From NCBI GenBank assembly GCA_002813285.1, contig PHTZ01000001.1, positions 2,913,501-2,977,500 of the forward strand: a DNA stretch of 64,000 nt. Direction: 5' to 3'. The notes below the pieces were generated by a model. The model saw only the letters and a list, made by a program, of their open reading frames with translations. It made no database searches and was not told the DNA's origin. The translations under genes were made by a program, and so were the position numbers. Shown here one piece after another: positions 1 to 64,000 of the stretch (positions are counted from its first letter, which is position 1; every line of letters begins with the position of its first letter). The stretch comes from Flavobacteriaceae bacterium MAR_2009_75. GTDB taxonomy: Bacteria; Bacteroidota; Bacteroidia; Flavobacteriales; Flavobacteriaceae.

Positions 1-325
1 GAACCAGCAGCAGAGGAACCCGATGAAGAAAATCCCGCCCCAGAAGAACCCGAAACAGAAGATCCCATTGAGGAGGAGCCCATTGAGGAGGAGCCAATTG
101 AGGAAGAACCCGTAACTGAAGAGCCCGTAACAGAAGAGCCAATTGAGGAAGAACCTGTAACTGAAGAACCCGTTATAGAAGAGCCAGCGGAAGATGAACC
201 TGTGACTGAAGAACCTGTGACTGAGGAGCCAATTGAGGAGGAGCCAATTGAGGAAGAACCAGATACAGAACCTGTAATAGAAGACCCAGTGGTGGAGGAA
301 CCGATTGAAGAAGAGCCTTCCCCAG
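1..325 (+). repeat. Acidic proline-rich EEP coding repeat
   Basis: Short degenerate in-frame units encode variations on EEP, such as PIEEEP and PVTEEP. They form a linker before the PKD array. Such low-complexity coding DNA can change length by slippage; the repeat continues from beyond the window edge. Confidence 0.85.
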
Positions 326-2499
326 CATTACCCCCCACGAATGATTCGCCAAACGCTGTTGCAAGTGCAAGCCCTACCAAGGGTGTGCTACCGTTAAAAG
401 TGGTCTTTAATGGCGGTAATTCTTCCGATGACAAAGCAGTGGTTTCATATGCTTGGTCATTTGGTGATGGAGGAACGTCATCCTCAAAAAACCCTGAACA
501 TACGTTTTCTGAAGAGGGTAGCTATGAGGCAAAACTAGTGGTGAAAGATGCTGAGGGCCTTACATCCTCAGGTTCTGTTACCATTATTATTTCTGCCCCT
601 TCCAATGAGGCGCCTATAGCTAAGATATCGACGAGCACTTCCTCAGGTCTGGTGCCTTTAGAAGTGAAATTTACGGGTAGTGCTTCTACCGACGACAAAA
701 GTATAAAGTCGTATGCTTGGAACTTTAAAGATGGTAATTCTTCCAATGCTTCAAACCCTACCCATACATTTACAGAAGCGGGGTCATATTCGGTAGAACT
801 TACCGTTACCGACGAACAAGGATTGACGGATAAAGAAACCGTTACCATTTCCGTTACTGAACCTGAAAATGAGGCTCCAAATGCAAAAATCAGTGCCAAT
901 GTTAGTTCAGGACAAGTACCGCTCGAAATTAAATTCACAGGTAGCGAATCAACCGATGATAATAGTGTCAAATCATATGCATGGAACTTTAAGGATGGTC
1001 AAACATCAACTGTTTCCAACCCTACTCATACTTTTGATAAATCTGGGACCTTTGCTGTAGAGTTGAAGGTAAGTGATGAACAGGGGCTTTCTGATACTGA
1101 AACTATTACTATTAAAGTAAATGAACCGGAAAATGAGGCCCCCATCAGCCGGCCAAAAGTAAATACGACCAGTGGTTCGGCACCATTTGAAGTGCAATTC
1201 GATGCAGAAGATTCTACCGATGATCATGGTATCTCCTCTTATTTTTGGGATTTTAAAGATGGGTCAACATCCAATACAGCAAATCCGTCGCATACTTTTG
1301 AGACTCCTGGTACTTATATCGTTGCTCTTACAGTTGCCGATGAAGACGGACTTACATCTACCAAAACGGTTAGTGTTGTCGTAAACCCTGCTGCCAATGA
1401 AGCGCCCAATGCACAATTTTCTGCCAGTAAGCTTACAGGGGAAGCTCCTCTAAAAGTCGATTTCAATGGTAGCGCATCCACCGACGATAAGGGTATCGTA
1501 AATTATTCTTGGAGCATAGATGGTCGTAACCTTTCCGGTAGCAATACCTCATATACGTTTAACAATTCTGGCCCTTATAATGTGGTGCTAACGGTTATTG
1601 ATCAAGAGGGACTCAGCAGTAGTCAATCAATTGATATCACGGTTACCGATCCTGTTACTATGTCGCAAATTCCATGTAGTGTTGGCGGCGGGTACGCCAA
1701 TGACACAGGTGAAAAAATCTGGTGTTGGAACAATGTCAGTATTCCTAACTACTCCAATACAGACGGTTATAACTTTAGCAATAACGAATTAAAGATTAGT
1801 TCTGAATGCTATGAAAGACAGGTGACCAAAGAAGGTAATAGAATAAAATTTAAAGTAAGTCCGCAATCACCTACCCCTGGCAGTTGGTGTAATAATAATT
1901 ACAATATGCGGGCCGAAATTAGTACATTACCTTGGAAAGTCAATCATCCGAAAGGAACTGAAGAATGGATGGGCTGGAGCTATACTTTCGGAAGCAACTA
2001 CAAAATTGATGAGAAAGTACAATGGTTGTTTTATCAGGCACATGAAGGTACCAATGGGCAAAACCCTTTAATTGCCTTTTGGGTGATTAATGACGGTGGG
2101 GCCGGAAGTAAGGTTCCAGGAGAAATTCACGTAGTAAATAGTACTGAATCAAAGAATAAATACTATTCCACAGGTATTATTCCACGAGCGGGACAGACTG
2201 TGGATATTGTAGTACACGTAGTTTGGGGGGATAATAACGATGGGTTACTGCAGGTATGGATGAATGGAAATAAAGTACACGACAAAAAAGAACGTACGGT
2301 AAGAGCTTCCAACCCAGTCGGGGGTAACCCTAAGTGGGGCATTTATAAATGGCCATGGCGCGAAAAATCTTTTGTAGATCAGTCTGCTGCCAACGGTATT
2401 AATACTTTGGAGACCTATATGGGTACTTTGCGTATGATTACAAGAAGACCTGGTGATGCAGATTACGGTAAAGATGCTTATTCGGCGGTAGCACCTTAA
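1..2499 (+). CDS. PKD-repeat protein with C-terminal polysaccharide lyase-like domain (5' end outside window)
   Basis: The frame is open from the first base, so the start lies upstream. The visible 832 residues begin with about 110 residues of Glu/Pro/Ile/Thr-rich linker (EEP units), then five PKD domains spaced exactly 88 residues apart (from about residues 114, 202, 290, 378 and 466); the fifth has lost the usual FGDG-like turn. The last 270 or so residues look like the heparinase-I/glucuronan-lyase jelly-roll family (Pfam Polysacc_lyase type): an MRAEI segment near residues 636-640, a QxH pair at Q679/H681, a WVNG-like 'vWMNG' strand and a GIYKWPW segment. I infer a secreted or surface lyase that trims or releases the polymer made by the neighbouring locus. 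Family assignment is by eye; the substrate is unknown and no type IX sorting domain is visible at the C-terminus. Confidence 0.75.
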   Translation, partial: EPAAEEPDEENPAPEEPETEDPIEEEPIEEEPIEEEPVTEEPVTEEPIEEEPVTEEPVIEEPAEDEPVTEEPVTEEPIEEEPIEEEPDTEPVIEDPVVEEPIEEEPSPALPPTNDSPNAVASASPTKGVLPLKVVFNGGNSSDDKAVVSYAWSFGDGGTSSSKNPEHTFSEEGSYEAKLVVKDAEGLTSSGSVTIIISAPSNEAPIAKISTSTSSGLVPLEVKFTGSASTDDKSIKSYAWNFKDGNSSNASNPTHTFTEAGSYSVELTVTDEQGLTDKETVTISVTEPENEAPNAKISANVSSGQVPLEIKFTGSESTDDNSVKSYAWNFKDGQTSTVSNPTHTFDKSGTFAVELKVSDEQGLSDTETITIKVNEPENEAPISRPKVNTTSGSAPFEVQFDAEDSTDDHGISSYFWDFKDGSTSNTANPSHTFETPGTYIVALTVADEDGLTSTKTVSVVVNPAANEAPNAQFSASKLTGEAPLKVDFNGSASTDDKGIVNYSWSIDGRNLSGSNTSYTFNNSGPYNVVLTVIDQEGLSSSQSIDITVTDPVTMSQIPCSVGGGYANDTGEKIWCWNNVSIPNYSNTDGYNFSNNELKISSECYERQVTKEGNRIKFKVSPQSPTPGSWCNNNYNMRAEISTLPWKVNHPKGTEEWMGWSYTFGSNYKIDEKVQWLFYQAHEGTNGQNPLIAFWVINDGGAGSKVPGEIHVVNSTESKNKYYSTGIIPRAGQTVDIVVHVVWGDNNDGLLQVWMNGNKVHDKKERTVRASNPVGGNPKWGIYKWPWREKSFVDQSAANGINTLETYMGTLRMITRRPGDADYGKDAYSAVAP
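340..1659 (+). repeat. Five tandem PKD-domain coding repeats, 264 bp period
   Basis: Units start at 340, 604, 868, 1132 and 1396, each with an Asn codon opening an N(E/D)xP motif and each exactly 264 bp from the next. The internal sequence has diverged at many codons, but the length has stayed constant. The units are PKD immunoglobulin-like spacers. Confidence 0.85.
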
Positions 2500-2576
2500 G
2501 TCTTCCGTAAAATACAGGCCATAATACTAAAGCATGCCTTATTTTTGAAGAATCACAATATTCGTCTATTAACCAC

Positions 2577-3188
2577 ATGATTTCATCAAAAAAGGAACTG
2601 GAGTTTTATATCGCTGCCGATAGAATCATGGCAGGTAAGGCAGAAAAGAAAAGCCTTAAAGAATACATTAAAAGTTTTTTTAAGGCTGATGATATTTTGG
2701 GATATCAGCGCTCGATGCGAAAAGTGGCTTATTATAAAAATACCTCTAAAAGAGGTTTTGGGTACTTTTACCATAATTGGAGGTTTAAGAAATTAGGCGT
2801 AAAACTTGGTTTTAGTATCGGGTATAATGTATTTGGCTATGGGCTTTTAATTCCTCACTACGGAACCATTGTCGTTAATGAGCGAACCAAAGCCGGCAAC
2901 TTCTGTGTATTGCATACCTCTACTTGCATTGGGGGAGAGGGCAAAGTAATTGGTGATGCCCTTTATTTGTCATCCGGAGCTCAATTAATGGGTTCCGACA
3001 TCGAATTAGAAGATAATATTTCCATTGCGGCCAATTCTATGGTCAATAAATCATATTCGGGTTCTAACCTATTATTGGTAGGAATGCCTGGTACGGTAAA
3101 AAAGAATTTGCCTGCCTGGTATGGAGAATCGAGTAAATATGCCTCTCGGGTGAAAAGAATTAAAGAACTACATCAGCGAATGCTTTGA
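2577..3188 (+). CDS. Serine acetyltransferase-like (left-handed beta-helix) acyltransferase
   Basis: This 203-residue protein has an alpha-helical N-terminus and a hexapeptide-repeat C-terminal half (from about residue 85: GYNVFGYGLLIPHYGTIVVNE, then TCIGGEG and ISIAANSMV), the pattern of CysE-like O-acetyltransferases found in polysaccharide loci. It most likely acetylates a sugar hydroxyl on the polymer or a precursor rather than serine, an inference from context. It starts 78 bp after the lyase-like gene on the same strand and converges with the GT-C gene downstream. The family is fairly sure, the acceptor unknown. Confidence 0.75.
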   Translation: MISSKKELEFYIAADRIMAGKAEKKSLKEYIKSFFKADDILGYQRSMRKVAYYKNTSKRGFGYFYHNWRFKKLGVKLGFSIGYNVFGYGLLIPHYGTIVVNERTKAGNFCVLHTSTCIGGEGKVIGDALYLSSGAQLMGSDIELEDNISIAANSMVNKSYSGSNLLLVGMPGTVKKNLPAWYGESSKYASRVKRIKELHQRML

Positions 3189-3248
3189 TAAGGGTTGTTC
3201 TCTTTAGGTAGGCGTTAGATTCCGATGGGTATAAACTTATGGCAACCA

Positions 3249-4523
3249 TCATGTTTTGGCTGTTATTTGCAATCTTTTATACATCGTTTGAACGATATAC
3301 AAAAGTAATATGGGCAATGCCGGAAGTAAATGTCTCACCCTTCCATCGAGCAAAATAAGACCGCCGATCATAACAAAGGCCATTACCAACGTTAATACAA
3401 TCTCAAAAGGTATTTCCTTTATTTTTCCGATAGATAAAAATAATGAGCATCCTAACAGAAACAACAAGATGGTATTGGGAATGATATACACCAAAGAAGT
3501 CATCTTTTGAGGATTGTAAGAATAAGGGTAGTTTAAAAATAATCTACTTGCACTTGCAAAGGTATTCCTTACATATTTAAGGGGGTGGTTCTTAATGTTT
3601 TCGATGGCCTTGGCTTTAAAGATACTATCTTGTTCCATAGGAGGTAAAGGGGCCACCTTTTTAAAAAAGCGATTGTGGTTTTCAGCAATTTCTTGGGTTT
3701 TGTAAAACGTGCCTTTATCATTGCCCAATACAACGTCAGTACCTATCCAGTCGCCATATTCGTTTGGGAACGGACTAGTTCGCCAGTATAATATTTGACC
3801 TCCTTGCGTACCCGTATACATGAATTTGCCGGTAATACTATAAGTGTATAGCAAAAAGGGAGCAAATATCACCAAACTTATGCTCAGAATGAGTAAAGCC
3901 AATCGAGTCTCTTTTGATTTTTTCCACACATAGAAAATCGTGTAAAAGAAAAGCGTAGCTAAAATAACATATAGAAAAATAACTTTGGTAAGGGCCAAGA
4001 AGCCCAAGAACAAGGCGGCCAAATAAGAAGTTTTTCTGTCAATAATATTTCTCTGAAATGATTTGGTGATATAATAAATAAAGCCACATGCTAAAAATAC
4101 TGCCAGTGATTCCGAATAAAGAAACGGAACCCACTTTAAAATTCCAGGATATATTCCCAAGATGTATGAGGTTAAATATGCTGCCTTTTTAGGTAAGTAG
4201 CACCGCAGAGACTTATAAAAGTAAACTATTCCCCCGAAGAGTAAAAACGCATTTAAGACTACTAAAATAATCTTGGAAGCTCCCGCCCAAATAAGCGGTG
4301 TAAGTATCAAAGGGTATCCTGGTCCGTTACCGATTTCTGGTTGGGCGGTATCGGTATAATAGCCTTGGGTCAGGTGCTGGGCATATTCTAAATGGCGTAT
4401 TTCGTCACCTATATTATCTGGTGAATGAAGTACTGTACTTAAAATTATATAGCACCCAAAAAGTGGAAGTAATAGATAGAACTCCTTTGAGAAGGGTATT
4501 CCTTTCATTATAAAGAATTTCAA
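3249..4523 (-). CDS. GT-C (GT39/ArnT-like) membrane glycosyltransferase, copy 1
   Basis: A polytopic protein of 424 residues with about ten hydrophobic segments. The first loop carries an acidic GDEIRHLEYAQ motif followed by NGPGYPL, as expected of lipid-phosphate-sugar-dependent GT-C enzymes of the dolichyl-phosphate-mannose transferase clan. It should use a polyprenyl-phosphate sugar on the outer face of the inner membrane to add a sugar to the exported polymer. Its start overlaps the stop of the GtrB-like synthase gene by 4 bp, so the two are translationally coupled and probably functionally paired. It is a paralogue of the protein at 7192-8439, sharing the GDE..Y.AQ and NGPGYP motifs and a matching YRGG/TGTQGG..LYWR-like loop. 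Acceptor and donor are not known. Confidence 0.75.
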   Translation of the reverse strand: MKFFIMKGIPFSKEFYLLLPLFGCYIILSTVLHSPDNIGDEIRHLEYAQHLTQGYYTDTAQPEIGNGPGYPLILTPLIWAGASKIILVVLNAFLLFGGIVYFYKSLRCYLPKKAAYLTSYILGIYPGILKWVPFLYSESLAVFLACGFIYYITKSFQRNIIDRKTSYLAALFLGFLALTKVIFLYVILATLFFYTIFYVWKKSKETRLALLILSISLVIFAPFLLYTYSITGKFMYTGTQGGQILYWRTSPFPNEYGDWIGTDVVLGNDKGTFYKTQEIAENHNRFFKKVAPLPPMEQDSIFKAKAIENIKNHPLKYVRNTFASASRLFLNYPYSYNPQKMTSLVYIIPNTILLFLLGCSLFLSIGKIKEIPFEIVLTLVMAFVMIGGLILLDGRVRHLLPALPILLLYIVQTMYKRLQITAKT

Positions 4524-5581
4524 TTATTGATTTTTCTAAGCATAGCCGAATTCAAATGAAAAAGTTCATCGAAATACCGTTTGTTTTGAAGCGAGATAAA
4601 ACCTAGACCTAACAATTGTATAGAAACAATGAGGCTAATACCGCCCACTATGAATGAATAAGGTCGTAGTCTAAAAACATCGGAAACAGCCGACGCAAAT
4701 CTATGGCTAAAGTCTTGTGTTATATCTGCGTTTTCGAAATAAACTCTAAACGCGTCTACAAAAATCCAAGCGATAATGTAAACGGAAGGTAGTAGAATCA
4801 AGGTGCCCAAAATCCAGAAAAACATATAGGGCCTGAACATAAAACTGTTGGCAAGACCATTAAAAATACCTTTAATAATACGCAAACTAGAGGTGCGCGT
4901 GTTTCCAAGTTCCTTTTGGTCCGACCAATCTAAATGAGCCGGTATTTCTATTATTCTCGCCCTTAGCATATAGGCTTTAAGTAAAATTTCAGAATTAATA
5001 TCAAAAGTACTCGACTTGGTATTCAAATTTCTAATAAAATCGCCTTTATAAGCACGTACCATACTTGTAAATGTGCAAATATCTAATCTAGAGGCGGTTT
5101 TCATCATCAAGTTCACGGTCTTGCTCAGTAAAAGTCGCAAACGGGGTACGGCGGTGTTTTTACCTCCTTTCATATAGGGCGAAGCAATGACCATGTCAGA
5201 TTGAGTGGCCGTAATTTCCGATAAGAGGTTGCCAATGTGCTCTGCCGAATAACTAAGGTCAATGTCTAGAACTACCACGTAATATCCGGTACTATGTGAG
5301 AAACCAGTTCTTAGGGCAGTACCTAAATTTCTGTTTACCAAATGATGGTGAACATTGAGATTATCATACTTTACCGCCAATGAATCTGCTATGGCGCCGG
5401 TCGCATCATTACTACCATCGTTGATAATCAATACTTCCCAATCATAAATATGGTCTAGAGTAGTAAGAAAACGATAAAGTTTACTGACATTTTTCTCAAT
5501 GATAGCCTCTTCGTTAAAGGCCGGCAATATAATGCTAACAAGGGGCTTATTCAAATTGGTTTGGTCTTTTGGTAAGGTCAT
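4520..5581 (-). CDS. GtrB/dolichyl-phosphate-mannose-synthase-like family 2 glycosyltransferase
   Basis: The 353-residue protein has an N-terminal GT2 domain (PAFNEEAIIEKNV, INDGSNDATG, and the DxD-like DIDLS) and two C-terminal transmembrane helices (about residues 255-280 and 315-340). This is the layout of GtrB and bacterial polyprenyl-phosphate glucose or mannose synthases. It should transfer a sugar from a nucleotide donor to undecaprenyl phosphate on the cytoplasmic face, supplying the neighbouring GT-C enzymes. The gene overlaps the following GT-C gene by 4 bp (ATGA). The sugar cannot be read from sequence. Confidence 0.82.
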   Translation of the reverse strand: MTLPKDQTNLNKPLVSIILPAFNEEAIIEKNVSKLYRFLTTLDHIYDWEVLIINDGSNDATGAIADSLAVKYDNLNVHHHLVNRNLGTALRTGFSHSTGYYVVVLDIDLSYSAEHIGNLLSEITATQSDMVIASPYMKGGKNTAVPRLRLLLSKTVNLMMKTASRLDICTFTSMVRAYKGDFIRNLNTKSSTFDINSEILLKAYMLRARIIEIPAHLDWSDQKELGNTRTSSLRIIKGIFNGLANSFMFRPYMFFWILGTLILLPSVYIIAWIFVDAFRVYFENADITQDFSHRFASAVSDVFRLRPYSFIVGGISLIVSIQLLGLGFISLQNKRYFDELFHLNSAMLRKINN

Positions 5582-6140
5582 GGTCGACTTTGTTTATAGT
5601 ATCATTTAAAATCTATGGGGAAAGAGGGATGTATTCGTAAGAAAATTAAGTGTTTTGCCCGAAAAAAGAAGAAGAATTCTTATCATAAAATGATAGCATG
5701 GAATAATTGCTCAAAAATATCAAAAATTAGATGGGGTTATGCATACTATCGGTCAACTTTAAAATTTTCAGGTTAAATAGCGAAATTTTAACCAGCTATC
5801 ATTTTTCTCAAAGAGAAAACAGCGCTTATATACTATGTAATGAATTTATACCTTTTATTTGAAATGTAGGAACTCTCTTTTTTTGGGGTCGTGGTCTGCT
5901 GCTTTGCGCGAACTTTTAATTTTTACGTAATCTTATTCGTGTTTTTGCTATTTTTAGAAACGATTGTTAATCGACTGAATGCTTGTTCATTCTATGATAA
6001 TAATATAACTTGACCCCTCCTCCGTATTTTGATATTGTTAATTTTTAAAGTTGTAGATAGGATAGTCGAAGGCTTTAAAAGTTTTTATGAGTTGGTATTC
6101 ATTTAGTTTAGAAAACTTTGTGTTAATATAATTGTAAATT
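5582..6140. other. Divergent intergenic region between the gtrB-like gene and cysC
   Basis: About 560 bp without a credible gene, presumably holding promoters for both directions. Visible structure: an inverted repeat GGTTAAA/TTTAACC (5771-5777 and 5787-5793), a short hairpin TTTTCTC-AAA-GAGAAAA (5803-5819), and a pyrimidine motif CCCCTCCTCCG at 6014-6024 that recurs before the initiating transferase at 13573-13583. No clear promoter pair was recognised. Confidence 0.5.
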
Positions 6141-6734
6141 ATGGAGGCGAATTTGACTGAATTTCAATATAGAGTAAGTAGAGCTCAACGAGTTCAGAAA
6201 AACGGGCACAATTCTTTTATGATACTTTTTACGGGTCTCTCGGGGGCTGGTAAATCTACCTTGGCGAATGCTTTAGAAACTAAACTCTTTGAAGAAAAGG
6301 TGCACACCTATGTGTTAGACGGTGACAATGTACGCAAAGGCATCAATCATAATTTGGGTTTTAGCCCTGAAGATCGGTCTGAGAACAACAGGCGTATTGG
6401 GGAAATAGCCAAATTGTTTATTGATGCCGGAATCGTCGTTTTGGCAGCATTTGTGTCCCCTTATAAAAGGGATAGAGAAAATATGAAACGTACGGTCGGT
6501 CCTTATCATTTTTTTGAGGTATTTGTAAATACGAGTTTAGCCGAGTGTGAACTTAGAGATGTCAAGGGGCTTTATAAAATGGCTCGGGCCGGTCAGATTA
6601 AAAATATGACCGGTATTTCGGCACCTTATGAAAATCCCGAAAATCCTGATGTTGAAATAACTCAAGGGCAAACGGTAGAACAAGCGGTAGAATTAATCTA
6701 TAACACGATTAAATATCGGTTGAGGCTAGACTGA
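6141..6734 (+). CDS. cysC: Adenylylsulfate (APS) kinase
   Basis: CysC phosphorylates adenosine 5'-phosphosulfate to PAPS, the sulfate donor of sulfotransferases. The 197-residue protein has the P-loop GLSGAGKS at residues 32-39, the DGDNVRKGINHNLGFS segment and the family's FVSPYKRDRE motif, at the usual length of stand-alone CysC. No ATP sulfurylase (cysD/cysN) or PAPS reductase lies nearby, so the gene probably serves sulfation rather than assimilation; the sulfotransferase at 8461-9465 is the likely user. It is the only plus-strand gene in an otherwise minus-strand block, with a leader of over 100 bp. Confidence 0.93.
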   Translation: MEANLTEFQYRVSRAQRVQKNGHNSFMILFTGLSGAGKSTLANALETKLFEEKVHTYVLDGDNVRKGINHNLGFSPEDRSENNRRIGEIAKLFIDAGIVVLAAFVSPYKRDRENMKRTVGPYHFFEVFVNTSLAECELRDVKGLYKMARAGQIKNMTGISAPYENPENPDVEITQGQTVEQAVELIYNTIKYRLRLD

Positions 6735-6778
6735 TTTTGAAATCGACCTACAGACTGGCGAACTATCGTTGGAGACCT

Positions 6779-7181
6779 TCATTTGAGGAACACAAATCTT
6801 TTTCTGGCGTAAAAATTAAAGACCGCTACAATCATAATTACCATGGTTTTGGAAATTACATACCAAATAGGTAGATGCTTGGTAAAAAGATACAATAGGA
6901 TAAAATTAATAAAAAAACCAATCCCCGATACTATGAAAAAGGCGAGTATTTCTTTCTGTTTAGAGTGCCTTCCTTCTTCAAATACAAATTTTGAGTTGAG
7001 TATATAACAAATGCCAATGGTCAATAATGATGAGAACACGTTGGCGAGATTTACTTCAAGCTTCAAGCTTTCTACGAACAAAATCAATAGTGAGATGCCG
7101 ATAATGTAGCAAATGCCCCCCAACCCCGATAAAAGATGCGATTTGTTTCATATCAATTTCTGAAAAAATGTTTTTGGGCAT
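6779..7181 (-). CDS. GtrA-like membrane protein, apparently frameshifted at a G6 tract
   Basis: From a TTG at 7123 the frame encodes 114 residues with GtrA-family hydrophobic segments (NLANVFSSLLTIGICYILNSKFVF, then a matching second half ending NFYARKRFVF). This start would cut into the first helix. The missing N-terminus (MPKNIFSEIDMKQIASFIGVGG) lies in another frame starting at ATG 7181, 10 bp after the preceding stop, and the frames join at a run of six G (six C at 7116-7121, plus strand). Removing one G restores a continuous GtrA protein of about 133 residues. GtrA proteins are thought to help move polyprenyl-phosphate sugars across the membrane, fitting the GtrB-like and GT-C neighbours. 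Real mutation, phase variation or sequencing error cannot be told apart here. Confidence 0.72.
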
Positions 7182-7191
7182 CTTAATTCGC

Positions 7192-8439
7192 TTAGTTTCC
7201 TTTAATTCTAATGGTTAAGATATTTTGAAAACTATACGCTATTAAGAAAATCAAAGAAGGAACCGTTAAGAGAAAGTAACGCGGTTTCCCATGTAAAATG
7301 ACAATTGCACCTGTATAGATGAAAAAATACAGTACAATCGCCCAAATTTCGTGAGGTACGTGTTTTCTGGAAATGTATATCGGATACGCCAGTAAAAGCA
7401 ATATTGAAACTATAAGCATGTTGGGCAAAACATATCCATAAATATTGATACTTTCGATACGATATGAATTGGGGTGGTTGAAGAGTAAGCGGCCTATATT
7501 TGAGATGCTGTTTTTTAAGTATTTTATGGGGTGTTCTCTCATATTTAAACGGGCCTTTGCCTTAAAAGCACTATCTTTTTGAATATTGCTTAATCCTTCC
7601 AGTGAAAGATAAAATTCACGATGATTTTTACTGAGTTGATTGAGGGCAAAGTAAGGTTCTTTACCCGATTTTTGAGCTTCATCAGGGTTTAAGATTAAGG
7701 TTTCCGAAACCCAATTACCCCATTCGTTTTCATAGGGCGTAGACCTATGGTAGAGTAATTCTCCTCCTCTAGTTCCGACATAAAAGGGCTTTTCCGTAAC
7801 GGAATAGGCATACCATATATAGGGCGAGCAAAACAAGAAACCTATTACAAAGACAACTAGGTTCGGTTTTAATCTTTTTTTATTTAAAATTGTATATATA
7901 AAATAAGCAATCAAACCCGCCACGGTGATATGAAAAAAGATAATTTTGGTTAACATCAAAACTCCTAAAAAAACTCCCGCTGCCCAACGGTCTTTATTGC
8001 CGTTTAGACTGCAAAAATGATAGATAAGTCCGCAAATTAATAGTATGCTAAACGCTTCCGAATATAAGAAGCTCATCATTTTTAGAAGCGGAGGGTAGAT
8101 TCCTAAGAAATAGGTGAAATAGTAAGCATATTTTCCTTTGATGTACAGTCTTAAGGTTCTGTGAAAATAAATCAGGGCGAAGAAGGCGAAAAAAGCATTC
8201 AAATAGATTGCCCAACTAGAAAGGTTTAATATTACGAAGGGTAAAATAATTATCGGATATCCTGGCCCATTGGTAAGATCAGGATTGTTTGGGTCGGTGT
8301 AGTGCCCATCCCATAAATTTTGGGCATAAGCCATATACCTGAATTCATCTCCGAAAGGTTCACTTGAACGAATGAAAATCAAAAAAAGGTAAACGATTAA
8401 GAACGGTAAATAGGCAATTAGGTCTTTTTGAACTTTCAT
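7192..8439 (-). CDS. GT-C (GT39/ArnT-like) membrane glycosyltransferase, copy 2
   Basis: A 415-residue polytopic protein with the acidic GDEFRYMAYAQ motif in the first extracytoplasmic loop followed by NGPGYPI. It is clearly paralogous to the protein at 3249-4523. The expected role is sugar transfer from a polyprenyl phosphate carrier to the polymer on the periplasmic side. It lies 21 bp downstream of the sulfotransferase and 10 bp upstream of the gtrA-like gene's probable ATG, in one minus-strand operon. Two related GT-C enzymes beside one synthase suggest either two linkage positions or two acceptors for one donor. Confidence 0.75.
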   Translation of the reverse strand: MKVQKDLIAYLPFLIVYLFLIFIRSSEPFGDEFRYMAYAQNLWDGHYTDPNNPDLTNGPGYPIIILPFVILNLSSWAIYLNAFFAFFALIYFHRTLRLYIKGKYAYYFTYFLGIYPPLLKMMSFLYSEAFSILLICGLIYHFCSLNGNKDRWAAGVFLGVLMLTKIIFFHITVAGLIAYFIYTILNKKRLKPNLVVFVIGFLFCSPYIWYAYSVTEKPFYVGTRGGELLYHRSTPYENEWGNWVSETLILNPDEAQKSGKEPYFALNQLSKNHREFYLSLEGLSNIQKDSAFKAKARLNMREHPIKYLKNSISNIGRLLFNHPNSYRIESINIYGYVLPNMLIVSILLLLAYPIYISRKHVPHEIWAIVLYFFIYTGAIVILHGKPRYFLLTVPSLIFLIAYSFQNILTIRIKGN

Positions 8440-8460
8440 TATATAGACACTTACACAGCT

Positions 8461-9465
8461 TTAGCTGTTTTTAAAATAATGTAAAATCCGATTAAATTCG
8501 ACATCGGTCAACCTTTGCTTGTTAGGGTTTTTAGAAAACTTTAAAAGATCTAGGTTTTCTGAATTAATGTCAATTCCTAAGGCCATCATACTTACTTGAC
8601 GAACAGTGAGAGAAGGATTTTCACAAAAATTTTCAAAAGACACCCTAAAATACCTTTCGGGGTCTATTTTTTTTCGCTCTTTATCAATAGCTTCGTTGAC
8701 AGCATTTACTTGATCGCAAACATCATTAATATACCCTAAAGGATCGCCGTTCTTTTTATGGTCTTTGCTCAACAGACCCCAGCCGATTTCGTGGTTGCCC
8801 TGTACTTCTCTTCTTGACAAAATTAATGATTGGGCGACATATATAGGGTTTCGGTAAATTTCAACAAAATAAATATTGTTAAGAGACTTGTATAGGTCTG
8901 ATGAACAAAGTGAATTACGGTTGTTCTTGTTCAAAAAAGGTTTTTTGGAAACACCGGACCATGCATTAAAGAAAGATTGCATATCTATTTTTGTATGTTG
9001 GTCAAGCTCAGCGGGTATATGGTTTCTGTCTTCGCCCAACCACCGGTTCCAGAGAGGGAAAGCGTCGTTGGGCCCTCCTGAACCTAAAACACTGCCAAAA
9101 TAGCTTTTAAATTTTTTCTTTGGTTTCGGAATAAACCTATTGAATGTCTTGTATGCCGCAATTGGTGAACGCTCGAAAGCAGCGATAAAATTACTGATAT
9201 AGCTAACTGGTAGATAGTAGGCCAAGGTTTGGTACAAAAGGGTCGTGCCACTTCGAGAGCCGCCTAAAACAAGAATTATAGGTTGGTTTTCTTTGTGTTC
9301 AGCGCTTTTGATAATTTTTTTTTCACGATTTTGAAGTAAGAAATCCAGTGGAACCAAGACTTTTGCAAGAAATTCTCTAAGCAGAACAAAATAAGCAATC
9401 TTATTTCCGGAAAGAAGCATTCGCTTTAATAGGCCGATAGGGTCTTTAAAATTAGAATAGCTCAT
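8461..9465 (-). CDS. Sulfotransferase family protein
   Basis: The 334-residue protein carries the PAPS 5'-phosphosulfate loop GGSRSGTT at residues 68-75 and a later FVEIYRNPIYVAQS segment matching the 3'-phosphate-binding motif (R..P......S) of the P-loop sulfotransferase superfamily. It should transfer sulfate from PAPS to a hydroxyl or amine of the polysaccharide or its precursor. No signal peptide is evident, so it acts in the cytoplasm, where PAPS from the nearby cysC product is available. It sits between the deacetylase (78 bp upstream) and a GT-C gene (21 bp downstream), supporting a modification role. The superfamily is diverse and the acceptor is unknown. Confidence 0.85.
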   Translation of the reverse strand: MSYSNFKDPIGLLKRMLLSGNKIAYFVLLREFLAKVLVPLDFLLQNREKKIIKSAEHKENQPIILVLGGSRSGTTLLYQTLAYYLPVSYISNFIAAFERSPIAAYKTFNRFIPKPKKKFKSYFGSVLGSGGPNDAFPLWNRWLGEDRNHIPAELDQHTKIDMQSFFNAWSGVSKKPFLNKNNRNSLCSSDLYKSLNNIYFVEIYRNPIYVAQSLILSRREVQGNHEIGWGLLSKDHKKNGDPLGYINDVCDQVNAVNEAIDKERKKIDPERYFRVSFENFCENPSLTVRQVSMMALGIDINSENLDLLKFSKNPNKQRLTDVEFNRILHYFKNS

Positions 9466-9543
9466 GATTGGTCGTTGTTAGTTGGAAATCTATTCTATAT
9501 ATTAGACTTTATTAGTATTTATGTATTATTCGTGGGCGTCAAA

Positions 9544-10503
9544 TCAGGTCTTGATTAAGGTCAATTTATGAATTTTTTGAATTGCGTTTACATGCTCATC
9601 CATCGGTACCAAAGTAAAATGCTTTGCCAGTTTCTTCATCACCTTATTGAAAATGAACACTTTTCTATCACTGCTTATATTCATTCCAGGGAAAAATGCC
9701 AAACTGGTGATTTGATCACCCCCGATTAAATCGAGTGGGTGCAATAGAAAGCTAGGCTCTGTTTTGGTCAGTTTACAGAGAAATATGGCAATGTTCAAAT
9801 AGAGCATCATCAAGTGAATCGAGATATTACTGATGTAAAGCAGATAACTCAAATGAAAAGGAATTCTAAAAACGGGCATGGTGGTCACCGGAAGCTCCAA
9901 TAATTTTTTTCCTTTTTTCAAATTCCAGTAATAGGGCTTCAATTTTCTGAATCCGTCAGAGAATTTTCCGAAGATTTCCTTACGGTCCTCTTTTTCTTCT
10001 TTCGAGAGGTTGCTCGTACTAAAGTAGTAGAGTCTGGCCAACGGCCCGATTACCGTGGGTAAGGTAGAAGCGTCGTAGGCATAGCCCTTTTCGGCCAGTA
10101 CTTCGAGCAAGGTATTGCTCCAACTAAAACCCGGACCTCTAAACCCGTTCGGGGCCTTGCCTGTGACTTCTGTGATAATATCGTGCGCCGTATCTATTTC
10201 GGTCTTCATCTCTTCTTTGGTGTACAGATGAAGCCAAGTTTCGTGTTTAAATGAATGATTGCCGATATCGTGGCCGGCATCGGCAATTTGCTTGAGGTAT
10301 TTGTGGTTATTTTCAAAAGCAGCATCTTGGCCGACAATGAAAAAAGTGATTTTTAAATCGAGCTCATCCAATACTTTTAATACGTGCGGTACAAAGATAT
10401 CAAGGTATGAAGGATATTCTTCCCAACCCTTTTCCCCATGTATTTTCATGTAAGACCACTGGTTGTCCATATCCAGCGAGAGACTTAAATAAGGCTTACT
10501 CAT
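9544..10503 (-). CDS. Polysaccharide deacetylase (NodB homology) family protein
   Basis: NodB-fold hydrolase of 319 residues (carbohydrate esterase 4 related). Motif 1 is SLDMDNQW with Asp11/Asp13, the metal-binding motif 2 is HSFKH (His83, His87), and motif 3 is RGPGFSW around Arg122. The metal triad (Asp-His-His) is intact. It probably removes N-acetyl groups from an amino sugar of the nascent polymer or a precursor; no secretion signal is obvious, so a cytoplasmic lipid-linked or nucleotide sugar substrate is possible. Its start overlaps the end of the flavin oxidoreductase gene by 4 bp. Free amines made here could be targets for N-sulfation by the adjacent sulfotransferase (inference). 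Confidence 0.85.
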   Translation of the reverse strand: MSKPYLSLSLDMDNQWSYMKIHGEKGWEEYPSYLDIFVPHVLKVLDELDLKITFFIVGQDAAFENNHKYLKQIADAGHDIGNHSFKHETWLHLYTKEEMKTEIDTAHDIITEVTGKAPNGFRGPGFSWSNTLLEVLAEKGYAYDASTLPTVIGPLARLYYFSTSNLSKEEKEDRKEIFGKFSDGFRKLKPYYWNLKKGKKLLELPVTTMPVFRIPFHLSYLLYISNISIHLMMLYLNIAIFLCKLTKTEPSFLLHPLDLIGGDQITSLAFFPGMNISSDRKVFIFNKVMKKLAKHFTLVPMDEHVNAIQKIHKLTLIKT

Positions 10504-11837
10504 ACTAATTGGTCAATTTTTTTGGTTTTATGTGCTTCCAGTTCCTTTGTAAAACCTTGCGCAAAATTCTTCACGTGATTGACCACCGAATTGTTGTTCA
10601 GGGTGTCGTTTACGAATTGCGAGGTATTAAGCACATAGAAATCTTTATGTTTGGTCTTTATTTTCGGAATGTTCTCCGAGTAATTCAATACCTGAAGCGG
10701 CTGCACTTTAAACGCTTTATGTATATGTGCCGAAACTATGGAGCTCTGATCAAAATCAGGGTATAGTTTCGAAACGCCCTCTAGAAATATCGCTTTTAGC
10801 TCATCTTCCGATTTCTGCCAATACGAATCGGTCGAACTGATGTATTTGGGAAAATACGTCAAATGCTTGTCAGCGGTTTGATCCAGGTCGACTAGCGAGC
10901 TCATGCCGATAACCCCGGTAAAAGGAATTTCTTTATCGGCAATGTTAAGCACGTAATAGGGCGACATCGAATCTTTCGTAACCAAAACTAGGCAAATTAC
11001 GCCAAGGTATTCAATGGGAGTGCTGCTTTTAGAAGCTTCGAACAAGCTCTGGGCGGCAATTTTTTCGATAACATTTAATGGTGTCGTAACAATTACTTTA
11101 TCAAAGTGCTCTTCGACTCCATTATTGCGTATGGTAACACCACCATCAGCACTGGGTTTTATAGATTCTACGGTGCTGTTGAGCGCAATGTTCGAACCCT
11201 TGTTGCTCAAAGATTTTTCTAGGGCATCAAAAACGGTTTTGTATCCCCCTTTAACATAACCCATATGTTCTTTTTGGGCCGCTGAACTTCGTGCTTGAAA
11301 AAGCCTTTTAATATAGGTCCAGATAAACACGGCCGAAGCTTTTTCGTGGTTGTCACCAAGTTTGGCCAAGAGTAGGGGAGACCAGAATTTTTCGTACGTC
11401 CGTTTTCCGCCCATTTTGATCAGCCAGTCTTTGACCGTGATATTTTCCAATTTTTTCCAGTCATCGATTTTCGACCCGTAGAAAATGGTAAATGCCAACA
11501 TCGCCTTATCCCATAAATTTAAAGCAGGAAAAAGCAAAAACTCTTTAGAGCTACTTATAGAATAGAATTTCTTTTGAACGTAGTATCCCGTGTAAGACCG
11601 CCTCCAGCACAATTCATTGGCCAGACCTAAATCTTCGATCAGGCCGATTAAATGGTTATCGGTGGGCAGTATAACATGATAGAATTTGTCCCAGATAAAT
11701 GAGCCATAATCTTCATGGGTAGAAAGCCCGCCCATTTGGCTGTCACTTTCAAAAACTTTCACGGTAGCATCGTTCTTTGCGATTTCATGAGCCAAGGTAA
11801 GCCCCATAAAACCGCCTCCGACTATGCCTATTTTCAT
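10500..11837 (-). CDS. FAD/NAD(P)-binding oxidoreductase (protoporphyrinogen oxidase/UDP-galactopyranose mutase-like)
   Basis: A 445-residue flavoprotein with the N-terminal dinucleotide-binding motif IVGGGFMGLTLA, the second-strand acid VFESDSQMGGLS and a C-terminal FAD contact region near VLNTSQFVND. The fold class covers amine oxidases, protoporphyrinogen oxidase-like proteins and UDP-galactopyranose mutases; members of this type are common in polysaccharide loci and are usually left as NAD(P)-binding proteins. It overlaps both neighbours by 4 bp, so it is tightly coupled to the epimerase and deacetylase. A role in remodelling a sugar nucleotide is likely but not shown. Confidence 0.7.
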   Translation of the reverse strand: MKIGIVGGGFMGLTLAHEIAKNDATVKVFESDSQMGGLSTHEDYGSFIWDKFYHVILPTDNHLIGLIEDLGLANELCWRRSYTGYYVQKKFYSISSSKEFLLFPALNLWDKAMLAFTIFYGSKIDDWKKLENITVKDWLIKMGGKRTYEKFWSPLLLAKLGDNHEKASAVFIWTYIKRLFQARSSAAQKEHMGYVKGGYKTVFDALEKSLSNKGSNIALNSTVESIKPSADGGVTIRNNGVEEHFDKVIVTTPLNVIEKIAAQSLFEASKSSTPIEYLGVICLVLVTKDSMSPYYVLNIADKEIPFTGVIGMSSLVDLDQTADKHLTYFPKYISSTDSYWQKSEDELKAIFLEGVSKLYPDFDQSSIVSAHIHKAFKVQPLQVLNYSENIPKIKTKHKDFYVLNTSQFVNDTLNNNSVVNHVKNFAQGFTKELEAHKTKKIDQLV

Positions 11838-12841
11838 GATGCCTCAACTTTTGCCGAAGTAACGCTTTTCTGCCATTCAAAGGTTCGTTTAAGGCCTTCT
11901 TTCATTGAAACTTTAGCTTTTACGCCCAGCAGTCGTTCCGCTTTTGTAGTGTCGGGTACGCGACGCATCACATCTTGGTATTTACGGCCCGCTGAAATTT
12001 CATTGTAGGGTATTAGCTTAATTTCGGTGTCTTCTGGGTTTCCTGCAATTTCACGAAGCATTTGTGCCAGTTCTAAAATGGTAATTTCTTCGTTCGCACC
12101 GATATTGAATATTTCACCATTTGCCTCGGGCTTCATGGTAGCGGCGTAAATTCCTGCAACGGTATCTTCAACAAATGTGAAGGTTCGGGTTTGTTGCCCA
12201 TCCCCGTGAATCGGAATTTCTTTATTGTTCAATAGACAGTCGATAAACACCGATTGAGGTCCGCCCCACCATGATAAGTGTTGGTGAGGTCCGTAAGAAC
12301 CAAAGAACCGTAACAGCACAACAGGTATGCCGTAATCTTCCATATAGGCTAAAGCTAGGTGCTCGTCGTACAGTTTAGATACTGCATATCCCCAACGGGG
12401 TACTTTCGAGTCTCCAATCACACAGTTGCCGTCTTCGACGAACGGTAAATCTGGGTTCATTCCGTAGACATCGGAGGTTGAGGCCAAAACAAACTTGCAG
12501 TTCAGTTTACGGGCAAATTCCAACATGTTCTCGCTGCCCTTGGTGTTAATTTTAAGGGTGTCTACCGCATTGCCATATCTGGGTATTTTAAAGGCGGCCA
12601 AATGAACGATAACATCAAAGTCGGTGGCGAGACCCGTTAATGTAGAATGGTCTAAGATGTCTTTTTCGATAAATTCAAATTTTTCATGGGTCAAGAATTC
12701 ATGGATGTTCTCCATTCTTCCCATTGATAAATTGTCTATTCCGACAACTTCATGTCCTTCACTTAGCAGTTTGCTCAATAAATTTGAGCCTAGAAAACCG
12801 GCAACGCCGGTGACAAGAATTTTTTTGTTCGTGGCAATCAT
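11834..12841 (-). CDS. NAD-dependent sugar nucleotide epimerase/dehydratase
   Basis: Extended short-chain dehydrogenase of 335 residues. It has the NAD motif TGVAGFLG (Gly12, Gly15, Gly18), the catalytic region STSDVYG (around residues 121-127) and the YAVSK motif with Tyr152 and Lys156. The resemblance is to UDP-glucose 4-epimerase and UDP-glucuronate decarboxylase-like enzymes acting on nucleoside-diphosphate sugars. It is the first gene of the minus-strand run, with the promoter region upstream to about 13.5 kb, and overlaps the following flavoprotein gene by 4 bp. The exact reaction cannot be assigned. Confidence 0.85.
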   Translation of the reverse strand: MIATNKKILVTGVAGFLGSNLLSKLLSEGHEVVGIDNLSMGRMENIHEFLTHEKFEFIEKDILDHSTLTGLATDFDVIVHLAAFKIPRYGNAVDTLKINTKGSENMLEFARKLNCKFVLASTSDVYGMNPDLPFVEDGNCVIGDSKVPRWGYAVSKLYDEHLALAYMEDYGIPVVLLRFFGSYGPHQHLSWWGGPQSVFIDCLLNNKEIPIHGDGQQTRTFTFVEDTVAGIYAATMKPEANGEIFNIGANEEITILELAQMLREIAGNPEDTEIKLIPYNEISAGRKYQDVMRRVPDTTKAERLLGVKAKVSMKEGLKRTFEWQKSVTSAKVEAS

Positions 12842-13283
12842 TTGGTCGTGGTCTTTTTGATTACAAATTGTTAATGGTTAGTATGCAAATTAAATTTAAG
12901 CATTGATTAGGTTAATTATTGTGCTTTAAAATTTATATCGGGGGATATTCAAAGGTGAAAAGTAGTGGTAACCTCATTAAAATAAGCAATTACTAGACGA
13001 AATACATAAATATCATTTGTACTACAAAAATAGCTTATTGGGGTAAGAATTAAAATGGAATCTAGTTGAGAATACTAAACAAAAGAAAAATCACCGATTT
13101 GATAAATTACAGAACTTGAAATTGCGCAATTGTCCAAAAATTATGATTAATTTAATTAAATCGCATAAATCTGCATTTTTTGACGAAAAAACTTGAAAAT
13201 CACTTGATTTTTCAAAATCGGAGAGAAAAATCATTTGTTAATAAAAAGTTAATTTCTAAGAGTGTCCATTCCTGATTTTCGTC

Positions 13284-13299
13284 ATTATTTCGAAATAAT
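13284..13299. promoter_or_regulatory. 16-bp perfect palindrome, candidate operator
   Basis: ATTATTTCGAAATAAT is a perfect inverted repeat between the divergent promoters of the polysaccharide locus, about 100 bp upstream of the promoter-like pair at 13399-13426. This geometry would suit a dimeric repressor or activator; no binding protein is identified. Confidence 0.35.
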
Positions 13300-13398
13300 A
13301 GGCCTTTTGTTTAACATATTCTTATCGCTTTAAGGGGTGAAATTATGTTTTATTCAACATTCAAATTTCTAGTTATTTATGTGCCGATGGGCATTCGG

Positions 13399-13426
13399 TT
13401 TGTCAACTTTAATTATGCTAAATTTG
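13399..13426 (+). promoter_or_regulatory. Bacteroidota-type promoter for the core polysaccharide operon
   Basis: TTTG at 13399-13402 and TAAATTTG at 13419-13426 match the Bacteroidota -33 (TTTG) and -7 (TAnnTTTG) elements, with a spacing a few bases shorter than the usual 19-21. Transcription would start near 13433, leaving a leader of over 200 nt before the initiating transferase. Confidence 0.4.
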
Positions 13427-13652
13427 GCTCGCTATAAGATGAAGATTTTCAAAGTCGGCATCTTTATGAGCGACAGTTTTTTCGACGGAATGATGGGTTT
13501 TAATTTGAAAGCCGACGATAGGCAATAGAGAAAAACAAAGAACTGATTGAAATTAATGTTGCACCTAGTTTCCCCCTCCTCCGGTGCTTTGCGAAAGAGA
13601 GCTACGCAGGTGGTTTTTTTTAATGCTGTACGAGCAGCTTAAAATGTATGTA

Positions 13653-15002
13653 ATGAGGTTAAAAGGGTCGTCTTTAATAATACCGATAGCAATAGCCATA
13701 CACTTGATGATTGTGAATGGCACCTTGCTGCTATTGACCCCAGAAACTTATCTGCAGGGGCTCAACGCCTTGTACTACAATTTTTCTTGGTTGTTGATAA
13801 CCAATGCGCTCAATTTCTACCCTACCAAAAGAAAAGAGAATTTTTTCACCAACATTCATAAGATGTTGAACCTCTATACGCTGTTCGGGCTAAGTTATTT
13901 TGCCATTTTCGGTTTGGGTGCGACCAAGGTTTCGGTGATATTTCATATAAAGATATTGCTTGTTATTTTCTTGCTTTTGACCATCTACCGCATACTCTTT
14001 TATTGGTCGATTAGAAGATACCGTTTCAGGGGGGGCAACTTTGTTAATGTACTGGCCATTGGTCGAGATAAAAACCTAAAAAAGATAAGAAGGGTTTTCG
14101 ATGACCCGTATTTGGGGTATCGCTATAAGGGCTTTTTCGATGACAGCCCCTCGAATAGCCCTACCTATTTGGGTGAAATTTCAAACTGCTACGACTATAT
14201 TATTAAAAATCAGATTGATGAGGTGTATTGTCTGGCTTCTAAATTCTCGCAAGATGAACTTCAGAAGTTGATTAATTTTGCCGATAACAATTTGATCAAA
14301 CTTAAAATTATACCTGACAATAAAGATGTGTTTACTAGGGCGATGAGCCTCGAGATGTTCGATGCGATCCCTGTATTGAACCTTCGTAGGGTGCCTTTGG
14401 ATATGGATTATGCCCGAATCGTAAAACGTATGTTCGATCTGGTCTTTTCTTCAATCGTTATCGTAGGTGTACTCTCTTGGTTGGTGCCCTTGATGTTCGT
14501 GCTTATCAAAGCAGAGTCGCCTGGCCCTTTGTTCTTTAAGCAGAAGAGGCACGGTTTTAAAAAAAGGGTGTTTTGGTGCTATAAGTTCAGGTCGATGGCC
14601 AAAAATTCGGAATCCGATTCTAAGATGGCGACCAAAAATGATATGCGAATTACCAAAATCGGTAAGTTCATCAGAAAAACAAGTATCGACGAATTGCCTC
14701 AGTTTATCAATGTGTTCTTGGGCGAAATGAGCGTAGTCGGGCCGCGACCGCATATGGAACTGCATACCGAAGGCTATCAAGCATCGGTTGACAAGTACTT
14801 GGTACGGCATTTTGTAAAGCCGGGTATTACCGGTTTGGCACAGATTAGGGGCTATAGGGGCGAAGTAGAAAATAAGAGTGATATACTTAACCGTATTCGG
14901 CTAGATGTGCTCTATATCGAGAAATGGACCCTCTCCTTAGATTTGCGAATTATTTATAGTACTATTTATAATGTTTTTGCGGGGGAAGCTAAAGCCTATT
15001 GA
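13653..15002 (+). CDS. Polyprenyl-phosphate sugar phosphotransferase (initiating glycosyltransferase, WcaJ-type), copy 1
   Basis: Starts polymer synthesis by moving a sugar-1-phosphate onto undecaprenyl phosphate. The N-terminal half has four hydrophobic helices and a Rossmann-like domain (VLAIGRDKNLKKIRRVF); the C-terminal catalytic domain contains KRMFDLVFS, GPLFFKQKRHG, CYKFRSM, VVGPRPH and PGITGLAQIRGYRGE. The open frame extends up to a GTG at 13584, but alignment with the paralogue at 26839-28194 (MKTLKNSDLIIP against MRLKGSSLIIP) favours ATG 13653, giving 449 residues against 451. ATG 13623 or 13644 are alternatives. The stop overlaps the start of the NusG-like gene. Confidence 0.9.
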   Translation: MRLKGSSLIIPIAIAIHLMIVNGTLLLLTPETYLQGLNALYYNFSWLLITNALNFYPTKRKENFFTNIHKMLNLYTLFGLSYFAIFGLGATKVSVIFHIKILLVIFLLLTIYRILFYWSIRRYRFRGGNFVNVLAIGRDKNLKKIRRVFDDPYLGYRYKGFFDDSPSNSPTYLGEISNCYDYIIKNQIDEVYCLASKFSQDELQKLINFADNNLIKLKIIPDNKDVFTRAMSLEMFDAIPVLNLRRVPLDMDYARIVKRMFDLVFSSIVIVGVLSWLVPLMFVLIKAESPGPLFFKQKRHGFKKRVFWCYKFRSMAKNSESDSKMATKNDMRITKIGKFIRKTSIDELPQFINVFLGEMSVVGPRPHMELHTEGYQASVDKYLVRHFVKPGITGLAQIRGYRGEVENKSDILNRIRLDVLYIEKWTLSLDLRIIYSTIYNVFAGEAKAY

Positions 15003-15481
15003 TGATGGAACAATGGTATGTATTACAGGTAAGACCGGGCTATGAAAAAAAGGTGGCCGAGAAGTTGAAGAACTTAAAAGTGGAAGTGTATTGCCCGTTG
15101 ATAAAGGAGGTGCGAATATGGAGCGACCGTAAAAAAACGATAGAGACCCCATTGATCAAATCGTATGTGTTTATCAGGTGTGAAGAACAAGAAAGAACTA
15201 TCGCTTTTTCGGTACCCGGAGTGGTGAGGTATCTGTTTTGGTTGGGAAAACCGGCCAAGGTACGCGATGAAGAGATTAGGGTGCTCAAAGATTGGATGGA
15301 AAATGATACCTTCGATGCCATCGCATGTTCTAAGTTGCGACCGGGAGCCCATACGACCATTCGCAAGGGGTTATGGAAAGATCAAGATGCCATAGTTCGT
15401 CATTTGGGTCGTACAAGGGTTTCATTAGTTTTGGAAGATTTGGGGATTGTCGTCAATGCCAAACTGAAAGATGTTGTATGA
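15002..15481 (+). CDS. NusG-like (UpxY/RfaH family) transcription antiterminator
   Basis: A NusG paralogue of 159 residues: the N-terminal NGN domain runs from WYVLQVRPGYEKKVAEKL through YVFIRC to VPGVVRYLFW, and the C-terminal KOW-like segment includes RPGAHTTIRKGLWKDQDAIV and SLVLEDLGIVV. Bacteroides UpxY proteins of this type let RNA polymerase read through their own capsule operon. The reading frame could begin at TTG 14999, but ATG 15002, overlapping the preceding stop by one base, is the natural start. An intrinsic terminator lies about 60 bp after the stop, and the flippase, polymerase and glycosyltransferase genes follow it, so antitermination of this operon is the likely job. Confidence 0.85.
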   Translation: MMEQWYVLQVRPGYEKKVAEKLKNLKVEVYCPLIKEVRIWSDRKKTIETPLIKSYVFIRCEEQERTIAFSVPGVVRYLFWLGKPAKVRDEEIRVLKDWMENDTFDAIACSKLRPGAHTTIRKGLWKDQDAIVRHLGRTRVSLVLEDLGIVVNAKLKDVV

Positions 15482-15539
15482 GAAAGGAAGTGAAAAATGT
15501 AACCGGCATCGCCACAGTGTTTTAATAATAGATAGCGTA

Positions 15540-15578
15540 CGGAAATTTTCTTTTTCAGGAAAGTTTCCGATTTTTTTT
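15540..15578 (+). terminator. Intrinsic terminator between the nusG-like and wecG-like genes
   Basis: An 11-bp stem (15540-15550 with 15559-15569, one G-U pair) closes an 8-nt loop and is followed by eight T residues (15571-15578). It would separate the first two core genes from the rest of the operon unless transcription is made processive, as by the NusG-like protein encoded just upstream. Confidence 0.75.
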
Positions 15579-15587
15579 GGTCTGAAT

Positions 15588-15663
15588 CGGGGTTTAAATC
15601 GTAGTTAGATTGCCCTGCCGTTTGTGTGTCTTTTGTGACAGGCAACGGCGGAGCCGTACCCCG
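15588..15663 (+). promoter_or_regulatory. Competing hairpins in the leader of the wecG-like gene
   Basis: AACGGC at 15644-15649 can pair with GCCGTT at 15617-15622 (stem extended by a wobble and a C-G pair), or ACGGC (15645-15649) can pair with GCCGT at 15653-15657 over a GGA loop. The two folds exclude each other. CGGGGT (15588-15593) and ACCCCG (15658-15663) can enclose both. This resembles an attenuator or an RNA target, but the function is an inference. Confidence 0.4.
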
Positions 15664-15728
15664 TCTGAATCAAAAAAAGACAAAATAGATAGCGTTTACG
15701 ATAACAAATAATGTTTTTAAAAGTGTAG

Positions 15729-16478
15729 ATGGCAATAGATGAGACAAATGTAATGGGCTATGAAGTGTTCAGCGGAAACCTGAATAAGGTAGATTGGTCT
15801 GCGCAAAAGTTGATCGTAAATACCATCAACCAATATTCCTATTGCATCGCCGAAGAAGATGGGGCTTTTAAAAAAGCGCTTAGGGCTTCCGATGTTTTGT
15901 TACCCGATGGGGTAGGTATCGTATGGGCCGCCAAATGGCTAAAAGGTGAAAAATTAACGAAGATTGCCGGGGCCGATTTGCACGAACATTTATTGGGTTA
16001 TTTACAACATACCCAAGGCCATTGTTTTTATATGGGGTCTTCTGTACAGGTGTTGGAAAAAATAAAGAAGCGAGTTGCCAACGACTACCCCAATGTGAAA
16101 GTGGGTACCTATTCGCCTCCCTATAAAACGGTGTTCAGCCCTGCCGAGAATGTCGAGATCGTGAATGCCATCAATGGCTTTGGCCCAGATGTGGTTTTTG
16201 TGGGTATGACTGCCCCCAAACAAGAGAAGTGGGTATACGATAACCAACAATTGATCGACCGGGGAATCGTTTGTTCCATTGGTGCCGTATTCGATTTTTA
16301 TGCCGGTACCGTAGAACGGCCAAGTCAGGTATGGCAAAAAATGGGATTGGAATGGCTCGGTCGCTTGCTCAAGGAACCCAAGCGTATGTGGAAGCGTTAT
16401 ATTTATTACGGGGCTGTTTTTGGCTATCGTTTGATAAATTATCGAAAATCAAAACCAAAAAGAAATCAACCTGCTTAA
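15729..16478 (+). CDS. WecG/TagA/CpsF-family glycosyltransferase
   Basis: The 249-residue protein shows the family signatures LLPDGVGIVWAAKWL, KIAGADL, FVGMTAPKQEKWV and the terminal AVFDFYAGTVERPSQVWQKMGLEWLGRLLKEPKR. GT26 enzymes add the second sugar to the undecaprenyl-pyrophosphate-linked primer. It is the first gene after the intrinsic terminator and structured leader, followed 48 bp later by the flippase gene. Donor sugar (for example ManNAc or a uronic acid) cannot be inferred. Confidence 0.9.
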   Translation: MAIDETNVMGYEVFSGNLNKVDWSAQKLIVNTINQYSYCIAEEDGAFKKALRASDVLLPDGVGIVWAAKWLKGEKLTKIAGADLHEHLLGYLQHTQGHCFYMGSSVQVLEKIKKRVANDYPNVKVGTYSPPYKTVFSPAENVEIVNAINGFGPDVVFVGMTAPKQEKWVYDNQQLIDRGIVCSIGAVFDFYAGTVERPSQVWQKMGLEWLGRLLKEPKRMWKRYIYYGAVFGYRLINYRKSKPKRNQPA

Positions 16479-16526
16479 GTTGTTGTTGATTAAATCGCTG
16501 CGGTAGAGCAAGCAAAATAGAAATAA

Positions 16527-18056
16527 ATGTCTACAGCCCAAAGGGTCATTAAAAATACCGGTTTTCTCTATGCCAAGATGGCGATAACGATGTTTATCAG
16601 CCTCTATACGACCCGTTTGGTATTAAATGCACTGGGGGCTTCCGACTTTGGTATTTTCAATGTGGTCGGTGGGGCCATAGCCATGTTGGGTTTTTTACAT
16701 GCCGCCATGTCGAGTGCCACCCAACGTTTTATGTCCTTTTACGAGGGCAAGGGCGATACGGAAAAACAGAAATATATTTTTAATGTAAGTACTGTACTGC
16801 ATTTTGGCATTGCTGTATTATTGATAGTGGTATTGTTGATTGCGGGCTACTTCTTTTTTAATGGTATTCTGAACATTCCGCCTGATCGAGTGTTCGCAGC
16901 CAAGGTCATTTATGGGGCTTTGATCTTGAGTACGGCCTTTACCGTTCTGAGTGTACCTTATGAAGCAGTTTTGAATGCCCATGAGAATATGCTGTATTAT
17001 AGCATAGTGGGTGTTATAGAGTCGATACTGAAATTAACGGTAGCCTTAATTATTATTACTTATGCCGGTGATAAATTGGTATTGTACGGTATTCTTATGG
17101 CGGTAATACCCTTTGTAATCCGTACGATTATGCAGGTATACTGTCATAAAAAGTATGAAGAATGTGTGATTGCTCCCAAACGTTATTTTGAAAAGGGTCT
17201 GATGAAAGAAATGACCTCCTTTGCGGGGTGGAGTTTTTTAGGTACTGCTAGTAGTATGACTACCCAATACGGTCAAGGTCTTGTTCTCAATAGCTTTTTT
17301 GGAACGGTTTTAAATGCCGCTTTGGGTATTGCCAACCAAATATCAGGTCAATTAATGGTTTTTTCCAATAACATGCTTAAAGCCGTTAACCCGATCATCG
17401 TAAAAACCGAAGGTTTCGGTGATAGACAGAAAATGCTAAAGATGTCGATGGTTACTAGTAAAATGTCCGTTTACATGGCAGCTTTTTTTATGATTCCCTT
17501 TATGCTTGAGACTCCGTACATACTAGATGTTTGGTTAAAAGAAATACCTGATTGGGCTATTTTATTTGTACGGCTGCAATTGTTGCGAATTTTGATAGAG
17601 CAACTTACGCACCCCCTTATTACTAGCATAAGTGCTCAAGGTGACTACAAGCATTTTTCAATTGCCCTAAGTGCCGCCAACATAGCCCCCTTGTTTATCA
17701 CTTGGTTTTTGTTTCATTATGGTTATCCTCCATATTTTCTTTATATCTCATGGATTTTTATGTGGGGTATAGTTAAGGGTGGGGTAATATTATTTTATGC
17801 CAATAGAAACTGTGGATTATCAATTTTAGAATTTGGCAAAAAGGTAGTTTCACCTACTTTTTTTACATGTTTGATTATGGCAATTGTGGGACTATTTCCG
17901 ATATTCTTCTTAGAATATGGTTTCGTAAGGGTTTTTATAGTTTGTACTTTGACTTCATTATCTTTTATGTTGTTACAGTATTTAATATTTATGGATGAAT
18001 TTGAAAAACGTTCGTTGAAGAATCTGATTGTGTTAATTAAAAGAAGAATATTATAG
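16527..18056 (+). CDS. Wzx-like lipid-linked oligosaccharide flippase (polysaccharide biosynthesis/MATE-like family)
   Basis: An integral membrane protein of 509 residues with about 12-14 predicted helices. The N-terminal LYTTRLVLNALGASDFGIFNVVGG segment is typical of Bacteroidota O-antigen/capsule flippases. It should move the undecaprenyl-pyrophosphate-linked repeat unit across the inner membrane for polymerisation. It lies between the WecG-type transferase and the Wzy-like polymerase, the standard Wzx/Wzy-pathway arrangement. Confidence 0.88.
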   Translation: MSTAQRVIKNTGFLYAKMAITMFISLYTTRLVLNALGASDFGIFNVVGGAIAMLGFLHAAMSSATQRFMSFYEGKGDTEKQKYIFNVSTVLHFGIAVLLIVVLLIAGYFFFNGILNIPPDRVFAAKVIYGALILSTAFTVLSVPYEAVLNAHENMLYYSIVGVIESILKLTVALIIITYAGDKLVLYGILMAVIPFVIRTIMQVYCHKKYEECVIAPKRYFEKGLMKEMTSFAGWSFLGTASSMTTQYGQGLVLNSFFGTVLNAALGIANQISGQLMVFSNNMLKAVNPIIVKTEGFGDRQKMLKMSMVTSKMSVYMAAFFMIPFMLETPYILDVWLKEIPDWAILFVRLQLLRILIEQLTHPLITSISAQGDYKHFSIALSAANIAPLFITWFLFHYGYPPYFLYISWIFMWGIVKGGVILFYANRNCGLSILEFGKKVVSPTFFTCLIMAIVGLFPIFFLEYGFVRVFIVCTLTSLSFMLLQYLIFMDEFEKRSLKNLIVLIKRRIL

Positions 18057-18128
18057 TGACTTCATGAATATTCAAGAAACCTATAAACAAAGTTGCTTCT
18101 TATTTCTAAAAATCAAAGAAGTAGAATA

Positions 18129-19325
18129 ATGAATCAAATTTGGTTTGTTGTTAGTGTATTCTGCGCTATTTTTTTAAACTCACTGCTGGCTATTGCTATT
18201 GGGGTAAACCCAGTCACGACCTTTGCATTTGCACCTTTTACATTGCTTATTACATATGATATAATTTCTCTGAAATTAAGATTGAATGTAGAACGCTACA
18301 AACCCGAATTGTTTGTCATGCTAATCGGTTTTTTTTTAATCGTCTTGAAATTCATAGTCGGGCAGGGCACGGATTTTTTCAAGCAAATTCTGTTGTTGTT
18401 CGTTTTTCCTGCTCTGATTAGTATATATTTCGAAAAGGCGTCAATTTTTAGAATAAAAATTCTTAGAAATGTATTGGATTTATTCTTTGTTCTGGAATGT
18501 TTACTAGCCATTTATGAACGTATTACTCGAAGTTTTGTGCTGTATGTTCCAACAGAAGAAATCATACACAGATTAGGTTATCAGATGGATTGGGCGTTTC
18601 GAAGTTATGCCTTTTATACGCACCCTTTGGCCAATGCCATGGTGGTAGCGGTGATAATGGTTTTTGTGGTAACCAGTAATAGTACTGTTAGTAAAAAAGT
18701 AATTTTTACAGTATTAGGATTTGCCGCCCTTTTATGTTTTAATGCTAGGGGCGCAACTCTAGTTTCTACGGTTACAACTTTACCCTATCTTATTTCGCTC
18801 CTTTATAAAAATACACGTCCGAAGTATAGAGGTATATTAATCAGCTTTTGGTTGGTTATCTTGAGTTCTTGTATTTATACTATATTGAACTCCGATATAG
18901 GAGGCCGCTTAGTTCATGCAAATGAATTATTGGATGGTAGTGCAAAAACGCGATTACAAGTCTTTCAGTTCTATAAATTTTTAAATATTAAAGATTTACT
19001 GTGGGGTAATTCGAATAGTTATTTGTTTTTAACAGATAAATTAGGCGCTGGGGGTGTTGAAAATGGTATTGTGGTATTTATAATCGACTATGGTTTAATT
19101 ATCACACCAGTTATACTTCTGTTTTTATTTAAATTTCAATTAAAAAAATTAGGTATGTTCCCCTTCACGGAACGTTGGTTGATTTTGTTGGTTTTTTATT
19201 TAATTGGAATTATGAACCCTAATTTGGCAGAAGCTTTACAATGGACAATATTTGTTTTCGCCTATTATTCTTATCGGAATGTAGCTTCTGTTAAAGGAGG
19301 AAAATTCAAATATTCGACTAGCTGA
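18129..19325 (+). CDS. Wzy-like polysaccharide polymerase/O-antigen ligase family protein
   Basis: A hydrophobic protein of 398 residues with about ten helices and a large central periplasmic loop (including AFRSYAFYTHPLANAM and FNARGATLV), the pattern of Wzy/WaaL-type proteins. Wzy joins repeat units at the reducing end. A TTG at 18093 would extend the frame by 12 residues, but ATG 18129, preceded by a purine-rich AGAAGTAG stretch, is preferred. Wzy proteins are weakly conserved, so the call relies on topology and position after the flippase. Confidence 0.75.
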   Translation: MNQIWFVVSVFCAIFLNSLLAIAIGVNPVTTFAFAPFTLLITYDIISLKLRLNVERYKPELFVMLIGFFLIVLKFIVGQGTDFFKQILLLFVFPALISIYFEKASIFRIKILRNVLDLFFVLECLLAIYERITRSFVLYVPTEEIIHRLGYQMDWAFRSYAFYTHPLANAMVVAVIMVFVVTSNSTVSKKVIFTVLGFAALLCFNARGATLVSTVTTLPYLISLLYKNTRPKYRGILISFWLVILSSCIYTILNSDIGGRLVHANELLDGSAKTRLQVFQFYKFLNIKDLLWGNSNSYLFLTDKLGAGGVENGIVVFIIDYGLIITPVILLFLFKFQLKKLGMFPFTERWLILLVFYLIGIMNPNLAEALQWTIFVFAYYSYRNVASVKGGKFKYSTS

Positions 19326-19362
19326 AAAAAGTTTTTTGCTTTAAAACCGTAAAAATTTTAAA

Positions 19363-20580
19363 TTGAGAATAGGAATAGTTTCTGGGTGTGATATAAGAGA
19401 ATTTGCCGCCTTTTTTAAAGAAAAGGAATTTAAAGTTCTTTGTGAAAATTGCAAGCCTAATGCAGGGCCTGCTATTAACACATTGTTGTTGTCTTTTTTA
19501 AAAGCAGGCCATCATGTTCGTATTTTTACATTGACCAAAGAAGATTTTGTGCTTAAGGGCGAGAATATAGAAATCTATGGGGTAAGAGCTTTTACGGGAT
19601 ATCCTATAAAGTACCTTTGGGGGGCTTTTAGTAATGCGAAGAATGTCAAAAGAGTCGTAAAAAAAAATATTGGGGATTTAGATGTACTGCATGCGCATTG
19701 GACTTATTCTTATGCCTATGCAGCAAAGGACTTCTCGGATAAATTACCTGTTTTTTGTACGGTGCGAGATTGGGCATCCTATATTTGGAAGGTTGAGTCC
19801 TATAAGAATAAGATTACATGGTCTTTTCGATATGTAATGAATGAGTTGGTTTTCCGAAATAAGAAACTACATTTTATAGCCAACTCACCTTATATCGCTA
19901 CTCTAATACAAAGGAAGTATCAATTGGAAGTTCCAATAATTCCCAATCCGATAAAACAATCTTTTTTGACGAATAAGGAAAGAGTAAAACCCAATAATTT
20001 AGAATTATTATGTATTTCTACAAGTAATGATAAAAGAAAAAATATAGAAACCTTATTAAAGGCGTTTCAAAAAGTAATTGAGAAGTATCCCTCTGCCCGT
20101 TTATCATTGATTGGAAATCCATTTACAGAAGATTCCCCAAAAATATCGGATTGGAAACGGAAGGGGTGGTTACACAAAGTATTATTGATGGGCCCCATAG
20201 ACCATAACAGACTCATAAATCACTTAGACAAAACCTGCATTTTTGTAACTCCCTCTTTAGAGGAATCCTTTGGTAATACCTTATTGGAGGGGATGGCGCG
20301 TAAAGTGCCTGTGATAGCAGGTAAGAATTCCGGAGCAGTTCCCTATGTTTTGAAACAGGGGAAAGCAGGGTTTTTGTGTGATGTTTCAGATGTTGATGAT
20401 TTAGCCCAAACCATAATATATGTTTATAAGAATCAAGAGAAAGTTAACGATGTGGTAAACTATGCTTTTAAGCACTTAGTGGAAAATTATCTGGATAAAA
20501 ACGTATGTGATAAACATATTCAGTACTATAAACTTTATCAATTAGATTATAAGACTGGTTTAGGAGTTGGAGAAAAATAA
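19363..20580 (+). CDS. Family 4 glycosyltransferase (GT-B)
   Basis: A 405-residue GT-B protein. The C-terminal nucleotide-sugar domain holds ISTSNDKRKNIETLLKAF, LMGPIDHNRL and the retaining-enzyme E-x7-E motif in EESFGNTLLEG, then GKNSGAVPYVL. The N-terminal acceptor domain includes HAHWTYSYA. The start codon is TTG, with no upstream ATG in frame. It presumably adds one sugar of the repeat unit. It follows the polymerase by 37 bp and precedes the acetyltransferase by 21 bp. Confidence 0.88.
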   Translation: MRIGIVSGCDIREFAAFFKEKEFKVLCENCKPNAGPAINTLLLSFLKAGHHVRIFTLTKEDFVLKGENIEIYGVRAFTGYPIKYLWGAFSNAKNVKRVVKKNIGDLDVLHAHWTYSYAYAAKDFSDKLPVFCTVRDWASYIWKVESYKNKITWSFRYVMNELVFRNKKLHFIANSPYIATLIQRKYQLEVPIIPNPIKQSFLTNKERVKPNNLELLCISTSNDKRKNIETLLKAFQKVIEKYPSARLSLIGNPFTEDSPKISDWKRKGWLHKVLLMGPIDHNRLINHLDKTCIFVTPSLEESFGNTLLEGMARKVPVIAGKNSGAVPYVLKQGKAGFLCDVSDVDDLAQTIIYVYKNQEKVNDVVNYAFKHLVENYLDKNVCDKHIQYYKLYQLDYKTGLGVGEK

Positions 20581-20601
20581 CCTTAAAATAAATTTTTTAG
20601 A

Positions 20602-21207
20602 GTGTTCCCATTAATCTACAAGGCTTTTAGAAAAGCTATTTTTTTGTTACTAAACTTGTTTAATAGATATATTACCTTAATTGTCTTAAAAGGAAATAAG
20701 GTTGATTTTAAGAAGTTTACTACCAACGGAGTTCCTTATTTAATGGTATCCCGAGGAGGTAAAATGACACTTGCCAACAATTTTTCCATGAATAACGGTA
20801 TTAATGGTTCTCCAAATGGCAGTAGGGGGAAATGCGCTTTTTTCGTTGATAAAGGTGCCGTCTTAATAATTGGCGAAAATGTCGGGGCAACACAGGCCAC
20901 CATACGCTGTCATTTTAAAATTACTATAGGAAATTATGTTAACATAGGAAGGGGGACAAAAATTTTTGATACGGATTTTCATGCCCTTGATCCTGCAATA
21001 CGCTCAAGTAAGGAAGATCTTTTACACCGAAAGGTATCCCCTGTAATTGTTAACGATTATGCTTTTATTGGTGCTTATTCAATTATTCTAAAAGGGGTAA
21101 CCATTGGAAAAAACTCGATAGTGGGGGCAGGTTCGGTAGTTACGAAATCCATCCCCGATAACCAAATATGGGCCGGCAACCCCGCAAAATTTATTAGAGA
21201 GGTTTGA
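20602..21207 (+). CDS. Hexapeptide-repeat acyltransferase (LbH family)
   Basis: The 201-residue protein opens with a hydrophobic helix (KAIFLLLNLFNRYITLIVL), followed by left-handed beta-helix turns ending in the hallmark IGAYSIILKGVTIGKNSIVGAGSVVTKSIPDNQIWAGNPAKFI of the maltose/galactoside O-acetyltransferase group. The catalytic His is probably in FDTDFHALDP. The start is GTG at 20602. The stop abuts the next ATG. Likely acetylates a sugar residue of the repeat unit. Confidence 0.85.
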   Translation: MFPLIYKAFRKAIFLLLNLFNRYITLIVLKGNKVDFKKFTTNGVPYLMVSRGGKMTLANNFSMNNGINGSPNGSRGKCAFFVDKGAVLIIGENVGATQATIRCHFKITIGNYVNIGRGTKIFDTDFHALDPAIRSSKEDLLHRKVSPVIVNDYAFIGAYSIILKGVTIGKNSIVGAGSVVTKSIPDNQIWAGNPAKFIREV

Positions 21208-22041
21208 ATGAAAAATATTGCTGTCTTGTTAACCGTATTCAACCGTAAGAAAAAGACTCTTACGGCACTACGGCAGCTTTTTACCCAACAATCGCCAGAA
21301 GCGATTGCTGTAGAAGTGTTTATGGTAGATGATGGTTGTACTGATGGAACTTCAGAAGCGGTAGCCCAACAGTTCCCAGAAGTAAATATCATTAAAAGTG
21401 ATGGAGACTTGTTTTGGAACCGGGGCATGCATTTGGCTTGGAAAACAGCGATCCAAGGGAAAAATTATGATTTTTATTTTTGGTTGAACGACGATACACT
21501 TTTAAATTTCAATGCATTGGCGGTACTCCTACAAACTTCGGAAAAGGAAGGCCATCAAGCCATCGTAGTAGGTACTACAAGCGCTCTAAAAGAAGCTAAT
21601 GTATTGACCTATGGTGGTAGAAAATCGAATGGGGAATTGGTTATCCCCCAAAAAACACCCTCGCCCTGTGCCTATTTTAATGGAAATATTGTTTTGATCC
21701 CCAAAGCAGTATATCAAAGGGTGGGGACTAACGATCCTGTTTTTCACCACGCCTTAGGAGATTTTGACTATGGTGAGCGTGCAGCAAAAAAGGGCATTAA
21801 AAATATAGTGGCCCCGGGCATTTTGGGAAAATGTGATACCCATGAGAGTTTGGCCACTTGGTGCAATCCACAAAAGCCTTTTACCAAACGTTGGCAAGCC
21901 TTTCGTTCGCCCTTAGGGAACAACCCCGAGGAATTTTTTGTCTATGAAAAAAGGCATGGCGGGTTGTTAAAAGCCATATTTCATTATGGTACCAATCATT
22001 TACGAGTGCTGTTTCCCCAGCTCTGGAACTTTAAGGCCTAA
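21208..22041 (+). CDS. Family 2 glycosyltransferase (rhamnosyltransferase-like)
   Basis: An inverting GT-A enzyme of 277 residues with LLTVFNRKKKTLTALRQL, MVDDGCTDGTSEAV and a DxD-like LNDDTLL motif, then FDYGERAAKKG. It resembles WbbL/RfbF-type transferases with an NRGxxLAW-like WNRGMHLAW segment. ATG immediately follows the preceding TGA, so the genes are tightly linked. Sugar specificity is not determinable. Confidence 0.88.
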   Translation: MKNIAVLLTVFNRKKKTLTALRQLFTQQSPEAIAVEVFMVDDGCTDGTSEAVAQQFPEVNIIKSDGDLFWNRGMHLAWKTAIQGKNYDFYFWLNDDTLLNFNALAVLLQTSEKEGHQAIVVGTTSALKEANVLTYGGRKSNGELVIPQKTPSPCAYFNGNIVLIPKAVYQRVGTNDPVFHHALGDFDYGERAAKKGIKNIVAPGILGKCDTHESLATWCNPQKPFTKRWQAFRSPLGNNPEEFFVYEKRHGGLLKAIFHYGTNHLRVLFPQLWNFKA

Positions 22042-22045
22042 AATA

Positions 22046-22942
22046 ATGCTAGCTCCCATTTGTTTATTTGTCTATAACCGCCTAACGGTGACCCAAGAAA
22101 CGATTCTGGCCCTCCAAAAGAATTATTTGGCTTCGGAAAGCAACTTGATTATTTTTTCCGATGGCCCTAAGAACGAATCTGCCCAAAAGAAGGTGACCGA
22201 CGTACGCCAATACATACAAAGTGTTCGAGGGTTTAAATCGGTAACTGTAGTGGAGGCTCTGCAGAATAAAGGCTTGGGCACTTCTATTATAGAAGGGGTA
22301 AGTCAAATAGTAAAGCAATATGGCAGGGCCATTGTTTTGGAAGATGACCTCTATACCACTCCCAATTTTCTGGATTATATGAATCAGGCCTTGGACTTTT
22401 ATCAAGACCATAATCGTATTATTTCTATCTGTGGCTACGGTCTTAAAATCAAAAGACCCAAGGACTATTCTTCGGACTTTTATCTCTATGGCCGATCCTC
22501 TTCATGGGGTTGGGCCACTTGGCAACATCAATGGGAAACCGTAGATTGGGAGGTAAAGGATTGGGAGGCATTTAAGGCCGATAAAGAGGCCATTAAAGCT
22601 TTTAATTATAATGGCAGTGATATGTTTCGGATGTTAAAAAGCGTAGTAGAGGGCGGAAATAATACTTGGGCCATCCGCTTTTGCTATGCTCAATTCAAAC
22701 AACAAAAGTACTCCCTGATGCCCTTTAAATCCTTTGTTGAAAACAATGGGTTTGATGCAGAGGGTACCAATACCAAATACAGGTTCTCGCGATTTAAGAC
22801 CCAAATGGATTCAGGAAAAAAAAGAAAGTTTACATTTGACTTGAGTGCACGGGTGAATAGGCAAATTGAAGAGGAATGCTATAAATATCATAGCATTCCA
22901 ATTCGTGTCTATTCACGGATCCGTTACCTTCTAGGACTGTAA
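22046..22942 (+). CDS. GT-A glycosyltransferase (GT2/GNT-I-like)
   Basis: A 298-residue protein beginning MLAPICLFVYNRL, with IIFSDGPKN and a metal-binding EDDLYTTPNFLDYMN. It belongs to the Bacteroidota sugar transferases resembling GT2 and the GlcNAc-transferase-I fold. The frame is open from 21986, overlapping the preceding gene, but ATG 22046, 4 bp after that gene's stop, gives a proper N-terminal beta strand. It probably adds another sugar of the repeat unit. Confidence 0.83.
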   Translation: MLAPICLFVYNRLTVTQETILALQKNYLASESNLIIFSDGPKNESAQKKVTDVRQYIQSVRGFKSVTVVEALQNKGLGTSIIEGVSQIVKQYGRAIVLEDDLYTTPNFLDYMNQALDFYQDHNRIISICGYGLKIKRPKDYSSDFYLYGRSSSWGWATWQHQWETVDWEVKDWEAFKADKEAIKAFNYNGSDMFRMLKSVVEGGNNTWAIRFCYAQFKQQKYSLMPFKSFVENNGFDAEGTNTKYRFSRFKTQMDSGKKRKFTFDLSARVNRQIEEECYKYHSIPIRVYSRIRYLLGL

Positions 22943-22948
22943 TGAAAA

Positions 22949-24112
22949 ATGAAAAAAAAACAGAAAATTTTATATGTCATGCACATGCCACCTCCCATAC
23001 ATGGGGCTTCTATCATGGGGCGATATGTGCATGAAAGTGATTTGATCAACCAAACATTTGATTGTAGATTTATAAATCTTTCCGCTTCTTCTGAATTAAA
23101 AGATATTGGGCGATTGAGTATTAGGAAGGTGAAGAATATGTCCGTTGGTCTGATTAAAGTGCTTAAGCTTATCCGTGAATACAAACCAGAGGTATGTTAT
23201 CTGACACCCAGTTCTTCCGGTTTAGCATTCTATAGAGATTTTTTGTGGGTACAGAGTATAAAACTTATGGGAGTTAAGATTGTTTTACATTTTCATAATA
23301 AGGCACATCCATCGTGGGTTTCAAAATCTTTCAATAGATTCTTATTAAGACGCTTTTATGATAATGTAAAAATAATTTTATTGGGTAAGCAATTGTATTC
23401 AGAAAAAGAGCCTTTTCTAGCAGAAAGTGAGGTTTATTATCTTCCTAACGGTGTGCCCTCGATGGCAAGTGAAAGCCCTATGCAATCAAACAAAGGAAAT
23501 AAGGCTATGAATTTTCTTTTTTTATCCAATATGATTGAAGAAAAAGGGGTTTATATATTGTTGGAGGCATGTCGAATATTAAAAGAACTGAATTATATTT
23601 TTAAATGTGATTTTGTAGGCCAATACAAAGATGTATCTGAAACGGATTTCAACAATATGATAAAAACTTATGGACTTCAAGACGAGGCTAGGGCTCGAGG
23701 TCCCCAATATGGGAATGAAAAAAATATGTTTTTTGAACAAGCTGATGTATTTGTGTTTCCTACCCACTATCAAGATGAATGTTTCCCCTTGGTGCTGTTG
23801 GAGGCCATGGATTATTCCTTGCCCTGTATTTCAACTATAAACGGAGCCATACCCTCAGTAATTGAAGAAGGGCAAACAGGCTATTGCATACCTCAAAAAG
23901 ATATAGAATGCTTGGTCGATCGTATGATTTGGATGATAGAAAACCCTAAAGCCAGAATTATGATGGGAGCCAAAGGAAAAGAGCGGTTTCATGAAAAGTT
24001 TACCCTCAATATTTTTGAAAAACAATTGGTAAACATTTTTAATGATGTAATAGGTAAGAATGATATAACATCAAGAAGGAATACCTTGGTTAGCGTAAAA
24101 CAAAATGTTTAA
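22949..24112 (+). CDS. Family 4 glycosyltransferase (GT-B)
   Basis: A 387-residue GT-B enzyme. The start MHMPPPIHGASIMGRYV is the glycine-rich N-terminal loop; the C-terminal domain has FLFLSNMIEEKGVYILLEA, PTHYQDECFPLVLLEAMDYSLPCIST and a final KFTLNIFEKQLVNIF helix. The E-x7-E pair lies in the DECFPLVLLEA segment. It is the last glycosyltransferase of the plus-strand block and starts 6 bp after the previous stop. Confidence 0.9.
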   Translation: MKKKQKILYVMHMPPPIHGASIMGRYVHESDLINQTFDCRFINLSASSELKDIGRLSIRKVKNMSVGLIKVLKLIREYKPEVCYLTPSSSGLAFYRDFLWVQSIKLMGVKIVLHFHNKAHPSWVSKSFNRFLLRRFYDNVKIILLGKQLYSEKEPFLAESEVYYLPNGVPSMASESPMQSNKGNKAMNFLFLSNMIEEKGVYILLEACRILKELNYIFKCDFVGQYKDVSETDFNNMIKTYGLQDEARARGPQYGNEKNMFFEQADVFVFPTHYQDECFPLVLLEAMDYSLPCISTINGAIPSVIEEGQTGYCIPQKDIECLVDRMIWMIENPKARIMMGAKGKERFHEKFTLNIFEKQLVNIFNDVIGKNDITSRRNTLVSVKQNV

Positions 24113-24244
24113 TATCCTTCTTACAAAGACAAAGTTTGGATTTTAGGGGTTTGTTTATTGAAATTGATTAGGATTTAATTTGTCTTAAAGCTTTTTTGAA
24201 AAAAATAAGAATTACTTCCCCAATGTGGGTTTATCAAAGTTATT

Positions 24245-26800
24245 ATGGGTAAGAGTACAAAACAGTCCTCAATGACGAATCAAATTTTTGTAGAGGAAAA
24301 ACCAATAGACGTTACTGAACTTATTGGAGCTTATTTACGCTATTGGCAATGGTTTGTACTTTCTGCACTGGTCGCTTTGATTTTGTCAGTAATTTATTTA
24401 AAGCTGACGAAGCCAGTTTATAGATCACAAGCTTCTATCATCATTGAAGACGAGAAAGGAAAGCCCAATAGTTCAGCAGCTGGAGGATTTGTCGATTTGG
24501 GGATGATTGAGGGATTAAGTACTAGTAGTATTGAAAATGAAATAGGCTTGATTAGTTCCAGACGTTTGATGACCAATGCCGTAAAAGCCTTAGGCCTCCA
24601 GATGGTACATTACACCTCTGGAGATATAATAGGTATTAAAAGTGAAAAGCTGCCTATAAAAGAACTCTACAAACAAACCCCCTATAAATTACGTTTGGTA
24701 AGAACGGACAAATCAAAGCTTAGACAGGCTATTGAGTACGAGCAGAATATTCTCGAAATCACGATGCTTTCCGATGAAAAGGTAAGGATAGAACAACTAG
24801 AAGGAAATTACAAAGCGACTCATAGCTTTGGTGATGTGGTCAAATTAAACTTTGCTGAGTTTATAGTGGAAAAAAATAATACTGTTCTCCAGCAAGAGGA
24901 TGAAGATGAGGATGAAGAGGAGCTGCGTATCTTTAGAGTTAAGTTTTTATCCTACGAGGCAGTGGCAAATACCCTTCGCAAACAATTAGAAGTTTCTTTG
25001 GTAGATGATAACTCTACTCTTATCCAATTGGCTATTAATAATAGGGTTGCCGAAAAGGCTGAGGATATCTTGGATCAATTGGTTTTTGAGTATAACCAAG
25101 AGGCTATTGAAGACAAGAACCTCATTGCACGAAATACCGCCTTTTTTATCGATGAACGCCTAAAAATAATTAATAGTGAACTGGATTCTGTAGAAAGCGG
25201 GAAAGAAGAGTTTAAGACGTCTAATCAATTAACTGACATCCAGACCGAATCCTCGATTATTATTCAAAACGTTAGTGACTACAACAACAAACAGCAAGAA
25301 ATCGCTACCCAATTGGAGGTGACCAACGCCATGATGGAACATGTAAGTAATGACCAATTAAGTTTGTTGCCAACCAATATGGGGGTAGGGGAATCATCTC
25401 TGGGATTATTCGTAGACGAATACAACCAATTGGTATTGGAGCGCAACCGCTTGCTAAAAGGAGCCACGGAAACCAACCCCTTGGTGGTCAACATGACGAA
25501 CCAGCTGCGCGAAATCAAAGAAAATATTCGCCAAAGTTTGATAAGTACGCGTTCGAATTTAAGAATTACACGAGATAACATTCGCCGACAAGCTGGGATT
25601 TTGGGTTCTCAAATTTCTGAAAAACCGTCTCAAGAGCGTGAATATAGGGGGATTGAACGTCAACAAAATATTAAAGAATCGCTCTACTTGTTCCTTTTGC
25701 AGAAAAGGGAAGAAAATTCCCTTTCCCTAGCGGCCAAGGCGCCTAAAGCTAAAATTGTGGATGAGGCCTATCGTTTGGAAGCTCCTGTATCACCCAATAC
25801 CAAAATGGTCTTAGGTCTTGGCCTAATCGGTGGGCTATTAATACCATTTTTAGTTATTAGTGGGAAACGAATTTTGGACGATAAGATTAATACCAGAGAT
25901 GATATTAAAGAATATACAGAAGCGATTCCAATCTTAGGAGAAGTACCTCATATCTCATCAGATGGTCCCACTTTGGTTTCTGGTGACGAACGGTCGATAC
26001 TCTCAGAATCGTATAATATATTAAGTGCCAACCTCAACTATATTCTAACAAAAGAAGAACCTAGTACGAAAGGTAAATGTATATACATAACCTCTTCGGC
26101 CCAGGGCGAAGGAAAAACATTTACCACTATTAATATGGCTATGACCTTAGCGGAAACGGGCAAAAAAGTGATTATAGTGGGGGCAGATTTACGAAACCCA
26201 CAGTTGCATAGACATGAGAAAAATGGTCTTGCTAAAGAAGGCTTAAGCACTTATCTCACTGATGATAGAAAAAGTATTTTGGAATATGTAGAAGCTTCCA
26301 GTTTGCATACAGGTTTAAGCGTGATTCCTTCCGGTCCCATTCCGCATAACCCGATCCAACTGTTGCGTAGTGAAAAGATAGCTCCTATGTTAGAGCAATT
26401 GAAAGAGGTATTCGATTATGTAATCGTTGATACAGCTCCGGCCATGATTCTGGCCGATACCTTTTTAATCAGTAGATATGCTGATTTAACTCTCTATTTG
26501 ATTCGGGCGGGTAAATCGAAGAAAAGGGTACTGGAATTTGCCTTGGAATCATATGCCGAAGGCAAGTTTATAAATCCTATTTTCCTCCTAAATGATGTAA
26601 ATATGGCCGATGCCAGTTATGGTTATAAGTATGGCTATAACTATGGTAAAGAGCAAGAGGTTTCACCAATAGATTATATCTTGAAAAAAACTAAGTCTAT
26701 TTTTTCAAAGTCTAATCTCGAAAAGATTAAATCTTTGTTTTCAAAATCTAATCTAGATAAACTGAAATCTTTGTTTACAAAATCTAAAAAAAAGAAATAG
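24245..26800 (+). CDS. Wzc-like polysaccharide co-polymerase with bacterial tyrosine kinase domain
   Basis: The 851-residue protein controls chain length and export. It has an N-terminal Wzz domain with a first transmembrane helix (about residues 35-55), a long coiled periplasmic region, a second helix near residues 520-540 and a cytoplasmic BY-kinase domain with Walker A SSAQGEGKT (Lys624), Walker A' IIVGADLRNPQ and Walker B VIVDTAPAM. A tyrosine cluster follows (Tyr792, 794, 796, 798, 800), the usual autophosphorylation tail. Beyond it lies an unusual basic extension of three imperfect KS(I/L)F(S/T)KS repeats (about residues 814-851). No Wza or phosphatase partner is encoded beside it. Confidence 0.9.
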   Translation: MGKSTKQSSMTNQIFVEEKPIDVTELIGAYLRYWQWFVLSALVALILSVIYLKLTKPVYRSQASIIIEDEKGKPNSSAAGGFVDLGMIEGLSTSSIENEIGLISSRRLMTNAVKALGLQMVHYTSGDIIGIKSEKLPIKELYKQTPYKLRLVRTDKSKLRQAIEYEQNILEITMLSDEKVRIEQLEGNYKATHSFGDVVKLNFAEFIVEKNNTVLQQEDEDEDEEELRIFRVKFLSYEAVANTLRKQLEVSLVDDNSTLIQLAINNRVAEKAEDILDQLVFEYNQEAIEDKNLIARNTAFFIDERLKIINSELDSVESGKEEFKTSNQLTDIQTESSIIIQNVSDYNNKQQEIATQLEVTNAMMEHVSNDQLSLLPTNMGVGESSLGLFVDEYNQLVLERNRLLKGATETNPLVVNMTNQLREIKENIRQSLISTRSNLRITRDNIRRQAGILGSQISEKPSQEREYRGIERQQNIKESLYLFLLQKREENSLSLAAKAPKAKIVDEAYRLEAPVSPNTKMVLGLGLIGGLLIPFLVISGKRILDDKINTRDDIKEYTEAIPILGEVPHISSDGPTLVSGDERSILSESYNILSANLNYILTKEEPSTKGKCIYITSSAQGEGKTFTTINMAMTLAETGKKVIIVGADLRNPQLHRHEKNGLAKEGLSTYLTDDRKSILEYVEASSLHTGLSVIPSGPIPHNPIQLLRSEKIAPMLEQLKEVFDYVIVDTAPAMILADTFLISRYADLTLYLIRAGKSKKRVLEFALESYAEGKFINPIFLLNDVNMADASYGYKYGYNYGKEQEVSPIDYILKKTKSIFSKSNLEKIKSLFSKSNLDKLKSLFTKSKKKK
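26689..26797 (+). repeat. Imperfect coding repeats at the 3' end of the wzc-like gene
   Basis: Three consecutive units encode KSIFSKSNLEKI, KSLFSKSNLDKL and KSLFTKSKKKK. Protein and DNA are both repeated (36-bp period), so this is a recent tandem duplication rather than chance lysine richness. Confidence 0.8.
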
Positions 26801-26838
26801 AGTTCTGATAATTTTTATTTTGATAGGTTTCTTTTTGC

Positions 26839-28194
26839 CTAATAGGCTTTCTCTTCGCCTCTTAGTGCATTGCAAACGGTAAGAAAAATAATCTTTATAT
26901 CAAGCCTCAGCGACCATTTTTCTACATAGAAAATATCCAGCTTTGTACGGTTGAGAATATCGGCGAGTTGTACTATTTCACCTCTGTAGCCCTTAATTTG
27001 AGCGAGACCGGTTATACCCGGTTTTACGAAATGCCTGACCAAATACTTGTTTACTGTGGTTTCATAATCTTCAGTATGTAGCTCCATATGGGGCCGTGGC
27101 CCCACCACGCTCATATCTCCTAAAAAAACATTGATAAATTGGGGCAACTCATCAATGCTTGTTTTTCTTATGAACTTACCGACTTTCGTAATTCTATGAT
27201 CATTCTTGGTGGCCATTTTTAAATTTGCATTGTCTGAAAGATGCATCGATCTAAATTTGTAGCACCAAAATATTCTTCGTTTAAAACCATGTCGTTTTTG
27301 TTTGAAAAATAAGGGTCCTCGAGATTCATAATTGATGAGTGCGTATAGGAGTGGGGTGAGCCATGACAATACCAAAACTATAACCAGCGAAGAGAAGAGA
27401 AGATCAAAAATACGTTTGGCAACGCGACCATATTCAGTATCTAGAGGAACCTTTCGAAGGTTGAGTACAGGTACTGCTCCAAAATTCTCTATGGTCATTG
27501 ATCTTGAGAAAATATCTTTGTTATCCGGTATTATTTTTATTCGAATGAGATTATTATCGGCAAAATCGATTAGGTTCTTTAATTCTCTATGGTTGAACTT
27601 TGAAGCAGTGCAGTATACTTCGTCGATATCATTTTCGAGTAAGTAAAGAAAGCAGTCAAGTACAGGGCCCAAATAGGTTTTACTCTTTGTTTTTTTGTCA
27701 TCAAAATAGCCCATATACCGATAGCCCAAGTCGGGTTCATCAAACAAGGCCCTTACCTTTTTCAGGTTTTTGTCACGACCGATGACTACCACTTTTACCG
27801 AATTGCCCCCCAATTTTCTATAATTTCTTCGAAGTGCGTAAAATATGATGCGGTATAAGGTAAGCGATGCACACAGTAGTAGGTATACCAAAAATTGATA
27901 GCTCAGCGACTCATATATTTTACCTGTGATGCCAAACAAGGCAAAGTAGGCCAGACCATAGATCAGGTACAGCTGTAGCATTTTATGTACGTTGGTGATG
28001 AACATTTCATTTCTATCGGTAGGGTAGAAATTGAGTCCGTAGGTAATCAACAACCACGAAATATTATAGTGTAGTATGTGATAGGGGTTGAGGTAGGTAG
28101 ATGGTGTTAATACAAATAATACACCGTTTAATATGCTGAGATGAACCAATATAGATATTGGTATAATCAAATCAGAATTCTTTAGTGTTTTCAT
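26839..28194 (-). CDS. Polyprenyl-phosphate sugar phosphotransferase (initiating glycosyltransferase, WcaJ-type), copy 2
   Basis: The 451-residue protein has the same domain order as the copy at 13653-15002: four N-terminal helices, a Rossmann-like segment (VVVIGRDKNLKKVRALF) and a catalytic domain with KRIFDLLFS, GPLFFKQKRHG, KFRSM, VVGPRPH and PGITGLAQIKGYRGE. The catalytic halves are nearly colinear and most residues match, so this is a recent paralogue. It converges on the wzc-like gene with a 38-bp gap. A short GCCTA-A-TAGGC palindrome at its stop (26837-26847) may help end transcription. Two initiating enzymes may use different sugars or serve two polymers. Confidence 0.9.
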   Translation of the reverse strand: MKTLKNSDLIIPISILVHLSILNGVLFVLTPSTYLNPYHILHYNISWLLITYGLNFYPTDRNEMFITNVHKMLQLYLIYGLAYFALFGITGKIYESLSYQFLVYLLLCASLTLYRIIFYALRRNYRKLGGNSVKVVVIGRDKNLKKVRALFDEPDLGYRYMGYFDDKKTKSKTYLGPVLDCFLYLLENDIDEVYCTASKFNHRELKNLIDFADNNLIRIKIIPDNKDIFSRSMTIENFGAVPVLNLRKVPLDTEYGRVAKRIFDLLFSSLVIVLVLSWLTPLLYALINYESRGPLFFKQKRHGFKRRIFWCYKFRSMHLSDNANLKMATKNDHRITKVGKFIRKTSIDELPQFINVFLGDMSVVGPRPHMELHTEDYETTVNKYLVRHFVKPGITGLAQIKGYRGEIVQLADILNRTKLDIFYVEKWSLRLDIKIIFLTVCNALRGEEKAY

Positions 28195-28426
28195 TAATTT
28201 TTCGGGGAATTTGCTTCTGTCTACTATAACTAATGTTCAGTATTCATCAACCATAGGTATGTACGTAATACATTCTGTTTTTGGACTTATCCGTAGGAGT
28301 AATGTTTCTAATCGAAACCACTGAATTTAATAGTTTTTACTCCGTTTTCTTACTGGCATTCATGTTGGCTTTATAGTTCTAAATAAAAGAAATTATAGAT
28401 TCGTGATTTTACCCTAAATTCATGGC

Positions 28427-29017
28427 ATGAATTCCATCTTGATTCTTTTTGCCCATCCAAAATTTGAGCAGAGTCGTACCAACAAGCATTTGGTACGGCA
28501 ACTAGAAACGCTCGAAGGGGTTACCTTTCACGATCTTTACGAAAGCTATCCCGATTTTCACATCAATATTTCTTTTGAAAAAGAGTTACTCGCCCAACAC
28601 GATATTTTGGTGTGGCACCACCCGCTCTATTGGTACAGTTGTCCGCCGCTGATGAAGCAGTGGATCGACCTGGTACTCGAATACAATTGGGCCTATGGCC
28701 CCAAGGGCCAAGCCCTACTACACAAAAAGTGTTTAAACGTCATAACTACCGGGGGTTCTCGGGCGTTATATTGCGCAGAAGGCAGCAACCACTATTCGGT
28801 GAACGAGTTTTTGCGCCCTTTCGAGCAGACGGCCCGACTGTGCCATATGCAGTACCTGCCCCCCTTTACGGTTATGGGTACCCATCAGCTTTCTGATGAG
28901 CAGCTTACGGAAAAAAGCGAGCAATATGTACAGATGCTTAAATTTTTACAACAAGACTGTTCGCCACAAGCTATGGAAGACTGTGCCATGCTAAACGATA
29001 TTTCAGAACTCAACTAA
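28427..29017 (+). CDS. KefF/KefG-like NAD(P)H:quinone oxidoreductase (flavodoxin fold)
   Basis: A 196-residue flavodoxin-like protein: N-terminal ILILFAHPKFEQSRTN phosphate loop, WHHPLYWYSCPPLMKQWIDLVL and an EYNWAYGPKG stretch, then TTGGS. This is the KefF/KefG/MdaB group, FMN-dependent quinone reductases that activate Kef potassium efflux systems. The stop is 7 bp before the Kef-type antiporter gene, so the pair should be co-transcribed and act together at the inner membrane against electrophile stress. Confidence 0.9.
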   Translation: MNSILILFAHPKFEQSRTNKHLVRQLETLEGVTFHDLYESYPDFHINISFEKELLAQHDILVWHHPLYWYSCPPLMKQWIDLVLEYNWAYGPKGQALLHKKCLNVITTGGSRALYCAEGSNHYSVNEFLRPFEQTARLCHMQYLPPFTVMGTHQLSDEQLTEKSEQYVQMLKFLQQDCSPQAMEDCAMLNDISELN

Positions 29018-29024
29018 ACACCTT

Positions 29025-30923
29025 ATGACCGGAAGCATACTTTTTGAAGCCATCGTATTTCTTGCAGGAGCATTGTTATGTGTGCCCTTGGCCAAAAGGC
29101 TGGGGCTAAGTTCGGTTCTGGGGTACTTGTTGGCAGGTGTGCTTATCGGCCCCTATCTCTTGGGGTTTATTGGGGAAGAGGGACAAGATATTCTACATTT
29201 CGCCGAATTTGGTGTGGTCATGATGCTCTTTCTCATCGGTCTCGAAATTGAACCCAAGAATTTCTGGAAGATGCGAAAAACCATTTTGGGTATGGGCGGG
29301 GCACAGGTGATCGGCAGTATGCTTCTCTCATTTTTAATGTTCCATTTAATGGGTTTTGAATGGAAGGTTTCCTTAACCGTATCAATGGCCGTAGCCCTTT
29401 CTTCAACGGCAATTACCTTACAGACCTTAAAGGAGAAAGGCTTGTTTGAAACTACCTACGGGGCCTCTTCTTTTTCCATACTTCTATTTCAAGATATTAT
29501 CGTCATTTTTATGTTGGGTATACTTCCGCTGCTCTCCAATGAAAATGAAGTTGCTTCCCAAACCGCAGAATCTACTGGTCATGCCAATCTTTTGGAGAAC
29601 TTGCCTTTGGGCCTACAGACCTTGGCCATTATACTTTCAGTGGTATTGATCGTTGTAGCCGGCAGGTACTTGTTCGTTCCGATGTTGCGAAGGGTGGCCA
29701 TGACCCGGGTAAGAGAACTGTTAACCGCCTCTGCCTTGCTGATTGTCTTGGGTATTTCATTGTTGATGGAATTGGTGGGCCTCAGCCCTGCATTGGGAGC
29801 CTTTTTAGGGGGCGTGGTTTTGGCGACCAGTGAGTTCAAGCACGAACTGGAAAGTACGCTCGAACCCTTTAAAGATTTGTTGTTGGGGCTCTTTTTTATG
29901 GCGGTAGGGGCATCTATAAACTTTATAGTGATTAAAGAGAATCCATGGGGTATCGGAGGGCTTTTAATAGCTGTGATATTGTTGAAAGCAATCGTGCTTT
30001 TTGCGGTAGGAGCCCTATTTAAGTTGAAAATGGACCAGCGCTTACTGCTCTCGGTAGGGCTGGCACAAATTGGGGAATTTGCCTTCGTACTGCTTTCCTT
30101 TGCATTTCAGTTGAACATTCTTAGCGGTGAGCAGATGGACACCATGTTGGTGGTAACAGCGTTGACCATGACCCTGACCCCAATTTTGGGGATGGTGAAC
30201 GAACGTTTGATTTTGCCCCGAATAGGAACCAAGGAATCGGAAAAAAGGGCCATCGACCATATTGCCAAACAGCATAAAATAATCTTGGTCGGTTTCGGGC
30301 ACTTTGGTAATACCGTAGGTCGTTTTTTGCGTTCTCACGGTATTGAGGCGACCATTTTGGATTTTGACTCGAACCGAGTAGATTTTCTTCGTAAAATGGG
30401 TTTTGAAGTGTACTATGGAGACGCAACCCGTATAGACCTTTTAGAGGCTGCAGGAATTGCCGATGCCCATATTCTTATCAGTGCATTGGATAACCCCGAT
30501 ACTACTAAAAAATTGGTGGGAATCGTAAAAAAGAAGTACCCTAAGGTAGAACTTATGGTACGCACAAAGAATAGGTATGAGGCCTATGACCTATTAAATA
30601 TGGGGGTCGAACATATTTATAGAGAGTCTTTAGATACCTCGGTAAAACTTGCCAGCGATGTGCTGAGTAAAATGGGCTTTAGAAAGTATACTTTATACCG
30701 TCAGGCGCAGAATTTCATTAAATTGGATGAACGGAGTATGCGCAGGTTGGCCGAGCAAAAGCCTAAAGATGAAAAGGAATATATCTTCAAGGCCAAAGAA
30801 GAAATTGCCCAGCAAGAAAAAGTAATGGAACAAGATTGGCAACGTGGCATTTATCAAAATGATAACCACTGGGATACGGAGCAGATGCGTTTGGCCTCTA
30901 AGCTTCATAAGAAGAAACCATAG
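29025..30923 (+). CDS. Kef-type potassium/proton antiporter (monovalent cation:proton antiporter-2 family)
   Basis: A 632-residue protein with about 12 N-terminal membrane helices of the CPA2 exchanger fold (VMMLFLIGLEIEP, ALSSTAITLQTLKEKG, GAFLGGVVLATSEF), then a cytoplasmic RCK/TrkA-N domain from about residue 419 (IILVGFGHFGNTVGRFL, LDFDSNRVDFLRK). KefB/KefC proteins export potassium when electrophiles form glutathione adducts. Whether this host uses glutathione is unknown. Paired with the KefF-like gene 7 bp upstream. Confidence 0.92.
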   Translation: MTGSILFEAIVFLAGALLCVPLAKRLGLSSVLGYLLAGVLIGPYLLGFIGEEGQDILHFAEFGVVMMLFLIGLEIEPKNFWKMRKTILGMGGAQVIGSMLLSFLMFHLMGFEWKVSLTVSMAVALSSTAITLQTLKEKGLFETTYGASSFSILLFQDIIVIFMLGILPLLSNENEVASQTAESTGHANLLENLPLGLQTLAIILSVVLIVVAGRYLFVPMLRRVAMTRVRELLTASALLIVLGISLLMELVGLSPALGAFLGGVVLATSEFKHELESTLEPFKDLLLGLFFMAVGASINFIVIKENPWGIGGLLIAVILLKAIVLFAVGALFKLKMDQRLLLSVGLAQIGEFAFVLLSFAFQLNILSGEQMDTMLVVTALTMTLTPILGMVNERLILPRIGTKESEKRAIDHIAKQHKIILVGFGHFGNTVGRFLRSHGIEATILDFDSNRVDFLRKMGFEVYYGDATRIDLLEAAGIADAHILISALDNPDTTKKLVGIVKKKYPKVELMVRTKNRYEAYDLLNMGVEHIYRESLDTSVKLASDVLSKMGFRKYTLYRQAQNFIKLDERSMRRLAEQKPKDEKEYIFKAKEEIAQQEKVMEQDWQRGIYQNDNHWDTEQMRLASKLHKKKP

Positions 30924-31309
30924 AAATTTACTAGCTCCCGAATACAAAGACGACTTGCTATGCGCGCTCGTCAAACTTGGCCTCGTGATGACCAATAGAT
31001 TAAATTAAATTTTTTTTCTTTCGGTGATAGGGGTGAAATTTGTAATCATGGGGGTTCTATTCAACAATTCATAGAGGGTCTAAAAAATCTTAATACGATG
31101 AATTCGTTTTAGAAGCCTCCAATTTTTTCCGATTTACGGCGTGATAAGGTGGGCCAGCGGATAATGCAAAGGTCTAATGTTATCAAAACTTTACCACACA
31201 AGGGGCCGTACGTTACCAAAACATTAAAAGGGCAGTATTTTCTCAAGTTGATCTACGTGTGAGCTCCGATTTAGGTGTCCAGTAAATAGAACCACCTAAA
31301 GTTCCACGT
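30924..31309. other. Intergenic region upstream of fecR
   Basis: About 390 bp with no convincing gene on either strand. ECF sigma genes usually lie directly before fecR in Bacteroidota, but no intact sigma ORF is present and the six frames are broken by stops. No confident promoter or terminator was identified. Confidence 0.5.
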
Positions 31310-32248
31310 TTGAAGACCGATGAATTCATAAAAATACTTGAGAAGTATTCCGTTGGACAAGCCACCGAAGAAGAAAAAACTTTGGTCGAAGCGTATTTCG
31401 ATGAGAAAAAGGCCGAATCACCTATCTTAAATGTAGGTGTTGAGGGCTACAAAAACAGGTTGTACCGTAAGATTGAGTCTTCAATCGCGCAAGATGCCAA
31501 AGCCAAGCCCAAATCAAGCTACTTCAAACAATGGGCAATCGCCGCAAGTGTAGCGCTGGCTCTAGGTCTATTTTTATTTTCCCGATACGAGCCCAATCCT
31601 CAATTTAATTTAGTGGAGACCACATTGGGTCAAAAGCAAGAGATTCAACTGCCAGACGGTACTGTTGTAATGTTGAATTCAGGAAGTTCTATACGATATC
31701 CCCAACAATTTAACGGTGATTTTAGAGAAGTAGCACTTACAGGCGAGGCCTTCTTTGATGTAGCGCGAGATACGCTGAAACCATTTATCGTAGAAACGGG
31801 TGAGGTTCGCACAAGGGTACTCGGAACTTCGTTCAATATTAATGCGTTTGCGGAGAGCGATAGTATTTCTGTGAGTGTTGCTACGGGAAAGGTAATGGTA
31901 GCCAATCACAGATTAATGAAAGAGATTTTGCTTCCTAATGAGCAATTGCATTATCACAAGGTGACCGAGGCCTATAGAAAGGCAACGGATAAATCAGTAA
32001 TAGATAAAGCCTGGACGGAAAACACCATCCACCTAAATTACAAGACCCTTAACGAAGCGGTAGAAGTATTGGAACGATGGTTCGATATTTCCATAGAAAT
32101 TCAGAGTGCCGCTCTGGACCGAAAGCGAATCGTTGGTAAATATCATGACCCCCATTTAGAGACCATTCTTGAAAGTTTAAGTTTTCTCTTGAATATAGAA
32201 TTTACAGAAAAATCTCCCTCGAACTATATAGTCGTACCAAAAAAATAA
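31310..32248 (+). CDS. FecR family anti-sigma factor
   Basis: The 312-residue protein has a cytoplasmic N-terminal sigma-binding region (EKYSVGQATEEEKTLVEAYF), one transmembrane helix (about residues 69-88), and a periplasmic FecR domain (QEIQLPDGTVVMLNSGSSIRYP, VALTGEAFFDVARD, VRVLGTSFNINAF-like), with a C-terminal domain resembling STN at the end (DISIEIQSAALDRKRIVGKY). It should hold an ECF sigma factor inactive until the TonB-dependent receptor signals substrate. The start is TTG at 31310. The STN-containing SusC homologue follows 102 bp later, so the two probably form one signalling chain; the only nearby sigma gene is at 38629-39153. Confidence 0.92.
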   Translation: MKTDEFIKILEKYSVGQATEEEKTLVEAYFDEKKAESPILNVGVEGYKNRLYRKIESSIAQDAKAKPKSSYFKQWAIAASVALALGLFLFSRYEPNPQFNLVETTLGQKQEIQLPDGTVVMLNSGSSIRYPQQFNGDFREVALTGEAFFDVARDTLKPFIVETGEVRTRVLGTSFNINAFAESDSISVSVATGKVMVANHRLMKEILLPNEQLHYHKVTEAYRKATDKSVIDKAWTENTIHLNYKTLNEAVEVLERWFDISIEIQSAALDRKRIVGKYHDPHLETILESLSFLLNIEFTEKSPSNYIVVPKK

Positions 32249-32350
32249 ATGCCTATGTAACATTTCCCCAATAAAAAAAGCCTTCCCTACGCCAATAGAA
32301 AAGGCCAAAGATTTTGCTAAAAGCCAGAAAAACTTATAGAAAACCTAAAA

Positions 32351-35300
32351 ATGAAAATAAAAGTAATAAAAAATAGATTGAAGTTGAAAATCACTGGATT
32401 TTTACTTCTGTTCAGCTGTTTCAATGCCGCCCCCAATTCGAGCGTTGAATCGGTCAACCAAATTAAGATTACGTTGCACGAGAACAATAAGACACTGGTC
32501 GAAATGTTCGATGCAATCGAGTCAGTTTCCGAGGCTTCTTTTGTGTACAACGAAAAAATACAGAGCCTTAAACTCAAAAAGAGTATCGATTTTGAGGGTG
32601 CTTCGCTGCAAACGGTTATGAAGCGATTGGCGCATAATTTTCCCATTGATTACAAAATTATTTCCACCACGGTTACCGTGACCTTAAAAAACAATGAACA
32701 GGACAAAGTGAGGGTTTCCGGTACCTTAAACGATATCGATGGTTATGCGTTAATGGGTGTTAGTGTGATGGAAGTAGGCACCAATAATGGCGTCGTAACT
32801 GATTTCGACGGCAATTTTATTATTGAAGTTGCCAGAGGTGGAACGCTAGAATTCTCGTACTTAGGAATGATTCCCCAAACTGTACAGGTAAATAACTCAC
32901 GTTCTGACCTGGTCGTTGTTCTAAAGTCTGATGAACAACTGCTAGAAGAGGTGGTCGTTATCGGTTACGGCAGCAAGAGCAAAGAAAAATTGATCGATGC
33001 GGTAAACAAGGTCGACGTGTCCACTATCGAGAACAGACCTTTGGCCAATGCAGCGAATGCCCTTCAAGGGGTAAGCCCAGGTTTGAATATCACACAATCG
33101 AGTGGGAAACCGGGAGAGTCGCCTAGAATCAATATTCGGGGTTTTACTTCGATTAACGGAGGTTCGCCATTGGTTATCGTTGATGGGGTCGAAGGTGATA
33201 TCAATAATCTAAACCCAAACGATATAGAATCAATCAGTGTTTTAAAAGATGCCGGCGCCTCAGCAATTTATGGTGCCCGTGGGGCTTTTGGGGTGGTCTT
33301 GGTGACCACTAAAAAGGCCAAAAAAGGTAAAATTACGGTGAACGTTAGTAATACCACTGCATTCAGTTCGCCAACGATGAATACCGATTTTTTGACCGAC
33401 TCTTACCAGTCGACCATGTTGGTCGATGAAGCTTTTAGAACCGCAGTAGGAAGGTCGTATACCGGATATACCGAACAAGACTATGCAGCACTTTTAGAGG
33501 TTTCGCAAGACCCTTCAAAGGCAAGAGTGGTAATCGACAATCGAAACGGTAGAGATCAGTATGTGCATTATGGTGCTACCGATTGGTGGAATACTTTCTT
33601 TAGAAAGAACGCGCCCTCGAACATTACCAATGTTTCCCTTTCGGGTGGCTCTGAGAAAGTAAGAACATTTTTCTCATATCGAAACTATCATTCAACGGGT
33701 ATCTTAAAGGTGCAAGATGATAATTTCAAGCAGTACAACCTTAGGGGTAAGATTGAGGTAGATGCCAATAATTGGCTCACTTTTACCAATAATATGCAAT
33801 ATAATAACTCGAACGACCTTCAGCATGGGGGTAGCCAATATGGTAATTATGCCGATCCTTGGGGTAGTTTGCTATGGGTACATGCCATACCCGCGTATAT
33901 GCCTGCCAATCCTGATGGAAATGCCTTGTGGAGAACGGAACTGAACAATTACACCGTGGGTGACGGGGTTTATGCCGCACTTTTGCATGGCAAGTCTAAA
34001 CAAGAAACGGTCGATCAAGAATTCTCCAATATTGCCACAGCCGTTATCAGTCCGTTTGAAGGGTTCGATGTAACTGCAAGTTATGCGTTGCGAAAACAGA
34101 CGTATAACCGATATCAAAGGTCGACAAGAATCCCCTATTCCATTTTTGTAGGGGAGGTCGGAACCATGGGAAGTGATCGTTTAAAAGAGTACAACACCCA
34201 GTCAACCTATGACGCATTTAATATATACGGGGAGTATAAAATGCAGCTCGGTAATCATTTTGTAAGCGGTATGGTCGGGTTCAATCAAGAATCTTTTGAA
34301 ACAAAAAGTTTTGAGGCCAGTAAGCTGAACAGTATTTCCGATGATTTGAACTCTTTAGGTTTGGCGACATCCAATGCCGAGGCAAGCGGTAATGCTTCGG
34401 CTTGGGCATTGCAGGGTGTATTCTATCGGGCGTCGTACGATTATAAGAAGAAATACCTATTGGAGGTGAACGGACGATATGATGGTTCTTCAAGGTTTCC
34501 TTCCGATTATCGCTGGGGGTTTTTCCCGTCGGTTTCTGCGGGATGGATAGTTTCAAACGAAGATTTTCTGAAAGACAGCAACGCGGTGAACCAGTTTAAG
34601 CTACGTGCCTCTTATGGTTCTTTGGGTAACCAGAATATTGCTGATTACGCTTACATCCCCACCTTAAATAAAGATATTGATTCAGGCTATGCCATCGATG
34701 GTTCGACCTTAGATTATATAGAATCACCCAACCTGAACCCAAGGGCAATTACTTGGGAAGAAGTGAAAACCTTGAATGTGGGTGCCGACCTGGCCTTTTT
34801 TAAGAATCGTTTGACCGCCAATTTTGATTGGTACCAGCGAAATACCGAAGGTATGTTGACCAAAGGGGCTACTTTGCCTAGTGTTTTGGGTGCTCCTTCA
34901 CCTCAAGAAAATGCCGCTGACCTTCAGACCCGTGGTTTTGAATTGGCATTGGGCTATAATGACACATTTAAATTGGGCAATAACAATTTTGAATTTTCGG
35001 TAGTAGGAACTTTGTCAAATTCTAAAACCAAGATTACAAGGTTTGACAACCCCAATAATAGCTTACTTGATTTTTATGAAGGTATGACAATCGGAGAGCT
35101 TTGGGGCTATCATGTTGAAGGACTTTTTCAAACAGAAGAAGAAGTTGCGGCCCACGCTGATCAAACTAGGGTGTCTAATAGAATAGTTGCCGCAGGCGGC
35201 TTACAGCCCGGTGATGTTAAATACATCGATTTGAATAACGATGGCGTTATCGATGAAGGTGAAAACACATCGGAAAACCCTGGCGATAGAAGAATTCTTG

Positions 35301-35857
35301 GTAATACGGCACCTCAATATCTTTATAGTTTTAAGGTTGATGCAGCTTATAAAGGTTTTGATTTCTCCGCCTTCTTTCAAGGTGTAGGTAAACAAGATTG
35401 GTATCCGCATCGCGACTCGAGGTTATTCTGGGCCATGTACAATCGACCCTATGATTCCTTTATTCGAAAAGATATGGCAAACGATATCTGGACTCCAGAA
35501 AACACAGACGCCTATTACCCGAGACTCTTTGGTTACATCGCATTATCAGAAAGTGATGCGCTAGGGGCGGTAAACGATAGGTATTTACAGAATGTGGCTT
35601 ACCTGAGAATGAAGAATCTGACCTTGGGGTACACCCTGCCGAGTACGATTACCGACCGCATGCCTTTTAACAAATTGAGAGTCTATTTTAGTGGGGAAAA
35701 CCTTTTGACTTTTAGTAAGTTGACGGATTATATTGATCCTGAGGCTGCAAGTAATTCGGTCAACTTGAACTCCCCTTCAACTTCAGCGAATCGAAGTACG
35801 GCACAAACGACGCCTTTCTCGAAAATTTATTCACTGGGTATTTCACTACAATTTTAA
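32351..35857 (+). CDS. SusC-like TonB-dependent receptor with N-terminal STN signalling domain
   Basis: An outer-membrane transporter of 1168 residues. After a signal sequence comes an STN domain (IKITLHENNKTLVEMFDAI, about residues 37-115), used for signalling to FecR, then a carboxypeptidase-like regulatory domain (VSGTLNDIDGYALMGVSVMEVGT), a TonB-dependent plug (LLEEVVVIGYGSKSKEKLIDAV; ISVLKDAGASAIYGARGAFG) and the 22-strand barrel ending in a C-terminal Phe (YSLGISLQF). It imports a ligand captured by the SusD homologue encoded 13 bp downstream and signals its presence across the outer membrane. The ligand is unknown. Confidence 0.95.
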   Translation: MKIKVIKNRLKLKITGFLLLFSCFNAAPNSSVESVNQIKITLHENNKTLVEMFDAIESVSEASFVYNEKIQSLKLKKSIDFEGASLQTVMKRLAHNFPIDYKIISTTVTVTLKNNEQDKVRVSGTLNDIDGYALMGVSVMEVGTNNGVVTDFDGNFIIEVARGGTLEFSYLGMIPQTVQVNNSRSDLVVVLKSDEQLLEEVVVIGYGSKSKEKLIDAVNKVDVSTIENRPLANAANALQGVSPGLNITQSSGKPGESPRINIRGFTSINGGSPLVIVDGVEGDINNLNPNDIESISVLKDAGASAIYGARGAFGVVLVTTKKAKKGKITVNVSNTTAFSSPTMNTDFLTDSYQSTMLVDEAFRTAVGRSYTGYTEQDYAALLEVSQDPSKARVVIDNRNGRDQYVHYGATDWWNTFFRKNAPSNITNVSLSGGSEKVRTFFSYRNYHSTGILKVQDDNFKQYNLRGKIEVDANNWLTFTNNMQYNNSNDLQHGGSQYGNYADPWGSLLWVHAIPAYMPANPDGNALWRTELNNYTVGDGVYAALLHGKSKQETVDQEFSNIATAVISPFEGFDVTASYALRKQTYNRYQRSTRIPYSIFVGEVGTMGSDRLKEYNTQSTYDAFNIYGEYKMQLGNHFVSGMVGFNQESFETKSFEASKLNSISDDLNSLGLATSNAEASGNASAWALQGVFYRASYDYKKKYLLEVNGRYDGSSRFPSDYRWGFFPSVSAGWIVSNEDFLKDSNAVNQFKLRASYGSLGNQNIADYAYIPTLNKDIDSGYAIDGSTLDYIESPNLNPRAITWEEVKTLNVGADLAFFKNRLTANFDWYQRNTEGMLTKGATLPSVLGAPSPQENAADLQTRGFELALGYNDTFKLGNNNFEFSVVGTLSNSKTKITRFDNPNNSLLDFYEGMTIGELWGYHVEGLFQTEEEVAAHADQTRVSNRIVAAGGLQPGDVKYIDLNNDGVIDEGENTSENPGDRRILGNTAPQYLYSFKVDAAYKGFDFSAFFQGVGKQDWYPHRDSRLFWAMYNRPYDSFIRKDMANDIWTPENTDAYYPRLFGYIALSESDALGAVNDRYLQNVAYLRMKNLTLGYTLPSTITDRMPFNKLRVYFSGENLLTFSKLTDYIDPEAASNSVNLNSPSTSANRSTAQTTPFSKIYSLGISLQF

Positions 35858-35870
35858 AATTACACGCACT

Positions 35871-37604
35871 ATGAAATTTAAATATTCAATACTGATTTAC
35901 ATCTTGCTTTTAATCGGTTGTAGCGATGATTATCTTGATAAAGAACCGCTATCAGACGTCACAGAGAACAATTTCTTTTTAAAAGCTAGCGATTTACAAT
36001 TGTATACTAATGGCTTCTATAGAATGTTCCCCAGTACCAGTATTTATGATGGGGATGCCATTAGCGATAATATTGTTTCAACTACCCTTAGCGATGAAAT
36101 GCGCAGTTCGAGAACCATACCTACAACAGGTGGTGGTTGGGATTGGGCCTATCTCAGGGATATCAATTACTTTCTCGAGAATTATGAAAAATGCGAAGAT
36201 GAGTCAGCTAAGGTTCATTATAGCGGGGTCGCCTATTTTTTTAGGGCCTACTTCTATTTTCAGAAATTAAAAAGATTTGGAGAAGTGCCTTATTACGATA
36301 AGACCTTAAGCGCCGAGGATATGGAGAGTCTTCAAGCCTCGCGAGAAAGTCGACAGTTTATCACCGACAAAATTTTAGAAGATCTTGACCGTGCTATTGT
36401 CAACCTCAATGAAGAGGTTCAGGCTTACAGAATTACCAAGTATAGTGCACTCGCTTTAAAATCGAGGGTTGCGCTTTATGAAGGTACTTTCGAGAAATAC
36501 CGAGATGTTTCCGGCTATGAAACCTATCTGAATGTGAGTGTCGATGCCTCTTTGGAATTGATGGAAAATTCTCCATATAGCGTTTATAGTACGGGTGATA
36601 CAAGTACCGACTATATGAACTTGTTCAATTCGCATGATGCTCAAACGAGCGAAATGATTTTGAGTCGGCAGTTCACCCAAACCGTTGCCGTTGACCATAA
36701 CGTTAATTATTATACCACCACATCTTCGTACGGTCGCCCGGGTATGCCGAAAGATTTGGTCAATAGTTATTTGATGGCCGATGGGTCAAGGTTTACCGAC
36801 TTGCCCGATTACAATGAGTTTTTCTTTACCGATGAGGTAGCGGGTAGAGACCCTCGTTTATCACAAACGATTCGTACTCCTGGTTATATTAGGAAAGGAG
36901 AAGCCATGGAATTGGCTCCCAATCTTGGTGCGACAATGACGGGTTACCAATTGACCAAATATGTAACGGAACCGGTGTATGATACCAACGATGAATCCAT
37001 AACCGACTTACCCATTCTTCGTTTCGGTGAAGTACTATTGAACTATGCGGAAGCAAAAGCTGAACTTGGCACACTGACCCAGACTGACTTGGATGTATCT
37101 GTTCAGTTATTGAGAGATAGGGTGGGGATGCCTGCCTTAAGCTTAGCTGATGCCAATAACAGTCCAGATTCTTTTTTAGAAGAACAATACGCTACCGTTA
37201 GTGGCGCGAACAAAGGCGTAATTCTAGAAATTAGAAGAGAACGAAGAATCGAGCTTTATATGGAGAACCACCGTTGGAACGATATTGTACGCTGGAAAGC
37301 AGGTCAAACATTAACACAGCCTTTACGCGGATTGTATTTTCCTGGGGCAGGGGAGTACGATATGGATTCTGATGGAAATATAGATGTTGTTTTATTTGAA
37401 GGTGATGAACCTGCAGGTCAAGTACAGGGCGTGCAGTATATAAAAATTGACTCTGATATATATTTTGATGAGAACAATTTGATTGACCCTCAGCCCGATT
37501 TCAATAATAGAAATTTCGATGAGAATAGAGATTATCTATATCCAATACCTCGAGTTGAGTTACAGTTGAATCCGAACCTGACCCAAAATCCCGGTTGGGA
37601 ATAA
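35871..37604 (+). CDS. SusD/RagB-like surface nutrient-binding lipoprotein
   Basis: A SusD-family protein of 577 residues with a lipoprotein signal peptide (cleavage before the Cys in LLIGCSDDYLDKEPL). The SDD after the lipid-bearing Cys fits the flavobacterial surface-export signal. TPR-rich central region (LKSRVALYEGTFEKY), and the family C-terminal motif ELQLNPNLTQNPGW. It forms the lid of the preceding SusC channel and binds its ligand at the cell surface. The stop is 5 bp before the phosphatase-family gene, so they form one operon. Confidence 0.93.
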   Translation: MKFKYSILIYILLLIGCSDDYLDKEPLSDVTENNFFLKASDLQLYTNGFYRMFPSTSIYDGDAISDNIVSTTLSDEMRSSRTIPTTGGGWDWAYLRDINYFLENYEKCEDESAKVHYSGVAYFFRAYFYFQKLKRFGEVPYYDKTLSAEDMESLQASRESRQFITDKILEDLDRAIVNLNEEVQAYRITKYSALALKSRVALYEGTFEKYRDVSGYETYLNVSVDASLELMENSPYSVYSTGDTSTDYMNLFNSHDAQTSEMILSRQFTQTVAVDHNVNYYTTTSSYGRPGMPKDLVNSYLMADGSRFTDLPDYNEFFFTDEVAGRDPRLSQTIRTPGYIRKGEAMELAPNLGATMTGYQLTKYVTEPVYDTNDESITDLPILRFGEVLLNYAEAKAELGTLTQTDLDVSVQLLRDRVGMPALSLADANNSPDSFLEEQYATVSGANKGVILEIRRERRIELYMENHRWNDIVRWKAGQTLTQPLRGLYFPGAGEYDMDSDGNIDVVLFEGDEPAGQVQGVQYIKIDSDIYFDENNLIDPQPDFNNRNFDENRDYLYPIPRVELQLNPNLTQNPGWE

Positions 37605-37609
37605 TTTAA

Positions 37610-38482
37610 ATGGAAATGAAAAAGATGAAAAAAAGCATACTTGCTTTGCTACTATTAATGGGGCCGTTGCTGGCAGTTTCACAGACTGCTGAACCAATCA
37701 GGGCAATGACCTTTAATATTCGATATGCCAGCCCTAATGATGGAATCAATATTTGGGAAAATAGAAGGGACTGGCTTTGTGAAAGCATCAATTTTTTTGA
37801 AGTTGATGTTTTCGGGGCACAAGAAGTCATAGAAGGCCAATTGAACGATATGGTAGAACGGCTTCCCGATTACGATTATGTCGGTATCGGAAGAAATGGA
37901 GGTAAAGAAGGCGAATTTTGCCCGGTGTTCTACAATAAAGAAGAGTTTGAACTCTTGGATAGCGGAACGTTATGGCTATCTGAAACCCCTGAAAAAGTAA
38001 ATTCTAAAGGGTGGGATGCGGCATTGCCAAGAATTGCCACCTGGGTAAAGCTCCGAAGAAAAACTAGCAAAGAAGAGTTGTTCTTTTTTAACACCCATTT
38101 TGATCATAAGGGTGAAAAAGCCCGTATTGAGAGTGCCAAGCTTTTGCGTATGCAAATTAAAAAGATTGCCGATGATGCCCCGTTTTTACTTACTGGGGAT
38201 TTTAATTTTCCACCGTCGGCCGAGGCCTATGACTTGCTTTTGGAAGGAAAACCCAAAAGCTTAAATGTATCGGATGCTATTCATAAAGCCAAATTGGTAT
38301 ATGGCCCCCAGTATACTTTTAATGGTTTTAGATTAGAGCCTGATCAAGATAGGAAACGTATAGATTATATTTTTTGTAATGATGATATAGAGGTTCATAA
38401 ACATCACACTTTAGATGGTCAAAGGGGAGGTAACTATATCTCCGATCATTTTCCGATAATGGTAATTGTTAGTTTGCGTTAG
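37610..38482 (+). CDS. Secreted endonuclease/exonuclease/phosphatase family hydrolase
   Basis: The 290-residue protein begins with a signal peptide (KKSILALLLLMGPLLAVSQ). The EEP core follows: MTFNIRYASP, FGAQEV with the metal-binding Glu, NTHFDHKG, TGDFNFPP with the Asp-Asn pair, and the terminal SDHFPIMV with the catalytic His. All key residues are present, so it should be an active Mg-dependent phosphodiesterase or phosphatase in the periplasm or at the surface. It is the last gene before a terminator hairpin and 5 bp after the susD-like gene. Such proteins occur with SusCD pairs; the substrate (sugar phosphate, inositol phosphate, nucleotide) is unknown. Confidence 0.9.
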   Translation: MEMKKMKKSILALLLLMGPLLAVSQTAEPIRAMTFNIRYASPNDGINIWENRRDWLCESINFFEVDVFGAQEVIEGQLNDMVERLPDYDYVGIGRNGGKEGEFCPVFYNKEEFELLDSGTLWLSETPEKVNSKGWDAALPRIATWVKLRRKTSKEELFFFNTHFDHKGEKARIESAKLLRMQIKKIADDAPFLLTGDFNFPPSAEAYDLLLEGKPKSLNVSDAIHKAKLVYGPQYTFNGFRLEPDQDRKRIDYIFCNDDIEVHKHHTLDGQRGGNYISDHFPIMVIVSLR

Positions 38483-38494
38483 TTTCATTTTTCA

Positions 38495-38528
38495 AAATGT
38501 CGCTCTCTTTGAACGGAGAGCGGCATTT
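38495..38528 (+). terminator. Intrinsic-type terminator after the SusCD-phosphatase operon
   Basis: A 13-bp stem (38495-38507 with 38516-38528, one G-U pair) closes an 8-nt loop and is followed by ATTTT. It lies 12 bp after the phosphatase stop and would insulate the ECF sigma gene downstream. Confidence 0.75.
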
Positions 38529-38628
38529 ATTTTGAAACCTGTAACTATTTCATAACATACACATAAAATCTAAATCACTTTGCACCACGATTGCAGATGT
38601 ATTTTAGAAGCTCAATACCAATCACCAA

Positions 38629-39153
38629 ATGAGTTACCAATTATCTGATGAACAGCTGCTTGATAAAATGAAATTGGGAGACCAAGAATCATTCAGGCTA
38701 ATTTATAACAGATACTTTGAAGATTTATATAAGTATACCCTGGGCCTTGTTAAAGACAGACAGATTGCCGAAGACCTTATTCAAGAACTTTTTATTGGCC
38801 TGTGGGAAAAGAAAGATAAAATAGATATTTCGAACCTTAAGGCCTATTTTACTACAGCTCTTCGACATAAGGTGATTAATGTCTACCGCAACAACAAGTA
38901 CGTAGATTTAGATGATCAGTTAGTTGCATCACTGCCAAGTCCGAATTCGGTTGATGACAAACTAAAGGAAAATGACCTTGAGATTGAATTCAAGAGTATA
39001 CTGAACAAATTGCCCAACAAATGCAGAAATGTTTTTTATCTAAGTAGAATCAAGAGATATAAAAATAGGGAAATCGCCGAAGAACTTGATATTTCAATTC
39101 GCACGGTCGAGGCTCATATCAGTAATGCACTTCAGCATTTTAAGGCATATTAG
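38629..39153 (+). CDS. ECF sigma factor (Bacteroidetes expansion family)
   Basis: A 174-residue sigma-70 ECF factor with region 2 (FRLIYNRYFEDLYKYTLGLVKDRQIAEDLIQELFIGLWEKK) and region 4 (LPNKCRNVFYLSRIKRYKNREIAEELDISIRTVEAHISNALQHF). ECF sigma factors of this type direct SusCD operons and are held by FecR. The usual order is sigma-fecR-susC; here sigma is 6.4 kb behind fecR, after a terminator, with its own promoter region. Pairing with the FecR at 31310-32248 is likely but not proven. Confidence 0.92.
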   Translation: MSYQLSDEQLLDKMKLGDQESFRLIYNRYFEDLYKYTLGLVKDRQIAEDLIQELFIGLWEKKDKIDISNLKAYFTTALRHKVINVYRNNKYVDLDDQLVASLPSPNSVDDKLKENDLEIEFKSILNKLPNKCRNVFYLSRIKRYKNREIAEELDISIRTVEAHISNALQHFKAY

Positions 39154-39346
39154 TTTTCAGCCATACAATAACACCTACCAGACCTTATAAATAGACAATA
39201 CGGCCCAGCTAATCTTTGAAGAAGTTTAGCCCATTGCACATTTTGATGGAGGAGAAGATTAAAAGACATGAAAATTATTGATACTGCTTATAAGCTTATC
39301 GAGACGGTGAAAAAGTAGCTCATTAAGTTATAAGTCTCATGCATTG

Positions 39347-39389
39347 ACAGAGACTATTCGGCTGATGAGCTCCCTTATATAGTCTCTGT
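39347..39389 (+). promoter_or_regulatory. Perfect 11-bp inverted repeat upstream of dinB
   Basis: ACAGAGACTAT (39347-39357) and ATAGTCTCTGT (39379-39389) are perfect complements separated by 21 nt. It may act as a long-spaced operator or an RNA hairpin in the dinB leader; there is no T-run, so it is not an intrinsic terminator. Confidence 0.55.
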
Positions 39390-39427
39390 TAAACTTTGCC
39401 TCAAAATTAGGATTTATTCCCAATAAA

Positions 39428-39440
39428 TGGAATTATTCCA
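39428..39440. promoter_or_regulatory. Near-palindromic candidate operator before dinB
   Basis: TGGAAT-T-ATTCCA, with 6-bp arms and a one-base centre, sits 29 bp before the dinB ATG, where a damage-responsive repressor could block transcription. The SOS box of this group is not known to me, so this is only a candidate. Confidence 0.3.
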
Positions 39441-39469
39441 TATTTTAGCTGTCCATTCCTACGATAGTT

Positions 39470-40684
39470 ATGCAGAAGACCATTTTACATTTAGACCTTG
39501 ATACATTTTTTGTATCCGTAGAACGCCTCATCAATACCAAACTCAAAAACAAACCTTTGTTGGTTGGTGGTTTGAGCGATAGGGGCGTGGTGGCGGCCTG
39601 TAGTTATGAAACCCGTGGTTATGGCGTGCATTCGGGTATGCCCATGAAAATGGCGAAAGAACTATGTCCTGAAGCGTTTACCATTAAAGGTAACGCCGGT
39701 ACGTATAGCAAGTATTCTGATGCGGTTACTGAAATTATACAAGAACAGGTACCCCTTTTTGAAAAATCGAGTATCGATGAGTTTTACGCCGACCTAACGG
39801 GAATGGACCGCTTTTTTGGTTGTTATAAGTATGCCTCTGAATTGCGGCAACGTATTGAAAAAAATACGGGATTACCAATTTCTTTCGGACTTTCGGTCAA
39901 TAAGGTAGTTTCTAAAGTAGCAACCAACGAAGCTAAACCTCAAAACCAGCTAAAGATAGATTACGGACTCGAAAAAACATTTCTTGCGCCTTTATCCATA
40001 AAAAAAATACCCATGGTAGGCGATAAAACGTATCAGACCCTTCGAAACCTAGGGTTGCGACAGGTACGCACTATACAAGAAATGCCCGTTGATGTGATGC
40101 AACGTGTGTTGGGCAAAAATGGGCGGGTCATTTGGAAAAGGGCCAATGGCATTGATCACACCCCGGTAATTCCGTTTTGTGACCGTAAGTCTATTTCTAC
40201 CGAGCGTACCTTTGATAAAGACACTATTGATGTAGTAAAACTGAAGGGCATTCTTATAGCCATGACCGAAAACTTGGCTTATCAACTACGCCGGGGTGAA
40301 AAGTTAACGGCCTGCATTGCGGTCAAGATCAGATATTCCGACTTTAATACTTATTCGAAACAATTACGTATTCCCTATACCAGTGCCGATCATATATTGA
40401 TTCCTAAAATTCTAGAAATGTTCAAAACACTGTACAATCGAAGATTGTTGGTGCGATTGGTAGGTATTCGGTTCAGTCATTTGGTGTCGGGCAATTATCA
40501 AATCAATCTTTTTGACGATACCGAAGAGATTTTAAACCTGTATAATGCGATGGATCATATTCGAAAACGCTATGGTGATAAGAGTGTGGTTCGTGCCTCG
40601 GCCATGGGCGCACGAACCATCGGTCGAATGCAAAACCCGTTCGATGGCCGGCCACCGATTGTACTCGCACACCGGAAACAGTAG
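39470..40684 (+). CDS. dinB: DNA polymerase IV (Y-family, translesion synthesis)
   Basis: The 404-residue protein is a Y-family polymerase: HLDLDTFFVSVER (metal-binding Asp9), VAACSYETRGYGVHSGMP, and SSIDEFYADLTG with Asp103/Glu104, followed by helix-hairpin-helix and little-finger regions. It copies past DNA lesions with low fidelity. A shorter-than-usual dnaE homologue lies 120 bp downstream on the same strand. The polymerase and dnaE cassette of many bacteria is damage-induced. Confidence 0.93.
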   Translation: MQKTILHLDLDTFFVSVERLINTKLKNKPLLVGGLSDRGVVAACSYETRGYGVHSGMPMKMAKELCPEAFTIKGNAGTYSKYSDAVTEIIQEQVPLFEKSSIDEFYADLTGMDRFFGCYKYASELRQRIEKNTGLPISFGLSVNKVVSKVATNEAKPQNQLKIDYGLEKTFLAPLSIKKIPMVGDKTYQTLRNLGLRQVRTIQEMPVDVMQRVLGKNGRVIWKRANGIDHTPVIPFCDRKSISTERTFDKDTIDVVKLKGILIAMTENLAYQLRRGEKLTACIAVKIRYSDFNTYSKQLRIPYTSADHILIPKILEMFKTLYNRRLLVRLVGIRFSHLVSGNYQINLFDDTEEILNLYNAMDHIRKRYGDKSVVRASAMGARTIGRMQNPFDGRPPIVLAHRKQ

Positions 40685-40804
40685 CTAATCAAGCGTGTTA
40701 GGTTATCAGCTTTCGTAAATGCTTCACTGTGCGCTAGGGTAGAGCTGCTGTCGATTAAAAAGTGTTGAATTATGCTATGATTTCTCTTAACCAATAGTAA
40801 ACAT

Positions 40805-43804
40805 TTGTACCTAAATTGTCATACATATTATAGCCTTCGCTACGGAACTTTTTCTGAAAGAGAACTCTTAAGTCTTGCCCAAGAAAATGAAGTGACCAAA
40901 TTGGTGCTGACCGATATCAACAATACCTCAGGTTGTCTCAATTTTGTGCGGCTGGCTTCCGAATATGGTGTCAGCCCTATTTTAGGAATTGATTTTCGAA
41001 ACGGAGTAGAACAGTGTTTTATAGGTATTGCTAAAAATAATGAAGGGTATCTTGAGTTGAATAATTTTCTCTCGGATCATTTGCATCAAAAAAAACAATT
41101 GCCATCGGTGGCTCCCAAATTTGAACACGCCTATGTAGTGTATCCTTTTGAAAAAACATTGCTTAACGAAATAGTTATTCTTAACGAAAATGAATACATA
41201 GGTATATCGATTGCCGACCTTCGAAAGTTGCCCTTTTCAAAATTAGCGGGATTGAAACATAAGCTGGTGGTTCAGCAACCTGTTACTTTTCGAAATAAAA
41301 ACGATTTCAATGCCCATCGGCTATTACGCGCCATAGACAATAATGTGCTGCTCAGTAAGCTCGATAGATCTGAAGAAGCTAGCGCAGACCAAAAAATGTT
41401 CTCTATACCTAATTTGGCCAAGGCCTTTTCTGAATACACCCATATTTTGGAGAATACCGAACGTTTGATGAATTCATGTGAGATTCATTACGATTTTTCT
41501 ACCGAAAGGCGCCCTCAGAATTTACAAAGATATTTAGATACTGATAAAGCGGATGAAGCTTTGCTAGAAAAACTGTGTCAAGAGGGTTTGCCTTACCGGT
41601 ACCCAAACGGTGGAGATGGTATTACAGAGCGATTGAATAAAGAGATACATATGATCAAAAAGATGGGTTTTGTTTCATACTTTCTTATCAATTGGGATAT
41701 TATTTCTGAAGCACGCAGAAGAGGTTTTTTCTATGTCGGCAGGGGTAGTGGGGCCAATAGTATTGTAGCCTATCTATTGCGAATTACCGATGTAGACCCG
41801 ATAGAACTCGACCTGTACTTTGAACGCTTTATCAATTTGTACCGAGCCAATCCGCCAGATTTTGATATTGATTTTTCTCATCATGACCGCCCAGAGATGA
41901 CCAAGTACATTTTTGAACGTTTTGAAAATGTGGCATTATTGGGTACTTATGTCACTTTTAAAGAGAGGGGCGTAATTCGAGAATTGGGCAAGGTGTTCGG
42001 GTTGCCTAAAAGCGAAATAGATATGCTATGTGAGGGTCGGTACGACTTTAACAGGTTAGACGATATTTCTCGGTTGGTGATAAAATATGGTCGGTTGATT
42101 ATGGGTATGCCCAATTATTTGAGTATTCATGCCGGCGGCATTTTAATCAGCGAAAACCCAATACATTGGTTCGCTGCTACCCATTTGCCCCCCAAAGGTT
42201 TTCCGACTACTCAGTTTGATATGGTCATTGCAGAAGATGTGGGGCTTTTCAAATTCGATATTCTTGGTCAACGCGGACTCGCCAAAATACGGCAGACACT
42301 GGATATTATCAGCTATAACCAGCCCCATAAAATCAACACTTTTGACATTCATAATATCAGTAAGTTTAAGACTGATCGGTCGGTAAACGCGTTGATCAAG
42401 AGCGCTCAATGTATGGGTTGTTTTTATGTAGAGTCGCCTGCCATGCGTATGCTTTTGAGAAAATTGGAAGTTGATAATTATTTAGGCTTGGTAGCTGCTA
42501 GCTCAATAATTAGGCCCGGAGTTGCAAAAAGCGGTATGATGCGTGAATATATTTTACGGCATCGCAATGAAGATAGGGCCAAAGAGAAAGGTCACCCCGT
42601 TATGTTGGATATTATGCCCGACACTTATGGAGTAATGGTGTATCAAGAAGATGTAATCAAAGTGGCCCACCACTTTGCCGATCTTGATTTGGGCGAGGCC
42701 GATATACTAAGACGTGGAATGAGCGGAAAGTTCCGTTCACGTGAAGAGTTTGAGAAAGTACGTTTGAAGTTCATAGATAATTGCCGAAAAAAGGGAGAGC
42801 CTGACAGTGTGATTTTTGAGGTATGGGAACAGATTGCCAGCTTTGCCGGTTATGCTTTTGCCAAAGGCCATTCGGCATCGTATGCGGTAGAAAGTTATCA
42901 GACACTTTTCTTACGGGCGTATTTTCCGTTGGAATATATGGTGGCCGTACTTAATAATGGTGGCGGATTTTATAGCGCAGAGTTTTATGTGCATGAGGCA
43001 CGAATGTTAGGAGGCAACATACACGCGCCATGCATTAATAAAAGCCTGAATGCCAATGTAATCTATGGGAAAGATATTTATCTAGGCTTTGGTTATCTGC
43101 GTGAACTTGAGAACCGTATATCGGAACGTATTTTGAAAGAGAGGTCTTTGAACGGAAAATATGCCTCCCTTGAAGATTTTTTAGATCGGGTAAGCATTTC
43201 GATAGAGCAGGTAAGTATTCTTCTTCGTATCAATGCCTTTCGGTTTACGGGGGTGAACAAACACCAATTGTTATGGAAAGCGCATTTATTTCTCAATAAA
43301 AAAACCAAAATAGACCACCCCAAACTGTTTCTGCCCAAACATCAGAATTTTAAAATACCCCAGCTGAATACGACAGATTTAGAAATGGCCTTTACTGAAT
43401 TAGAGTTGTTGGGGTTTTGCTTATGCAGTCCGTTTGAATTATTGGCCGAACCTCTCAAGAATAATCGTTGTGCCGATAATCTCGAACGTTTTTTAAACCA
43501 CCATATCGATATCTACGGGTACTTGGTCACCGTAAAGAATACGAGTACCCATGATGGTAAGCGTATGCATTTTGCAACTTTGGTCGACCAACAGGGTAAG
43601 GTGTTCGATGGAGTATTATTTCCGCCAGTGGCGGCCAAGTTTAGTTTTAGGGGCAAAGGGGTCTATCGTTTTTACGGTAAGGTGGTAAGTGAATTCGGGT
43701 TTTTGAGCATAGAGGTAATCAAGATGCAAAAACAAGATTATATTCAAGACCCTCGATATGCCGATATAAAGACGAGTACAAAGGTTTTTTCTAAGAAAAA
43801 ATAA
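40805..43804 (+). CDS. dnaE: DNA polymerase III alpha subunit, short error-prone type
   Basis: A 999-residue C-family polymerase beginning with a PHP domain (MYLNCHTYYSLRYGTFSERELL), then the polymerase core (GRGSGANSIVAYLLRITDVDP, NPPDFDIDFSHHDR with the catalytic acids, GYAFAKGHSASYA) and a C-terminal OB-fold like region (DIYGYLVTVKN). It starts with TTG; no ATG upstream. It is about 150 residues shorter than a replicative DnaE and follows dinB, as in DnaE2/ImuC-type mutagenesis cassettes, so it is probably a second, damage-related enzyme. No imuA/lexA partner is present here. Confidence 0.92.
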   Translation: MYLNCHTYYSLRYGTFSERELLSLAQENEVTKLVLTDINNTSGCLNFVRLASEYGVSPILGIDFRNGVEQCFIGIAKNNEGYLELNNFLSDHLHQKKQLPSVAPKFEHAYVVYPFEKTLLNEIVILNENEYIGISIADLRKLPFSKLAGLKHKLVVQQPVTFRNKNDFNAHRLLRAIDNNVLLSKLDRSEEASADQKMFSIPNLAKAFSEYTHILENTERLMNSCEIHYDFSTERRPQNLQRYLDTDKADEALLEKLCQEGLPYRYPNGGDGITERLNKEIHMIKKMGFVSYFLINWDIISEARRRGFFYVGRGSGANSIVAYLLRITDVDPIELDLYFERFINLYRANPPDFDIDFSHHDRPEMTKYIFERFENVALLGTYVTFKERGVIRELGKVFGLPKSEIDMLCEGRYDFNRLDDISRLVIKYGRLIMGMPNYLSIHAGGILISENPIHWFAATHLPPKGFPTTQFDMVIAEDVGLFKFDILGQRGLAKIRQTLDIISYNQPHKINTFDIHNISKFKTDRSVNALIKSAQCMGCFYVESPAMRMLLRKLEVDNYLGLVAASSIIRPGVAKSGMMREYILRHRNEDRAKEKGHPVMLDIMPDTYGVMVYQEDVIKVAHHFADLDLGEADILRRGMSGKFRSREEFEKVRLKFIDNCRKKGEPDSVIFEVWEQIASFAGYAFAKGHSASYAVESYQTLFLRAYFPLEYMVAVLNNGGGFYSAEFYVHEARMLGGNIHAPCINKSLNANVIYGKDIYLGFGYLRELENRISERILKERSLNGKYASLEDFLDRVSISIEQVSILLRINAFRFTGVNKHQLLWKAHLFLNKKTKIDHPKLFLPKHQNFKIPQLNTTDLEMAFTELELLGFCLCSPFELLAEPLKNNRCADNLERFLNHHIDIYGYLVTVKNTSTHDGKRMHFATLVDQQGKVFDGVLFPPVAAKFSFRGKGVYRFYGKVVSEFGFLSIEVIKMQKQDYIQDPRYADIKTSTKVFSKKK

Positions 43805-43873
43805 ATTTGGTTACGGGAATTTTTCAATAGTTATATTATACTAATTCCTATTGTAGAAGGAAAAGTATTTATA

Positions 43874-43905
43874 TTTCCCGTTTTGGGAAAATTTTATTAT
43901 TTTTG
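43874..43905 (+). promoter_or_regulatory. Promoter and palindromic operator of the HigBA operon
   Basis: TTTCCC (43874-43879), a 5-bp spacer and GGGAAA (43885-43890) form an inverted repeat just upstream of a -7-like TATTTTTG (43898-43905, matching TAnnTTTG). The start codon is at 43923. The palindrome sits where the antitoxin would repress its own promoter. Confidence 0.5.
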
Positions 43906-43922
43906 TGAAAAACTTATAGTAA

Positions 43923-44225
43923 ATGAGAGTTTTTTCTAGAGGTACTTTAAGAGAATTTTGGAAAAAACATCAAGATGCTGAGCAACAGCTGAAAGCATGG
44001 TATGATATAATTTCAAAAAATGAATTCAAAAACACCAATGAGGTTAAGCAAATATTCGGTTCGGCAGATTACATAAGGGGTGGGATACTTATATTCAATA
44101 TATGTGGTAATAAATATCGACTAATTGTAAAGGTCAATTATTCAAAGCATTTAATTTTTGTCCTGTTTATAGGAACACATAAAGAATATGACAAAATAGA
44201 TATCGGAGATTTTTTAAAAAAATAA
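43923..44225 (+). CDS. higB: HigB-type toxin (type II toxin-antitoxin)
   Basis: A 100-residue RelE/HigB-like mRNA interferase: VFSRGTLREFWKKHQDAEQQLKAWYDI, then IFNICGNKYRLIVKVNYSKHLIFVLFIGTHKEYDKI, the conserved HigB pattern including the terminal GTHxEYDKID. It should cleave mRNA at the ribosome when free. It precedes its antitoxin gene by one base, the usual HigBA order. Confidence 0.9.
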   Translation: MRVFSRGTLREFWKKHQDAEQQLKAWYDIISKNEFKNTNEVKQIFGSADYIRGGILIFNICGNKYRLIVKVNYSKHLIFVLFIGTHKEYDKIDIGDFLKK

Positions 44226-44226
44226 A

Positions 44227-44592
44227 ATGGAAATCAATATTATAAAATCAAAGAAACAATATCATCAATATTTGAATAGAATGCTTGAAATATTCGATGC
44301 TAAAAAGGGTACGCCTGAAAGTGAAGAATTAGATCTTTTAGCACTTGTTATTGAAAAGTACGAAGAAGAAAAATTTCAGATTTCATCACCGGACCCCATA
44401 GAAGCGATAAGGTTTATAATGGAGCAAAACAATCTGAATGACGGTGATTTGGGTAAAATCTTGAAAAGCAGAAGTCATACATCAGAAATACTCAATAAAA
44501 AAAGAAAGTTGAATCTAAATCAGATAAGAATGCTGACGCAAGCATTTAATATACCAGCTGATATATTGATAAGAGATTATGAGCTTTCTTAA
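44227..44592 (+). CDS. higA: HigA-type antitoxin with C-terminal XRE helix-turn-helix
   Basis: The 121-residue protein has an N-terminal coil (RMLEIFDAKKGTPESEELDLLALVIEKYEEE) and a C-terminal helix-turn-helix (NLNDGDLGKILKSRSHTSEILNKKRKLNLNQIRMLTQAF), the COG5499 HigA architecture. It should bind HigB and repress the operon at the palindrome upstream. The ORF converges with the GH5 gene 18 bp away. Confidence 0.88.
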   Translation: MEINIIKSKKQYHQYLNRMLEIFDAKKGTPESEELDLLALVIEKYEEEKFQISSPDPIEAIRFIMEQNNLNDGDLGKILKSRSHTSEILNKKRKLNLNQIRMLTQAFNIPADILIRDYELS

Positions 44593-44610
44593 CTATAAGG
44601 TTATACAATG

Positions 44611-45786
44611 CTATTTTGAACGAACGTTCTCTACGGCCTGAACTATGGCATCAGCTATTTCCGAATTGGCCCAAACCAGTTCTCTTCTATTAAAAATACC
44701 GAACTCATCTAGATTTCCATTATCCCACCAAATAGGGCAAATACCCCTTTCTGCACAAGCTTTGGCATAAAATTCGGCATGAGCAAGACGGTCATCTGCG
44801 TTGTCGCTAAATGTAGAGCCCCATTCGCCCATTACAATGGCTCGACCATCAATAGCTAATTGATTATTGATTTTATCAAACTCTTGTAGCAATTCGGCTC
44901 TGTCGGTTTCATTGCCCCACGTAGGGTCAGTTCCTTCAAGCGCAAACAAATAGGGGAAATAACTATGAACCGAAACAATTACATTCTCATCACCGTTCGG
45001 TATTCTATAATCGTTCAGTGCTCTAGGGTCGCTACTTGCGGCATAGGTCGAAACCATAATTTTTCGGCTGGCGTTATTTTCACCTGTTGCCCTTATGGCA
45101 TCTAAACTGATTTGATGGTATTGGTTAACGACCTCTCGACCCTCGGCAGTGCCGCCCTGCCATTCTTCAGGTGATTCTTCGAGACGTGGCTCGTTAAGTG
45201 TTTCAAAAATGAGATGATTATCATACGACTTAAATCGTTCAGCTATTTGAGTCCAAACTTTTTCTAATTGATTTTTTACCGATTCCGACTTCTCATAGGT
45301 GGGTATTATCCATGCCTCGTCATGATGAATATTGATAATCACATACATCTGGTTGTCCAGGGCAAAATTTGCAATGTTCTCTACTTTATCCAACCACTCT
45401 TTTTCAATAGTGTAATCAGGAGCAGGGCCCATATGAAACCTCCAAGTGATGGGTAATCGCAAGGTCTTAAAACCCTTTTTGGCAATTTCATCGATCATTG
45501 CCTTTGTGGTCAAAGGGTTGCCCCAGGCAGTTTCATCAGTGTTTTCGGTATCCATGGCGTTACCAAGATTCCAGCCGGCCCCCATGTCGAGTACGAAGTC
45601 TTTCGAAGTCAGATTAATAGTGTCAGAACTTTCGGGAGTTTGGTCGGTATCTGGGTTTTCCGAGGTATCGGGCATATCGATATCTTCGGATGGTATTTCC
45701 ATTTGATTATTTTCAGATTGAGCACATGCCATAAAAAAACTAAACTTGATGCTCAAAATGATGAAAATTAGTACTGCTTTTCTCAT
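44611..45786 (-). CDS. GH5 endo-beta-glucanase (GH5_4 type), surface or periplasmic lipoprotein
   Basis: A 391-residue glycoside hydrolase with a lipoprotein-like N-terminus (Cys20 or 21 in FFMACAQSE), a 35-residue acidic Ser/Pro-rich linker and a TIM-barrel catalytic domain: MGAGWNLGNAMD, RLPITWRFHMGP, IINIHHDEAW, FETLNEPR with the acid/base Glu199 and VMGEWGS with the nucleophile Glu321. The motif set resembles GH5_4 endoglucanases/xyloglucanases (Bacteroides BoGH5A-like). It is the last gene of the PUL, 171 bp after the Ig-like lipoprotein. Substrate by inference: a beta-1,4-linked glucan such as xyloglucan, mixed-linkage glucan or glucomannan. Confidence 0.88.
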   Translation of the reverse strand: MRKAVLIFIILSIKFSFFMACAQSENNQMEIPSEDIDMPDTSENPDTDQTPESSDTINLTSKDFVLDMGAGWNLGNAMDTENTDETAWGNPLTTKAMIDEIAKKGFKTLRLPITWRFHMGPAPDYTIEKEWLDKVENIANFALDNQMYVIINIHHDEAWIIPTYEKSESVKNQLEKVWTQIAERFKSYDNHLIFETLNEPRLEESPEEWQGGTAEGREVVNQYHQISLDAIRATGENNASRKIMVSTYAASSDPRALNDYRIPNGDENVIVSVHSYFPYLFALEGTDPTWGNETDRAELLQEFDKINNQLAIDGRAIVMGEWGSTFSDNADDRLAHAEFYAKACAERGICPIWWDNGNLDEFGIFNRRELVWANSEIADAIVQAVENVRSK

Positions 45787-45957
45787 TTGATTTGATTTTG
45801 GAATGTCTGGGAGGTAGGAGATTTTCGCTTACTGTGTTCAATATGCAACCTCTAGACCGATCGATGACTATTGTCAATCGGTCTTTTGAATATAGTTTCT
45901 AACTAGAACAAATAGTTAAAACTTATTTAGAGGCTACTTCAACTAACACTCAACTAG

Positions 45958-47547
45958 TTATAGTTTTTCAAGTTTAACATATTGTACCATTACACCGTTC
46001 GTTTGATTTCCAATATCAAGAAGCACACGGGCTCCATCTGTAGTTTCTTGACCCATTACGAATTCTTTTTCATAGGTCTGATATTCCGTATCACCGGCCA
46101 ACCAAACACCGCCACCACCATCATAGGCTTGCCAGCCATCTCGACCGGTACCATCACCTACAGATAGTGAGAACCAAAAATCGCCCTGGCCGGGGTAAGC
46201 TTTCACGATGGTCGTAAGTTTGTACTTCGCATCTTTCTCTAAGGTTAACGAGGGTTTGAATAATTGTACATCCCATGGGTTAGCGCCGACAACAATATCT
46301 TTTGCAACTAAATTACCGTCTTCGACCGATGTGTTTACCGAGCCACCACCATTTTGATTGGCCTGCCAACCATCTAGACCACCAGAAAAATCAGATTCAT
46401 AAATAGTTTCTGACCCTAATGGTATCGAAACCGTATCGACAAAATCAGGATAAGTAACCACAATTTCATTGGTGCCGGCAGAATAAACCTCTCCTTGGGC
46501 CGGGGTAGTTACAATTTCATAAATTTCAAAATCATCGCTTGAAACGATAAGGTCATCTTTGCCCGATCTAGAAAGTCTTAGCGATAACCCTTTAAGGTCA
46601 ATTGTTTCTCCATCGGTATACAGCGTTTTTTCAGGTTTGGTTTCAATGACCATCACATCAATTATTGGCCTATTTACCATAATAGGAATTGCAACCGAAA
46701 CATTGGTAGAATGTGAAATCAGAATTTCAGTTTCCGAAGCGCGTAATTTGGCTTCATTTACCGGGTTTGCCAAGAGGTCAAAAGCTTCGAAATTTTCAAA
46801 GGGAACTATGACTTCTTGTCCGCTCGCGATAGAAAATGTTAGCACCGTACCTTCTAAATTTAGCCTTTCCCCGACCTCGTACTCCGTATTCGTAGGAAGT
46901 GTTGTAACTGTGCCGCTCAATGGTGCAAATGGCACAACCTGAATGGCCTGGGCTATCTCGGCCTTTGTCGACGGGTAGGTGACAATGACCTCTTCGTTTT
47001 CTATGGAAAGAATAGCTCCGTTCACGGGAGATGTTTGAATTTCTGTGCCAAAATCATTGAAAGCGACATCGTTTTTGGTACCATCTTCTTTCACCAAGGT
47101 TACGACCAGGTTCGATAAATCTAGTTCTTGACCGTTTACATAATCTTCAGTGGCCTTGTTTTTCACCTCAAGGGCGACCACATTATTGGTAACACTAATA
47201 GCTTGTATTAATCCCTTTCCTGTATCTCCGACCCGTATAGTGATTTGTTGATGTGAAAAGTCAAGTACGGTTCCGTCTGAAGGGTCTGTGGTGATGTTCT
47301 CAGCGCCAAAAGAAGCAAAAGGAATGTCTACGGTACCGCCATCCCTATCCATAGAGATAACAATGTCAGACAAGTCTAACGACTCTCCCAATACATACGC
47401 CACTTTAGGCAATGTTTTCATATGTACTGTAGAAGCTGTCTCTATCTCACCTTCATCATCGCTCTCGCAAGAAGAAAAGACTGAAATTACCAATGCCATT
47501 AATAGCACCGTAACCTTATTCCGTGTAAAATTTAGAATATGTTCCAT
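45958..47547 (-). CDS. Surface lipoprotein with Ig-like repeats and a C-terminal carbohydrate-binding module
   Basis: The 529-residue protein has a lipoprotein signal (ISVFSSCESDDEGE; SDD after Cys resembles the flavobacterial surface signal), about four bacterial Ig-like repeats each with a TL(P)-x-Y-x-x-GExLDLS... and DF/NF..E pattern (residues about 40-390), and a C-terminal beta-sandwich beginning ETIYESDFSGGLDGWQAN, similar to CBM4/CBM9-type modules with several aromatic residues. It probably binds glycan for the SusCD system and presents it at the cell surface. It lies 9 bp after the DUF1735-type gene in the same operon. No catalytic domain is visible. Confidence 0.75.
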   Translation of the reverse strand: MEHILNFTRNKVTVLLMALVISVFSSCESDDEGEIETASTVHMKTLPKVAYVLGESLDLSDIVISMDRDGGTVDIPFASFGAENITTDPSDGTVLDFSHQQITIRVGDTGKGLIQAISVTNNVVALEVKNKATEDYVNGQELDLSNLVVTLVKEDGTKNDVAFNDFGTEIQTSPVNGAILSIENEEVIVTYPSTKAEIAQAIQVVPFAPLSGTVTTLPTNTEYEVGERLNLEGTVLTFSIASGQEVIVPFENFEAFDLLANPVNEAKLRASETEILISHSTNVSVAIPIMVNRPIIDVMVIETKPEKTLYTDGETIDLKGLSLRLSRSGKDDLIVSSDDFEIYEIVTTPAQGEVYSAGTNEIVVTYPDFVDTVSIPLGSETIYESDFSGGLDGWQANQNGGGSVNTSVEDGNLVAKDIVVGANPWDVQLFKPSLTLEKDAKYKLTTIVKAYPGQGDFWFSLSVGDGTGRDGWQAYDGGGGVWLAGDTEYQTYEKEFVMGQETTDGARVLLDIGNQTNGVMVQYVKLEKL

Positions 47548-47556
47548 TTTCCAATT

Positions 47557-48582
47557 TTATTTTAATTCAATTTCAAACTCCTCAAAAACAGCTGTTCTGT
47601 CACGGATCACTAAAGTGTCTTTAACGGCATGGGTTTCTGAATTATCGGCATCCGTATAGGTGTAATCTAAATAAATAACATCTCTAGGTTTGCCTCCCCA
47701 ACTATCTCCGCCTTCAACAAACTGACCGGTGCCACTTATATCGTAAGGGTCATCTTTATAACTGGAAATAGTACAGGTATCATCGGTAAATGAAAGTTCC
47801 ATATCTACATTACCAGGGCTAGAATTCTCTCCTCTACCAATAATGTTTTGTAGGTGAACCTTATTAAAGCCACTGGTCTCTACAAAAGCTATTTCGTCAT
47901 CTACCGTAAATTCGGCGTTGTATTCTCTACCTAATGTGGGTGTTCCAGAGGTAATCATGTCCGTTCCCCTTCTTAGATAGTTTCCATGAAATCGGTTCAT
48001 ATATTTTATTCCGAATAATGTGTAATCTTTAGGGAGGATGTCCCAATGTGCTGCGTTTACCCTGTCTAGATCAGGAATGCCTTCAAAGCTTCTACCTGAG
48101 TGTATACTATCAATATTATCCGCTTGCGTGATTCGAAGAGGTATTACGTAGTTTGTGGTATTCTCTTCTCCAAAAGACAGCGTATCATTAAAAAACTCTT
48201 CGTATAACTGCACTTGAATACGCGCTTTGGTATCACCAGATGAAATACTGACCGGGCTTATGTTCTCAAAGGTGTAATACTCGGCCGGCAAAGGCTGTAC
48301 ATTAGCTACATTCGTCAAGAGATCATTGTCAACTTCAAAATGAATCTTTCTTTCGTCATCGTTGGAATATACCCCGGTCATTAAGGCCGTAATCTCAAAA
48401 CGATATGCATTATCACTTTCATTGATGCCTTGGTCATAATTGCCCAATATTAGGGTTCTGGCCGGTGTCTGATATGGAAAATATACAGTTTGAATCTCAA
48501 AGTCATCAAATTCAGTTTCTGAATTGCTACACGATGCCAAAACCAGGCCTGTTAGTAGCGCAATGAAATATCTTGTGTTCAT
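47557..48582 (-). CDS. DUF1735/DUF5627-type surface glycan-binding lipoprotein
   Basis: A 341-residue lipoprotein (LVLASCSNSETEFDDFE; acid-rich after Cys) with an N-terminal DUF1735-like Ig fold (YFPYQTPARTLILGNYDQG, YRFEITALMTGVY) and a C-terminal beta-rich half resembling DUF5627. Proteins of this layout often occupy the surface glycan-binding position next to SusD in Bacteroidota PULs. It lies 62 bp after SusD2 and just before the Ig/CBM lipoprotein. Family call by pattern, function by context. Confidence 0.7.
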   Translation of the reverse strand: MNTRYFIALLTGLVLASCSNSETEFDDFEIQTVYFPYQTPARTLILGNYDQGINESDNAYRFEITALMTGVYSNDDERKIHFEVDNDLLTNVANVQPLPAEYYTFENISPVSISSGDTKARIQVQLYEEFFNDTLSFGEENTTNYVIPLRITQADNIDSIHSGRSFEGIPDLDRVNAAHWDILPKDYTLFGIKYMNRFHGNYLRRGTDMITSGTPTLGREYNAEFTVDDEIAFVETSGFNKVHLQNIIGRGENSSPGNVDMELSFTDDTCTISSYKDDPYDISGTGQFVEGGDSWGGKPRDVIYLDYTYTDADNSETHAVKDTLVIRDRTAVFEEFEIELK

Positions 48583-48644
48583 AAAATGAAAAAATTAAAT
48601 TAACATTTTGGCCGAAGCTTAAATTTATCTCTTTATAATATATT

Positions 48645-50369
48645 TTACCAACCCTGATTTTGCTCGATGAGATTAAATCTCACGATCTCATTTTGAGGTA
48701 TTGGAGCATAGTTTGCATTAGCATTATACAATCTTGGTTCGACCAAAAATTCGGTGTATTCACCACCGTCAAATTGTAAGCCCATAGCATCAGCTGTTTC
48801 ATCGAAAATGTTCCATCTTCTTAAATCGTACAGGCGATGTCCTTCAAAGCAAAGTTCTAATCGACGCTCGTTTCGAATTAAGTTTCTCATATCTTCTTGT
48901 GAAGCAATACTACTCAAATAGGCATCTGAATTTTCAAGGCCGATCCCCGCTCGTGCTCTAATGGCGGCCAAAATATTTCTGGCAGACATACCCCCAACGG
49001 CTTGGTCTGGCCCGCCAATTTCATTTGCCGCTTCGGCGAGCATCAAAAACAAGTCGGTATAACGAACATAAATGTTTATTTTTTCGGAAGCGGAAATGCT
49101 ACCATCTGCACTAATATTGACATTTTGATCAAGAAGTTTTTTTAAATAATGACCGGAACGGGTAGAACGTTGAGAAACCTGATCAATACCATCAACACCT
49201 GAACTATTGATATTAACTACTCTTCCGTTCAAATCATTACCGTTGTAAAGTATGTATCGCTGAAGTCGTGTGTCTCTATTTTCAAAAGGGTTATCGGCGT
49301 TATAATCAGAATGTGTTTCTGAAAAGGGGAAACCATCTAACATAGGAAAAGCTTCCACTAAATTCTGAGATGGATTAAGTTGACCACTGCCGTTTAAGGA
49401 AGGGGGAAAATGCTGGCTTTCTACCCATGTCTGAAAAGTGGAGGCATTACTACGCCAAAGCACTTCTGGAAAATTTCTTGTACCAATCGGAAATTCATAA
49501 AAATTATAATGTCCGTTAGGGTCAAGACCACCTACACCTCCGATGTCGTTTAAAAGTTCGGCAAGAATGTTCGCGGCATCTTGATAATAACCACCTTGAC
49601 CGTTCATGTAGGCAGGGCTTGCAGCCAACAAATATAATTTTGCCTTAAAGGCTTTTATAATTCTACCGTTTATTCTTAAATCTTGATCTTTTCCGAATAC
49701 AAATTGATATTTATCATCATCAGAATCGCTATATCTTGAAGGTCTCTTTGCCAAATCTCCATCATAATCCATCGGTAAATATTCAAGGGCTTCATCAAAA
49801 TCGGCTATAATTCGGGTAACAGTTTCTTCAAAACCCAGTCTAGGCGTATTGAAATCGGCATCAAATTCGTAAAACTCGGTGATATACGGAATGCCTAAAA
49901 GTTCACCCGATCTACCGATGCCACCGTGTTCTTGAAGAATCCAAAAATGTCTAAGCGCTCTAAGCGCCACTGCTTCACCGTATAAACGTTCTTTAAAAAG
50001 TTCGTTGGTCTCTTCGTCTCGTTTCCAAACGACCTCATCAATTAAAGTAATGAACTTGTTGGCGTACAATACATGTTCATACTGCCCCCATCTGCTGGTA
50101 AACGGCATCTGTGCATTCCATTCACCCGTAGCCATTCTTCTATAACCGCTTAAATAATTATGAACGGCGTCATCAGTCGCTACATCAGTAAATGAAAGCT
50201 GATTTACCATGTTTTCGTACGCATTGAGCAATACGCCCTCTGCAAAGGCAGGGTCAAAATTCAAACGATCTTCGCCCAATTGATTTTCATCTACCGGTTC
50301 GACCAGACTACAAGCCATCAGGCATGAGAACAAGGTGAAAAGGGTAATATTTTTAAGTATATTCTTCAT
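48645..50369 (-). CDS. SusD/RagB-like lipoprotein, second pair (SusD2)
   Basis: A 574-residue SusD-family protein with lipobox LFSCLMACSLVEP, a TPR core (ARNILAAIRARAGIGLENSDAYL; LRNERRLELCFEGHRLYDLRRW) and the C-terminal ANYAPIPQNEIVRFNLIEQNQGW motif. It binds oligosaccharide at the cell surface and closes the SusC2 channel encoded 19 bp upstream. Sequence differs strongly from SusD1, so the two pairs may recognise different ligands or lengths. Confidence 0.92.
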   Translation of the reverse strand: MKNILKNITLFTLFSCLMACSLVEPVDENQLGEDRLNFDPAFAEGVLLNAYENMVNQLSFTDVATDDAVHNYLSGYRRMATGEWNAQMPFTSRWGQYEHVLYANKFITLIDEVVWKRDEETNELFKERLYGEAVALRALRHFWILQEHGGIGRSGELLGIPYITEFYEFDADFNTPRLGFEETVTRIIADFDEALEYLPMDYDGDLAKRPSRYSDSDDDKYQFVFGKDQDLRINGRIIKAFKAKLYLLAASPAYMNGQGGYYQDAANILAELLNDIGGVGGLDPNGHYNFYEFPIGTRNFPEVLWRSNASTFQTWVESQHFPPSLNGSGQLNPSQNLVEAFPMLDGFPFSETHSDYNADNPFENRDTRLQRYILYNGNDLNGRVVNINSSGVDGIDQVSQRSTRSGHYLKKLLDQNVNISADGSISASEKINIYVRYTDLFLMLAEAANEIGGPDQAVGGMSARNILAAIRARAGIGLENSDAYLSSIASQEDMRNLIRNERRLELCFEGHRLYDLRRWNIFDETADAMGLQFDGGEYTEFLVEPRLYNANANYAPIPQNEIVRFNLIEQNQGW

Positions 50370-50388
50370 TAGAAAAATCTTTTTTACA

Positions 50389-53238
50389 TTAAAACTTCAT
50401 TCTTGCCCCGAAAGAGAAATATCGGAACATTGGATTAGAACCTAACTGTAATTGCCTGATATCCTTGTTCTTTGAAAATTCTGCCAAATTAGATACCGAA
50501 GTGAAGAGGTTAATGTCCTTCATTTTTAATTTATCTACCAGCTGATTGGGCAAATCAAATGTTAACTGTACTCTCTGTATTCTGAAGTTGTCATGACTAT
50601 ACATCCAATACGTAGATGTCTTTTCAAAATTATTGGTATTTCCGGTAGATGAAAGTCTAGGGAAAGTTGCCGTATCGGCGGTAGCTTCCGTCCATCTGCC
50701 TTCAACTACTTCAGAGTATTTTGCATCGCCTTGAGGTCTATAATAATCCCCCGATAAAATTCCGTCACGCCCGAGCTCTGCAGTTAAAAGTGCAAAAAAG
50801 GTAAAAGCTTTGTACGACCATGTAATATCTGAGCCAAAACTCCATGGTGAAGCATAGCGACCGATTTGAACGATATCTTGATCGTTCACGATATTATCTC
50901 CGTTCTGGTCTTTATATTTAATATCACCTGGTTTCACCGTACCATATTGTGTAGGTAGATTTCCCTTTAAAGAACCATCATCATTAAATTCGTCTACATC
51001 GAATAAGCCCAGTGATTCAAGCCCCCAAATAGCATCTACGGGAGTACCTTTTCTATTTTGATATTCATCTTGATAGACCTCGTCTACTACCGTTCTTTTG
51101 GAAGTGGTATAAAGAGCCCTCGCCCCTAGATCGATAGTGGAGTTTTTTGTTTTTGTATGATAGTTAACCCCAATTTCAAATCCGGAATATTGGTCTTTAT
51201 TAAAGTTGCTATAAGGTCTAAATGAATTGTAATAATCAGGGTACAATGTAGAGGCCCTAATCACCTGTTCGCCGATAATTGATTGAAAAACATTGGCCTC
51301 TAACCAAAACTTATTGAATAACATCGCTTCAAAGCCTAAGGTGTAGTCCGTTCTTTTCTCAAAGTCTAAACTTGGGTTTTGACCCCTTAAAATTTTGGTA
51401 GATGCATTGTTATACCCAGCTCCATTGGTATCGCCCCAGCTGTAGCCGCCTCCTTCTTGCTGATAGATAGCATCGTATAAGAAATAGTCTTGAATACCAA
51501 GGTCTGAATACACTACACCCATTGATGTTCTCAATTTAAAGTAGTTCAGCCAAGACGATTCTTTTAAAGAAGGCTCTTCAGTTAACACATAGGCTAAGCC
51601 AAGGGTAGGAGCGAACTTTGCCCTATTGCCGTCTGCCAATTTAACAGAGTTTACATAGGCACCACTAAAGTTACCGTATATCTTTTTCTTGTAATTATAG
51701 TTCAGGCCCAATGCTACATGGCTGTTTTTAGCCGATTGCTTTTCTGAACGTACATAAGTATTGTTGGCAAACCCGATGAGCGATGCATCAATTGCATGAT
51801 TTTCGTTCAGCTGTCTTTCATAGTTCAGCAATCCGTAGAAACCATACCTGATCGTAAAAATATTGGTATTTACAGTTTCTATTTGGTCTTTGAGGTCGTT
51901 ATCTCTTACGTTGATCAAATCGATAATTTTGTTATCATCGTTCCAAGTGGGTTCGTAGACTGCATACGCATTTTGCACACTTAAGTTATACGCATTATAA
52001 AAATCGAAACTAACGTAACTTTTTGCCGACAGGCCTTTGGCAAGTGCGCCCAAATCAAAATCAATAGCGTTGTTCACTTGGCTGACACGTGTCATATTGG
52101 TTTGGTAACCACCAGCATAAATATCTGCAATGGCACCACCATTAAAAACTTGCGTACCTCCTAAAAGAAAACCATCGTACTGATTGGCAGCATCAACGAC
52201 ACCTCGTAAATCAGGATTTGCTGAAAAATCGATTTCACTGATAGGTAATAACGGGGAGTATAGGTTGGGCCTTATTGTACTGCCAGATAAATAAATATTA
52301 CTACGTGAGGTTCTGTTTTTATCAATAATAGCGACTACGTCTAAACTACTTTTGATCCAATCGTTTACTTTAAAATCTATATTACCACGAACATTGAACC
52401 GTTTCGCCCCTTTGTCATTTTCTTGACTTACCGATTGAAAGCTACCGTCTGATTTAAAACCTAAGTTGATATAAAACTTGGTGTTTTCAGAACCGCCCGC
52501 AAAATCAGCTGTTACGTTGGCATAAGGCGTAAGTGGGTTAAAATTACCATCATTATAAAAATCTACATTGGGGTATCTGTAGGGGTTCGCGCCGCTTCTA
52601 TGATTTTGAATTTGTTCAGCGGAATATATTTCACCTAGACCATCGTTCGCGCGTGCCTCATTAAAATACTCCATATAGTCTGCAGAACTTAAATAATTGG
52701 GCATGCTAATAGGAAGTCTTACCCCAGTACTGGCACTAATATTAAATTGTTTTTCGGTCGAACCACGTTTTGTGGTTACAACTATAACACCATTTCGCGC
52801 CATTGCGCCATAAAGGGCAGATACATTGGCATCTTTGAGAATAGTTATCTCTTCGATTTCTTCCATATTGAGTAAATCTATACTACGCCCCGGAATACCA
52901 TCGACTACGATCAAGGCATCACCTAAACCTCTTATGCTACTACCTCCCTGTAGACCGGTCAATCTTCCGCTTAAAGCATCACGAACCCATTGGGTCGTAT
53001 CGTATTTTAGAAAATCACCTGGTTTAACGGTTGATGAAGACCCTACAATATCGTGCTTTGTAGCAGTCTCGAAACCTAAATTTATATCCTCTTGTAGGTT
53101 TGATTCTAAATTCTCAGGTTGGTTTTGTATAACGACCGTACTGGTAGAATCTATAGTTTGGGCCGTTACGGTTAGGCACCAAATCATACAGAGACATCCA
53201 CTGAAAAGGAGTTTAAAAAGTGTATTCAATTGTATCAT
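50389..53238 (-). CDS. SusC-like TonB-dependent receptor, second pair (SusC2), lacking the carboxypeptidase-like domain
   Basis: A TonB-dependent transporter of 949 residues. After a signal peptide the sequence goes almost directly into the plug (STVKPGDFLKYDTTQWVRDALSGRLTGLQGG, IRGLGDALIVVDGIPGRSIDLLNMEEIEEITILKDANVSALYGAMARNGVIVVTTKRG); the conserved G...L.GASV..kGT carboxypeptidase-regulatory domain of typical SusC proteins is missing. The barrel ends with FGARMKF, the C-terminal Phe of outer-membrane proteins. Probably imports oligosaccharides together with SusD2. The short N-terminus may relate to TonB-box access. Confidence 0.9.
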   Translation of the reverse strand: MIQLNTLFKLLFSGCLCMIWCLTVTAQTIDSTSTVVIQNQPENLESNLQEDINLGFETATKHDIVGSSSTVKPGDFLKYDTTQWVRDALSGRLTGLQGGSSIRGLGDALIVVDGIPGRSIDLLNMEEIEEITILKDANVSALYGAMARNGVIVVTTKRGSTEKQFNISASTGVRLPISMPNYLSSADYMEYFNEARANDGLGEIYSAEQIQNHRSGANPYRYPNVDFYNDGNFNPLTPYANVTADFAGGSENTKFYINLGFKSDGSFQSVSQENDKGAKRFNVRGNIDFKVNDWIKSSLDVVAIIDKNRTSRSNIYLSGSTIRPNLYSPLLPISEIDFSANPDLRGVVDAANQYDGFLLGGTQVFNGGAIADIYAGGYQTNMTRVSQVNNAIDFDLGALAKGLSAKSYVSFDFYNAYNLSVQNAYAVYEPTWNDDNKIIDLINVRDNDLKDQIETVNTNIFTIRYGFYGLLNYERQLNENHAIDASLIGFANNTYVRSEKQSAKNSHVALGLNYNYKKKIYGNFSGAYVNSVKLADGNRAKFAPTLGLAYVLTEEPSLKESSWLNYFKLRTSMGVVYSDLGIQDYFLYDAIYQQEGGGYSWGDTNGAGYNNASTKILRGQNPSLDFEKRTDYTLGFEAMLFNKFWLEANVFQSIIGEQVIRASTLYPDYYNSFRPYSNFNKDQYSGFEIGVNYHTKTKNSTIDLGARALYTTSKRTVVDEVYQDEYQNRKGTPVDAIWGLESLGLFDVDEFNDDGSLKGNLPTQYGTVKPGDIKYKDQNGDNIVNDQDIVQIGRYASPWSFGSDITWSYKAFTFFALLTAELGRDGILSGDYYRPQGDAKYSEVVEGRWTEATADTATFPRLSSTGNTNNFEKTSTYWMYSHDNFRIQRVQLTFDLPNQLVDKLKMKDINLFTSVSNLAEFSKNKDIRQLQLGSNPMFRYFSFGARMKF

Positions 53239-53276
53239 AAAGTATGGTTATTGACTAGTGGTGTAAACAGTTTTAA

Positions 53277-55085
53277 TTACCAACCTGGGTTTTGCGGAAA
53301 CCCTTCATATATTTCAGTATCGTTTTTCGGAAATGGCAACCAATAGTGCTTATCTTCAAAAACTTTGGTTCTCAAAACCCTTTCAACAAAGTTTATGGGT
53401 CTGCCTTCGGCGTTACGGTCAAAAATTATTTCTGTTTTGAGTTTGTATTTTTCCTGAGTACCTAACTTCCACCTTCTAACATCCATCCAGCGGTGTGATT
53501 CGTATGACAATTCTACGGCACGTTCTCGACGTATTTCATCCATAAAAGCATTGTCGCTGGTCAGATATTGAGGCTGCACATTTAAGCTTCCATCGGGTAC
53601 GGCTCTTTCCCTGATTTTATTTATAGCGTCAAGCGCGGATAAATCAAAACCTGCTGGTTTGCCATTGATCCCATACGCTACCAAAGCAGCTTCGGCATAC
53701 ATTAAATACACATCGGTCAACCGTACATGTAACCGCCACGCGAATACCCCTTGATTATCGAAATTATTGAACCCAACCGGAAACCATTTTTTAGCAACAT
53801 AACCGGTTCTTGTGCCATTACCCTTATTTGGGTAGCGATGTTCACCTGAAGTATGAAATTGAGCATAACGATGCACTTCATTCTCTCCTGTAGCTGCTCC
53901 AAGGTTTTCTACCATTTGATCCCCATCTAGTACAAGCCATTTGTAAAGCCTAGGGTCTCTGTTTTCCCAAGGATTTGCGGGGTCATAAAGCGGACTGTCT
54001 TCGCAAGACAAGCCGTCACTCATTCCAAAATTATCACGAATATAATTATGGGTGGGGAACGAGGCGAGGTTGTTTTGTCCTATAGCACCTAATTGCCAGT
54101 TGGTCGGCAGAAAACTCTGAAACCAACCCACAGAACCTGCCTGACTAAAGATATATTCTGATGAATATGGGTATCTACCTTGTGTAGAATAGAATACAGT
54201 TTCATATTCATCCCAAGGTGTTAAACTGTATCTCGACATTTTCAACACTTCGGCAAAGGTATCAGCGGCACGTTTCGCCAACTCCTCATCATAATCGTAT
54301 GTGCTAGCGCTGTTTTGCATTAAAGGACTAGCGGCATACAAAAGGTTTTTTGCCTTTAACGACAATGCTGCGCCCTTAGTGAGCCTAAACATATTCTCCC
54401 CTCTAGATTTTAGGCCCGGTTCAAAATCAGGATCATCCCAATCAACAGGTAGCAAATCAACGGCTATTTGAAAATCTTCATCTATTCTTAATGCGGTTTC
54501 ACTCCATTCAGATGGTCTTTCAATTCTCCAATCATCTTCTAAAACGCGATCTATATAGGGTATACTGCCCCAGAATTTCATGATTTCATGATGAAAGAAC
54601 GCCCTGAAGAAATGAGCTTGCCCCAGAACAACATCTTTTTCAATTTGCGATGCATCGGTCATTAAACTATCTGCATCGGCAATAACAATGTTGGCTTTTC
54701 GCAAACCCGCCCAACTACTTGGCCACAATTTGGCCCGGTCAAAGGGTAGTTCGGCATTGGTATTGGTGTTGCCGTCAAACATGCTCCCCGTACCATCTCT
54801 TTGCCACTCCCAATAACGACCTTCATCAATAGCATAGTCGAATTGCCAAGTATCGATACCAACGGCATCTTCAGCATAGCAATGAAAGTGCTGCCAATGT
54901 GCCGCCGTACTGTAATCTACGATCATGGCATACATTTCTTCTACAAAACCTTGAGCACTATCGAAATTTTTAAAGACTTCTTCTTCGGTCAATTCTGTCT
55001 CTAATGATTTATCTAGATAATCTTCACAAGAGGCGAATATTCCCAGAAAACATATTCCAAATACTAGTTTGAATATTTTACGCAT
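53277..55085 (-). CDS. SusD/RagB-like lipoprotein, first pair (SusD1)
   Basis: A 602-residue SusD homologue with lipoprotein signal FLGIFASCEDYLDKSLETEL, TPR-like helices (LGQAHFFRAFFHHEIMKFWGSIPY), the RRERAVELSYESHRWMDVRRW motif and the terminal PFPKNDTEIYEGFPQNPGW. It is the surface binder for SusC1, which ends 11 bp upstream. This is the first SusCD pair of the operon. Confidence 0.93.
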   Translation of the reverse strand: MRKIFKLVFGICFLGIFASCEDYLDKSLETELTEEEVFKNFDSAQGFVEEMYAMIVDYSTAAHWQHFHCYAEDAVGIDTWQFDYAIDEGRYWEWQRDGTGSMFDGNTNTNAELPFDRAKLWPSSWAGLRKANIVIADADSLMTDASQIEKDVVLGQAHFFRAFFHHEIMKFWGSIPYIDRVLEDDWRIERPSEWSETALRIDEDFQIAVDLLPVDWDDPDFEPGLKSRGENMFRLTKGAALSLKAKNLLYAASPLMQNSASTYDYDEELAKRAADTFAEVLKMSRYSLTPWDEYETVFYSTQGRYPYSSEYIFSQAGSVGWFQSFLPTNWQLGAIGQNNLASFPTHNYIRDNFGMSDGLSCEDSPLYDPANPWENRDPRLYKWLVLDGDQMVENLGAATGENEVHRYAQFHTSGEHRYPNKGNGTRTGYVAKKWFPVGFNNFDNQGVFAWRLHVRLTDVYLMYAEAALVAYGINGKPAGFDLSALDAINKIRERAVPDGSLNVQPQYLTSDNAFMDEIRRERAVELSYESHRWMDVRRWKLGTQEKYKLKTEIIFDRNAEGRPINFVERVLRTKVFEDKHYWLPFPKNDTEIYEGFPQNPGW

Positions 55086-55096
55086 TGTTTATTATG

Positions 55097-58000
55097 TTAA
55101 AAGTTAATGTTTAGTCCGATGTTATATCTTTTGAACGTCGGATAATCACCTCTATATTCTGAGGCTGTACTACCGGTGTTATCTTGTCTGTCATCAGGCA
55201 AATCTGACCAGTAAGCCAAATCATTGCCACTTACGTAAACCTTATAACTACTTCCATTTTCAGTACGAAAGGTATAAGCCAATTCAATATTCTTAAGTCT
55301 TACGAATGACGCATCGTACCAATTACGATACGAATCTGTGCCACCACCTGTACCCAGCCATGAGGGAAGTACTTCTTCACCATCTGGGTTATCGACACTC
55401 CAGTAATCAGATTTGTATTCGAAGAATAAGGGGGTTTCAAGCATAAACGATCTATCGGTAAAGTTTTTAGTAGCATTGCTTACCCCATAAAATTGTACCA
55501 TAAACGACAGGTTTTTATAACCGGTACCTAAAGAGAAGTTATAAGTGTTCTGTGGTCGAACAGTGTAACCGAAGGGTACTGCATCATCGGCATTAACGAC
55601 CCCGTCTCCATTAAAATCGATTTCATCGTAATACCCAGGCCGTCTTGTTTCTTGACTGTTCTCTTGAGGGGTGGCGCCATACACATCATCCCAAGAGGTT
55701 AAAATATCACCTCTTATATTTACTCTCGGCTGACCGATGGCAAAACCTTCTTCTTTTTGATATGTCGGTTTCAATAAAGGGTCTTCTTTAAAAATGATTT
55801 CATCTTTTGCCTTGGTATAAGCAAAATTTGACCAGATATCCCAGTATTGGGTCAATTGCTTTTTATAGTCTACAGAAACTTCAATACCTTCTACAGTGGT
55901 TTCCCCGATATTGAAATCTGCCGGTTGAAAGCCAAAAAAGCTGGGTACACTTCGAGAATCGGCAGGTACGATAATATCGTGCCTATCTTCTTTGAATAGG
56001 TCAACCTCTAGTGAAAGACTATTCTTTAGTACAGATAATTCAAAACCTAAATTTGCCTTTTCAGAGGTTTCCCACTGCAAGTTCGGGTTACCGATTATAC
56101 TCTCCATTCGAAAAGTGTATGGGGAGCGGGTACCATATGGGTTTACATTATTGAGGAAGGCACTACCGCCACTCGACCACTGAGAAAGATAGGCCCATCT
56201 TTCACCAGCACTGTCATCACCGACCACACCGTATGAGCCTCTAATTTTAAGTTTGTCAAGCCATGTGGCTGATTCCATGAATGATTCATTACTAAGCATC
56301 CAACCTAAAGCCACTGAGGGAAACAACTCGAATTTATAACCAGGCCCATATTTCTCAGACCCGTTATATGCCCCATTTACATCAATAAAATAGCGGCCAT
56401 CATAATTGTACGTTGCACGTGCCACCCAATCTTCACGATATCTGGGGAACATACTACCGATAGCATATTCTTCTCTATTCATTAACATTAATACCGTAGT
56501 GTTGTGTTTGTCTGCAAAACTTCTGTTGTAATTGAACGAAAGCTGATAGAATAGACGTCTACTGGTTTCCCAATCTTGTATGGCGAGACCGTTCTGCTCC
56601 CATGGGTTCAAAACAAAATCGAACTGGTTCGTGCCGACCGGAGAAACTATTTGCTCAGAACCATCTTGATCGTAAATTTTGTAAACTACGTTATCCAATC
56701 CGCCTGGGTTATCTTCTACAATACCACCTTCGCCCCTAAAATTATTGTCATAAGATAATCGACCGGTGAAACTCAAGCCTTTTAAAAGAAAATCTAGCTT
56801 TTGATCTAATACAAAATCGCTGTTGACCTGAACGCGGTGATTTTTAGTGAACCCTTTTGCCGTTAATATAACTGCCGGGTTGCTCAATTCGAAGTTTTCC
56901 GTTATAGCTCTACCGTAAGTGCCATCTTCGTAGATAGGCGTATATAAGTTCGGTGCCAAAGAATAAATACTACTATACAGTAATTGTGGGTCGGCTTGGT
57001 TCGTATTTTGTAGACCGTAGTAACCGGAAAGGTTTACCGATAACCGTGTGGTCGATGTTATATCGAAATCAATATTACTTCTGTAATTAAAACGGTTATA
57101 GTTGAAATTGGTCTTATAATCTCTTCCGTTATCGAAACCACCTGCGTCAAAAATATCGCCTACGTGTTGATACGACAGGGCTCCAAAATATTTGACCGAT
57201 TTCGTGCCACCCGCAATAGAAAGATTTAATCTATAATCGGTCGCAAAATCTTTTTGCATGGCATCTACCCAATCAATATCTGGATAAATACTTCTTTCTA
57301 AATCATTTGCCGGATTTCGATATTTTTCAATAATATCGATGGGAGTATAATTTCGCCAAGCTTCTTCACGCACAGGCACCGTTCTTTCTATGGCCTCATT
57401 GGCGACAAGTAAACTATTGTAAGAATCATATTTTTCAGGAATTCGAGAAAGTGTTTTAATAGCGGAACTTGCCGTTAAAGAAAGTTGGGCTTTACCTTCT
57501 CTACCTCTTTTTGTTGTAATAAGTATTACTCCATTGGCTCCTTTTACTCCATATACCGCAGTAGCCGACGCATCTTTTAAAACGGAGAGACTTTCAATAT
57601 CGCCCGGGTCGATATCATTCATGCTACGCTCGATACCATCTACTAGAATTAAGGGTTGGCCGCCTCCATTCCAAGAACTTTGACCCCGAATGAATATTTG
57701 TGGAGATTCATCACCTGGTCGACCTGTAGAGGAAACTGTGGTCACACCCGGCAATCTGCCCGTAAGTGCTTGGCCAACCGTCGATACACCACCCGATTGC
57801 ATAAGGTCAGCACCTGAAACTTGGGATATAGAACCTACTACACTCTCTTTGGTCTGGGTACCATAACCAACTACGATCACCTCATCTAACTCAGAGGCTT
57901 CACCGACCATGGCGATATCTATTTCTGTTCGCGAGTTTACTTTAACGGTTTGCCTGGCATAGCCAATATAACTTATGATTAAAGTCGCGTCTTCAGGTAC

Positions 58001-58255
58001 ATCAATAGAATAGTTACCATCAAAATCGGTCATTACACCTTTTGTTGAGCCTTGTAATAATATACTGGCACCGATAATAGGCAGCCCTGTATCGGCCTCG
58101 GTTATATTACCTTTTACTGTTATAAGGTCTTGTGGATAATCGCTTGCTGTAAGTGCAATAGGGAAAAACAAAACAACTGTAATCAATAGCCTGACTTTTA
58201 CAAAAAAATCAAAACAAGATACAGCCTGTTTTGTACAAAGAATCCGTTTTTTCAT
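55097..58255 (-). CDS. SusC-like TonB-dependent receptor, first pair (SusC1)
   Basis: A 1052-residue outer-membrane transporter with a long N-terminal signal region, a carboxypeptidase-like regulatory domain (VKGNITEADTGLPIIGASILLQGSTKGVMTDFDGNYSI), a plug (ELDEVIVVGYGTQTKESVVGSISQVSG, LSVLKDASATAVYGVKGANG) and a large barrel ending KRYNIGLNINF. It is the first gene of the minus-strand PUL operon, so its promoter and the operon's control lie in the intergenic region 58256-58882. It imports glycan together with SusD1. Confidence 0.95.
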   Translation of the reverse strand: MKKRILCTKQAVSCFDFFVKVRLLITVVLFFPIALTASDYPQDLITVKGNITEADTGLPIIGASILLQGSTKGVMTDFDGNYSIDVPEDATLIISYIGYARQTVKVNSRTEIDIAMVGEASELDEVIVVGYGTQTKESVVGSISQVSGADLMQSGGVSTVGQALTGRLPGVTTVSSTGRPGDESPQIFIRGQSSWNGGGQPLILVDGIERSMNDIDPGDIESLSVLKDASATAVYGVKGANGVILITTKRGREGKAQLSLTASSAIKTLSRIPEKYDSYNSLLVANEAIERTVPVREEAWRNYTPIDIIEKYRNPANDLERSIYPDIDWVDAMQKDFATDYRLNLSIAGGTKSVKYFGALSYQHVGDIFDAGGFDNGRDYKTNFNYNRFNYRSNIDFDITSTTRLSVNLSGYYGLQNTNQADPQLLYSSIYSLAPNLYTPIYEDGTYGRAITENFELSNPAVILTAKGFTKNHRVQVNSDFVLDQKLDFLLKGLSFTGRLSYDNNFRGEGGIVEDNPGGLDNVVYKIYDQDGSEQIVSPVGTNQFDFVLNPWEQNGLAIQDWETSRRLFYQLSFNYNRSFADKHNTTVLMLMNREEYAIGSMFPRYREDWVARATYNYDGRYFIDVNGAYNGSEKYGPGYKFELFPSVALGWMLSNESFMESATWLDKLKIRGSYGVVGDDSAGERWAYLSQWSSGGSAFLNNVNPYGTRSPYTFRMESIIGNPNLQWETSEKANLGFELSVLKNSLSLEVDLFKEDRHDIIVPADSRSVPSFFGFQPADFNIGETTVEGIEVSVDYKKQLTQYWDIWSNFAYTKAKDEIIFKEDPLLKPTYQKEEGFAIGQPRVNIRGDILTSWDDVYGATPQENSQETRRPGYYDEIDFNGDGVVNADDAVPFGYTVRPQNTYNFSLGTGYKNLSFMVQFYGVSNATKNFTDRSFMLETPLFFEYKSDYWSVDNPDGEEVLPSWLGTGGGTDSYRNWYDASFVRLKNIELAYTFRTENGSSYKVYVSGNDLAYWSDLPDDRQDNTGSTASEYRGDYPTFKRYNIGLNINF

Positions 58256-58882
58256 ACCGCGGTGGTGTGGGTTGATATTTTTTAAAATGCTTTAAATAAT
58301 AAGAGGTTTCGCAACCACCTCCCATTCCTGATCATATATTTCAAAATAACTGGAAGTTAATGGCAAGCGAAATTCGGTTTGAAATTTCAAGATTCAGCCT
58401 GAAATTCACAGCATGCCATTTTCAGCTTTGAATAATTATGAATTTGGAATTGTAAATGTTAAAAAAAAATTAAATAAACAAAAACAGGAATGATGCCACG
58501 CAACACTCATTTGAAGCGAGTTCTATTCATTTGAAGCGGATTGCAACATTTGTAAATTTATATGCAACATCTGTATTTTTATGGAATTGTCAGAGAGAGA
58601 GATTTTCATTAGTATTTCTTGAAAAACAAGATGTAAATGAAAGCATTTCTTGAATAATCATCGTTTCAAAGTCTTATAAAGCACATATTTCAAAGTATGT
58701 GATGTGTACGCCAGACCAATTTATCTTTGTTTGTTTAATTCTTATGTATGATGTTCGTCAATAATAAACATTAACAATAAGTTAAAAATTAACTTTTAGA
58801 TATTGGTCAATCAATGAAAATATAGAAGGTATTCTACCGCAGAGTTTGAAGCGACGTGTATATAGTATTGTTGCTTTATAGC
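58256..58882. other. Intergenic control region between the PUL operon and the hybrid two-component gene
   Basis: About 625 bp between SusC1 and the hybrid sensor gene, both transcribed leftward, so it is the upstream region of SusC1 and the downstream region of the sensor gene. It carries two sets of tandem direct repeats (58500-58575) and an additional TTTGAAGCGA at 58845-58854 near the sensor gene stop. No gene was seen. A consensus promoter for SusC1 was not firmly located. Confidence 0.6.
58500..58575 (-). promoter_or_regulatory. Tandem direct repeats, candidate HTCS binding sites
   Basis: TCATTTGAAGCG occurs at 58507-58518 and 58527-58538 (20-bp period); TGCAACATYTGTA occurs at 58542-58554 and 58563-58575 (21-bp period); GCAACA also occurs at 58500-58505, 43 bp from the first TGCAACA copy. 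Two-turn direct repeats are what AraC-type DNA-binding domains of hybrid regulators usually bind. They lie about 250 bp upstream of the SusC1 start. Confidence 0.6.
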
Positions 58883-61800
58883 CTAAACATTATCATGTTT
58901 TATTTCGGTAGGAGAAACCCCATAATAATCTTTAAATCTTTGTGTGAAGTATGAAGTAGATGAAAAGCCTACCAGCGAACTAATATTATTCAAATCTGTA
59001 TTACCATTCTCGATCAGAATCTTTGCTTGTTGTAACCGTTGGTTTCGAATAAACTCATTTGCCGTTTGATTAGTAAGGGCTTTCATTTTTCTATATAATT
59101 GACTTCTACTAAGATTTAAATGAGAAGCCAACGACTCTACACCTAAACCCGGACTGGTCATATTTTCGTGTGTATAATTGATGGCTTTTTCTATAAAGGC
59201 TTTATCTAAAGATGTGATATTAATATCGCTTTGAATCTCGCCCATTGATTTGAAGTACTTTTTATAGATAACCTCTCGACTATAAATAAGTTGACTTAAG
59301 TGATGCCGTACTAATTTCATGTCAAAAGGTTTTACCAAATAAACATCGGCCCCTTTCTCTATGCCCGAAATTCTATTGTCCATTTTTGATTTAGCAGTAA
59401 GCATCATTATAGGAATGTGACTTGTTTTGATATTCGTTCTAATGGCTTCACAAAAATCATAACCGTTCATTTCAGGCATTACCACATCGGTAATAATAAC
59501 ATCTGGGAGCATTTCTTGAGCAAGTCTTAAACCATCACTGCCATTCTTAGATACAACGACTTTAAATTCATTTTTAAACTCATTCTTTAGGTAATTGCGA
59601 AGTTCAGTATCATCTTCTACAATTAAAAGAGTCTTTGCTTTTCTTTCCGGTTTACTGCTGAACGTTGATTCTTCTGTTAACTCAGGTTTAATTAGGTTTG
59701 CCCTAAGAGATGATATTTTGCCGTTTGTAGTAATTATTTGTGAGGCTTTAAGATGATTATTGCCAGAAGGCAAGACCACACTAAAAGTTGATCCATGGCC
59801 AAAATCACTTTCAACGTCTACCGAACCCTTGTGCAGTTTGACAAAGCTGTTTACCAGTTCTAGACCAATTCCTGTGCCGCTGTAATACCCTTTTTTCAAT
59901 GGTTCGCCTTGGTAAAAACGTTGAAAAAGGTTCTCAATTTCTCCATCTTTTAAACCGGGGCCTGTATCGGTAACCTCAAACCTAATTCCGTTATTGACTT
60001 GTTTGATAGCGACCAAAATTTTTCCTCCATCGGGTGTTATCTTAAATGCATTGGATAGTAAATTGAAAACAATTTTTTCTAGCATTCCCTCATCCGCCCA
60101 AATCCAAATTACTTCTTCTTCAGTATTTACTTCCAATTCAATATGGTTAGAAAGTGCTTCTTCTTTAAAGTGATTGATCACCTCCCTTATGAATGAAACT
60201 ATATTAAGCCTGCTTGCATGAATCTTGATTTTATCGGATTCTAGTTTACTGAAATCAAGCAATTCATTGATAAGACGAATTAAGCGTTCAGTATTTTTAT
60301 ATATCGTTAAGTGTTTTAGTTTAAGGCGATTTGAATAATCATCTCCCTTTTCACTTAAAATATCTTTTATCGGATTTAAGATTAAAGTAAGTGGAGAGCT
60401 AAATTCATGGGCTACATTGGTAAAGAACTGTATCCTCTCTTTATGTAGCTCTTCTTCCCTGATTCTTTTTTGACGCTCATTTTCAACCTGTTGTTTATCT
60501 AAAATTCGCTTTTTTTCGAATCTTCTCAATAAACTGAGAAGCGCTACTACTACGAGAAAATAGAGCAACATTGCCCAATTGGTTTGCCACCATGGGGGTA
60601 ATATGTCTATATGAAGCATTTCTGGAGTTTCGCTCCACACCCCATCATTATTAGCTGCTTTTACTTTAAAGATATAATGACCTGCATCTAGGTTCGTATA
60701 GGTCGCACTACGAGCTTCTCCTACATAATTCCAATCCTCTTCATACCCATCTAGGTAATATGCATATTGATTTTCTTCAGATCTAGTAAAATTGATGCCC
60801 GCGTACTCAATCGTAAAAACCGATTGTTTACTGGTCAAGGTAATGCTGTCAGTTTGAGAAAGTACTTTTGTAAGCGGAGACTTTTCTTCGGCGGGTTTAA
60901 TTTCTTCATTAAATATCTTAAAGTTCTTAAGGTATATATTCGGAGGGGTTTTCAGTAATTCGATATGCGAAGGATCAAAATAGTCAACACCCTCAGTACC
61001 CCCAAAATATAGTTTGCCGTCATTATCTTTGTAAACTGCATTTTTATTGTAGGCGCTTGATATAAGACCATCGTTTTTCGAGTAACTGGTAAATTCTTTT
61101 TGTTCAGTATCGAACATGGTTATACCTGAAGTACCGTCTAGCCATAAATTGCCATTTGAGTCTTTAATGATTCCATTAATGTTTGGCATATTCAGACCAT
61201 TTTTTTCGTCATACCATATAGCCGTATTATCTGAAGTATTAAATTTTACCAGACCTAGACCTCTAGTACCTAACCATAAATTGTGGTTTTCACCGGCAAA
61301 AAGAGATACAATGTCAAAAGCATAATAGTTTGAGGTATTGCCATTGTCAGATACCAAAAAATTGTTCATTGAAACCGGGCTGTCATTTTGTTCGTTGTAA
61401 TACTCTAATTTGATTAGCTCATTGGTCGTTGACACCCAAGTAACATCATTATCGTCAATAACTATCTTGTTAATATAATTACCAACTAAATTATGTGACT
61501 GAAAAGATGAGGAGTCTAAGTTATTAAATGACTTATCGCTCAGTTGGTAGGAGTATAGCCCCTGATTGAAAGATCCTATCCATATTCTACCATTTGAATC
61601 TTCTGCAAAACTCATGACGGCACTTGAGCCTTTTCTATCTATAAGTATGGGTAATTTGTAATTAATGAATTTTGTTGAGCCATTTTTTAGTATAAATAAG
61701 CCTTTGTCCCAACTACCTGCCCATAAGTTTTGATGGCTATCGATAAATAGTGTTTGTATATAATCGCTGGTTAAACCGGTATATTTAGAATTAGACTCTG

Positions 61801-63007
61801 TATTTATATGTGTGAATTCGTTGGTCGACTGGTCTAAAACATCTATGCCTCCACCATCCATAGCGATCCATAAATTGTTTTTGTTGTCACTAGCTATTGA
61901 AGTCACTGAACTTGTCTGTAGTGAGTTCGGTTTGTTGTATATACTTTGAATACGATTAAACTTATTAAAGAACTTGTCGTGAACAACTACACCTCGGTTG
62001 TAAAAACCCATCCATACCCTATCATCGGTATCTTTATAAAGTGACCAAATTGAGTTTGACAGAATGCTATTTTCGTCATTTTTATCAAAAAGGTAATGGT
62101 GGAGAATGACTCCGCTCTCATTTAGATGATAAAGACCGTCGTTCTCAGTACCGCAGAGAAGGCCACCATAGGGTGATTCGATTAGAGAAAATATACTATT
62201 CGAAGAAATATTAAAATTTTCTACTAGGGGTTCCGTTTTAATATCGGCAAGTTTTATTTTATAGACCCCATTGTAGATAGAACCAACCCAAATTGTATTA
62301 TTAGAATCAATTAACAAAGACTGTAAGGCCGGTGTTATAGTAACGGCGTCTTTTCCACTTCTGAACAGTGCCAAATCGGCTTTTTTGCTTTTTGGGTCTA
62401 TTTCTAGAAGGCCACTACTGCTTGCTGCATAGAGCACCCCTTGATCGGTAATTTTAATATCGTTTATCGCAAGAAAGGAATCTTGTCCTGAATCGGTAAA
62501 GGGTATTTTTTCAATTCTTAAATCATTTAAATCTATCAAGAAAACCCCCTGTTGATTAGTACCTATGTAGAGGTTTCCATTTTTATCCCCTTGTAGGCTA
62601 GTGATGCCCACATTGCCCAGATTTTGATTGGTTTTTGAAATTAAGGGAATGTGGCGAAACTCATCTCTTTCTCCATCATAGAGCGCTAGACCTATATTTG
62701 TTCCCACCCAAAGTCTATTGTTATTATCTATGTATGTGCAGTAAACAAAACTACTGTTGAGCCGCTCGTCATAAGGTACTTTTGGTCTGTAAGAGACATA
62801 ATTCATACCGTCATACCGATAAATGCCAGAGCCATGGGTGCCTATCCAAATAAAACCATTATTATCTTGAGTAATGGTGTGAACACCTACTTGAGATATG
62901 CCGTCTTTAATTTGGTTGAAGTCAAGTTCTTGTTTCGTTTCTTGAGATGCAAGATGCCCACCAAAGAGATTTAAAATGAATAAATAAGCTAATAATGTTT
63001 TTTTCAT
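58883..63007 (-). CDS. Hybrid two-component system (HTCS) sensor-kinase/AraC regulator of the PUL
   Basis: A 1374-residue single-protein regulator. Signal peptide, then a periplasmic sensor made of many reg_prop beta-propeller repeats (GIYRYDG, GLALYDG and NLWLGT-type units, about residues 25-700), a Y_Y_Y domain (NLDAGHYIFKVKAANNDGVWSE), a membrane helix, HisKA with the phospho-acceptor His867 (VAHEFSSPLTLI), a HATPase_c domain (VFNLLSNAFK, VTDTGPGL, GTGIGLELV), a receiver with Asp1174 (VIITDVVMP) and a C-terminal AraC helix-turn-helix (QLYRKMKALTNQTANEFIRNQR, FSSTSYFTQRFKDYYGVSP). It should sense a released oligosaccharide in the periplasm and activate the SusCD-GH5 operon 627 bp downstream. 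All signal-transfer residues are present. Confidence 0.95.
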   Translation of the reverse strand: MKKTLLAYLFILNLFGGHLASQETKQELDFNQIKDGISQVGVHTITQDNNGFIWIGTHGSGIYRYDGMNYVSYRPKVPYDERLNSSFVYCTYIDNNNRLWVGTNIGLALYDGERDEFRHIPLISKTNQNLGNVGITSLQGDKNGNLYIGTNQQGVFLIDLNDLRIEKIPFTDSGQDSFLAINDIKITDQGVLYAASSSGLLEIDPKSKKADLALFRSGKDAVTITPALQSLLIDSNNTIWVGSIYNGVYKIKLADIKTEPLVENFNISSNSIFSLIESPYGGLLCGTENDGLYHLNESGVILHHYLFDKNDENSILSNSIWSLYKDTDDRVWMGFYNRGVVVHDKFFNKFNRIQSIYNKPNSLQTSSVTSIASDNKNNLWIAMDGGGIDVLDQSTNEFTHINTESNSKYTGLTSDYIQTLFIDSHQNLWAGSWDKGLFILKNGSTKFINYKLPILIDRKGSSAVMSFAEDSNGRIWIGSFNQGLYSYQLSDKSFNNLDSSSFQSHNLVGNYINKIVIDDNDVTWVSTTNELIKLEYYNEQNDSPVSMNNFLVSDNGNTSNYYAFDIVSLFAGENHNLWLGTRGLGLVKFNTSDNTAIWYDEKNGLNMPNINGIIKDSNGNLWLDGTSGITMFDTEQKEFTSYSKNDGLISSAYNKNAVYKDNDGKLYFGGTEGVDYFDPSHIELLKTPPNIYLKNFKIFNEEIKPAEEKSPLTKVLSQTDSITLTSKQSVFTIEYAGINFTRSEENQYAYYLDGYEEDWNYVGEARSATYTNLDAGHYIFKVKAANNDGVWSETPEMLHIDILPPWWQTNWAMLLYFLVVVALLSLLRRFEKKRILDKQQVENERQKRIREEELHKERIQFFTNVAHEFSSPLTLILNPIKDILSEKGDDYSNRLKLKHLTIYKNTERLIRLINELLDFSKLESDKIKIHASRLNIVSFIREVINHFKEEALSNHIELEVNTEEEVIWIWADEGMLEKIVFNLLSNAFKITPDGGKILVAIKQVNNGIRFEVTDTGPGLKDGEIENLFQRFYQGEPLKKGYYSGTGIGLELVNSFVKLHKGSVDVESDFGHGSTFSVVLPSGNNHLKASQIITTNGKISSLRANLIKPELTEESTFSSKPERKAKTLLIVEDDTELRNYLKNEFKNEFKVVVSKNGSDGLRLAQEMLPDVIITDVVMPEMNGYDFCEAIRTNIKTSHIPIMMLTAKSKMDNRISGIEKGADVYLVKPFDMKLVRHHLSQLIYSREVIYKKYFKSMGEIQSDINITSLDKAFIEKAINYTHENMTSPGLGVESLASHLNLSRSQLYRKMKALTNQTANEFIRNQRLQQAKILIENGNTDLNNISSLVGFSSTSYFTQRFKDYYGVSPTEIKHDNV

Positions 63008-63244
63008 AAAAACGAGGGCCTTCTGTGTTCTTGTTTTGTAGATGAGTTTGAATGCGTATCTAAATTTACTAGCACGAAAGAAAGTTAAGTTAATAAAAAC
63101 ATATCTTACTGATACAATTTTGACAATATAAACAGCGCAATCTCAATTAAAGTGAAATTTGCTTTTCTTTCTAGGTTTTACAAAATAATCATGAGCAGTG
63201 ATTGTACCTGAACCAGAGTTTTTGATTTTATGTAATTTAAGCGT

Positions 63245-64000
63245 ATGAATCGAAGAAAATTTATGGAGCGTTCGGGCATTCTTGGGGCGGCGGTACTCTT
63301 GCCATTATCCAGTTATACCATGTCGAACAATCCGAAATTTAAAATGGGCTATCAGCTTTTTTCCATTCGTGATGAAATGACCAAAAATCCGATAGAAACT
63401 TTAAAATCCCTAAAGAAAATGGGCTACGAAGATTTTGAAATTTATGGTTTTGACGCAGAAAAAAGCATGTACTACGGACTCGAATCCGCAGAATTTAAAC
63501 AAATACTTGATGATTTAGGCCTATCGGTAACAAGCGGTCACTATGGTTTTTCACCTTACTTGAACGAAAGTGATGCTAAGCTTAAAAGTTATGTAGAGAA
63601 ATGTATTACCGGCGCTAAAATATTGGATAGTAATTATATCACTTGGCCATGGATTGCCCCAGAGCAAAGAACAATAGACAACTTTAAGTTGATGTCACGC
63701 AAACTTAACCTAATAGGAGAACAAGTAAATAAGGCTGGCCTCGGTTTTGCCTATCATAACCATGGTTTTGAGTTTGAAGACCATGATGGGGAAAACGGTT
63801 TTGATATTATTGTCAATGAAACCGACCCTGAATTGGTCAAACTTCAGATAGATATGTATTGGGTCATGCATTCTTCGAAATACCCACCTAAAGAATTAAT
63901 TGACGCACAACCTGGGCGGTATGTCATGTGGCATATTAAAGATATGCACAAGGTCACCCGTGATTATACCGAATTGGGAAACGGTTCTATTGATTATTTA
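63245..64000 (+). CDS. Tat-exported sugar phosphate isomerase/epimerase-like TIM barrel protein (3' end outside window)
   Basis: The frame starting at ATG 63245 is open for 252 codons to the window edge. The N-terminus MNRRKFMERSGILGAAVLLPLSS is a Tat-type signal (RRKFM). The rest resembles the xylose-isomerase-like/AP-endonuclease-2 barrel (MGYQLFSIRDEMTKNPIETLKSLKKMGYEDFEIYGF, AYHNHGFEFE, WHIKDMHK). Such exported proteins are common in Bacteroidota sugar catabolism clusters as putative keto-sugar epimerases or glycoside-oxidation partners. It is divergent from the hybrid regulator gene, about 240 bp away. The C-terminus and any partner genes are not visible. Confidence 0.85.
   Translation, partial: MNRRKFMERSGILGAAVLLPLSSYTMSNNPKFKMGYQLFSIRDEMTKNPIETLKSLKKMGYEDFEIYGFDAEKSMYYGLESAEFKQILDDLGLSVTSGHYGFSPYLNESDAKLKSYVEKCITGAKILDSNYITWPWIAPEQRTIDNFKLMSRKLNLIGEQVNKAGLGFAYHNHGFEFEDHDGENGFDIIVNETDPELVKLQIDMYWVMHSSKYPPKELIDAQPGRYVMWHIKDMHKVTRDYTELGNGSIDYL

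Follow-up and report, generated by a model that had tools for sequence, protein, structure and literature searches.

The window analysed here, 64,000 nucleotides of the genome of Flavobacteriaceae bacterium MAR_2009_75, contains a capsule or exopolysaccharide locus, as judged from the Pfam assignments of the genes surrounding a NusG paralogue on the + strand (15002-15481; all coordinates are positions in the window). The initial annotation had called this gene UpxY-type, and the protein indeed belongs to that family: it scores 117.1 bits against the NCBIfam model antiterm_UpxY (NF033644; cut-off 100) and carries a Pfam NusG domain (75.2 bits). It falls below the cut-offs of the NCBIfam models for RfaH, LoaP and NusG, with 67.2 bits against the RfaH model TIGR01955 (cut-off 144.5) and 43.3 bits against the LoaP model (cut-off 125). 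No other protein encoded in the genome exceeds the antiterm_UpxY cut-off, and one of the two weaker matches is, by context, the housekeeping NusG. Immediately before upxY on the same strand lies a wcaJ-like gene for an undecaprenyl-phosphate sugar phosphotransferase (13617-15002; Pfam Bac_transf, 1.2e-62; WcaJ_sugtrans, 406.7 bits, just below the cut-off of 410.75), whose stop codon shares one base with the upxY ATG. A second wcaJ-like gene, on the opposite strand, lies at the other end of the cluster (26839-28194). Beyond upxY, a wecG/tagA-like glycosyltransferase gene starting at 15729 heads an 11-kb set of + strand genes that extends to 26800 and encodes a MatE-like flippase, a putative polymerase, glycosyltransferases, an acetyltransferase and a Wzz/Wzc-like protein. 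These are assigned from their ORFs, with Pfam support for five genes and no Pfam match for the putative polymerase. The UpxY-family protein presumably acts on these adjoining flippase, polymerase and glycosyltransferase genes.

In Bacteroides the leader precedes upxY (passages of PMC7819879), whereas upxY in the window follows the wcaJ-like gene and is not the first gene of an operon with a leader upstream. This second position in the operon had been considered unusual, but it recurs in related genomes: in 7 of 29 related loci a wcaJ-like gene ends no more than about 80 nt ahead of upxY.

The non-coding stretch between upxY and the wecG-like gene (15482-15728) contains the features to which the initial annotation had drawn attention. 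An intrinsic-terminator-like hairpin is located at 15539-15578 on the + strand, and its run of eight T residues (15571-15578) is as described, although the stem (15540-15569) has 13 pairs rather than 11. A terminator scan of 20 kb returned 21 such sites compared with 18.5 in shuffled sequence, so that a single match means little by itself. Two mutually overlapping hairpins follow: GCCGTT (15617-15622) can pair with AACGGC (15644-15649), giving an alternative RNA hairpin at 15617-15649 on the + strand, and ACGGC (15645-15649) can pair with GCCGT (15653-15657), so that the two share positions 15645-15649. Identical 12-bp direct repeats, AATAGATAGCGT, are also present as reported, at 15527-15538 and 15684-15695. 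The + strand of the window has no further copy, and when the 250-nt stretch was shuffled 500 times with dinucleotides preserved, a direct repeat of this length arose in 3 shuffles, which makes chance an unlikely explanation. A sigma-70 scan of the + strand lists no promoter between the terminator and the element described below. The best Bacteroidota-type promoter match of the window, a perfect TTTG-N19-TAnnTTTG at 15403-15433 (9 of 10 positions in the near copy of the locus described below), was set aside; it lies inside the 3' end of upxY and hardly exceeds what shuffled sequences yield.

Comparison with related genomes separates the conserved parts of this stretch from the local ones. The corresponding stretch of Pseudozobellia sp. 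WGM2 (L005, same genus), the near copy, differs at 1 of 247 positions, compared with 23 of 480 in upxY and 23 of 750 in wecG. The stretch is therefore more constrained than the adjoining genes. The wcaJ-like gene differs at 23 of 1,386 positions. Its own long non-coding leader (13001-13616), which ends in a T-run adjoining the start codon, is well conserved too and differs at 9 of 616. In the more distant G011, whose UpxY is 64% identical, just two pieces stay alike: the terminator-like hairpin, with an altered stem, and about 40 nt around the element. The 12-bp repeats are not kept in G011, and they were dropped as part of a mechanism. No common upstream arm for the first competing hairpin was found in the listed flanks of other element sites, and both this hairpin and the repeats look like local features. 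Across 33 loci in which the element follows upxY, a terminator-like hairpin lies between the upxY stop codon and the element in 9, including the window and its near copy, which places the terminator outside the general module. In the window the terminator precedes the element and no promoter is recognised between them, a point against the loading-site reading proposed below. The terminator may divide wcaJ-upxY from the long operon, which would then start at a site that the scans do not recognise, or it may be leaky.

The element itself, TGTGAC-N7-GGCGGAGCCGTA, is located on the + strand at 15634-15658, within the former competing hairpins, and was first noticed when the sequence behind upxY homologues was read in other genomes. 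It consists of an upstream box TGTGAC (15634-15639; consensus TGkGAC, from pattern and matrix sites) and a 12-nt core GGCGGAGCCGTA (15647-15658) with a GC-GNA-GC hairpin centre and a conserved T at core position 11 (15657). When a loose pattern, TG[TG]GA[CT]-N5-8-GGCGNAGC, was run on 74 UpxY protein matches and their flanks from the family (with the window itself standing for G000 and L005 for G227, and some loci truncated at contig ends), it was found on the upxY strand in 34 of the 74 loci and on the opposite strand in none. Thirty of the 74 loci had been inspected before the pattern was fixed; in the other 44, which had not been read by eye beforehand, it was found in 16. Twenty-six of the 34 sites are 31-345 nt after the upxY stop codon, seven are 59-341 nt before the start codon and one is 2 kb before the gene. 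Four bases beyond the pattern are conserved without being demanded by it: a C (29 of 34), a purine (33 of 34), a T (34 of 34) and a G (24 of 34).

A position-weight matrix built from these 34 sites, at a threshold of 20 bits, recovered 48 sites (49 with rounding) in 47 of the 74 loci, compared with two on the reverse strand and one in the reversed control. Overall, the element follows upxY in 33 loci, precedes it in 12 and is not nearby in 29. Of the 27 loci without a matrix site at 20 bits, G208 and G066 cluster with housekeeping NusG. The element is absent from the clade that is sister to the window's UpxY (G036, G207, G173, G049 and G140). In the clade of G049, G207, G036 and G140 a promoter-like sequence of the type TTTG-N19-TTCCTTTG was noticed by eye after upxY (L077, L078, L085 and L088). 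Within the window, the element is the only UpxY-associated matrix site at 10 bits or more in all 64 kb.

The element is linked to UpxY genome by genome. Whole genomes were searched with the strict pattern TGTGACN{6,7}GGCGNAGCCRT, which gave 22 sites in 20 of 299 genomes of the family, with none in the reversed control, and all 20 are among the 69 genomes that encode a UpxY-like protein (E up to 0.001). In the class set it gave 20 sites in 17 of 395 genomes, with one in the reversed control (G446), and all 17 are among the 136 with a UpxY-like protein. In the union of the two sets, which have nine genomes in common, the strict pattern is present in 35 of 201 UpxY-positive and 0 of 484 UpxY-negative genomes (Fisher, 2.4e-20), where the UpxY-positive set includes some weak matches and, in the family, two that are housekeeping NusG-like. 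Applied to 68 class loci (from 150 matches, mostly from other families, two belonging to the window's family), the family-trained matrix found 41 sites in the forward and one in the reverse orientation, with none in the reversed control; 41 of these 68 loci come mostly from genomes without the strict pattern, and the other 27 came with the class search. A few of the class-locus sites are 0.6-2.2 kb from the upxY gene.

A covariance model of 47 distinct elements, applied at E up to 0.05 with stricter filters, which lose weak matches, matched 62 of the 299 family genomes, namely 58 of the 69 UpxY-positive and 4 of the 230 others. All matches in the four UpxY-negative genomes are within long ORFs, compared with none of the 16 distant matches in UpxY-positive genomes, a set from which the distant match G016:C185:896-924 was left out. 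The association does not depend on the training set: 24 UpxY-positive genomes contributed nothing to it, and 13 of these have a match, against 4 of 230 (Fisher, 2.3e-12). On the UpxY tree each deep branch, NusG-like rows aside, has element-bearing loci, and the element labels require 18 changes compared with 31.8 in shuffles. In the window's own genome the element is the single match of both the strict pattern and the covariance model, and since it is unique there the predicted regulon in that genome is one operon.

The genes behind the elements are predominantly those of polysaccharide synthesis. Where the element follows upxY, a sugar-nucleotide or polysaccharide gene comes first in 21 of 31 loci, counting ORFs of at least 110 aa and judging by Pfam and reading (the 33 such loci minus one that ends at a contig end and minus the near copy WGM2). 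The same holds for elements far from any upxY gene. The six distant strict-pattern sites are all just before polysaccharide clusters, as read from translated ORFs (two are near copies and belong to one genus), and the first ORF after the distant covariance-model sites belongs to a sugar or polysaccharide family in 10 of 16, so that polysaccharide genes come after 16 of the 22 distant copies. The other six first ORFs encode a methyltransferase (followed by glycosyltransferase-like ORFs), an asparagine synthase, an adenylation-domain protein, a monooxygenase-like protein, an AAA ATPase and a secreted protein. Because distant elements precede polysaccharide genes, UpxY proteins of this flavobacterial family are, like RfaH, probably trans-acting regulators in some genomes.

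The core can pair as GGC-GNA-GCC, and d(GCGNAGC) is an unusually stable mini-hairpin. Across the 70 sites of the family, of which 48 are at upxY loci and 22 are distant, the loop is GAA, GGA or GTA and pairing is kept at positions 2:8 and 3:7 in all 70. Pair 3:7 is C-G throughout, pair 2:8 is G-C in 68 and A-T in two, and pair 1:9 is G-C in 54, A-T in eight, G-T in three, T-G in one and unpaired in four; the paired counts at 1:9 or 2:8 were reached by 0 of 2,000 shuffles. Some compensatory pairing is thus present. The two A-T cases at 2:8 come from the covariance model, which favours paired variants by construction, and six A-T cases at 1:9 are from matrix sites at upxY loci, which have no pairing bias. 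In the training alignment one of the three pairs varies, and the count of double-sided changes is unremarkable, being reached by 366 of 500 shuffles; other covariation measures are high. The 39 class sites mostly have G-T at pair 1:9, for which the shuffles give no support (1,397 of 2,000). DNA folding gives -1.7 kcal/mol for the window core and as little as -0.2 to -0.3 kcal/mol for some variants.

The core resembles ops, the E. coli site of RfaH. E. coli ops is a 12-mer, GGCGGTAGCGTG, with the pause TG at positions 11-12 and a hairpin (passages of PMC5995543), the latter formed by pairs G2:C9 and C3:G8 closed by G4:A7, with G1 in the first upstream base pair (passages of PMC11001881). The window core has the same length of 12 nt, the GG start, the T at position 11 and a small hairpin, and 8 of its 12 bases are identical to ops (9 of 12 in the best variant, GGCGGAGCCGTG). 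Both elements are located in the 5' regions of long surface-polysaccharide operons and are also found at distant operons. Positions 11-12 of the window core are TA rather than TG, T11 being conserved in 34 of 34 and G12 in 24 of 34 sites. Within two mismatches, ops is absent at the element and has two chance-level matches elsewhere in the window. The element differs from ops in three further respects. Its loop is GNA, three bases and thus one fewer than GGTA, with the stem at 2:8 and 3:7; it has the extra TGkGAC box 6-7 nt before the core; and its presumed regulator, from a different phylum, is of the UpxY family and is usually encoded beside it. RfaH reads loop bases G5 and T6, according to the passages on E. 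coli ops. The family sites lack the loop T6 that RfaH recognises, and since the loop is one base shorter RfaH-type recognition of G5 and T6 cannot apply as such. RfaH touches upstream DNA through R40 at the tip of a loop (passages of PMC11001881), and by sequence alignment this tip corresponds to the UpxY signature WSDRKK (residues 40-45), which is 83-97% conserved per residue in 72 proteins. We therefore suggest that this part of UpxY reads the TGkGAC box.

We propose, from the sequence comparisons above, that 15634-15658 is an ops-type loading site of the adjoining UpxY antiterminator, used in the form of non-template DNA, and we hold this reading with good confidence. Polymerase would reach the site by transcribing through upxY, or it would have started beyond the terminator, and it would pause near 15657. 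The 12-nt core would then be exposed as non-template DNA and fold into the small hairpin with a GNA loop, while the TGTGAC box, 18-23 bp behind the RNA 3' end, would lie in the upstream duplex DNA. UpxY would bind the paused complex via both parts and stay on the polymerase, which would then withstand pausing and premature termination along the 11 kb from wecG to wzc.

The initial annotation had proposed that the block gates the flippase, polymerase and glycosyltransferase genes by UpxY-driven read-through of the terminator at 15539-15578, with the later hairpins switching the read-through. That UpxY lies beside these genes, with a strongly conserved block between, stands. Terminator gating is not supported, and we consider it scarcely credible, even though a terminator-like hairpin is kept in both WGM2 and G011. 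The only loading-type element found in the window begins 55 nt after the T-run, so that polymerase has already passed the terminator by the time UpxY would load, and the protein cannot influence it. Moreover, the low frequency of a terminator between upxY and the element in other loci and the lack of a common competing arm in the listed flanks of other sites argue against a switch, and the second hairpin is better read as that of the loading site.

The element could alternatively be the operator of an ordinary DNA-binding polysaccharide regulator, tied to UpxY by neighbourhood alone, a reading in keeping with its position before polysaccharide genes, also far from upxY. It is, however, very unlikely, given that the presence of the element tracks UpxY genome by genome, that its core is a hairpin with some compensation, and that it keeps to the upxY strand (34 to 0 with the loose pattern, 48 to 2 with the matrix) where operators need not keep strand. 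A role as RNA, with UpxY binding the nascent hairpin and a UGUGAC box outside the polymerase in the manner of LoaP, deserves more weight but is still improbable. Conservation of pairing does not separate DNA from RNA, and LoaP, also a NusG paralogue with a leader hairpin, binds that hairpin (dfn) as RNA with no discernible pause in the passages of PMC12691694. Against this, the core resembles the pause-type ops in its 12-nt length, its GG start and its conserved T11, the signature of UpxY aligns to the RfaH loop that touches upstream DNA, and a bridging contact of UpxY with the upstream duplex is cited in passages of PMC12691694. The non-template DNA loading site remains the reading that we prefer.

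A DNA loading site would extend what is known of UpxY rather than introduce its recruitment. In Bacteroides, UpxY is reportedly recruited to paused polymerase via non-template and upstream duplex DNA, with RNA hairpins helping (Saba et al. 2024, Nat Commun 15:10862), and its leader sites are said to have been described by Chatzidaki-Livanis (2009). Recruitment to paused polymerase is thus reportedly established there, and the present element would be a variant signal. Each Bacteroides UpxY serves its own operon, with UpxZ partners (passages of PMC7593976), whereas in this family most sites come after upxY and some are far from it. The passages of PMC7593976 and PMC7819879 name no recruitment sequence for UpxY, and the element is not described in the listed titles and abstract openings of literature on UpxY (ops, recruitment and leader; since 2021). 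No paper was found on RfaH and ops in Flavobacter. Three core variants searched as literal text were found only in papers on other subjects. The published Bacteroides work may nevertheless already contain a counterpart of the element. At gathering thresholds Rfam assigns nothing in the window, and there are unrelated weak matches around the site and in 18 loci. JUMPstart contains ops. Like the present element, JUMPstart is a leader element of polysaccharide genes (passages of PMC2864571), but its Rfam model (RF01707) does not match 13000-16600 of the window at E up to 5, nor any of the 18 loci at E up to 1.

More generally, Bacteroidota may have an ops of their own, made of two parts: a non-template hairpin with only a minimal GNA loop and, having taken over specificity from the loop, an upstream-duplex TGkGAC box read by the WSDRKK tip, with flavobacterial UpxY acting in trans, like RfaH, on several polysaccharide operons and perhaps on non-ribosomal-peptide-like clusters in two genomes; we regard this wider proposal as evenly poised. 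RfaH and ops are the one well-studied pair of a specialised NusG and a DNA signal (abstract of PMC12691694). An ops-like architecture with another loop, in another branch of NusG paralogues and in many Bacteroidota families, would allow the readouts of the hairpin and of the upstream duplex to be separated by mutation, and the element predicts which polysaccharide operons each UpxY would control. It also bears on a question raised for E. coli in passages of PMC11001881, namely what is recruited by ops-like hairpins whose loop bases differ.

A distant element precedes an AMP-binding (adenylation) gene in G195 and a monooxygenase-like gene with a large ORF in G179 (L247:1000-6000 and L253:900-6000, respectively), and some UpxY proteins may also serve peptide-synthesis clusters in these two genomes. 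The class genome G446 has four UpxY-like matches (loci including L195, L196 and L197) and an element at L195 only, 0.8 kb after the gene; it may use locus-specific sites, as Bacteroides does. Finally, exact matches to a strict form of the element occur in two viral contigs (L255:2828-2851 and L256:12181-12205), the second of which is inside an ORF, with a sugar-epimerase-like ORF next to it, and may be due to chance.
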